Positions 1 through 34,938 of a DNA stretch of 34,938 bases are shown one piece after another (position 1 is the stretch's first letter; every line of letters begins with the position of its first letter). Below the pieces are notes generated by a model. It was not told where the DNA came from and did no database searches. It saw only the letters and a program-made list of their open reading frames with translations. The stretch lies in IMG/VR virus record IMGVR_UViG_3300030107_003954, positions 1-34,938 of that record; one strand, 5' to 3'. Both the position numbers and the translations under genes were made by a program. This DNA comes from a virus.

Positions 1-146
1 CATCGCTTACTTATCAATTCGGCGCACCGCCTGAACATTCACAGGCAACTTCATTAGAATTTGATATGCATAGTGTAATTTGTCATAATGGTCTATATGT
101 TGAAATAGCAGGTGGAACAGCAAATGTTACAGTAGAATTTGCATGA
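1..146 (+). CDS. C-terminal end of an unidentified protein (cut by window edge)
   Basis: An open frame enters from the left edge (first full codon at position 3) and stops with TGA at 144-146. The visible 47 residues end in a beta-rich stretch with alternating hydrophobic residues (LYVEIAGGTANVTVEFA). The next gene's ribosome binding site directly abuts its stop codon, so it belongs to the same plus-strand operon. A structural role is plausible from its position and beta character, but the family cannot be named from this fragment. Confidence 0.6.
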   Translation, partial: SLTYQFGAPPEHSQATSLEFDMHSVICHNGLYVEIAGGTANVTVEFA

Positions 147-156
147 GGTGATTAAA

Positions 157-531
157 ATGGCAAGTTTAACAAAAGATACTAGATTAATTATGACAATCTT
201 ATTTGTCGGTGCAGTAAGTGGTATGAATGTATATTTTTATGCTAACTATGGTGCAGAATTGCCGTGGACTCATTTATCCCATGCAGTTCTATTTTCGTTA
301 TTAACGATTGGTGGAATTATGGGAATTAAAGCATTCTTTGATTTGGTTATGAATGACCGAATGGAATTATGGTTACTTGATAGAAAAATTAATATGTATT
401 GGGAAAAGAAAAATAGAGAAAATCAGCAAAAGCAGAAGATTACAGACCATATGCGACAAAATGGTTTGATGGGTAATTATCAACAAAATAATGATGAATT
501 ACCATCATCATTTTTAGAACAAATGCAGTAA
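157..531 (+). CDS. Small membrane protein with two predicted transmembrane helices
   Basis: This 124-residue protein is not recognised by family. It shows two hydrophobic segments, about residues 11-30 (starting LIMTILFVGAVSGM) and 41-65 (LSHAVLFSLLTIGGIMGIKA), and then a charged, Gln/Asn-rich tail of about 55 residues that probably lies on one side of the membrane. The start at 157 is chosen because GAGGTGAT lies four bases upstream; the open frame itself reaches back to a TTG at 139. It is followed after 13 bases by another small membrane protein and then by a GTPase with a hydrophobic N-terminus, suggesting a membrane-associated set. Holin function is possible but nothing here proves it. 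Confidence 0.7.
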   Translation: MASLTKDTRLIMTILFVGAVSGMNVYFYANYGAELPWTHLSHAVLFSLLTIGGIMGIKAFFDLVMNDRMELWLLDRKINMYWEKKNRENQQKQKITDHMRQNGLMGNYQQNNDELPSSFLEQMQ

Positions 532-544
532 TTGATGTGATTTG

Positions 545-769
545 ATGGGTTGGCTCTTTCCTGATATATTTGGTATTGATGAACAAAGACAGGCTTATGA
601 TTTAACAAGAGCGCATTCAGCAGATATTTGGTTTATTAAAGTTAGAGCATGGGCATGGGGAATTACTTGTTCAGTAGCAGCATTATTACTTGGAAATATA
701 TTAGGTTCATTAGGTATTAATTTTTTTGGAACACTCTTTGATTTATTAAGTCATGCAATAGGAAGTTGA
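545..769 (+). CDS. Small hydrophobic membrane protein
   Basis: A 74-residue protein with a soluble N-terminal third and a hydrophobic C-terminal half (from about WAWGITCSVAALLLGNILGS to the end), giving one or two membrane segments. The ATG at 545 is preferred to the TTG at 542 because GTGAT ends three bases before it. It sits between a two-helix membrane protein and the Ras/Arf-like GTPase, with only six bases to the latter. No family is recognised. Together with its neighbours it may anchor a membrane complex, but that is inference from gene order. Confidence 0.65.
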   Translation: MGWLFPDIFGIDEQRQAYDLTRAHSADIWFIKVRAWAWGITCSVAALLLGNILGSLGINFFGTLFDLLSHAIGS

Positions 770-775
770 TTTCAT

Positions 776-1447
776 GTGTCAGTATTTGCAGGATTCGCAG
801 TATTAGTAGCAGAAGTAGGATTATCAATTTATAATAGGGTTCACGCATATAGTTTTGGAATTTATGGTGCAGGTGAAGTTGGAAAAACAACATTACAACG
901 ACAATTAAGAACACGCGGAGAAGTTCCTGAAATTAGAAAAAGAACAGATGGATTACAACGACCAACAAGAAAAGTTGTAAAGATTGATGGCAGTTTAAAA
1001 ACAGTTAAATCAGCAGATGTTGGAGGACAAGCACAGTATTGGAATCAATGGGTTCAAGATATGAGGAAAAGAAAAGTCGAATATATTATTTTTTTAATAG
1101 ATGATAGACACGATTCAGAAACATTCAATATGGATAATCAATTAGCATGGAGGTTCTTAGTAGATACTATACTTGATACTCATTGGAGAAATGGTAAAAA
1201 GGCTAAGAAGAAAAAAGAAAAGGATTATCCAAAAGCAATAGGAATATGGGCAAATAAGTTTGATTTATGGGGTAAAAATTATGACTTCGATGGAGAACCT
1301 AACAAACATCCCATATTTGAACCGTTCAACATGGGTATTCAACAACTCAACGAAATAGGAATACCTTGTCATAAATATGTAATGAGTGCAAAATCAGACC
1401 CTGAAATGGTATATCGTGGCGTAATGACAATGATTAAAGATTATTAA
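776..1447 (+). CDS. Ras/Arf-like small GTPase with hydrophobic N-terminus
   Basis: The 223-residue protein carries the G motifs of a P-loop GTPase in order: G1 GAGEVGKT at residues 31-38, G3 DVGGQ at 81-85 (the form typical of Arf-type GTPases), G4 NKFD at 160-163 and G5 SAK at 204-206. Between G3 and G4 is a Lys-rich insert at about 139-149. Residues 1-20 are hydrophobic and could be a membrane anchor or a membrane-associating helix. The GTG start at 776 follows GTTGAT by five bases. It lies directly after two small membrane proteins. GTP binding and hydrolysis are expected from the motifs; a role in membrane or assembly dynamics is inferred from context. Such GTPases are unusual among tailed virus structural genes. 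Confidence 0.85.
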   Translation: MSVFAGFAVLVAEVGLSIYNRVHAYSFGIYGAGEVGKTTLQRQLRTRGEVPEIRKRTDGLQRPTRKVVKIDGSLKTVKSADVGGQAQYWNQWVQDMRKRKVEYIIFLIDDRHDSETFNMDNQLAWRFLVDTILDTHWRNGKKAKKKKEKDYPKAIGIWANKFDLWGKNYDFDGEPNKHPIFEPFNMGIQQLNEIGIPCHKYVMSAKSDPEMVYRGVMTMIKDY

Positions 1448-1457
1448 GGTGATTATT

Positions 1458-1688
1458 ATGAGTTGGAAAAATTCAATTAAAAAGAATGAACCAAGCCCTG
1501 ATAAAGCAGGAGAGTATGAAGATAACATTATGGAATTACTCGATAAATTGGCTGACCAATTAGAATATTACTTTCAATCATCAGGAAAAGAATTTGGTGG
1601 CGATTGGAAAGGGCATATAATAAAAGTATTAGATGATATTCAGGTGGAACGCGCTCTAGCATCCCATGAATATAGATACGATTTGTGA
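1458..1688 (+). CDS. Small acidic hypothetical protein
   Basis: A 76-residue, mostly helical, acidic protein of unknown function, starting MSWKNSIKKNEP. The ATG at 1458 is supported by GGTGAT upstream (1448-1453, four bases before the start); an in-frame GTG at 1449 lies inside that signal and is rejected. It is spaced 10 bases from the GTPase gene, so translation of the two is probably coupled. It has no cysteines, membrane segments or familiar motifs. Confidence 0.6.
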   Translation: MSWKNSIKKNEPSPDKAGEYEDNIMELLDKLADQLEYYFQSSGKEFGGDWKGHIIKVLDDIQVERALASHEYRYDL

Positions 1689-1699
1689 AGGTGATTAAA

Positions 1700-2344
1700 A
1701 TGAGTTTAGGATATTCCCCATCAAATTTACTTGATGCACCCGCATTTATTGGTAATAATGGTGGAATTGGCGATAGGTATTCCGGCCCTGTTGTTGAATA
1801 TAATTATGCAGCAATTAAACCAAAGAAACAATTAAAAGAAATTCGCAAAGTTCTTCTTCCTGAAAAGAAAAGGTTTTTAGGCATTAAATACGGATTCAAA
1901 TATAATTTACATCATCGTTGTGTGATTTGTGGTGCATTTCATCAATGGGATGCATCTGATGATTTAAGACCACCAATTCCATTATCAGATGTAAATAAGG
2001 GTAGACCATTAAAAGGAACTTATTGCCCTAAACACGCTGCCTTTTACAAGCAAATGGAAATGCTAGAACAACAGATTTTAGCAGATGAACATGGCTTAGA
2101 ATTCAAAAGTTATATTCCTAAACCTAAAATTCCTAATATTATGAATAGAGGACCATTAAGGGATTTAAGTCCTCAAGACATTACAAGTTTAGTAGCATCG
2201 GGTTGGGTAATTGAACCACCACAAGGAACAAAAGAAACCCCACATATGCAATATACTAGAATTATGTTAGAAGTAACAGGAAAAATGGCACAAATACAAA
2301 AAATAATTCCTTTATTGGAGGTAGAAGAAAATGGTGAGAAGTAG
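1700..2344 (+). CDS. Hypothetical protein with a CxxC...CxxH zinc-binding site
   Basis: A 214-residue protein whose visible landmark is a probable zinc site: C74-x2-C77 (HHRCVICGAF) and C109-x2-H112 (GTYCPKH), separated by 31 residues containing prolines and aspartates. The N-terminal 30 residues are Gly/Asn-rich and the C-terminal third is helical. The start at 1700 follows AGGTGAT by four bases. The gene overlaps the next one by 14 bases. The function is unknown; a structural, zinc-stabilised protein is the simplest reading because all its neighbours belong to the late operon. Confidence 0.6.
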   Translation: MSLGYSPSNLLDAPAFIGNNGGIGDRYSGPVVEYNYAAIKPKKQLKEIRKVLLPEKKRFLGIKYGFKYNLHHRCVICGAFHQWDASDDLRPPIPLSDVNKGRPLKGTYCPKHAAFYKQMEMLEQQILADEHGLEFKSYIPKPKIPNIMNRGPLRDLSPQDITSLVASGWVIEPPQGTKETPHMQYTRIMLEVTGKMAQIQKIIPLLEVEENGEK

Positions 2345-2990
2345 TACGTTAAATAATGCATTAAGCAATAATCAAAATCAGACCTTTAAAGCAGTAAATA
2401 ACTTACTGACTTTACAAGAAAACCATGTTGAAGAGTTCTTTCAATATCATGGTGAAGATTTTATGATTGCAATTGAAAAATTACTAGAAGATGTTGTTCA
2501 AAGAGTAGTTAGTGATATGTTAGCAACATTAGAATTTAATCTTGACCCTGCTAGCCAAAGTATTAGATTAATTCCTAATTGTCTTGCTAATTTCCAAAAG
2601 GTTACTCAAGAGAATATTGATTTAGATATTGCTACTATTCTATCAACGGCAGTTAATTCTGAAGTCATTATGCAAAGAAAGATGGCTAAACAACAATATC
2701 TTGAATCTCAAGGATTTTCGCCCTCTACAACGGGTCAAAATACGCAAATGACAGTCAATCAAGGAGTCGGTATGGGTGCGGCTCAAGGAGGCTACGGAGG
2801 GGCCGCTATGGGCATAAATCAAGGGCTTCAAAGCGGTTATCCGGTCCCCCCAAATGGCTACGACCAAATGAATAACCCATATTGGATAGACCCCCAAACA
2901 GGACAAATGACTTATTCTCCACCAAATAGCGGTTTAGGCATTGGTGGTAAATTAGTCAAAGCGGCTGCTTGGGCTAAATGGTTGGCTTAA
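2331..2990 (+). CDS. Hypothetical protein with Gly/Gln/Asn-rich C-terminal tail
   Basis: The 219-residue protein has a helical N-terminal domain (about residues 1-125) and a low-complexity tail (about 130-200) rich in Gly, Gln, Asn, Pro and Tyr, followed by a short hydrophobic end (LVKAAAWAKWLA). The tail-coding DNA (about 2750-2900) is visibly richer in G and C than its surroundings. The ATG at 2331 follows GGAGGT. No family is recognised. Tails of this kind occur in capsid-associated or disordered scaffold-type proteins, but a specific role cannot be stated. Confidence 0.6.
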   Translation: MVRSSTLNNALSNNQNQTFKAVNNLLTLQENHVEEFFQYHGEDFMIAIEKLLEDVVQRVVSDMLATLEFNLDPASQSIRLIPNCLANFQKVTQENIDLDIATILSTAVNSEVIMQRKMAKQQYLESQGFSPSTTGQNTQMTVNQGVGMGAAQGGYGGAAMGINQGLQSGYPVPPNGYDQMNNPYWIDPQTGQMTYSPPNSGLGIGGKLVKAAAWAKWLA

Positions 2991-3013
2991 ACTAAATGAG
3001 GGGAGGAATATGA

Positions 3014-4480
3014 ATGAACACCAATTTTTGGTGGTTTAAGGTTGATGCCACAGGTGTCAAAGAACAATCTTTAGTTCAATTAAGCCCTAGCATTATGGAA
3101 TCCACTATTGCGGAATATATTGTTAACCCTAGTAATAGGGATAATCTTGAATATGTTCCTGAATTAATTAGAAGGATTGAAAAGAAAACTAAAAATAATA
3201 TCCCCGGTTCTAATGATTGGGATGAAGAAAAATTAAATAAATTCAAAGAATATTTAGAACAGGCGTTTAATAAAGTATTAGATTCAGAAGTTCGTGATTT
3301 AGTAAATAAATATATTGATTCTAATGAAGAACTTTTCAAGCAATTAAAGGCATCAAAAGAAACAACTAAATTAAAGGATTTATTAGATGTTTCAACCGCT
3401 CGTGAATTTTCAGGGGCAACCTTATCTTTGGATAAGGATTTATCTTCTAAGCAAGAAGAATTGTTAAGTGGTGAAAAAATATATCCAAATAAAGAATTCT
3501 TTAAAGGTGCTGAAATTACAGTAAAGGGTAAAGATGAAAAGCAAACAGTAACAATTAAAGTTAATCATGAAAGTGGAATTTATTCTAGAAAAGAATTTAA
3601 AAAGGTATTTCCTAAATCATCTTTAAGTGTTATTAAAAATACTGCTGTTACTACTTACGATTATGCGCGTTCTTCTAGTTCAGGATTAACTGCAATAGAT
3701 ACTCAATTAAGATTAGGGGATTGGTCGGCTTTAACTAATCCTATAAAAGCAGCAAGTAAATATTATCATTTACTTAAAAATCCACATGAAGCATCGAGTG
3801 AAACTGATAAAGAAAGAGTTAAACAATTAAGACAATGGGCTACTGAAACTAAATTAAGTGAAGTAGAAGTAGATAAACGTCCTGTCGCTATTATGAATCA
3901 AATTTTAAGATTTATTGATAGAGATAAAAAAATTGGCTCAAAATCTAAAAATCTACTTTTATCTAGGTTTAATCTTGACCTTAACAAAGAGGAAGCAACT
4001 TTATTAAATGAAGGATTAAAGGGTAATGAATCTAAAATAAAAGACTTTGTTACAACTATAATGAATAATGGTAAATTGTATAAGCAATTAAGAGAAGCAC
4101 TTACATTAAATGCTAGTATCAATAATATGTCTAATTGGATAATTACATTAAAGTTTGATAAAAATGAATCTAAGCCAGATAAATATGGTAAATATAAATT
4201 AAATTCTCATGTAAAGGAAGAACCAAAAAACACAATTGATTTATCTGCCTTGTTTACAACTAAAGATACAAGAAGATTAGTTAAACCCTATATTGGTTCT
4301 GGAAAAGACCAAGCATTATCCGGTGCAGGTTCAAGTGGTTTATGGGGATTTGCTGCTAAAACTTATTTTGATGAAGGTGGCTTTAATAAAGCAAGAGATT
4401 ATTTTATTTCCCAAGTTAAAAGTAACATTAAAAGTATAAAAAAGGCAGCATCTAAAATTGGATTAACATTGGAGGAATAA
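3014..4480 (+). CDS. Large hypothetical late protein (488 residues)
   Basis: A lysine- and glutamate-rich, mainly helical protein without cysteines, membrane segments or recognisable catalytic motifs. Residues 1-110 look like a helical domain beginning MNTNFWWFKVD; a beta-like stretch follows near residues 155-185 (GAEITVKGKDEKQTVTIKV); the rest is helical. The start at 3014 lies seven bases after GGGAGG. Its position immediately before the connector genes suggests a head-associated or internal virion protein. I see no evidence for a portal, protease or major capsid fold, and I leave it unnamed. Confidence 0.6.
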   Translation: MNTNFWWFKVDATGVKEQSLVQLSPSIMESTIAEYIVNPSNRDNLEYVPELIRRIEKKTKNNIPGSNDWDEEKLNKFKEYLEQAFNKVLDSEVRDLVNKYIDSNEELFKQLKASKETTKLKDLLDVSTAREFSGATLSLDKDLSSKQEELLSGEKIYPNKEFFKGAEITVKGKDEKQTVTIKVNHESGIYSRKEFKKVFPKSSLSVIKNTAVTTYDYARSSSSGLTAIDTQLRLGDWSALTNPIKAASKYYHLLKNPHEASSETDKERVKQLRQWATETKLSEVEVDKRPVAIMNQILRFIDRDKKIGSKSKNLLLSRFNLDLNKEEATLLNEGLKGNESKIKDFVTTIMNNGKLYKQLREALTLNASINNMSNWIITLKFDKNESKPDKYGKYKLNSHVKEEPKNTIDLSALFTTKDTRRLVKPYIGSGKDQALSGAGSSGLWGFAAKTYFDEGGFNKARDYFISQVKSNIKSIKKAASKIGLTLEE

Positions 4481-4482
4481 AT

Positions 4483-5550
4483 ATGAAATATTCATCACCA
4501 TCAGATTTTACTGCTATTAATCCACTTTATGCTTCAGGAAGAGGTTATTATACTGATGTTACTAAAGTAGAAAATTTACTACAAATACCAGCATTGGGTG
4601 GTTCAACTAATCCTAGTGTTAGTGATGTTGGTGAATTTATACAAAGAATAGAAGATTATATTGATAATAAAACAGGAACATCTCATAGAGCAATTACTTA
4701 TGTTGATGAATATCATGATTTTGAATTTTTAGGTGGACATTATCCTAGATATTGGAGTGATTATATTGGTTTTATTCAATTACAACAGCATTACATTCAA
4801 AAGATTTTAAGATTAGAAGTTTGGAAAGGGAGTTCGTGGGATAATTTAGCATCTGCTACTGCAACAGTTAAAGTGGATGCAACTAATAAGGGGCAAAATT
4901 GCTCAATAACTTTAACATTACCAAATAGTTCTACTATCACTTTAGATGAAGGAACAGGTTCAGCAGAATTTAATAATATTTTTGGACCAAAAACTACCGC
5001 TCAAGAAATTGCATATTTAATTAATGAAGTATTCCCAACAAATACTGCTTCTTTTACAGGTGCTACTGCTGCAAAAGATGAATCTCAAAATCCTTCTAAA
5101 TATTTTTATGCAACGGTTAATACTGAAGATGAAACTGAAGTTATTATTTCTTCTTTATTGCCCGGGGATGATGGTTCTGCTTGTAGTATTGCAGTATCTG
5201 GAACAGGGCTTAGTAAAACTGATTTTACTGATAATGAAGAAATGGCTAGATTAGGCCAACATTGGAAAATTGGAGATGAGGGTCGTATTTTCTTTAGAAC
5301 AACATATCCTTATCTTAGACAAAATTCCATTAGAGTTACTTATATTGCAGGAAAACCTAGAGTTCCGGGAATTATTTCTGATGCTGCTACAAAATTAGTT
5401 GCTTGTGAGATTTTAAGACATGATGACCAAACCATCTTAATTACGGAAACAGGTGCTCAAATTGACACTAAAACTAAATATGATTTACTTAAACAAGAAG
5501 CCGAGGATTTACTAAATATGAGTAAGGAAACTGTTTATTTTATTGGGTGA
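4483..5550 (+). CDS. Head-tail connector (gp6-like adaptor) with an inserted beta domain
   Basis: The ends of this 355-residue protein look like phage gp6-type head-tail adaptors, which form the ring under the portal: residues 44-66 (SVSDVGEFIQRIEDYIDNKT) resemble the helical first half, and residues 282-310 (SIRVTYIAGKPRVPGIISDA) the second. Typical adaptors are 100-200 residues; here about 125 residues (roughly 124-250) with beta-rich, Thr/Ser-rich sequence are inserted in the middle. A GGAGG in the end of the preceding gene supports the start. The following genes are neck and tail genes in canonical order, which supports the call. Family recognition is by eye only. Confidence 0.65.
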   Translation: MKYSSPSDFTAINPLYASGRGYYTDVTKVENLLQIPALGGSTNPSVSDVGEFIQRIEDYIDNKTGTSHRAITYVDEYHDFEFLGGHYPRYWSDYIGFIQLQQHYIQKILRLEVWKGSSWDNLASATATVKVDATNKGQNCSITLTLPNSSTITLDEGTGSAEFNNIFGPKTTAQEIAYLINEVFPTNTASFTGATAAKDESQNPSKYFYATVNTEDETEVIISSLLPGDDGSACSIAVSGTGLSKTDFTDNEEMARLGQHWKIGDEGRIFFRTTYPYLRQNSIRVTYIAGKPRVPGIISDAATKLVACEILRHDDQTILITETGAQIDTKTKYDLLKQEAEDLLNMSKETVYFIG

Positions 5551-5554
5551 TTTA

Positions 5555-5941
5555 GTGGCTACTGATGAACGTTTAATATGGAAAACGCCCTTAAAAAGAT
5601 TAGAGATTCTTGCAGGAAATTATGAACAATATGTTGAACAATTAATACAAAACCAATTAAAACAGGAGAATTTAAAAATTGAAGCAGGTTTACCGCCTCA
5701 ATTTATAATGACTGAAGATGATATGGAATTAGGTAATAAAAAAATTAGAGATTGGGCTATGGATGTTATTTCAGAAAGATTAGAAGAAGAGTTTGCAAGA
5801 TTTATAGAATTTTATATGCATGAATGGATTAATTCAGATTTGTTAGAACCCACTTTTGGTATTGATGGCCCTGTTCAACAATCAACTCATTGGATTGAAA
5901 CAATTACAAAATTTGAAAAAAGATTAGTGAGTGCGATATAA
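5555..5941 (+). CDS. Small neck protein (head closure or tail completion candidate)
   Basis: A 128-residue, helical, acidic protein. The GTG start at 5555 is chosen because GGTGAT ends three bases upstream; the open frame extends to a TTG at 5543 inside the connector's last codons. Its TAA stop shares a base with the ATG of the next gene (TAATG). In tailed viruses with this gene order, one or two small proteins between the adaptor and the tail terminator serve head closure and tail attachment, so a neck role is inferred. The sequence itself shows no diagnostic motif. Confidence 0.55.
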   Translation: MATDERLIWKTPLKRLEILAGNYEQYVEQLIQNQLKQENLKIEAGLPPQFIMTEDDMELGNKKIRDWAMDVISERLEEEFARFIEFYMHEWINSDLLEPTFGIDGPVQQSTHWIETITKFEKRLVSAI

Positions 5942-6507
5942 TGGATGTAGTTACTTATTTAATTGCTTTATTAGACCCTGCCGGAACTTCAGCAGGTGCA
6001 GCAGTTACTTCAATTGATGGTGTAACTAGTTTTTCTGGAACAAATAGTTGGGCAAACTCTTCTAATGCAGTTTTAGGGACTTCATTAAATACCCCTACTA
6101 TTATTGATATTAGAAGTGCCGCAGCAAATAGAGGTAGAAGATATGATTTATCATCTGGGGATTTAATTACAGTATATGAAACTAGTAATTCTGTTGAATA
6201 TCCTACTATATCATGGGATGTTAGAAATGAGAATTTTACATTAACAATTGATATGAGAACTATTCAAGATGAAAGAGGAGTTAGCGACGAAAACTTTGCC
6301 CGCGACAGATTGGCAAACCTCTATAAAGTAGTAAGGCATAGGTTAGAACAGAACCGAAAGGGTGCAACAATTGTCTTAAGTGGCGAAACTGAAAAAATAG
6401 ACCAATTGCATTTAGGTTCAAGAACAGAATCCAATGACAAACGTAAACGGATATTTGGATATAAATTAACTGTTGATTTAAAGAAAATCTCAGTTGCAAT
6501 ACCTTAA
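5941..6507 (+). CDS. Tail terminator-like protein
   Basis: The 188-residue protein begins with a helix (VVTYLIALLDP), followed by a beta domain containing YDLSSGDLITVYET and WDVRNENFTLTIDMRT, and then a long helix containing EQNRKGATIVLSG. This alternation, the size, and the location directly before the tail tube gene fit tail terminator or tail-to-head joining proteins that cap the tail tube. The assignment is by order and general pattern. Its start overlaps the preceding stop by one base, so translation is likely coupled. Its stop lies in the first unit of a TAAG tandem repeat. Confidence 0.55.
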   Translation: MDVVTYLIALLDPAGTSAGAAVTSIDGVTSFSGTNSWANSSNAVLGTSLNTPTIIDIRSAAANRGRRYDLSSGDLITVYETSNSVEYPTISWDVRNENFTLTIDMRTIQDERGVSDENFARDRLANLYKVVRHRLEQNRKGATIVLSGETEKIDQLHLGSRTESNDKRKRIFGYKLTVDLKKISVAIP

Positions 6508-6520
6508 GTAAGTAAGTAAG
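6505..6520 (+). repeat. Four tandem TAAG units before the tail tube gene
   Basis: TAAG occurs four times in a row, followed by TAGGTGA, which supplies the ribosome binding site of the tail tube gene. The first unit contains the stop of the preceding gene. A period-four TAAG repeat places a stop codon in all three forward frames. Confidence 0.85.
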
Positions 6521-6531
6521 TAGGTGAAAAA

Positions 6532-8754
6532 ATGGTAAACAATAATATATGGTTAGGTGCAGGAACTACTGTAACAATGGTTCCTGAAACGGATTTGTAT
6601 GTCAAATTAACGGCAACAAGTTCATCAGCAGGAACAGGTGCATTTAGTCACCTATGGAAAGTTCAGACACACGCTGATTTTAGCGGAAAATACAGTTTGG
6701 TGGATGATTTATATGTTGGTTGTGTAGCCGATATTTACAATTCATCAAATACTTATCAATCTACTCACGTTATTGCAAAAAATACTGGTGACTTAATTTA
6801 CTTTAATGTAGACCCTTCAAAAGTTAGTGGAGATTATCTAATTATTAGAAAATACGGAAGTCCTGTTCCATCAACAAAAGGAACAGGAAATGTAACTTTA
6901 CAAGATGCTACTGTTTCAGCAGCAGGAACTAATATTGCTGCTTCTTTATCTATTTTAGATAATGCAGAAATTCTTGGCTCAGGTATTACAAGTGGAACAG
7001 GTGGAGAAATTAAATTAAATCTTACAGCACATCAAACTGTTTTAACATTTGCTACATCTACTGCCACTAATTATGAAGATAATGATGGAGGCCATCATGG
7101 TTTCTTTACATTAAGTATAGCAGGAATGGATGCTACGGAAACATTAGCAGTTCATTTTGATGACGATAATACTGCTGCTAAATCATCTGGCGCAAATAGA
7201 GATATTACTGTTGATATTTTAACTGCAAGTCCTTTTGATGATGGAAATACTATTGCTGAAGCAGTTAGATTAGCATTAGCAGATGAAGATTTAGTAGTAG
7301 TTAGAACTAATAACCAATTAACAATTACTAATTCGGTTGGTGGATATGTTGCTAATACAACAGAAGATACTAATGGTGGAGTAACTGTAACAAGTAATAC
7401 TGCTGGCGGAGTTTGCACAAGTGCTACTGTAATAAGTGTTGGAACAGGATATGGTGCTAATGATACAGGAAGAACAATAACAATTACTAATTCTGCTGGA
7501 GATGACCCTCAAATTGCAGTTACAATGCAAAGTGCTGGTGGTGCAAGATTATTGGCAGATAATTGGCTAGGATTAGTTAATACTGTTTCTTTCCCAAATT
7601 CTGAAGTAGAAATGAAACAAATGAATCTTGGAATTGGTGGAAGTAGAAGTTGGACTCACCAATACAAGGGAATAGAAACTGCTCAAGGTGGAAATCTTGA
7701 TATTTCTGCTCATCATGGGTTATGGCTTTATTATGCATTAGGTGAATGTTTAACTGTTTCTGGTGCTGATTCTGATAATGGTGGTGTAGCATCGGGTGGA
7801 TTAACCACATCACATAGTAATGCAATTTTATATCATTCCGAATCAATTGAAAAAACAGGCCCAGTATTTTATAGAGCAGTTGGAAATAACATTTGTCCTC
7901 CTGTTTCGCCGTTAGATGCTACTGAGGCTGAAATGGATAGAATTACTTCTTTACCATCAGGAACATCTCAAATGAGTAACGGTATTACTTATACATTTGG
8001 TGAATCAAATGGCTCAACATTACCTTCTTTTGCCTTAGAAAGTGTTTATTCAAAACTATCTGCTACAACCCCGTATAAGACTACTCAAAGTCCACCCACG
8101 GCTGACGATGAAGCATTTGTTAGAATTGCAACAGGAAATATGGTTAATACATTAACTATGTCTGCTAATGAAAATGAAGAATTAAAGATGACTCTTGATT
8201 TAAACACTAAGGGTATAGTTCAACCTAATGCTACTTATGAAGCAAGAAATGCCGTAGAAAATGAAAGAGCATTCTTTGGTTATGGTTCAGCAAATGCTGA
8301 TGCTTCTGTAATGATTCAAGAATTTATGACACCTTTCTTCTTTTATGACGGAACAATTTCTGCATACGGTCAAGATTATCTAAAGATTACAAATATGACT
8401 TTAACTATTAATAATAACTTACAAGATAAAAGATATGTTGGTGGTTATGATAGAAAGAATAAATATGCTGTCGCTGCACAAAGAACTTATGAGTTAAGTT
8501 TAACAGGATATGTTACTGATTCAAAGGTTTTCCAAGATTTGAGAAATGAAAGTGAAGAATCAACAAGTCATATTACACTATTATTCCAAAAAGATAATGG
8601 TGAAAAGATTGAACTTAAATTTAAGGATTATTATACAACATCAAACAATTGGCCGGTTCCAGATGATAAAGGTGCAGTTCCTGTTGAATGGACAATTATG
8701 CCAAGAAATTTACAATCTTGTACTGTTATAAGTCATGCGGTATTAATGGGGTGA
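6532..8754 (+). CDS. Major tail tube protein with large inserted domains
   Basis: The 740-residue protein is assigned to the tail tube because its second half (from about residue 345) reads like a lambda gpV-type tube protein: a motif around NLGIGGSRSWTHQYKGIET, a long central beta region, and a C-terminal section with repeated beta strands (YELSLTGYVTD, ITLLFQKDNGEKIELKFKDY). It directly precedes the tail chaperone pair and tape measure, as expected. Tube proteins are usually 150-350 residues; here about 320 extra residues (roughly 20-340) form Thr/Ser/Gly-rich beta modules that would decorate the tube surface. The start follows AGGTGA by four bases. The length makes it one of the larger tube candidates, so cryo-EM-style confirmation would be informative. 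Confidence 0.7.
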   Translation: MVNNNIWLGAGTTVTMVPETDLYVKLTATSSSAGTGAFSHLWKVQTHADFSGKYSLVDDLYVGCVADIYNSSNTYQSTHVIAKNTGDLIYFNVDPSKVSGDYLIIRKYGSPVPSTKGTGNVTLQDATVSAAGTNIAASLSILDNAEILGSGITSGTGGEIKLNLTAHQTVLTFATSTATNYEDNDGGHHGFFTLSIAGMDATETLAVHFDDDNTAAKSSGANRDITVDILTASPFDDGNTIAEAVRLALADEDLVVVRTNNQLTITNSVGGYVANTTEDTNGGVTVTSNTAGGVCTSATVISVGTGYGANDTGRTITITNSAGDDPQIAVTMQSAGGARLLADNWLGLVNTVSFPNSEVEMKQMNLGIGGSRSWTHQYKGIETAQGGNLDISAHHGLWLYYALGECLTVSGADSDNGGVASGGLTTSHSNAILYHSESIEKTGPVFYRAVGNNICPPVSPLDATEAEMDRITSLPSGTSQMSNGITYTFGESNGSTLPSFALESVYSKLSATTPYKTTQSPPTADDEAFVRIATGNMVNTLTMSANENEELKMTLDLNTKGIVQPNATYEARNAVENERAFFGYGSANADASVMIQEFMTPFFFYDGTISAYGQDYLKITNMTLTINNNLQDKRYVGGYDRKNKYAVAAQRTYELSLTGYVTDSKVFQDLRNESEESTSHITLLFQKDNGEKIELKFKDYYTTSNNWPVPDDKGAVPVEWTIMPRNLQSCTVISHAVLMG

Positions 8755-8759
8755 TATTA

Positions 8760-8873
8760 ATGAGAAAAGCAAATCCAATCCCTAGAGAAGATAGGAGTAA
8801 TCACTCTAAAAAGGTTGTAGCAAAGGCTAAACCTAAAACTACTAAAAAGAAGAAAAAAGTTGTTAAGGAGTGA
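8760..8873 (+). CDS. 37-residue lysine-rich small protein
   Basis: A very short gene between tail tube and tail chaperone. Its start at 8760 is supported by GGGGTGAT at 8749-8756, and it ends with TGA at 8871-8873. The product is strongly basic (KPKTTKKKKKVVKE at the C-terminus) with no hydrophobic core, so it is probably disordered and may bind nucleic acid or an acidic partner. It has no recognised family. A good ribosome binding site and tight packing in the operon argue that it is a real gene. Confidence 0.5.
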   Translation: MRKANPIPREDRSNHSKKVVAKAKPKTTKKKKKVVKE

Positions 8874-8882
8874 TTTTCAGTT

Positions 8883-8914
8883 TCCACCATGTATGTATGT
8901 AAATGGTCGGTGGA
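8883..8914 (+). promoter_or_regulatory. Hairpin covering the start region of the tail chaperone gene
   Basis: TCCACCAT (8883-8890) can pair with ATGG (8903-8906) and TGGA (8911-8914) with a four-base bulge, or TCCACC with GGTGGA (8909-8914). The 3' arm overlaps the purine-rich stretch just upstream of the chosen start at 8924, so folding could limit translation. The loop contains a short ATGT repeat. Confidence 0.4.
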
Positions 8915-8923
8915 TGTGAAAAA

Positions 8924-9292
8924 ATGTTTGAAGAAAAGAAAGTAGTAGGAAATAAAAATAGCCTGTTTGCGAAAGAAGAAAGCACTATGCATTATATTGA
9001 AAGTGCGCCCAATTCAGATGAATATCTGAAGATTTGGGTAAAAGAGCCAACATGGTTACAAATAGAAAAAGCAACAATGTCAGTAATGAATATTAATTCT
9101 AGAACAAAAGATATTGACGTTGATATGCAAGCCATGTATAAATACATGATTGAAAACTTTATTGATAAAACTGAGCCTTCGCTTAGTTCTATTGATTTAT
9201 TACGATTATCGCCCTATGTGGGCAATCAGATTAAAGAAGTTCTCCCTAATCCATTTGATATGATGCAGGGGGATGAGGAAAAAAACGAATGA
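8924..9292 (+). CDS. Tail assembly chaperone, upstream frame (G-like)
   Basis: A 122-residue acidic protein immediately upstream of the tape measure region, in the position of lambda gene G. Tail assembly chaperones coat the tape measure protein and recruit tube subunits. The C-terminal third is helical (MYKYMIENFIDKTEPSLSSI) as in this class. The start at 8924 follows GGTGGATGTGA by a few bases; an in-frame ATG at 8903 lacks such a signal. The last codons read GAA AAA AAC GAA TGA, forming the slippery heptamer A AAA AAC at 9280-9286. A -1 slip would fuse this protein to the downstream frame and give a product of about 196 residues. Confidence 0.75.
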   Translation: MFEEKKVVGNKNSLFAKEESTMHYIESAPNSDEYLKIWVKEPTWLQIEKATMSVMNINSRTKDIDVDMQAMYKYMIENFIDKTEPSLSSIDLLRLSPYVGNQIKEVLPNPFDMMQGDEEKNE

Positions 9293-9344
9293 TTGAGAGA
9301 GCAATAAAGTCGGGAACAGATGACCCGACTCTTGCCTCTCGATT
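9277..9344 (+). promoter_or_regulatory. -1 programmed ribosomal frameshift signal (slippery site plus stem-loop)
   Basis: The heptamer A AAA AAC sits at 9280-9286 in the correct phase of the upstream frame. Eight bases later a long stem-loop begins: GAGAG (9295-9299) pairs with CTCTC (9336-9340), GCAA (9301-9304) with TTGC (9332-9335), and AGTCGGG (9308-9314) with CCCGACT (9324-9330), leaving a nine-base loop. Weaker pairs extend the base to 9291-9344. The -1 frame is closed by TGA at 9274-9276, so the slip must occur between there and the zero-frame stop at 9290, exactly where the heptamer lies. This matches the known architecture of phage tail chaperone frameshifts. Confidence 0.88.
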
Positions 9345-9513
9345 AGCAGTTTATTCCCTATCAGTTGGAATGGGTATAAGCCCATTAGAAGTCTATAATA
9401 TGCCAAGTGAATTATTCAAAGATATGCTAATGATTCACAATAATGTTGAAAAATATAAGGCAGAAAAAATGGAAGAGGAAAATAGAAAAGCGAGAAGTAA
9501 ATTTAATAGGTGA
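9289..9513 (+). CDS. Tail assembly chaperone, downstream frame (T-like), made by -1 frameshift
   Basis: A 74-codon frame, -1 relative to the upstream chaperone, overlapping its end by four bases (ATGA). It corresponds to the T part of a G-T fusion: the helical sequence includes LASRLAVYSLSVGMGISPLE and a highly charged C-terminal helix (KAEKMEEENRKARSK). It could start at its own ATG at 9289, but no good ribosome binding site precedes it, while a complete -1 slippage signal overlaps the junction. The expected fusion reads ...E-K-K-R-M-I-E at the joint. The tape measure gene follows after five bases. Confidence 0.8.
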   Translation: MIERAIKSGTDDPTLASRLAVYSLSVGMGISPLEVYNMPSELFKDMLMIHNNVEKYKAEKMEEENRKARSKFNR

Positions 9514-9518
9514 TTTAA

Positions 9519-11423
9519 TTGGCTAGAGGTAATTTGACTGACGTTAAAAAACGTTATGATGATTTAGCCAAATCAATTTCAGATTCAAAATCAGATATTT
9601 CTGCTGTTTCTGATTCTCTAAGAAGAATGTTCAATGTATTACAAAAAATTAATAAACCTATGGGTGATTTTTTAGATGCATTTGGTGATATAAATACCAA
9701 AGCGGGTAAGGCAGTTGAATCAGTAAAGAAGCAAGCGGAGGCGATGGCTGAACTTACGGAAACCACAACAAATGTTACTAACGTTACTAATCAGCAAACG
9801 GTTCAAATGGCCGAGAGAATTAAACTCGATAAAGCGCAATTTTCGCAATTAAAAAGATTAATTAAAGGTAAAAAGGAAGCAGTTGTTCAAGAAGAAGAAT
9901 TAATAGATGGGTCTAAAAGATTCAAAGATAGTCTTCTTAATTTGCGAACAGAAATATCTTCAGTTACAGAAGTAACAAAAGATATGGGTAAAGGTTTCTT
10001 TGAAAGTGCTTCTAACTCAAAAGCATGGACGGCTGCTTCAAGAGTTCTTTCCGGTTCGGGGCTTTGGAAAGTCCAAAATCGAATTAGGGCTTTAATTGAC
10101 GTTGGTGCTATTTGGGAAAAGAGTAAAGCCAAATCCGCAGAAAAACGTGCTAAAGAAACAAGAGCAATAGAAAATTTAAGAAAAGTTCAAGAACAATTAG
10201 CAAGTCAAACTAAGTTACTTGCTGATGCTGAAAATGATGCAGCAAAAATGAAAGACTTAATGGAAACAGATAGTTATAAATTAATGCAGAAAAGGGGCTT
10301 AGAACATGACCAAATCATACATTATATGAGAGAAGAATTAGCATTAATGGATGACCAACTTGAAGCCCAAAATAAAATTATTAAGGGTAGTAAACTTAAA
10401 AGAAATATAGAAGCAGCGAAAGCCACATTAGATATGGGAATAGTTAAATTAACAGGTGGAAAAGATAGTATGACTATAAACCAAGAAGAGTTGGAAAAGA
10501 TTGCTAGAAAAAATAATGTTTCACTAGAAGAACTGACTGATGAACAGAAAGAAGAAGCAAAAGGTAGAGCAAATAGAAGAAAAGTGTTCCAAAAAAGCGC
10601 ATTTATGATGGTGTATTTTAGTATAGCATTAATGGCGTTTATATTATTATCATTTGTAATTTTTGGTGCAATTGCTGACATAAAGGATAATATTGAAGAA
10701 GGAAAGGGAATGTGGCTTGTCGCTTGGCAAATGGTTAGTTTATTATTTAATACAGGTTTTGCCATTTTACAAGAAGCATTTGGTTTTGTTTCTGATTTAA
10801 TTAATGGTAATATGGATGGTGCGATGGACCATGCCATGAAACTTATGGACAAGTTACTAATTTTTGCTGGAGTTGCTTTAGGAACTATTGCGGTAATTGG
10901 ATTTAATTTATTAGCATCTCTTTGGAGTGGAATTCACAGATGGTGGACTGAGGCTGAAGACGGTACAAGAAGAAAATTATTTGTTATGTTAGTTAAAGCA
11001 TTAGGGTGGTTTGCTGGATATTTACTTATTCGTTATATTGTTGTTGAGATTGCGGCCATTGCCGCAGGTATTCTTGGTTCAATACCTTTGTTTGTTGTTG
11101 CTCTTGGTGCAGTAATTATTGCTGGTATTGCAACATTACTTTCTGCCTTGCCTTTTATGTCAGCAGGTGGAACTTCTCATGGTGGATTAACAGTTGTTGG
11201 AGAACAAGGTCCAGAATTAATTAATACAAAGCCCGGAGATAAAATTATTAATCACACCAATACTAGAAAAATGGTTGGTAGAAATGGTGCATCAAATAAT
11301 ATCACAGTAAATGTTAATGGTAGATTAGGGGCATCCGACCAAGAATTAAAGGATTTGGCCAGAAAACTAGGCCCACTAATTTTACAAGAAATTAATAGAA
11401 AGACTTCTGCAAATATGTATTAG
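9519..11423 (+). CDS. Tape measure protein
   Basis: The 634-residue protein spans the tail lumen and sets tail length. It has a long charged coiled-coil-rich N-terminal half (about residues 1-340), several hydrophobic segments between about 360 and 545 (for example MMVYFSIALMAFILLSFVIF and AAIAAGILGSIPLFVVALGA), and a C-terminal Gly-rich section with GGLTVVGEQGPELI, a motif frequently found in tape measure proteins. The TTG start at 9519 follows GGTGAT by four bases. It is on the short side for a siphovirus, pointing to a tail of roughly 95 nm if the usual 1.5 angstroms per residue holds. It directly follows the chaperone pair, as expected. Confidence 0.85.
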   Translation: MARGNLTDVKKRYDDLAKSISDSKSDISAVSDSLRRMFNVLQKINKPMGDFLDAFGDINTKAGKAVESVKKQAEAMAELTETTTNVTNVTNQQTVQMAERIKLDKAQFSQLKRLIKGKKEAVVQEEELIDGSKRFKDSLLNLRTEISSVTEVTKDMGKGFFESASNSKAWTAASRVLSGSGLWKVQNRIRALIDVGAIWEKSKAKSAEKRAKETRAIENLRKVQEQLASQTKLLADAENDAAKMKDLMETDSYKLMQKRGLEHDQIIHYMREELALMDDQLEAQNKIIKGSKLKRNIEAAKATLDMGIVKLTGGKDSMTINQEELEKIARKNNVSLEELTDEQKEEAKGRANRRKVFQKSAFMMVYFSIALMAFILLSFVIFGAIADIKDNIEEGKGMWLVAWQMVSLLFNTGFAILQEAFGFVSDLINGNMDGAMDHAMKLMDKLLIFAGVALGTIAVIGFNLLASLWSGIHRWWTEAEDGTRRKLFVMLVKALGWFAGYLLIRYIVVEIAAIAAGILGSIPLFVVALGAVIIAGIATLLSALPFMSAGGTSHGGLTVVGEQGPELINTKPGDKIINHTNTRKMVGRNGASNNITVNVNGRLGASDQELKDLARKLGPLILQEINRKTSANMY

Positions 11424-11433
11424 GGGGAATTAA

Positions 11434-12390
11434 ATGTCAGATTATACTGAAGGTAGTAATGTATTATTAAATTTAAGTTCTAGAGGAACTGTTGACCAAC
11501 CTGTTATAAGTCAATCAGGGGTTCTTGCGACAGCAGATTTTGCAACTAGTGTTACCTCAATTACGGTTGATGGTGAAGATGCAACAGAACATTATGAAAT
11601 AGGTGATATTGTTTTAAATGCAGATAACCTTAAAATAGGAAAAGTAACGGGAGTAACTTCTACTACAATTTCTTTTGGTGAAACAACTGTAAGACCAGTA
11701 ACTAATAATTTAAATTTGAGAAAGGCTAGTAACAGTAAACAATGGTTAACAAATAGAATTGCATTAAAAGCAGAATCAATTAGTATTTCAAGTTCAAAAC
11801 AAGTTATGGCCTTCCCTTTACCTTTTTCTGGAATTGCTCTTGGGGAATCTCAAGCCGTTTCTATTGATATGGGAATGACAACTAAAACTATATCTATGTC
11901 AGGAATTATTACAGACCAAACTATTCATAAACAATTTAAAGATGATACTGATGTTAAATCAATAACAATGTGTGCACATGAAGTTTCACAATTATTACAT
12001 TCATATGTTGATTCATCTTTTATGCAAGACCATCAAAATTTTAATTCTATAATTATATTAATACCAACAAGGGTTGATAGAAATTGGAATTATCACAGTG
12101 GTTATGCTGGATATGCAACCGCAGATACGTCAGATTTACCTTTAATGCCATTTACATTTGGTGTTAGAGAAAAGGATACTGAAGGAACTATTGAAATGGG
12201 TAGAACAATATGGCCTGAAGTGGTAGATGAAACAGCAACCGATACTCAACCATTAACCGGATTTATTAGAAATTTTAATACCACATTTAATGCTGGACAA
12301 CCTTATGTTGATTTTTCATTAGATTTTGAGGTAGCGATGAGTCCTATGAGTGAATTAAAAGAAGCATTTAGTACTGATGACGATGCTTAA
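11434..12390 (+). CDS. Distal tail protein candidate with one beta module
   Basis: A 318-residue protein right after the tape measure, the usual place of the distal tail (Dit) protein that begins the baseplate. Residues about 30-90 form one copy of a beta module shared with the next two genes (VDGEDATEHYEIGDIVLNAD then IGKVTGVTSTTISFGE). The remaining sequence is beta-rich with a conserved-looking core (SISMSGIITDQTIHKQFKDD-like strand and helix pattern; VDFSLDFEVAMSP at the end). A purine-rich GGGGGA precedes the start. Dit is inferred from order; residue-level homology cannot be confirmed by eye. Confidence 0.55.
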   Translation: MSDYTEGSNVLLNLSSRGTVDQPVISQSGVLATADFATSVTSITVDGEDATEHYEIGDIVLNADNLKIGKVTGVTSTTISFGETTVRPVTNNLNLRKASNSKQWLTNRIALKAESISISSSKQVMAFPLPFSGIALGESQAVSIDMGMTTKTISMSGIITDQTIHKQFKDDTDVKSITMCAHEVSQLLHSYVDSSFMQDHQNFNSIIILIPTRVDRNWNYHSGYAGYATADTSDLPLMPFTFGVREKDTEGTIEMGRTIWPEVVDETATDTQPLTGFIRNFNTTFNAGQPYVDFSLDFEVAMSPMSELKEAFSTDDDA

Positions 12391-12413
12391 TAATGATGAC
12401 GAGGCTTAATAAT
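12376..12413 (+). repeat. 19-base direct duplication at a gene junction
   Basis: GATGACGATGCTTAATAAT (12376-12394) is followed immediately by GATGACGAGGCTTAATAAT (12395-12413), one mismatch in 19. The first copy holds the last codons and stop of the distal tail gene; the second holds the GAGG ribosome binding site and start of the next gene. Confidence 0.9.
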
Positions 12414-14484
12414 GTATGAATTAAAGATTGGGGAAAACAAATCCTTAGTGTTTCCCGTTATGTGTTATGGTTATTTAACCATTGATTATGATAAACACGT
12501 ACCCAATAGAAATACCGCCACAACAACAGATGATGTAACTTATGGTGTATTTGGTCACGATGATTCCTTTACAATTGCGACAGTTATTACGCCTTATGAC
12601 GTTAATGGGTTGGGTGCAGATTTAGAGGGTAATAGTGGAACAGGTCTACATCCCTTTAATCCTGCTGGTATAACTGATTCTAAGAAAACAATGCCTTCTC
12701 AACAAAGAGATAGATATACTGTTGGTTCTACTATTATTGATTCAGGGGATTCAACATCTTCATATTCATCTGCTAAAAAAACACAATCATATAATTATTT
12801 AGCAACAACCGGAACAAATGAAAGATACAATCATGAAATGATGTTATTTTATAGTAGTAATGTTCAATTATCTTTAGTGAATAATACACCTTCCCCTGAC
12901 TCATCAACAAATTTTATTCATCATAATCAACCATCAGAATATAAAGTAAAATTCACTGTTATAGGGGATGGTGCTAGTGATACTTTAACATCTAATGTAT
13001 TAATTTCTTCTGATTCTATATCTTCGTCAACCTCTGGGAATCCTTCAGATTTAATGCAAGAAGGTTATGATTCAAAAACTCCTGAAGTTAGTTATAAAAA
13101 AATAGGAGAAGGAATATCAGGATTTCAACAACTCGTTTCAACAGGAATTACTACTGTTGGCGCACCCATGAATAGTAATACACCAATTGAAGTTACTGCT
13201 GACCCAACAAGTGCTATATTTGAGGGAGATGAACTTTATCTTTCTGGTGGAACTTATGTTGGAACGGTGGTAAGTCGCGGAACTGGACCAGATGTAATTG
13301 AAGTAATGAATTTGGCTGGTGAAACAAGTATTACTCCTAGTTCTACTTTATATTCTAATCACACTATTTCGGGCTACCGTGGTAATAATTTTACTACTAT
13401 TGAAACTAGAGATTTTTTTAATAAAGGGGAAGAATTATACATATACGAGGAACCTAATGCTACGGGTATTGCTAATAATATTGGTAATTTTAGAAAAATA
13501 GGAAGTGTTCTTAACACAACAAATGGAAATATAAGAATTGCATGGGATAATGATTTTAGTAGATATAGCCCAAATTATGCTGGAACTAAAGGTAAAGAAT
13601 TTGTTACCCCATTTGGTTCATCAAGTGATTATTCGACAGGAATACTTACTAATGGTTCTGCGACTTCAGCAACTTGGGCCGTTGATACAGTAGATGCAAG
13701 AACAAAACTATCTATTGGAGATATAGTAGGAAATGGCTCTAGTGCTGATGGTACATTAACTACCGTAAATGAAACTTCGATTGTGTTATCACATTCAGCA
13801 AGTTATACAAATAATAATCAAATTTATACATTTCCCGCATTTTATAGGAAGATTAAAAAAGAAGCAAGTTATTTAGTTAATACACATTTGGTAGCAGCAA
13901 GTTTTGATAAAGTATCTGGCGAAATGGCAATTTATTACAATGGTGTTAAAGTATCAAAAAAATTACATAGTTCTACACCGGTGTCTAGTTTTTCATTTCC
14001 TTTAGAAGATTATTACATTGGGGCAAAAGCCGATTATACTGTTACTGCTGCAACTAATGGTAGTTCAACAGTTCTTACTGTCGATAATGGCCCAAGAATT
14101 GCACACCAAACTAATACTCTTAATACAAATACTAATGTTAGTTCGGGACTTGTCGTTGGACAAACTGTCTATAATAATATAGGTCAAATAATTGGAACCA
14201 TTAGTGCCATTAGTAGTGCTACAATTACTTTCTTAGAAAACATTAAAATAAATTTAGCAACAGGAGATACTCTATATAAATTAAGTAGTGCTTCTGATTC
14301 AGATACTGATGGTAATCCTAATATAGATTCTCCTTCAGTTAGAAAGCAATTTATGGGGGAATTACATGAATTTGCTATTACTAGTGGTGTTTGGGATTCT
14401 TTCTTAACCACGAATACATTAATCCCACCATATAGAAGATTATTATTATATTATAGATTTAGACAGGAGGAATTAGATGACTAG
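12412..14484 (+). CDS. Baseplate or fibre protein with interrupted laminin G-like lectin fold
   Basis: The 690-residue protein seems to carry a concanavalin A/laminin G-type sandwich whose two parts are far apart. An opening strand typical of the fold (SFTIATVITPYDV) lies at about residues 51-63, while the later strands HLVAASFDKVSGEMAIYYNG, DYYIGA and FMGELHEFAI lie in the last third. Between and within them are three copies of the beta module also found in the flanking tail genes (coding regions near 13190-13370, 13650-13830 and 14035-14285). Such folds usually bind carbohydrate, which suggests host surface binding. The gene overlaps the next by eight bases. Confidence 0.6.
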   Translation: MYELKIGENKSLVFPVMCYGYLTIDYDKHVPNRNTATTTDDVTYGVFGHDDSFTIATVITPYDVNGLGADLEGNSGTGLHPFNPAGITDSKKTMPSQQRDRYTVGSTIIDSGDSTSSYSSAKKTQSYNYLATTGTNERYNHEMMLFYSSNVQLSLVNNTPSPDSSTNFIHHNQPSEYKVKFTVIGDGASDTLTSNVLISSDSISSSTSGNPSDLMQEGYDSKTPEVSYKKIGEGISGFQQLVSTGITTVGAPMNSNTPIEVTADPTSAIFEGDELYLSGGTYVGTVVSRGTGPDVIEVMNLAGETSITPSSTLYSNHTISGYRGNNFTTIETRDFFNKGEELYIYEEPNATGIANNIGNFRKIGSVLNTTNGNIRIAWDNDFSRYSPNYAGTKGKEFVTPFGSSSDYSTGILTNGSATSATWAVDTVDARTKLSIGDIVGNGSSADGTLTTVNETSIVLSHSASYTNNNQIYTFPAFYRKIKKEASYLVNTHLVAASFDKVSGEMAIYYNGVKVSKKLHSSTPVSSFSFPLEDYYIGAKADYTVTAATNGSSTVLTVDNGPRIAHQTNTLNTNTNVSSGLVVGQTVYNNIGQIIGTISAISSATITFLENIKINLATGDTLYKLSSASDSDTDGNPNIDSPSVRKQFMGELHEFAITSGVWDSFLTTNTLIPPYRRLLLYYRFRQEELDD

Positions 14485-17400
14485 AACCCATATTAATGAT
14501 AATTATAGTAAATTATTTATTATGTCTAAAGGGTTTGCGCCCGGACCTAATCCTGATACAACAAATTATGATGATGCTTATAATAACGTTCCTGTTAATC
14601 CTTTGATTATTTGTAATGGTGGTAAATTAAATCTAACAAATGTATTGATTAATAATGGCTCAGGATATGCTCAAGGTGCTTCTACCACACTTGCCGTTGA
14701 TGGAGATTCTGCAAAAGAACACTTTCAAAAAGGAGATAGAGTTTGGGCATTTGGAACACCAATGTCTTTGGTAGGAATAGTTGATAGTGTAACTGATGTG
14801 CAAATTACATTAAATGCCCCAAATGCTACAATACTTAGTAATAATGACACATTATACACAGAAAGGAATTATGTCGCTTGTTATGAAATTAGAAAAACTA
14901 AACAAGACCCTGTTAATTCTGCGAGTCATAGTGCAACATTAATGGCTGCTATTTCTGCAACAAATCAAACCACCATTACTGTTTCTAACATTGATACCTT
15001 TACAAGTACAGGTGTTGTAAAAATAGGTAGTGAAATTATAAGATATACAAGTATTAATAATAATGATTTAGTATTATCTACCTCAAGTTATAGAGGCTTT
15101 TTATCAACAACTGCTGCAACACATTCTGTTGGTGCTATTGTTTATCAATTAGGAAATCCTTATGGGACTGAAGCATTAAATATGAAAGGGGTTTCTAATT
15201 CTGAAACATATCCTTTATTAAATAGAGTTTACCCAAATGATAATAATCCAAAAACTAGTTTTGAAAATATAGGTTTTACTAAAGGTCATAAAATTAAATC
15301 TTATTCGGGAATAACACCATTCGATTCTGGAATAAATGCCGCAGCCACTTATGCTGCTTCAGAAACTAATGCAATTACTGTTAGTGCAGACCCAACAACA
15401 ACATTTGATATAGGAGATACAATTTTTCTTACAGGTAATGTCGCAATAGGTGAAGTATCTGCTTTAACTGCATCACCACATAAAATATATTTAACAACAA
15501 ATAATCATGTAGCAATATCTAATACTGCTGATATTTTTGTAGGCGGTAAGGGTTTATTGTTGCCTTCCACTCTAATTGATGATTATGACCACTTTGTTTT
15601 ATTGCATTCTGATGATGCTAAAAAACACCATTTTGCTAAAATAACATCAATAACTTCTGACGATATAATGGGAGATTCATTTGAATTTTCCCCCGTTTAT
15701 GGTTCAGAATTATCTAAAGGTGTTACATATTCAATATACAAGGGACCAAAGGTTGAAAAAGAATTAAGCATAACTTCTGTTACTAATGCCAATCCAGCAG
15801 TATTTACTACTTCCGTTGCTCATAACTTTTCAGTAGGAGATGAAGTTAATATAACAGATTGTAATGCAACTACATATGATTCTTTCAATTTAATTAACGG
15901 TAAACACACTATTACCGCAGTAAGTAGTTCAACTCAATTTACAATTAGTAATGCTGTGAATGGTAATCTTAGAACTTCAGGGACAGGTAATAAAGGAAAA
16001 GTTACTTTAATTTCACCCGTTGTAGCGGTGGGTTACGGGTTATATGGCGCAAGAACATCAATAAATCCTGCTGATGGAACCGATAAAACACATCCAGTAT
16101 TTTTTAATGAATATGGTAGTGATTCTGATACTTCAGATGGAACAGGTAATGCTAAAGATAGTAGACATATTGGCATGACTTATATTAATGCCCCCTTATT
16201 TTATTTCTATAATGATAGATTAAAAAATAAAAATCAATTAGATAATAGTTCTAAATATAAATTAAATTATTCTAGGTCAAATGGACTTCAAGAAACTCAT
16301 TATCAAAGATGCTTCTTAACACAAGAAGGTAAAGGAACTATCATTACAGATTATAGTAAATATGGGATGGAAGCAACAGTTAATGATATTTTAAGGGATA
16401 AAGATGCAATTAATAAATCAGTTCAATCTATAGAACATTATAACGAAACTAAAAATACAGCATATAGTGTGGATTTATCAGATTGGCAAGAATGTTTTGT
16501 AAATGTAAATAGAAGTAATAAAGATTTGGCTCGCAGCACTGAAACAACAAATCATTCTTTTACAGGCCCAACAAGATATTTGCATTTTGATAATTCTCCT
16601 GTTCAAACTAATTCTATCCCAGAATTATCTTCAATTGAAGTTATGGAATCAGCAGATGGGCTATCTTCTTATGCAGAATTAAATATTGTTGATACTAAAA
16701 AAATATATGGTTCTAAAATTAAAAGATTTGACCCGTTTACCTTGAATAAAGTATTAGATAGTGGTAATATTTCAAGAGAATATAACATTATATTGCCAGG
16801 ATTGGCAACGGCAACTCTTGGTGGAACACAATTAGTTGTTGATTATTTAGAATATAATATGGATTTAAGAGCGATATTAAAATATGGAGATGAATACGAA
16901 ATTATTAAAGTGGGCGATTATTACTATATGCCTACATCTATTGCCGCACCTAATTCTTCAGGAGGAACAGGGTTTTATTATTCGCAAACAATTACAATAG
17001 GTGCTTATAGAAAATATGATTCAGCAAAATGGTCTTATCCTAGTAGTAGAACTATTCAAGAAACATTAACAGGTTCCCCTTTACTTAGAAAATCATGGGG
17101 TCCAATAACAAATACATTGTTAACTCCTACATTAGATATAGATACTTTTGCTAATTTTACAAATATTGGTGAAATAAACCAAACTGTAGAATTAACATTT
17201 GGTAATACTCCATTATCATTAAAATCGGAAGCCCGCTTAAATAAGATGAAATTAAAATTGATAGATGGTTCTTCTAATGGCTATGAGTTTGATATTGAAT
17301 ACGGCGATGGTAGATTAAAATTCATTAAATTAGAAAATCAAAGACCTCAAATGTATAATGCTGAATATCAATTAGATGCTAATATATTAGATTATTATAC

Positions 17401-20400
17401 AGGTAAATATGTAATAAATAAAACTCCAGTAAAGGGGACGATAGAAGATATTGAAGATTTTGTGGAACAAGGATATTTAAAATATAAAATTAGTGGTAGA
17501 AATAAAAGTTCAGACTTAATTGGTCCAATTATAAATAAAAATTATAAATTTTCTGATGATATTGTTTATTCAACTATTGGCCCTGTTGTTGACATTGAAG
17601 ATACTAATATGTCAATTAATAATGGCGCGGGGTATGAAGTAGGGCAAACTGCTGCTATGACAATTGATGGTTCAAATAGTCAATTAGCATTGGGAGATAA
17701 TATCTTTACAAGTCAAGGTGAATTAATTGGTGAAGTTACTGCATTTAATAGCACTTCTGTTACTGTTGCAGGTGGAATTTTAGTTAAATTGGCTGATGAT
17801 GATAAAATTTATAGAGCAACTACAACTAAAAATAATATTTCATTTGCTAAGGCTATGTCTGCTAATCCTCATACTGCTACTGTATCAAGTCTTTCGGGTG
17901 CAGCGGATAAAGGAATTGTTTTTAGTGGTGGAAACAGTTTAATTAAATCTAATGGTATTCCTACGACAGAAGGTGCAACTTTACTTAGCACTTCTAGTAA
18001 TTCAAATAGAGATGCATTGGGTTATTCTTTAAATTTACCAGATTCTATACATTTAGATTTACCTTTTTATTCAAAATTGGCCGATGAAATATCTACTACT
18101 GAATATAAAGAACTCCATACTCCTTCCGCTCTTTCAAATTATACCATTATGGGTTTAGAAAAAACTGAAGGAATTACCTCTTTACAATTAATGCCTAATT
18201 CCCCAATTATTATGGGAAGAATTGATGAAAATCCCGAAGACATTAGATTATTAAAAGAAGATTTAATTAATACAAATCTTTCTGTTGAAAAAGATACTAA
18301 TGGTCATGCTGGGTATAATTTAACCTTTGATGCTGATATTTATTCACAAGTGGGAGATGATGGAAGAATAACTGATATAGGGGATGATATTTATAATTCT
18401 GATGGAGAATACATTGGTAGAGTAGTATATAAATCTAAAATTGATGCTAATACTTATAATATTTCTTTTGATAAAATAAGAACAATTAGTCCAAGTGTGG
18501 CTCATAATGGGTTTGCATTATACAGAAGTAATAAACAATATCAACATTTATATTTAGCAAATACTCAAGGTTTAGATGAAGGTGGTAATTTACAATTAGT
18601 TAATTCTACATTAGATAATTCTGGTAAACCTGCTCAATATGCATTTAGTGTATTAGATAATATATTAAATTCAACTATTGACACAAGTTATATTAATAGA
18701 TATAAATCTCAAAACTATAGGTTCTTTAATTTACAAAAAGGAAAACCTAATTCATTAGGGTTTAGGGAATTAGATATTAGTAATTCATCTACGGCTAATA
18801 TAGGTAAATTAAAATATAAAGACTTTTATACTGAGGAATTAGGTCAAATTAATAATTATGCTTTAGCATATAAATATAATCCCGGCGTTAAAAATACAAA
18901 ACTCACAATCAATAATTTTGAAAAGATTTCAGTAAACGCTTATGATAATTTACCCACTCCTAATTTAGGATTAGTTCCAGCAAACGGTAGTGCTTTCCAT
19001 GATTATTTAAGTTCAGATTCAACGCTTTGGGATTTATTAGCGAAATCTTTAATTGATGGTGATTGCGGGGTATTGACATTAACAGGTGATTCAAAAAGTT
19101 TAATAAATATTAACCCTATACAAAAAGTCAAAGATACTTTTAATCATGTTGACCCTAAAGCAACAACATTACATATGTTTAGTATTTCAGATTTATATCC
19201 TGAAAGTAAAAGAAGAGGAAATAATTTAATGAATCAAGTTAGATTATTAACTGATTATAGTTTACTAATTAAAAATAAAACCGGAGAAAGAACGTCAAAT
19301 GTTATTCATAATAATTATAAGGGAACATTACCTGAAAATGATGCGGTTGATGAAAGTTATGAAATAGCAACCATTAATACTTCTTCTCATACCTCTGATG
19401 AAATTAAAAGATTTGGCTTATTAAGATTAATAGAAGTAACTTATGATTGGAGATTTAATTCTGTAGATTTTGAAAACCCTCCTAGTAAAAATAGACAAAT
19501 AGATAATACTCAGTATTATATGAAATATTTACCTATTATTGCAACAGGTGATACAGTTACTGCTATATCTGGAACAACAATTACGTGTGGTGCAGCCGCA
19601 AATAATTGTGTTATTCATGATAGAGTTTATACAAATAAGGGGCATTATATTGGAACTATTTCAGCAATAAATCAAGGTGGAAGTAATACTCAATACACTT
19701 TATCCCAAAATGCTAAATATAATCCGGTTGATGGTGAATATTATACAGGTGCATTATATCGTTCTCAATATGGAAAAAGAAGTGGTGGCGCATATTTGAA
19801 TCCTTGGTCGGGTAGTGGTCCAAATAATTATACAGGACTTACATACGATACTACATTTAATTTTATGAAATATGAAATTTTAGGTAATTCTCAATTAAGC
19901 CAAAATATTCCTTGGGAGGATTCAAGTGATACAAATTACAAGAAAAAGGTAAATCTTCTTAAAGGTTCTATTACAGGTGGAGGCGCAATTAGTGGAACTA
20001 TTTCTGATGTTTATTATGCTATGCAATCTTCACCTTCTAATAAAAGAACTGGTGATATAAATAGTGCTACTGCTGATTATAATGTAATGTTGCCTGCCCA
20101 TTTTAATGTCCCCTCAATCGGGCTTTCAGCATTAACTGGTTGGGCAACTATTACTGATTATTGGAATAGAAGTGATAGTAGCGCAGTAAGCGTAAAAGAA
20201 AAGGGGTTTATTCATTCAGATTCAATTATGAGATTTATTGGTGAAAGAGATACTGTTCATATTGACGACTATGCTGGATTAACAAAAATATCAGGTTATG
20301 CCAATCTTTGGTTTAATTTCCAAGCATTAGTGGTTAGGGGATATACTATTGCTGATACTCATAGTGTTGGTAAGGCTTTACCGGGAATGTCTGGTATTTT

Positions 20401-22783
20401 GGCTAGAACAATAAGAAGAACAAATGGTGGTAGTAATGCATCAACGGCTAGAAGTAATTTCCCTGATTCAATTACAATTAGTTATGATGGAACCAATAAA
20501 TATTGTGACAATAGCGTTTCTGAAAAATCACTAATGGGGATTGATGAAGTTAGAGGCAGCGGCGCACATTTACTTTTTAAACCTGTTTTTTGTTTTAAAG
20601 AAGGAACTCTTGCCCATAATAGTGATGAAGTAGGTGGAACAACAAACAAATTAGTAAATATAATTTCTCCCATAATTGGTGTTACTGTTAGAGTAAATCA
20701 CCCAAGTTCGGGAAGTTACAGTTCAACAGATACTATTGCAATTGATGATGGTGCGGGTAATGCAATAGATTCTGATGGTATTGTTGTAGGAGATAAAATC
20801 TTTAGAAATAATTCAGGAACAGCACACGATTATGTTGGTGTAGTTGAATCCGTAACAGGAACCCAAATTGTATTTGAATCAAATGTAGCAGTAACTTTAG
20901 CGGATAATGATGTATTAAAGGTTTCTAGTTTCGTTTATTCTAATACAAGTTTAGGTGTAAATAGTTCTGCTCAACATAGAATGATTACAATAAGAACAAC
21001 AGACATAGCAACCGCTGAAGAAAGTGCAACAAATAATAATTGGGTAAGACACGCGCCTAATTTAACAGGAAATTATTTAGTATCTAAATCTGGAAAAATA
21101 CATGGCGGAACAAAGGATGACGGAGTTACAGAATTAACTAATGAAGATAAATTATGGCTTAGTTGTTATGATGTTGTTCCTGATAAAATCCATAAAATTG
21201 TTTCTCATACTTGCCGTAATAAAGGTAGGGTTCAATTCCACGATTTAATAATAGATAACGTAAATAGTAATGGTGACTTTAAAGTATGGTATAAATTATT
21301 CAGGCCCGCCCATGTTGCGATAAATGCAGGTTGTCCTAATGAAATAAAACTTAATACTATGAGTTCTAAATATACTAAAAACCCGTTAAGTAAAAACAAA
21401 ACATTTTTAGATGATGTAGCAAGTTGGTCTTATCATAGTAAAGATAAGGATGATTATGCTAATGTTGGTCGGGCGAAATATGATAGTAGCGGTAATATTG
21501 ATTCAGCAAGTAGAAAAATGGATTACAATGAAGCAGCATTATCTATGTATTTAGTAGTTGATTCTGATGCGAGTAATTACACTTCTAGTGCAGATTATTC
21601 ATTTTTAGAACATAGAAAACATAATACTTATTTCCAAGAAAATTCTATATTTAGTTTAGGTACAACATATGAAATTGGTATAACTGATGGTAGAAATAAA
21701 CAAAAAATGACAATGACTCCACTTTCTAGAATAAATGGAACTTATCTTAAATTTGATGGAAATATGCCAACTATTAGCGGCTTAGCATCAATAGGAGAAA
21801 TTATTACTTTAACAACAGGTTCACCAATTAGCACAGATAATCCAGAATCTGCTAGAATAGGTTCAACTGTTACAATATCAAGTGAAGCAGAAGATATTAT
21901 TAAAGATATATTACATACAAATAACATTACATATACTAAATTCCCTAAAGAATACCCTTACTATGTTGCGCCAAATATACAGGGTGCTGATATTAATAGT
22001 ACTATTAAATTCTTGGCAGCATTTAAAAATAAAGATATAATTATAGATGTAGATGAGATTAAATTACAATCCAAATCTTCGGGATTAAGAAAAACAAATG
22101 TTGAATTAAACACAAAGAGTAATAAAATCCATGTAATTTCAGTAAAAAGTAAAAAATCTTCATTTGGTTTCTACAACCATGTAACAGTATATGGTAATGG
22201 AGTAAAAGCAGTTAAACAAGATTCTAGAAGTATTAAAAAAGTAGGTAAAAAGAGTTTAGAAAGATATGATGACCATTTATTGAGTAAAGCCGAAGTCGAA
22301 GATAAGGCTAGAGTGTTATTAACTCAACATAATTTATCAAATCAACATTTAGAAATAGAAGTATTTGATAAGAATATAGGTTTAATTAAACCGGGCGACA
22401 TAATAATGGTAAATATGCCAGATGAACAAATTGAAGTAGATTCTTATATGGTCTTTGAAATGTTACATAATAGTGGTGGAACTGTAACTTTACAATTAGG
22501 AAGATATAGACAGGGTTTAGAAACAACTTTAGCCGAAATGCTAACACAAAATAAAAAGACAGTTTCTAAATTTAGAGGAAGTAAATTCAAATCACCTGCA
22601 ATTATTGAAAGTTTCACTGATTCTGTTAAAATAAAGCCAGTAAGACTTATAGTAAACAAAATAACAACATTAGGTGGCGGCAATTTCGTTGGGTTTAATA
22701 CCCTGCTTGGCTTCTCAACTTACATGGGGATGGCCTCAAGCACTACTACTAACATTCTCAATAAAGATTTAACAGGTGATTAA
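14477..22783 (+). CDS. Giant baseplate hub / tail fibre fusion protein (2768 residues)
   Basis: The largest gene of the window. Hub-like parts (gp27/gpD type) are recognisable but scattered: SSIEVMESADGLSSYAELNI near residue 720, a stretch with YLKYKISGRNKSSDLIGPII near 1005-1025, and the C-terminal 250 residues with YNHVTVYGNGVKAVKQD, a helix of A-rich repeats and GLIKPGDIIMVNMPDEQIEV. Inserted among them are at least six copies of the shared beta module, one E1-FCCH-like module (coding about 15775-15985, VAHNFSVGDEVNI) and one module with the pattern VKIGSEIIRYT...RGFLSTTAATHSVGAIV (about 14980-15150). The start follows AGGAGG by six bases. The hub core caps the tail tube; the added modules probably form host-contacting or structural extensions. 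Confidence 0.7.
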   Translation: MTRTHINDNYSKLFIMSKGFAPGPNPDTTNYDDAYNNVPVNPLIICNGGKLNLTNVLINNGSGYAQGASTTLAVDGDSAKEHFQKGDRVWAFGTPMSLVGIVDSVTDVQITLNAPNATILSNNDTLYTERNYVACYEIRKTKQDPVNSASHSATLMAAISATNQTTITVSNIDTFTSTGVVKIGSEIIRYTSINNNDLVLSTSSYRGFLSTTAATHSVGAIVYQLGNPYGTEALNMKGVSNSETYPLLNRVYPNDNNPKTSFENIGFTKGHKIKSYSGITPFDSGINAAATYAASETNAITVSADPTTTFDIGDTIFLTGNVAIGEVSALTASPHKIYLTTNNHVAISNTADIFVGGKGLLLPSTLIDDYDHFVLLHSDDAKKHHFAKITSITSDDIMGDSFEFSPVYGSELSKGVTYSIYKGPKVEKELSITSVTNANPAVFTTSVAHNFSVGDEVNITDCNATTYDSFNLINGKHTITAVSSSTQFTISNAVNGNLRTSGTGNKGKVTLISPVVAVGYGLYGARTSINPADGTDKTHPVFFNEYGSDSDTSDGTGNAKDSRHIGMTYINAPLFYFYNDRLKNKNQLDNSSKYKLNYSRSNGLQETHYQRCFLTQEGKGTIITDYSKYGMEATVNDILRDKDAINKSVQSIEHYNETKNTAYSVDLSDWQECFVNVNRSNKDLARSTETTNHSFTGPTRYLHFDNSPVQTNSIPELSSIEVMESADGLSSYAELNIVDTKKIYGSKIKRFDPFTLNKVLDSGNISREYNIILPGLATATLGGTQLVVDYLEYNMDLRAILKYGDEYEIIKVGDYYYMPTSIAAPNSSGGTGFYYSQTITIGAYRKYDSAKWSYPSSRTIQETLTGSPLLRKSWGPITNTLLTPTLDIDTFANFTNIGEINQTVELTFGNTPLSLKSEARLNKMKLKLIDGSSNGYEFDIEYGDGRLKFIKLENQRPQMYNAEYQLDANILDYYTGKYVINKTPVKGTIEDIEDFVEQGYLKYKISGRNKSSDLIGPIINKNYKFSDDIVYSTIGPVVDIEDTNMSINNGAGYEVGQTAAMTIDGSNSQLALGDNIFTSQGELIGEVTAFNSTSVTVAGGILVKLADDDKIYRATTTKNNISFAKAMSANPHTATVSSLSGAADKGIVFSGGNSLIKSNGIPTTEGATLLSTSSNSNRDALGYSLNLPDSIHLDLPFYSKLADEISTTEYKELHTPSALSNYTIMGLEKTEGITSLQLMPNSPIIMGRIDENPEDIRLLKEDLINTNLSVEKDTNGHAGYNLTFDADIYSQVGDDGRITDIGDDIYNSDGEYIGRVVYKSKIDANTYNISFDKIRTISPSVAHNGFALYRSNKQYQHLYLANTQGLDEGGNLQLVNSTLDNSGKPAQYAFSVLDNILNSTIDTSYINRYKSQNYRFFNLQKGKPNSLGFRELDISNSSTANIGKLKYKDFYTEELGQINNYALAYKYNPGVKNTKLTINNFEKISVNAYDNLPTPNLGLVPANGSAFHDYLSSDSTLWDLLAKSLIDGDCGVLTLTGDSKSLININPIQKVKDTFNHVDPKATTLHMFSISDLYPESKRRGNNLMNQVRLLTDYSLLIKNKTGERTSNVIHNNYKGTLPENDAVDESYEIATINTSSHTSDEIKRFGLLRLIEVTYDWRFNSVDFENPPSKNRQIDNTQYYMKYLPIIATGDTVTAISGTTITCGAAANNCVIHDRVYTNKGHYIGTISAINQGGSNTQYTLSQNAKYNPVDGEYYTGALYRSQYGKRSGGAYLNPWSGSGPNNYTGLTYDTTFNFMKYEILGNSQLSQNIPWEDSSDTNYKKKVNLLKGSITGGGAISGTISDVYYAMQSSPSNKRTGDINSATADYNVMLPAHFNVPSIGLSALTGWATITDYWNRSDSSAVSVKEKGFIHSDSIMRFIGERDTVHIDDYAGLTKISGYANLWFNFQALVVRGYTIADTHSVGKALPGMSGILARTIRRTNGGSNASTARSNFPDSITISYDGTNKYCDNSVSEKSLMGIDEVRGSGAHLLFKPVFCFKEGTLAHNSDEVGGTTNKLVNIISPIIGVTVRVNHPSSGSYSSTDTIAIDDGAGNAIDSDGIVVGDKIFRNNSGTAHDYVGVVESVTGTQIVFESNVAVTLADNDVLKVSSFVYSNTSLGVNSSAQHRMITIRTTDIATAEESATNNNWVRHAPNLTGNYLVSKSGKIHGGTKDDGVTELTNEDKLWLSCYDVVPDKIHKIVSHTCRNKGRVQFHDLIIDNVNSNGDFKVWYKLFRPAHVAINAGCPNEIKLNTMSSKYTKNPLSKNKTFLDDVASWSYHSKDKDDYANVGRAKYDSSGNIDSASRKMDYNEAALSMYLVVDSDASNYTSSADYSFLEHRKHNTYFQENSIFSLGTTYEIGITDGRNKQKMTMTPLSRINGTYLKFDGNMPTISGLASIGEIITLTTGSPISTDNPESARIGSTVTISSEAEDIIKDILHTNNITYTKFPKEYPYYVAPNIQGADINSTIKFLAAFKNKDIIIDVDEIKLQSKSSGLRKTNVELNTKSNKIHVISVKSKKSSFGFYNHVTVYGNGVKAVKQDSRSIKKVGKKSLERYDDHLLSKAEVEDKARVLLTQHNLSNQHLEIEVFDKNIGLIKPGDIIMVNMPDEQIEVDSYMVFEMLHNSGGTVTLQLGRYRQGLETTLAEMLTQNKKTVSKFRGSKFKSPAIIESFTDSVKIKPVRLIVNKITTLGGGNFVGFNTLLGFSTYMGMASSTTTNILNKDLTGD

Positions 22784-22785
22784 TG

Positions 22786-23190
22786 ATGATAACAGGTAAA
22801 GCAAAACGAAAAGTGGCTCTATTTTTGAAAGAGTTCTATAATAAAGCAAATGTAGGTAATGGTGGAAATTCAACAGGCCAAGATGCAAATGAATTAGATA
22901 TTCCCTTATTAACGACAAGAAAGACAACAGGTAATTCTGAATCATTTGGTAGTGCAGTAGATTTTGCTGTAACATTTACTGGGGCAGAAGTTCAAGGAAA
23001 CACAATTAGAGAGTTTGGTGTATTTAGTGAATCAATGCCCACCGATTCTGAAATGTCCGAGATTGGAGATGGTTCATGGAATTCAGGTAATAGTGATACA
23101 ACGATGTTATCAAGAGTTCATTTTGATGCATTAGGACCATTTTCAGTAAATGATTCTCTTGAATTTATTTTAGTGGTGGAGGTCGAGTAA
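22786..23190 (+). CDS. Fibre-type baseplate protein
   Basis: A 134-residue protein with the pattern common to small phage tail-fibre-associated proteins: an N-terminal helix (ITGKAKRKVALFLKEFYNKA), a variable Gly/Asn loop, and then strands leading to TIREFGVFSE, TMLSRVHFDALGPF and a final strand SLEFILVVEVE. The start at 22786 is preferred to the adjacent ATG at 22783 because it is five bases from GGTGAT rather than two. It ends one base before the large fibre gene, with which it is presumably co-expressed. The family call is by pattern only. Confidence 0.55.
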   Translation: MITGKAKRKVALFLKEFYNKANVGNGGNSTGQDANELDIPLLTTRKTTGNSESFGSAVDFAVTFTGAEVQGNTIREFGVFSESMPTDSEMSEIGDGSWNSGNSDTTMLSRVHFDALGPFSVNDSLEFILVVEVE

Positions 23191-23191
23191 T

Positions 23192-24685
23192 ATGGTAAAT
23201 TTTACAAATATAGGAAGAATAGCAAAATTTAGTTCATCTAATGAAACTGTTGGTTTAGTGGATGGTGTAGATGCCATACATTCTGGAATAATTAAAGCAG
23301 TTGAGGCTTGGGCGCAAGGAAATTATTTAATTCAATCAGGTGACTTAGTAACAAGTACAGGTTCTTCAAGAACAAATTTTACATTAAATTTAGATGGAGT
23401 TTCAGTTAGCAATATTATTTATTCATCCAATGGTGAAATTAAAACTCTTACAGGGGGAATTTCAAGAGAATCTGCTGCTGACCCTGATGGTAGTAATGAT
23501 AGATATGATTGGATTGTAATTCAACCTTCTGATGGAACATTAAGAATTAGACAGGGAACTGCGGCAGACCCTCCTACTTGTCCTGATTTAACAATAGACG
23601 ATATTCCTGTTGCATTAGTTAAATTTGCTGGAGGCTCTACTGCTAATACTGCAACAAGACCTGTTCAAAAATTTATGTTAAATATTGATAATCAATTTGT
23701 TGGAATTGGTGATGATGGTGGTACAGGTGGCAAATTTGTAGAATCAATGTCTATTAAAAGTGCAAGTGGTGTAACAACAATTGAAAATAAAGTAGCCGAT
23801 GCAGATATGTTATTCAAAGTAAATGATGGTGGAGTTTCAACAGAAATCGCAAGATTGGTTGCTGCAACATCAACTCTAAGACTTGCTTCAGGTAAAAAAT
23901 TAGAATTTGCAGATGCAGGAGAATATATTTCAGGAAATGGAACAGATTTAACTATTGCATCAGGCGGTGATATTGCATTAAATCCAACAGGAGGAGATGT
24001 AACTATTTCAGATGATACTACGAATAAACCTATATTAGCATTAACAAATACAACAAATGATGCAACAAGTCCTGCTATTGAATTTTACAATAATAGGTCA
24101 TCAGGTTATTCTGATGCTGATACCGCAGGTTTATTAAAATTCTTTGCTGATGACGACGGTGCTGCAAAAACAGAAGTTGCAAGAATTACAGCGAGAATTG
24201 ATGATGTTACAGGTGGACAAGAAGAAGGTTCATTGGCTTTTTCTGTTGCTGAATATGATGGCACATTAACCGAAGCAGTTAGAATTGCAGGTCAAGCGAC
24301 AAATGGTTTAATTTATACAGGAATTGCAACTTCAGCACCAAAGTCTACTTTACACGTTAATGGTTCAATTAATACAGGATGGCTTGAAGCAACAGGAACC
24401 GTTGCGGCGGCAGTTACAAACTTATGTAATTCAATTATTGCCAATTCTAGTGGTGCATTTACTATCAATTTACCAGCATTAGCAGATATTGGAAGTGGTA
24501 GATTATTATATGTAGCAAATCATAATGGTGGTGCGGCAACTTTAGATGGAAATAGTTCTGAAACTATTTCTGTTCCGGGAGGTGCAAATGCAACTTATTC
24601 AGTAGGTGGAGGAGAATGGGTTAAAATAGTTTCAGATTCTTCAACCCCTACATGGTGGTTACTCTCTAAAGGAAATCTAATGTGA
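23192..24685 (+). CDS. Tail fibre / receptor-binding protein candidate
   Basis: The 497-residue protein ends the late operon, the usual place of receptor-binding fibres. It has an N-terminal domain (about 1-170) with strands such as YDWIVIQPSDGTLRIRQ and DDIPVALVKFAGG, a long repetitive beta section rich in Ser, Thr, Gly and Ala (IASGGDIALNPTGGDVTISD), and a C-terminal domain with TINLPALADIGSGRLLYVAN and WWLLSKG. The repetitive middle resembles fibre shafts built from short beta repeats. No chaperone or peptidase domain is evident. The purine-rich end of the preceding gene supplies the ribosome binding site. Confidence 0.65.
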   Translation: MVNFTNIGRIAKFSSSNETVGLVDGVDAIHSGIIKAVEAWAQGNYLIQSGDLVTSTGSSRTNFTLNLDGVSVSNIIYSSNGEIKTLTGGISRESAADPDGSNDRYDWIVIQPSDGTLRIRQGTAADPPTCPDLTIDDIPVALVKFAGGSTANTATRPVQKFMLNIDNQFVGIGDDGGTGGKFVESMSIKSASGVTTIENKVADADMLFKVNDGGVSTEIARLVAATSTLRLASGKKLEFADAGEYISGNGTDLTIASGGDIALNPTGGDVTISDDTTNKPILALTNTTNDATSPAIEFYNNRSSGYSDADTAGLLKFFADDDGAAKTEVARITARIDDVTGGQEEGSLAFSVAEYDGTLTEAVRIAGQATNGLIYTGIATSAPKSTLHVNGSINTGWLEATGTVAAAVTNLCNSIIANSSGAFTINLPALADIGSGRLLYVANHNGGAATLDGNSSETISVPGGANATYSVGGGEWVKIVSDSSTPTWWLLSKGNLM

Positions 24686-24694
24686 AATTAGATT
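24674..24694 (+). terminator. Hairpin at the end of the late operon
   Basis: AATCTAA (24674-24680) and TTAGATT (24688-24694) form a perfect seven-base stem with a seven-base loop that contains the stop codon of the fibre gene. It is followed by A-rich rather than T-rich sequence, so it may protect the 3' end of the message or act on the opposite strand, where TTTTT precedes it. Confidence 0.45.
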
Positions 24695-24699
24695 AAAAA

Positions 24700-24880
24700 G
24701 CCAACCATGTGCGTCCCCTCTACGGGCCGTTCAAATTGGTAGTAGTAGGTGGACAACCCCCGATTCAAAGAATGCGCTTACAGGGCATCCCTGACCCCTC
24801 TAAGGGGCAAATCTGAAGGGGTTCAAATGGTCGAAATCAACCCATCAAAATGTTGTAAGAAAACGGACCCAAAATATAAC
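24700..24880. other. GC-rich structured intergenic element with a duplicated motif
   Basis: Between the two converging operons the base composition changes sharply. Two adjacent hairpins, CAGGG-CAT-CCCTG (24781-24793) and CCCCT-CTA-AGGGG (24795-24807), lie back to back. A motif CCCCTCTA(C/A)GGG followed by GTTCAAAT(T)GGT occurs twice, at 24715-24740 and in expanded form at 24795-24832. No reading frame with a ribosome binding site is seen. It could encode a small structured RNA or be a protein-binding or replication site; the sequence does not decide between these. Confidence 0.5.
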
Positions 24881-24883
24881 ATT

Positions 24884-24905
24884 GTTAAAAATTGAAAAAA
24901 AATTT
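24884..24905 (-). terminator. T-rich terminator of the replication operon
   Basis: Read on the minus strand, the last gene's stop is followed at once by AAATTTTTTTTCAATTTTT. Eight and then five thymines in a row match the oligo-T termination signals used by archaeal RNA polymerase. No stem is needed or seen. Confidence 0.65.
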
Positions 24906-25091
24906 TTAGGCCGATGAAGCCTTAACTTCACCGACCTGTAAATTGGGGTTATGTTGGGTATTGGTCCAAAGACCAAAGCATTCTCGGCATTCCCATATTT
25001 TGATTGAATCTGCCGACCCAACATAAACCCCTATAATCCGTTTAGGAATTGTTTTTAATTCGCAAAACGGACATTTTACTCTTAATCCCAT
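24906..25091 (-). CDS. Small zinc ribbon protein
   Basis: A 61-residue protein with two CxxC knuckles, C7-x2-C10 (VKCPFCELK) and C35-x2-C38 (WECRECFGLW), the layout of a zinc ribbon. It may bind nucleic acid or act as a small transcription-type factor; nothing more specific is visible. The start at 25091 lies three bases after the stop of the preceding membrane protein gene and is preceded by GGAAGGAAG. It is the last gene of the replication operon. Confidence 0.65.
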   Translation of the reverse strand: MGLRVKCPFCELKTIPKRIIGVYVGSADSIKIWECRECFGLWTNTQHNPNLQVGEVKASSA

Positions 25092-25094
25092 TTA

Positions 25095-25247
25095 TTATCT
25101 TCCTTCCTTTCTCACCTTATTCATAATATTTTCCATATATTCTTCAATAGTATCTTCTGTTATATTACTTTGCCCAAAAGCAGCAAAGAACAATAAAGTA
25201 ATTATTACCATAAAGATAAGCCATGCAAATACTTCGCCTGTTTCCAT
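25095..25247 (-). CDS. 50-residue single-pass membrane protein
   Basis: A short gene between the exonuclease and the zinc ribbon gene. The start at 25245-25247 follows GGTGA by five bases and the frame ends with two successive TAA codons at 25092-25097. The product has a short N-terminus, one strong hydrophobic helix (FAWLIFMVIITLLFFAAF) and an acidic to basic amphipathic tail. It is unrelated by eye to known families. Its size would allow a holin-like or membrane-anchoring role, but no partner gene such as an endolysin is seen here. Confidence 0.6.
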   Translation of the reverse strand: METGEVFAWLIFMVIITLLFFAAFGQSNITEDTIEEYMENIMNKVRKEGR

Positions 25248-25252
25248 TTTTT

Positions 25253-25846
25253 TCACCATTCCATTTTTAATTCAACATCCTTCCCTTGCTCTATACTAAA
25301 CGCCTTTACTACATTATCTAATCCATGATTATACAAATCATATACTAATTTACAATCCTTTAAACAATAATCTACTACTGTTTGATATTCACCTGCTTTC
25401 CACATTGAGGGGGCCATAATACTCTCTAAAGATTTTGTTTCGCCTAAAGTATTATCCACTAAATTTTGTAAAGGGATTCTTTCTCCATGTTGTTTAACTA
25501 TTTCTTTACTAGTATCAATATATTGACCTTCATTTAAAAACTTTCTAACACAATAAATATCTAAAGAATCTCTAAGAACAGGTAAATCAAATGCAACAAT
25601 ATTATGTCCTAACAATTTCTCTCCAGATTTAAATATATCATCTAAATCATATTTTAATTGTCTTAAAGGTAAAACTTGCATATCAGATTTAGCAATTATT
25701 TTATCAACCAATTTTTCTTCTACATATGCTTTTCCAATAGTTCCATCCCACGTTGCCACCGTCGAGATAAGAAACATATGCGTATTTCCCCATCCTCCAA
25801 TTTCTGTCGAAAGGTTTTTAGTTTCAATATCAATTGCTATCACCAT
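25253..25846 (-). CDS. DEDDy-type 3'-5' exonuclease (RNase H fold)
   Basis: The 197-residue protein has the three exonuclease motifs: Exo I D6-x-E8 (AIDIETK), Exo II with D87 (GHNIVAFDLPVL) and Exo III Y160-x3-D164 (YCLKDCKL). The acidic quartet binds two metal ions and cleaves single-stranded DNA or RNA from the 3' end. The polymerase in this operon retains its own exonuclease domain, so this enzyme probably acts in repair, recombination or end processing rather than replacing proofreading. The ATG at 25846 is favoured by GTGA five bases upstream; a GTG at 25855 would add three residues. Confidence 0.85.
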   Translation of the reverse strand: MVIAIDIETKNLSTEIGGWGNTHMFLISTVATWDGTIGKAYVEEKLVDKIIAKSDMQVLPLRQLKYDLDDIFKSGEKLLGHNIVAFDLPVLRDSLDIYCVRKFLNEGQYIDTSKEIVKQHGERIPLQNLVDNTLGETKSLESIMAPSMWKAGEYQTVVDYCLKDCKLVYDLYNHGLDNVVKAFSIEQGKDVELKMEW

Positions 25847-25847
25847 A

Positions 25848-26081
25848 TCATTCACTACCGCTATTGCCCCAAAGTTTATTTAATTGCTTTTCATCACCTT
25901 TCATATCAGGCATATCAAACGTGGGTTTGACCAAGAAAAACACTAAATTAGTTCCTGCTACATTTACGGTAGAAGCGGGATACCAACCTTGTTCCCCTCT
26001 TGCATTTAATTGTTCTATAATTTGCTTTGGGCCTTTATTTACATCAAAAATGATATAATCTGTTTCATACGTTACTTTCAT
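25848..26081 (-). CDS. DUF4177-like small protein
   Basis: A 77-residue protein whose core resembles the DUF4177 pattern: an opening strand (YETDYIIFDV), a helix (IIEQLNARGEQGW), and a closing strand (NLVFFLVKP). The function of this fold is not established. A GGAGG sits upstream of the start, and the gene overlaps the ends of both neighbours, the AAA+ ATPase before it and the exonuclease after it by a few bases. No catalytic residues can be suggested. Confidence 0.55.
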   Translation of the reverse strand: MKVTYETDYIIFDVNKGPKQIIEQLNARGEQGWYPASTVNVAGTNLVFFLVKPTFDMPDMKGDEKQLNKLWGNSGSE

Positions 26082-27493
26082 TCTACTTCCTCCAATAATT
26101 TTATTAAGACTGTTCTTCCGTTTTTATTAATTTCGAACTTATGAGCGATTTTTGGCCAAGTTCTATAAAATTTGGCTTGTGGTATATTATAGTTATCTTC
26201 ACAAAATACTCTTAATTCTGCTTTATTAACCCAACCATCTTTTTTATCCATTCGATTATATGCGGTAATATAGTCATTTAATCCGGCATCTTCAGCAATC
26301 GAAGTTCTTCTGACCTTTAGGGCTACAATCATCCAAGCAACAAGACTCATATAACCTTGTCGGACAATCCATGAGGCTTGACGCACATTACGCGGAAAAA
26401 CAATCCATTTTTCATTTTCGGCTCTTCCGGGCGTTTCAGTAATAGCACATAATACCGCAAGTTTAGTGATATAAATAAGTGAGTTCGTTTCGAACAAACT
26501 AACAATTTTTCTTACTTCTTCAGGAACTTTACTCAAATATCTAATCATGTTGTCATATTCCATTTCAATCAAATCATGAATACCTTCACTAAATGTTACC
26601 ATTTGTGCCTTTTCAGTATCATCTGCTCTTTCCTTTACTTGACTAAAAAGAGTAAGCATGGCTTTAGCAAATTTAAGTTGAGGCACTTCTCTTTTCTTAA
26701 TACTACCAATATCATGAATTAGGGTTTTTCTCATTTCATCAAGAATATATTGGGGAACTTCTCTAACATACATAAACATTCTTTGAAGTACACCTTTAGT
26801 AGCAATAACTTCTGTTAAGTGTTCAGGCGGATAAGTTGTTGCCCAAACCGCTCTTTGACAATCACAAGTGATAATTGGACCATGTGCTAATTTCTTCTTA
26901 ATTAAATAACCATCAGTAGTTAAAGTATTCATTAATTTTTGGAAATAAGTAATTACATTTTCTTTATGTGCGCCTTTCTTAAATACACCACTTGCTTCAA
27001 ACTCATCGAATAAAGCAATTCCGCTACCTTCAAGCGCACCATCTACTTGTTCATCAATTTCTCTTGGTTCTCCTTCTTCTCCAAATTCAGGATTGGGAAC
27101 CTTTCTTGTTGAACCAATTAATGCTGCATCTGTATAATCTACAATATCAAACATATCAAAATCTTTATCATGAACTGATTTAATATATTCAAATGTCTTT
27201 TCAACAATTTGAGAATAAAAATCATTCAATACTGATTTACCGCTTCTCGCAGTTTGAATGTGTGCAACGTGAAATCTTGTATCTTCAATAGTATATCCAT
27301 AAGGTATATGTACATAATCTTTAATAATTTCACCTAATAAATTAAAATATGCTAATGTTGCAGGAAATTCATTATATCGAGAAACCTTTCCAAAGGTTTC
27401 AACCCATTCTCTTACCAATGCCGGTAATTGTTCATCACCCTGCACATCAGCAGGATTTTCAATGCTATAATACTCATCTTCTTCATTGTTCAT
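26078..27493 (-). CDS. AAA+ ATPase, probable replicative helicase (MCM-like)
   Basis: The 471-residue protein has a P-loop at residues 80-87 (QTARSGKS), where the usual first Gly is Gln, a Walker B at 158-165 (GIALFDEF), a sensor-1-like segment around 216-222 (VWATTYP), and a likely arginine finger at R238 (LQRMF). The C-terminal 120 residues look like a winged helix (GWVNKAELRVFCEDNYNIPQ). MCM N-terminal zinc or OB domains are not visible; the region before the P-loop is only about 75 residues. Position between primase/nuclease genes and exonuclease supports a helicase role. A different AAA+ function cannot be excluded. GGTGA precedes the start. Confidence 0.65.
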   Translation of the reverse strand: MNNEEDEYYSIENPADVQGDEQLPALVREWVETFGKVSRYNEFPATLAYFNLLGEIIKDYVHIPYGYTIEDTRFHVAHIQTARSGKSVLNDFYSQIVEKTFEYIKSVHDKDFDMFDIVDYTDAALIGSTRKVPNPEFGEEGEPREIDEQVDGALEGSGIALFDEFEASGVFKKGAHKENVITYFQKLMNTLTTDGYLIKKKLAHGPIITCDCQRAVWATTYPPEHLTEVIATKGVLQRMFMYVREVPQYILDEMRKTLIHDIGSIKKREVPQLKFAKAMLTLFSQVKERADDTEKAQMVTFSEGIHDLIEMEYDNMIRYLSKVPEEVRKIVSLFETNSLIYITKLAVLCAITETPGRAENEKWIVFPRNVRQASWIVRQGYMSLVAWMIVALKVRRTSIAEDAGLNDYITAYNRMDKKDGWVNKAELRVFCEDNYNIPQAKFYRTWPKIAHKFEINKNGRTVLIKLLEEVE

Positions 27494-28182
27494 TGTTTCA
27501 CCTTCTTTTCAGAATTCAATACATTCAGTATTCTATCGGCCACTGTATTGCCGATTCCTTTAGCGATTGTTAATTCATCTTTATGGCTATCGCCTATTTC
27601 CATAATAGAGCCATTGAGTTTTAGTAACTCTTTGGCTTTTGACTGACTAACTCCCTTTATGGTAGTTAGCATATCTACGCGCACATCATTTGTCGCTATT
27701 CTGCGTGGGATGCTTGGTATAATAACCTTTCTGTCCACAGGGGCCATTTTTGATAATGTGATTATCTCATTTGCAGCATCTTCTACACTATCTCTCCAAA
27801 TTACACCTATATCATAATCTAATCTAAGTCTACCTATTGCACCCTTAAATTGCATTTTATACATATTCTTTTTTGCTTCAGGATTTGCATTATTAAACGT
27901 CTTTATGTATTTCATTGCACCTAAAGCATCTTTAACTGAACCATAGATTACAACAAAGTTTTTGTTATAATTTCGGTCCATATTATCTACTTGAGTCCAA
28001 ATACGTTTACTAATTACAGAATTAAGAAAGTCCATAGCCGACTTTGCTTCAAAACAAACATCACCAATTACATAATCTCCAACTTCAAGCCATTGTTTTT
28101 TATTTTGAATATTCATTTGATTTGCTTTCTTTTCTATTAATTCTGCTAATTTTGAGTTTTCTCTACTATCTATTAATAACAT
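27490..28182 (-). CDS. XPF/Hef-like ERCC4 nuclease with helix-hairpin-helix domain
   Basis: The 230-residue protein combines an ERCC4 nuclease domain with tandem helix-hairpin-helix motifs. The nuclease part opens with LLIDSREN, followed by VGDYVIGD and CFEAKSAMDF; in the canonical site the last block reads ERK, so the Arg is replaced by Ala here while Glu and Lys remain. The C-terminal repeats are LTTIKGVSQSKAKELLKL and LTIAKGIGNTVADRILNV, which bind DNA and dimerise in XPF proteins. The enzyme should cut branched DNA. The start at 28182 follows GGAGGT by six bases; an upstream in-frame codon at 28221 lies inside the primase gene and is rejected. Confidence 0.85.
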   Translation of the reverse strand: MLLIDSRENSKLAELIEKKANQMNIQNKKQWLEVGDYVIGDVCFEAKSAMDFLNSVISKRIWTQVDNMDRNYNKNFVVIYGSVKDALGAMKYIKTFNNANPEAKKNMYKMQFKGAIGRLRLDYDIGVIWRDSVEDAANEIITLSKMAPVDRKVIIPSIPRRIATNDVRVDMLTTIKGVSQSKAKELLKLNGSIMEIGDSHKDELTIAKGIGNTVADRILNVLNSEKKVKQ

Positions 28183-28184
28183 AA

Positions 28185-29192
28185 TTATACCTCCGGAAAT
28201 CTCCAACACTTTCCTACACAATAACCTTCACTAATCAGTTTTTGACAAGTTGGGGCCATATAACCACCATCGTTATTTACTGTATACCAAGCATGATAAC
28301 GAGTAACTTCTTCATCCCAATCTAACCAAACACCATCATGTTCAGCAATCTTTTTAATCTCATTAACTATCATATCTAAAATTTGAGCGTTTTTATCCGC
28401 ATCATAACATTTCTTATTTTCAGCCAATAATGTTCTATACCAAGATACTAAATAATATCTTGCTTGATGCGTTGGATTCTCCACCATGATGCTATTATTC
28501 AAACAAGGTAGAATTGGCAGTTTTCCAACCCGTTCAACCGTACTAATTTCAACAGGCGCGACGGAAATAGAGGGGGCTTTAGGCCACGACACCTTGTTTT
28601 TTCCATACCTTATCGGTGGGGAGAAAGTGGGTTCTTTCGCTAGAGCAATTATATCGCTCACAGTTGTTAAATCTCCACGTTTTAGAGGGATACAATATAA
28701 ACACTCTTCAGTATTCATATTAACAGTATTAGGTATTCGTCGCAATCTTCGGGTTTGCACCCCCGATTTATCTAATGTCCCGTTTACTGCGATAGGATAT
28801 ATCTTATAGAAAAATTGCTGAATATCTCTAATATTATCTGAAATTTCTCCATAGACAAAAACATGAAAACCGTTACCACTAAAGAATATCTCAAATTCAT
28901 AAGCATTTTCAACTAAATAATTTACAACCAACTTAGTATCTTGTAAAGATAAATCTAAAGGTTTACCATGTGAATCAAAATCAAGAAATAATCTATCAAG
29001 AATCACAGAAGAAACTACTGCTTCATTTGAACCAAATCTTCTATAATCATAAACACTTGTATAACAATTCATTTTATTATTAAACCGTTCTAAAAAGGTT
29101 TTGAAGCCATCCTTAGAATGAACAATTTGTCGTTTTAATTGCTGTTTCTTACTTAAATGGCTACCCGCCCATACTTCTCTTGGGTATTTCAT
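28185..29192 (-). CDS. Archaeo-eukaryotic primase: PriS catalytic domain fused to PriL-CTD-like Fe-S domain
   Basis: The 335-residue protein makes primers for DNA synthesis. Catalytic motifs of the AEP fold are present: D71-x-D73 (LFLDFDS), SGNGFH at 105-110, and RRIPNTVN at 151-158. The C-terminal part resembles the PriL C-terminal domain: LPILPC with C230, THQARYYLVSWY at 241-252, and a Cys cluster C316, C325 and C329 (APTCQKLISEGYCVGKCW), suited to a 4Fe-4S cluster. In cellular archaea the two functions are on separate subunits. The start overlaps the preceding stop (ATGA), and the stop is two bases from the nuclease start. Confidence 0.8.
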   Translation of the reverse strand: MKYPREVWAGSHLSKKQQLKRQIVHSKDGFKTFLERFNNKMNCYTSVYDYRRFGSNEAVVSSVILDRLFLDFDSHGKPLDLSLQDTKLVVNYLVENAYEFEIFFSGNGFHVFVYGEISDNIRDIQQFFYKIYPIAVNGTLDKSGVQTRRLRRIPNTVNMNTEECLYCIPLKRGDLTTVSDIIALAKEPTFSPPIRYGKNKVSWPKAPSISVAPVEISTVERVGKLPILPCLNNSIMVENPTHQARYYLVSWYRTLLAENKKCYDADKNAQILDMIVNEIKKIAEHDGVWLDWDEEVTRYHAWYTVNNDGGYMAPTCQKLISEGYCVGKCWRFPEV

Positions 29193-29596
29193 ACTCTTTT
29201 CACACCTTTAGGCATATCTGTTCCATCAGAATTTTTTACAGTTTCTTTAGGTTTATCTTTTTTTGCTTTAGGTAAAGGAGGTTGTTCTGGAATTATAGAC
29301 AAATCCTCCGTTGGTTCTTGAACGGGTGGCTTAAATGAAACAGTTGCAGTTTCAAAGTATTTTTGGAATGAATTAATAAATTCTTCTTGCAATACTCTTC
29401 TACATTCAGTTCGGATTACTTGACCAAAAGTATTATCAGCATCAACCTTTGAATGCCATACCAATTCTAGAATTTCTTCTGTTGATAACTCACTATACAA
29501 CTCATCAGCCAACTGTTGAGAAATTTCCTTTAGTTTTAGTAATTTACTAAATTCCCAATCGCCTTCCTTTACAATGTTATCAATTTTTTCTTTCAT
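29189..29596 (-). CDS. Hypothetical protein with proline/lysine-rich C-terminus
   Basis: A 135-residue protein with a helical N-terminal 90 residues (LKEISQQLADELYSELSTEE, TECRRVLQEEFINSFQ) and a disordered-looking tail (PEQPPLPKAKKDKPKETVK). The start at 29596 lies five bases after GGTGGT; a TTG at 29602 would add two residues. It lies between a Cas4-like nuclease and the primase, overlapping both, so it is likely produced in fixed ratio with them and may be an accessory subunit. No family is recognised. Confidence 0.55.
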   Translation of the reverse strand: MKEKIDNIVKEGDWEFSKLLKLKEISQQLADELYSELSTEEILELVWHSKVDADNTFGQVIRTECRRVLQEEFINSFQKYFETATVSFKPPVQEPTEDLSIIPEQPPLPKAKKDKPKETVKNSDGTDMPKGVKRV

Positions 29597-30516
29597 AGCC
29601 AACCACCCGTATTCATATTAGCGTCAATTGCCGCAGGACAAATACCCGCAAATGAACAATGGACACATTTCTTATGGAAATAAGAAGGAGGGAATTCATC
29701 TAATTCATAGGCATAAAGTAATTCAGCAATTGCTTTTTTCATTGCACCTTCTGAACGCTTATTCACTTGTTCTACTTCAACATAATTAGATGCTGGATAA
29801 TACCAACCCCAATGTGTAACTTCTCCATCCCAATCAGGTGAAGCATCCATTAGCATTTTGTAAAAGGACATTTCTCTTCTCATCATAGTTTTCTTACTAT
29901 CTTTCCAAACACCGGTCTTAAACTCAAAGGGAATAAAGAAATCTCCTTCTTTGTAAATTCTATCAATGATACCTTGAATATGAACTACATAATTTCTATT
30001 CAATGGGTATTTTGGATTATCGTTCATTCCAACCATAATTTGGGCATCTAATTGTAATTCATTGCCAATGGGAATAAATTGTTCCAATGTTCCTGCATCT
30101 CTAGCATCAACAAATCTTTGCGCTTCAAATGTAGCAATTGTATCACTCATATCCACATAGTCATCAATAGGAAATAAAGAATTAAAATAATCTTTCAATT
30201 CAAAGAATGTCATGTTTTCTGCTTTCTTAAGGTCCATATCATTATAAAATGCTTCATAAGAATCATGCAATATAGTTCCTTTATACATAGCCTCGGTTTG
30301 GTCTTGAGGTCTTCTATCAATATAAGAATACTCATATTGTTTTTTACACCACTTAAAAGAACCAAGTGAAGATTTCGTAATCTTCAAAATTGGCTTTGTG
30401 GGGTCATCTGCCCAATCTGCATTCCATTGATAAGTAAACTCATCTTCTGGTTTTGGAATAGGTCTAACCCAATTTCCTTCTTCATCTTCATGCCCATACG
30501 TTCTAATATAACTCAT
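29593..30516 (-). CDS. Cas4/RecB-like PD-(D/E)XK nuclease with four-Cys Fe-S site
   Basis: The 307-residue protein has the nuclease core H84 (GTILHDSYEAF), D185 (GIIDRI) and E198-x-K200 (PFEFKTG), plus a QxxxY-like helix around 212-222 (RREMSFYKML). One cysteine near the N-terminus (C57, FKWCKKQYEY) and three at the C-terminus (C284, C287, C293; KKCVHCSFAGICPA) match the iron-sulfur clamp of Cas4, AddB and Dna2. It should be a DNA exonuclease for recombination or end resection. The ATG at 30516 is chosen over a GTG at 30531 that lies within the polymerase gene. There is no cas gene nearby, so a CRISPR role is unlikely. Confidence 0.85.
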   Translation of the reverse strand: MSYIRTYGHEDEEGNWVRPIPKPEDEFTYQWNADWADDPTKPILKITKSSLGSFKWCKKQYEYSYIDRRPQDQTEAMYKGTILHDSYEAFYNDMDLKKAENMTFFELKDYFNSLFPIDDYVDMSDTIATFEAQRFVDARDAGTLEQFIPIGNELQLDAQIMVGMNDNPKYPLNRNYVVHIQGIIDRIYKEGDFFIPFEFKTGVWKDSKKTMMRREMSFYKMLMDASPDWDGEVTHWGWYYPASNYVEVEQVNKRSEGAMKKAIAELLYAYELDEFPPSYFHKKCVHCSFAGICPAAIDANMNTGGWL

Positions 30517-30517
30517 T

Positions 30518-31306
30518 TTACATCCACTCACTTAAATTTTTCTGTTTTTCATCTATCATAAATTCTCTAACATTCCAGCCCATAGCATCATAAATTGGCT
30601 TGGCCTTTTTAACAATTGCGTTTGCATACGCGCCCCAATCAGGGGTATATTTTTCATTAAACTCTTTCATCTCCTTAACAGCAATATAACTCGCTCTTCT
30701 TTCTTTTCCATTTGGTAATATGATAAATTGCGGCCCAACTATATTTGAACATTGTAAGTATAAGAAAGAATCTTCAATAGGATTATCGGGGTCAATGTGT
30801 TGATTGTAATAACATACACCCGCCATTCCGCCTGAAATAGATTTGTAATCTTCTAATTTACGTCTAACTCTTTTTTGTTTAACAATATCAGATAATTCAT
30901 ATCTTCCATGTTTCGCATCATTATAAATTCCTTTACAAAACATATTTATTTCTTCTAGTGTTTCTTCTGAAACCCATCGTTGTAATAATTCTTTTTGAAA
31001 ATCACGACAAATTTTACTTTCGCTTCTTCTCTTCATAGAATATCCCGTTACAACAAATTCGGGATTATCTAAATAATAGCCATCTTTCCAAGATATAAAT
31101 CCTGCATTTCTATTTTTCTTAATTCCAACACCTAATGTCTTATAGAACTTTTCAAATTCTAATTGAACAGGGTGATTATCTAAACCTAAAATATTAGGAA
31201 ATGATTCTTGCACCTTAGAATTAATTTCTTTACAAATTACTTGTGCCTTATCTACATTTTCAATAGGAATGTAGATTGAATCTGTGTGTGCATAAACTAC
31301 TTTCAT
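30518..31306 (-). CDS. DNA polymerase B, C-terminal fragment (palm motif C and thumb)
   Basis: The 262-residue protein begins almost exactly at polymerase motif C: YAHTDSIYI at residues 5-13. The canonical sequence is YxDTDS; here the first Asp is His while the second, catalytically essential in studied family B enzymes, remains. The thumb-side KKxYxG motif appears as KKNRNAG and is followed by GYSMKRRSE. A GGTGAT lies five bases before the start and the ATG overlaps the stop of the gene before it. Joined to the upstream fragment it completes a polymerase of about 810 residues. Confidence 0.88.
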   Translation of the reverse strand: MKVVYAHTDSIYIPIENVDKAQVICKEINSKVQESFPNILGLDNHPVQLEFEKFYKTLGVGIKKNRNAGFISWKDGYYLDNPEFVVTGYSMKRRSESKICRDFQKELLQRWVSEETLEEINMFCKGIYNDAKHGRYELSDIVKQKRVRRKLEDYKSISGGMAGVCYYNQHIDPDNPIEDSFLYLQCSNIVGPQFIILPNGKERRASYIAVKEMKEFNEKYTPDWGAYANAIVKKAKPIYDAMGWNVREFMIDEKQKNLSEWM

Positions 31307-31554
31307 TCTTCATCACCCATCCATTTCCATATAGTTCTACTTTTTGAAGTTGTATATTTTTGCTTTATTCCTACTTTAGGATTGGCATATAGTAAATTAG
31401 ATAATCTTTGAGCATTGACCATTAAATGTGTTGTGCCATACCCATGATTATTGGTATAACTATTTAAAATATCCATTAATTGTTGGGTAGTAAATTCCCC
31501 AAGTTGTTCTGCTTCTTTATTAATTCTATTTTTAAGAATTTTATGTCTAGGCAT
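31303..31554 (-). CDS. Small winged-helix-like protein lodged between the polymerase halves
   Basis: The 83-residue basic protein has a helix-turn-helix look: FTTQQLMDILNSY, then MVNAQRLSNLLYANPKVG, and a terminal strand SRTIWKW. This resembles small winged-helix DNA-binding proteins. It shares its first bases with the stop of the N-terminal polymerase gene (TAATG) and its last with the start of the C-terminal gene (ATGA), so all three are translationally coupled. GGAGATGG precedes the start. It is not an intein, since it is a separate frame without splicing motifs. It may regulate the operon or join the polymerase complex. Confidence 0.65.
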   Translation of the reverse strand: MPRHKILKNRINKEAEQLGEFTTQQLMDILNSYTNNHGYGTTHLMVNAQRLSNLLYANPKVGIKQKYTTSKSRTIWKWMGDEE

Positions 31555-33200
31555 TATTCCATCTCCTGTGCGGTAAATGCTGCTAATCTTGTTGCTTCTC
31601 TTGCACTTGCAGTAATTGAAGCCGCTAATGTAACATCAGCCCAACCAAATCCTTGATAGGCTAATACGCCATAAAATGACGCCATTAATCTTTTAACAGC
31701 CAATTGATTATTATCCCAATTAAGTCTTTCTGTATCAGTTGTTGCTTCTTTCTTTCTACGCTTATATTCATCACGCAAAGTTTTCAATTCTAATACTGAA
31801 CGAGGTAAAAGTCCTAATTCATCTGTTTTGAAATACACCCATTTCTCTTCAGTTACAGGACTTAAATCTCTTGGTGTCATAATATTTACCTTAAATTCAG
31901 TTGGTATTGGACTACGAGTTTCCCATGAAATGTTTCTTGCAATCATCATTGACGGGTATAGACCTGCGAAATCAAATGCCGCTACATTTTTATATAATCC
32001 TTGAGTCCCATATTTCTTAGGTTCATAGATTAGTGCGCCATCGTATTCTTCACGCATTTTAGATTTATCACCTGTTGGTGCTTTCCACCATGCATTACGC
32101 ATAAAATAAATGCTACCCATATTTGACGCATAAAAGCAAGCATCAAATGGTGCGACTAGTAATCTTTGTAGTGCTAATACACCTTCAGATAAAGCCATTT
32201 CTTCATCTATACGCTTAAGCAATTCACTATCCTTAAGAGCATAAGTAAGATAATTTTCCGTATCTTCTAACCATCCTCTTCTAAAAAATTCATTCTTATC
32301 TGGAAACTTTTCTGATACTAATTTCTTATCACCCAATACTAACTCAGATACAAAATCAAGAGCCATTGAGGGTAATGTCCCACGTTGCGAATCATTCCAT
32401 TGTCGTTCAAAAGCAAGGTCTAAGTTCAATGTAATTCTTCCGCGTATAGGTTGAGAAACCGGAGAATACTTATCAACATAATCTGAAACCTTTCCTCCTT
32501 CAACACCTTTCACATCATTATACGGTGAAAGTAGTCTTGGGTCAATGTCATTATACGCAAGTCTATGAATCAACTTTGGCATATCTGCAAAATTACCAAA
32601 CCATGTTATGAGCATATCAGGGTCTTGTTCTCGCATATCATTGACGTATGCTTCAAGCATTTCTTTTTCACTATCATAAGCATCTCCCATGTGAGGATGT
32701 ATTCCTTTAGGTAGCCAATAATAAATTGTATATTTGTCTGTATAGTTATCGTATAGTGAAATAGCCGTAATCGCATCACCATGTATAGGGTCATTATTCA
32801 CCCATTCCATATCCCAATACCACTTTCGCATATTGTATTCCTTTATCTCTTCTAAGTTATCAACACAATAACGGTTGATAAAAGGAACATCACCTTCATA
32901 CGTCTTAGGCCACATCTTACGCGCATACTTAATATCATCAGGTTTGAGAACCTTTACCTTCTTCAACTTCTTCTTCTGAAGATTATACCATTCACCTTCT
33001 TCATAGCGGAAAGGATATTCTAATTTAATACGCTTCCCATTGACTGATACCGAGGTGGTATAGGCTTCCGGTTCGTCCTCTAAAGCATAGATATAGAAAT
33101 ATGGGTCGAAATCTGTAATCGTAGATTCTTGTCTATTCCCATCTTCATCGCGCCATCTTAGATTTATAGCACGATTTGCATCTGTATAACATATAATCAT
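31554..33200 (-). CDS. polB: DNA polymerase B, N-terminal fragment (exonuclease, motifs A and B)
   Basis: The 548-residue protein carries the family B N-terminal and 3'-5' exonuclease domains: Exo I D130-x-E132 (YWDMEW), Exo II with D206 (GNFADMPKL), Exo III Y320-x3-D324 (YALKDSEL). The palm follows with motif A at 410-417 (DFAGLYPS) and motif B K503 to G511 (KRLMASFYG). It stops at TAQEME, right before the position where motif C would follow. All proofreading residues are present, so the enzyme should be proofreading-competent once joined with the C-terminal fragment. The ATG at 33200 follows GGAGTGAT; a GTG at 33209 lies inside that signal. Confidence 0.9.
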   Translation of the reverse strand: MIICYTDANRAINLRWRDEDGNRQESTITDFDPYFYIYALEDEPEAYTTSVSVNGKRIKLEYPFRYEEGEWYNLQKKKLKKVKVLKPDDIKYARKMWPKTYEGDVPFINRYCVDNLEEIKEYNMRKWYWDMEWVNNDPIHGDAITAISLYDNYTDKYTIYYWLPKGIHPHMGDAYDSEKEMLEAYVNDMREQDPDMLITWFGNFADMPKLIHRLAYNDIDPRLLSPYNDVKGVEGGKVSDYVDKYSPVSQPIRGRITLNLDLAFERQWNDSQRGTLPSMALDFVSELVLGDKKLVSEKFPDKNEFFRRGWLEDTENYLTYALKDSELLKRIDEEMALSEGVLALQRLLVAPFDACFYASNMGSIYFMRNAWWKAPTGDKSKMREEYDGALIYEPKKYGTQGLYKNVAAFDFAGLYPSMMIARNISWETRSPIPTEFKVNIMTPRDLSPVTEEKWVYFKTDELGLLPRSVLELKTLRDEYKRRKKEATTDTERLNWDNNQLAVKRLMASFYGVLAYQGFGWADVTLAASITASAREATRLAAFTAQEME

Positions 33201-33205
33201 ATTAA

Positions 33206-33451
33206 TCACTCCAATGGGTCTTTTATATTAATATCACCAAGAACCCAACGAAGTGCTTGAACAACACCTTGAAGGGCTTTAAAATTTCTAACGTGATATA
33301 CTTTATCTAATTTTCTTATTGCAGAATGAGCCTCAGTTTCATGAAAATTCATTTTTCTTTCTGCTCTATCTAACATATCTTCAATTTCTCCCCAACTTCT
33401 ATCGTAGGAAAAATGTTCACTATCTTGATGGTCACTCATTTCTTTCGCCAT
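33206..33451 (-). CDS. Small hypothetical protein
   Basis: An 81-residue, charged, helical protein (SYDRSWGEIEDMLDRAERKM; NFKALQGVVQALRWVLGDIN). The start at 33451 follows GGTGA by four bases; an earlier TTG at 33463 is rejected because it lies inside that context. It overlaps the end of the zinc ribbon frame upstream and is followed closely by the polymerase start. No domain is recognised. A polymerase-accessory role is possible from location only. Confidence 0.55.
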   Translation of the reverse strand: MAKEMSDHQDSEHFSYDRSWGEIEDMLDRAERKMNFHETEAHSAIRKLDKVYHVRNFKALQGVVQALRWVLGDINIKDPLE

Positions 33452-33546
33452 TTTTTCACCCAATTACAATCTACACAAAATATTTTTTCTTCGTCACCCA
33501 TAAATCTTCCACATCCACATTTAGGACAATGAAAGTAATCTTTAAT
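33436..33546 (-). CDS. Zinc ribbon micro-ORF in frame behind the PCNA-like gene
   Basis: Directly after the TAA of the clamp gene and in the same frame runs a 36-codon open stretch with two zinc knuckles, C-x2-C-x-C (HCPKCGCGRF) and C-x2-C (IFCVDCNW). There is no ATG before the first knuckle; the first codon is ATT, with GGTGG a few bases upstream in the spacing used elsewhere in this genome. The only ATG (33501) would lose the first knuckle. It is therefore either an ATT-started micro-protein, a readthrough extension of the clamp, or a remnant. Confidence 0.45.
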   Translation of the reverse strand: MKDYFHCPKCGCGRFMGDEEKIFCVDCNWVKKWRKK

Positions 33547-34329
33547 TTAAACCACCACATAAGGTGCGCGAGCAATTGTAACGTTAGGCATAGTAAATAC
33601 AATTACACTATCATCATTAAAATGAATAGATAATCCACTTCCACCATCAATACTTTTATGAATCGGTCCTGTAAAATCTACAATTGCTTCTCCCATAGTT
33701 AATATACCATTCTCTTCAGTCCAATAAGTAGCAAACATTTCATTATTATGGTTTGAAGTAATCGTTACTCCATTATTTGCAACACATAATTTATACACGC
33801 CATGACCTACATTTTCAGTAGATTTCATTGCTGAAATAAAATCATCTGCTTGCACTAAAATCTGACTAGTTAATTGAGTTTTACCCCAAGTTAATGGTTC
33901 TAATTCCCATCCTCCAAAAAATGCAACATCTTTAGATTTAAAAAATGAATTTAATGCCGCTTCATTTGGGTGGACAATTGCAGAAGGAAATTGCGCCGAC
34001 TTATTATTTGCTGTCATGCAACAATCCCCTTCTGTAATTGATACCGTTACGTCACCACTAAATGTTTTGAGATACTTTTGGAACTTTGCTATTTCTACTA
34101 CATATTCCTCTTCTTCTTCAATAATAGAAGGTAAATAATAACTCACAAAAGTTTGAGGATTAGCATTGATAAAATAATACCCTGTTCTAATCCCCTCTCC
34201 TGTTGCAACAATCTTTACATATTCTCCTAAAGAATCATTTGTTAAACCTGTCGCACCAAGCCATTTACCTTTCATAGAAACAATATCTAACATTTTTTGA
34301 AGATATTTACTATCATAACAAAATTGCAT
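33547..34329 (-). CDS. PCNA-like DNA sliding clamp
   Basis: The 260-residue protein has the size and strand/helix rhythm of a PCNA clamp: two similar halves, each with a helix after the first strand (SKYLQKMLDIV and ADDFISAMKS), a middle connecting region, and a C-terminal strand set ending SVIVFTMPNVTIARAPY, like the ...YLAP ending of archaeal PCNA. Clamps ring DNA and hold the polymerase. It lies upstream of the polymerase genes, supporting the call. Sequence similarity is weak by eye, so another clamp-fold protein is possible. GAGGTGA precedes the start by four bases. Confidence 0.6.
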   Translation of the reverse strand: MQFCYDSKYLQKMLDIVSMKGKWLGATGLTNDSLGEYVKIVATGEGIRTGYYFINANPQTFVSYYLPSIIEEEEEYVVEIAKFQKYLKTFSGDVTVSITEGDCCMTANNKSAQFPSAIVHPNEAALNSFFKSKDVAFFGGWELEPLTWGKTQLTSQILVQADDFISAMKSTENVGHGVYKLCVANNGVTITSNHNNEMFATYWTEENGILTMGEAIVDFTGPIHKSIDGGSGLSIHFNDDSVIVFTMPNVTIARAPYVVV

Positions 34330-34338
34330 TTTTTCACC

Positions 34339-34938
34339 TCAAAGTGTGCCTTCTTGAAGACCTGTAATAGATTTCCAAGTTACTTTACCATTATCAATGG
34401 TCAAGAAATCAAATTCCTTATTAACCATTTCTGGATTTCTTTTACTATCCTGAACTCTAGCCGTATAGACTGACTTCTTACCAATGTCTTTTCTTGAAAT
34501 CTCAATAACTTCATTCATTTTATCCATTGTTGTTGAGCGTAGATTTGGAACCTTTCCTGTTGGTGTTGGATTATTAACACCCTCATAAACTTCCTTCACA
34601 TGAGTAATGAAAAATCTATCACAATCTAATCCATCTGTGATTTTTTCCATTAAGTCTTCATATACTTTATTTCTATTACCCCACAATATCGGTAAAAACT
34701 TTGCTTGCGTGCTACGCTTATCTTCGGTCATAACCAAAAAGCAAAGTCTTAGCCATCTATCTACACCGTCAAAAATAAATTTAACGTGTTGTCCTTCTTC
34801 AATTCTATCTTTAGCAATAGCGACAAATGCTTCTGCTAATTCAATTGTTTTGTTTAAATCAGGATAACCTTCTTCATCTCGAACAATAGGATTCAAAATT
34901 TCAATTGTTGCATCTGAATCCCAATTTGTTCTCCATGT
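34339..34938 (-). CDS. RecA-fold ATPase (AAA_24/Sak4-like), 5' end outside window
   Basis: The frame is open to the right edge, so only the C-terminal 199 residues are visible. A Walker B strand (VKFIFDGVDRW) is followed by a helix and a strand with FFITHVKEVYEG, the usual core of RecA-type viral nucleotide-binding proteins; the P-loop must lie beyond the edge. Such proteins assist single-strand annealing or recombination during viral replication. It is the first visible gene of the replication operon and ends eight bases before the clamp gene's start. A TTG at 34896 inside the frame is not a believable start. Confidence 0.65.
   Translation of the reverse strand, partial: TWRTNWDSDATIEILNPIVRDEEGYPDLNKTIELAEAFVAIAKDRIEEGQHVKFIFDGVDRWLRLCFLVMTEDKRSTQAKFLPILWGNRNKVYEDLMEKITDGLDCDRFFITHVKEVYEGVNNPTPTGKVPNLRSTTMDKMNEVIEISRKDIGKKSVYTARVQDSKRNPEMVNKEFDFLTIDNGKVTWKSITGLQEGTL

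Follow-up and report, generated by a model that had tools for sequence, protein, structure and literature searches.

A three-part cassette predicted to direct -1 frameshifting between tail assembly chaperone frames in a probable magrovirus and its relatives

In phage lambda, the tail chaperone genes G and T are expressed as a major gpG and a minor gpGT product (PMC5009743), the same gene position and product logic as at the locus described here. The two differ in slippery sequence and have no detected sequence relation, and the product ratio has been measured in lambda whereas our locus is known from sequence. The initial annotation of this locus described such frameshifts as well known in bacterial phages. 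The signal is not a first for archaeal viruses either: -1 G-T frameshifting with heptamers of this kind has already been described for haloarchaeal viruses (PMC5009743; PMC8211752), with Atkins et al. (PMC5009743) crediting archaeal viruses. The haloarchaeal tailed viruses HCTV-2, HCTV-1, HCTV-5 and HVTV-1 share the gene order tail tube, chaperone, joined chaperone, tape measure, and the HCTV-2 record contains a joined chaperone CDS with an A AAA AAC heptamer, identical to ours, followed directly by TGA. By eye, the C-terminus of G in our locus, LGSQLQQHLPDP, also resembles that of HCTV-2, VGNQLKEILPNP. HCTV-2 differs in having neither a significant downstream stem (z 0.22) nor a GGAGG/GGGGG block, whereas the magrovirus-like loci reported below mostly have both. 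A cassette with all three parts, namely a Shine-Dalgarno (SD)-like block, an A-rich heptamer and a 3' stem, is found in the -1 signal of Escherichia coli dnaX, which encodes an unrelated protein. In phage Mu, the tail chaperone frameshift is -2 (PMC5009743), as we propose for 12 relatives of our locus; Mu is bacterial and uses another slippery sequence, and the locus itself is -1. Outside viruses, the Saccharolobus fucA1 gene uses an archaeal -1 shift on an A-AAA-AAT heptamer with a putative stem (PMC8211752). That gene encodes a cellular enzyme and, unlike our locus, has no tail context. To our knowledge, this is the only cellular gene in which archaeal frameshifting has been studied, and the remaining cases are a few predictions in haloarchaeal viruses. 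The portions of the magrovirus papers covered by our search make no mention of frameshifting. The cassette described here is an unusually well supported further case of the already known -1 G-T signals, and the -2 group among its relatives would be the new part.

The locus lies in a 35-kb virus record (IMGVR_UViG_3300030107_003954, positions 1-34,938), which was analyzed whole and is hereafter called the window. According to the ORF map, the plus strand encodes virion proteins and the minus strand replication proteins, and all features of the locus are on the plus strand. The tail tube or major tail protein gene (6532-8754; Pfam Phage_tube_2, E 3.8e-16; phrog_290, tail) is followed by gene G (8924-9292), which encodes a predicted tail assembly chaperone of 122 aa in the zero frame; its start was set at 8924 from the alignment, and the mechanical ORF begins at 8903. 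The T frame (9286-9513) is in -1 relative to G and runs from CGA at 9286-9288 for 75 codons to a stop at 9511-9513. Downstream, positions 9519-11423 encode the tape measure protein (3.4e-6 to phrog_19914, tail length tape measure), so that the order of tail tube, G, overlapping T and tape measure is that of G/GT tail chaperone cassettes. Both frames are related to known tail assembly chaperones: phrog_25860 was matched by 17 of 20 members of the G family, and phrog_9001 by 14 of 33 T members (best 2.5e-5). Foldseek searches with the structure predicted for G by AlphaFold (pLDDT 85) matched the Haloarcula hispanica tailed virus 2 (HHTV-2) tail assembly chaperone (E 6.7e-7) and a Bacillus phage chaperone (1.8e-4), with weak matches to Mu FS-gp41 (E 6.7e-3) and the HCTV-2 chaperone; against the PDB, the G fold returned nothing significant, with YqbN at E 0.65 only. 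The tail tube protein has 740 aa in the window and about 500-550 aa in many relatives, which suggests an inserted stretch, and one relative (L051) carries an additional 285-aa open frame between tail tube and G.

The end of G reads GAG GAA AAA AAC GAA TGA, which places the heptamer A AAA AAC (9280-9286) in X XXY YYZ phase inside the G/T overlap, as had been read originally. The -1 frame is closed upstream by a TGA at 9274-9276 and G ends at a TGA at 9290-9292, inside the base of the downstream stem; both flanking stops had been noted before, at a distance of four bases, and each is in fact 3 nt from the heptamer. An ATG at 9289-9291 overlaps the G stop (ATGA), and a T-only ORF would begin there.

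For comparison, related loci were collected through a tail tube search (71 related virus contigs), a G-protein alignment search (415 contigs matched, 80 kept) and a pattern scan which added further relatives. The scan selected one heptamer variant, and the tail tube and G searches were free of heptamer selection. Removal of duplicates left 103 distinct regions including the window; another five G matches were left out because they do not contain the exact LPNP anchor. The T protein alone and the tape measure alone found no relatives as queries in viral contigs, and at the limits used no relatives of tail tube or G were found in named phage records. The comparison supports the original proposal of a -1 signal joining the tail chaperone frames. 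An in-phase X XXY YYZ heptamer precedes the G end in 103/103 regions, comprising AAAAAAC in 73, AAAAAAG in 22, AAAAAAA in 4, GGGAAAC in 2, and TTTAAAA and GGGAAAA in 1 each, proportions that are not unbiased because the pattern scan chose one variant. The codon before the heptamer encodes nine different amino acids, and its third base equals X in every region (log10 P about -22 against background codon use, with related sequences treated as independent). A zero-frame stop follows the heptamer by 3-6 nt in 91/103 regions, and the T frame opens just 3 nt before it in 77/103. In one relative (L072) the T frame ends about 11 codons past the heptamer, which looks like an internal deletion of T with G and heptamer intact.

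A third element had been missed in the initial annotation, whose description of heptamer and stem was otherwise sound: a purine-rich, SD-like GGGGG block that occupies 9268-9272 and is separated from the downstream heptamer by exactly 7 nt. GGAGG or GGGGG is found at exactly this distance in 80/103 regions. Where the block contains a glutamate codon it is always GAG (67/67), although GAG accounts for only 15% of glutamate codons in the rest of G, and where it contains a glycine codon it is GGG in 29 of 31 cases; selection thus acts on the bases of the block. The dnaX record has A AAA AAG with AGGGAG 10 nt upstream, where the window has A AAA AAC with GGGGG at 7 nt; apart from this spacing, the window contains the complete three-part cassette of the dnaX type. 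Pairing of the block with the anti-SD, as in dnaX, is its likely role. The label "eukaryote-like" used in the initial annotation fits the heptamer only, since the cassette also has an SD-like element on its 5' side, like bacterial dnaX.

The 3' stem-loop spans 9290-9345 and pairs 9290-9299 with 9336-9345, 9301-9304 with 9332-9335, and 9308-9314 with 9324-9330. The arms identified at the outset (GAGAG 9295-9299/CTCTC 9336-9340, GCAA 9301-9304/TTGC 9332-9335 and AGTCGGG 9308-9314/CCCGACT 9324-9330) are all confirmed, and five pairs are added (9290-9294 with 9341-9345). The earlier eight-base spacer holds for the strong part of the stem; with the added pairs, the full stem begins 3 nt past the heptamer and includes the zero-frame stop. 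In the window its minimum free energy is -29 kcal/mol, compared with -14.2 +/- 2.8 for shuffled sequences (z -5.3; 0/200 shuffles as good), and z is -6.6 against synonymous-codon recoding of T. RNAalifold returned no consensus structure for the full mixed alignment, probably because a few relatives carry indels or a different hairpin, and the stem was instead assessed by counting pairs per register and by recoding T with synonymous codons. Pairs were counted in 83 regions that align without gaps, leaving out those with indels or an alternative hairpin. In the predicted register 82% of cells are paired; sliding the register by up to 6 positions gives 37-58%, and the expectation when letters are shuffled within columns is 72 +/- 0.8%. 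Cells changed on both sides number 155 in the predicted register and 11-87 in slid registers. The comparison originally proposed, for a conserved heptamer and compensatory stem changes, finds an in-phase heptamer in every region and covariation in the stem. Synonymous recoding of T weakens the fold in 91/92 regions (mean z -3.7), with 0/100 recodings as good in 63 of them; relatedness inflates these stem statistics, and the slid registers and the recoding test carry the same relatedness. Some relatives have little or no stem (L002, L050 and L196, and L065 with a recoding z of +1.5), and a stem is thus not an absolute requirement. Relatives that keep both proteins and lack slippery site or stem had been named as grounds for rejecting the signal. 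On the slippery site the signal withstands this check, with one in all 103 regions; a few relatives are without a clear stem. In five others (L167, L168, L176, L181 and L186) a short GGAAGGC/GCCTTCC hairpin replaces the long stem at the same place, and the heptamer is A AAA AAG.

Programmed -1 frameshifting on one message, giving gpG and gpGT tail assembly chaperones, is very probably the function of this cassette. Ribosomes stopping at 9290 would produce gpG (122 aa), and a minor gpGT fusion of about 196 aa would come from ribosomes on which the tRNAs in both the P and A sites move back by one nucleotide at A AAA AAC. The stem may pause the ribosome, the purine block may pair with the 16S anti-SD as in dnaX, and a minority of ribosomes would shift; as in lambda, GT would couple the tape measure to the tail tube. 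What the sequences show is an in-phase heptamer in two overlapping frames, together with a stem and an upstream purine block, as well as the conservation and covariation of these elements. The statement that such a signal shows the mechanism to work on archaeal ribosomes was overstated; this is more than sequence alone can show. The junction peptide also needs revision. In tandem -1 slippage the A-site tRNA has already read AAC, so its zero-frame residue is retained and the junction should read E-K-N-R-M-I-E, not K-K-R-M-I-E as first predicted; detection of the latter would instead point to P-site-only slippage or transcriptional slippage.

The T frame could also be reached by termination and reinitiation, with G ending at the TGA at 9290 and a restart at the overlapping ATG at 9289 yielding free T and no fusion. 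Because of this ATGA overlap, production of T alone by reinitiation is also possible in the window, and among the 91 minus-1 loci T has an ATG in 36 and a GTG or TTG in 21. The other 34 have none of these start codons; T and the heptamer are nevertheless retained there, as are the SD-like block in 33 of the 34 and the stem in most. The block is moreover 16 nt from the ATG, beyond normal SD distance, and reinitiation leaves the heptamer phase and the preceding-base rule unexplained. As a full account of the locus we consider it improbable. Still less probable is transcriptional slippage, in which RNA polymerase would add an A within the A run such that some mRNAs encode the fusion in frame. The window has a run of 7 As, and runs of 6-7 are found in 99/103 loci; however, 24 loci have only 6, and in four the site is GGGAAAC, GGGAAAA or TTTAAAA, which are tRNA-slippage heptamers rather than long homopolymers. 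Codon phase would be irrelevant to a polymerase, and a nascent-RNA stem would form too late to act on it because the stem sits 3' of the slip site. That a Lys/Asn-rich C-terminus merely looks slippery by chance, with the stem a by-product of the T protein sequence, can practically be dismissed even in an AT-rich genome with an acidic, lysine-rich G C-terminus, given the invariant third base before the heptamer despite varied amino acids, the loss of the stem on synonymous recoding, and the exclusive use of GAG for glutamate in the upstream block.

Programmed frameshifting may also have changed direction within the family. In 12 distinct regions (L016, L034, L042, L044, L079, L084, L091, L092, L096, L116, L120 and L152) T is in the -2/+1 frame relative to G. 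All 12 read GAAAAAAAGG and, aligned with the others, miss one base directly after the A run, so that a -2 slip of both tRNAs would restore the junction, as K-K-R-M-I in 11 of the 12 and as K-K-R-T-I in L152. The stem persists in this group (recoding z -2.3 to -7.0). On the tree they lie inside one 21-row clade and require at least 3 state changes, which, with their occurrence across different metagenome assemblies, makes assembly error unlikely. An ATG near the G stop is retained in 11 of the 12; L152 has ACA in its place and another ATG further upstream, which the purine block abuts. Scans for more -2 loci without a nearby ATG recovered only L152's own contig. A +1 slip or separate initiation of T is a possible alternative for this group, and we see the case for an evolutionary change of slip direction within one archaeal virus family, mostly -1 and -2 in these 12 regions, as evenly balanced. 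If true, the group would represent the first archaeal -2 frameshift known to us, and the family would offer naturally occurring variants in which -1 and -2 slippage can be compared.

The collection holds roughly a hundred naturally occurring variants of a single signal, which differ in their heptamers, stems and start codons and even in the direction of the slip, from a magrovirus-like family that appears to belong to the abundant, uncultured viruses of the ocean. It makes testable what archaeal slippage may need, namely whether A AAA AAC is functional and an SD-like block contributes, and whether a single family is able to change between -1 and -2. In magrovirus-like genomes, T is easily missed or annotated as a separate gene.

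The window was originally taken to be a probable archaeal virus, which it very probably is; it is magrovirus-like, and an archaeal host is therefore likely. Aoguangviridae encode PolB as separate N- and C-terminal parts, have oppositely oriented structural and replication modules, and include a labelled tail assembly chaperone (PMC10768690). In the window, as expected for Magrovirales, PolB is encoded by two separate genes (31554-33209 and 30518-31306, each matching DNA_pol_B), and the structural and replication modules have opposite orientations. The PolB of ten long relatives is 49-68% identical to that of the window. Among named phage records, the window's PolB best matches haloarchaeal viruses, at about 25%. 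A Cpn60 chaperonin gene is present in 10/10 long relatives (GroEL-like by eye in the one read), and none was seen in the 35-kb fragment of the window itself; GroEL of several Marine Group II (MGII) virus clades is reported to group with Marine Group II sequences (PMC5332604). A PCNA_N search of the long relatives gave no match, so PCNA_N is not used as archaeal evidence. The split PolB, the opposed modules, and the chaperonin and PolB identity of the relatives point to a magrovirus with a Poseidoniales archaeon as its likely host. Scans of genome contigs gave no direct host link: the tail tube found nothing in GTDB genomes, and G found one magrovirus-like contig (L205) in a Maricaulis (bacterial) bin. 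This is probably a misbinned viral contig, and no host was inferred from it. In L205, which comes from another collection, a TGA comes immediately after G GGA AAC, T is in -1 and lacks a start codon, and the stem has z -4.1. Other features of the window include an 83-aa frame between the two PolB genes (within 30518-33209), an ORF at 776-1447 that adjoins the structural genes and weakly resembles small GTPases (Roc, MMR_HSR1; E about 0.003), and a giant 2768-aa open frame at 14477-22783 in the tail region.
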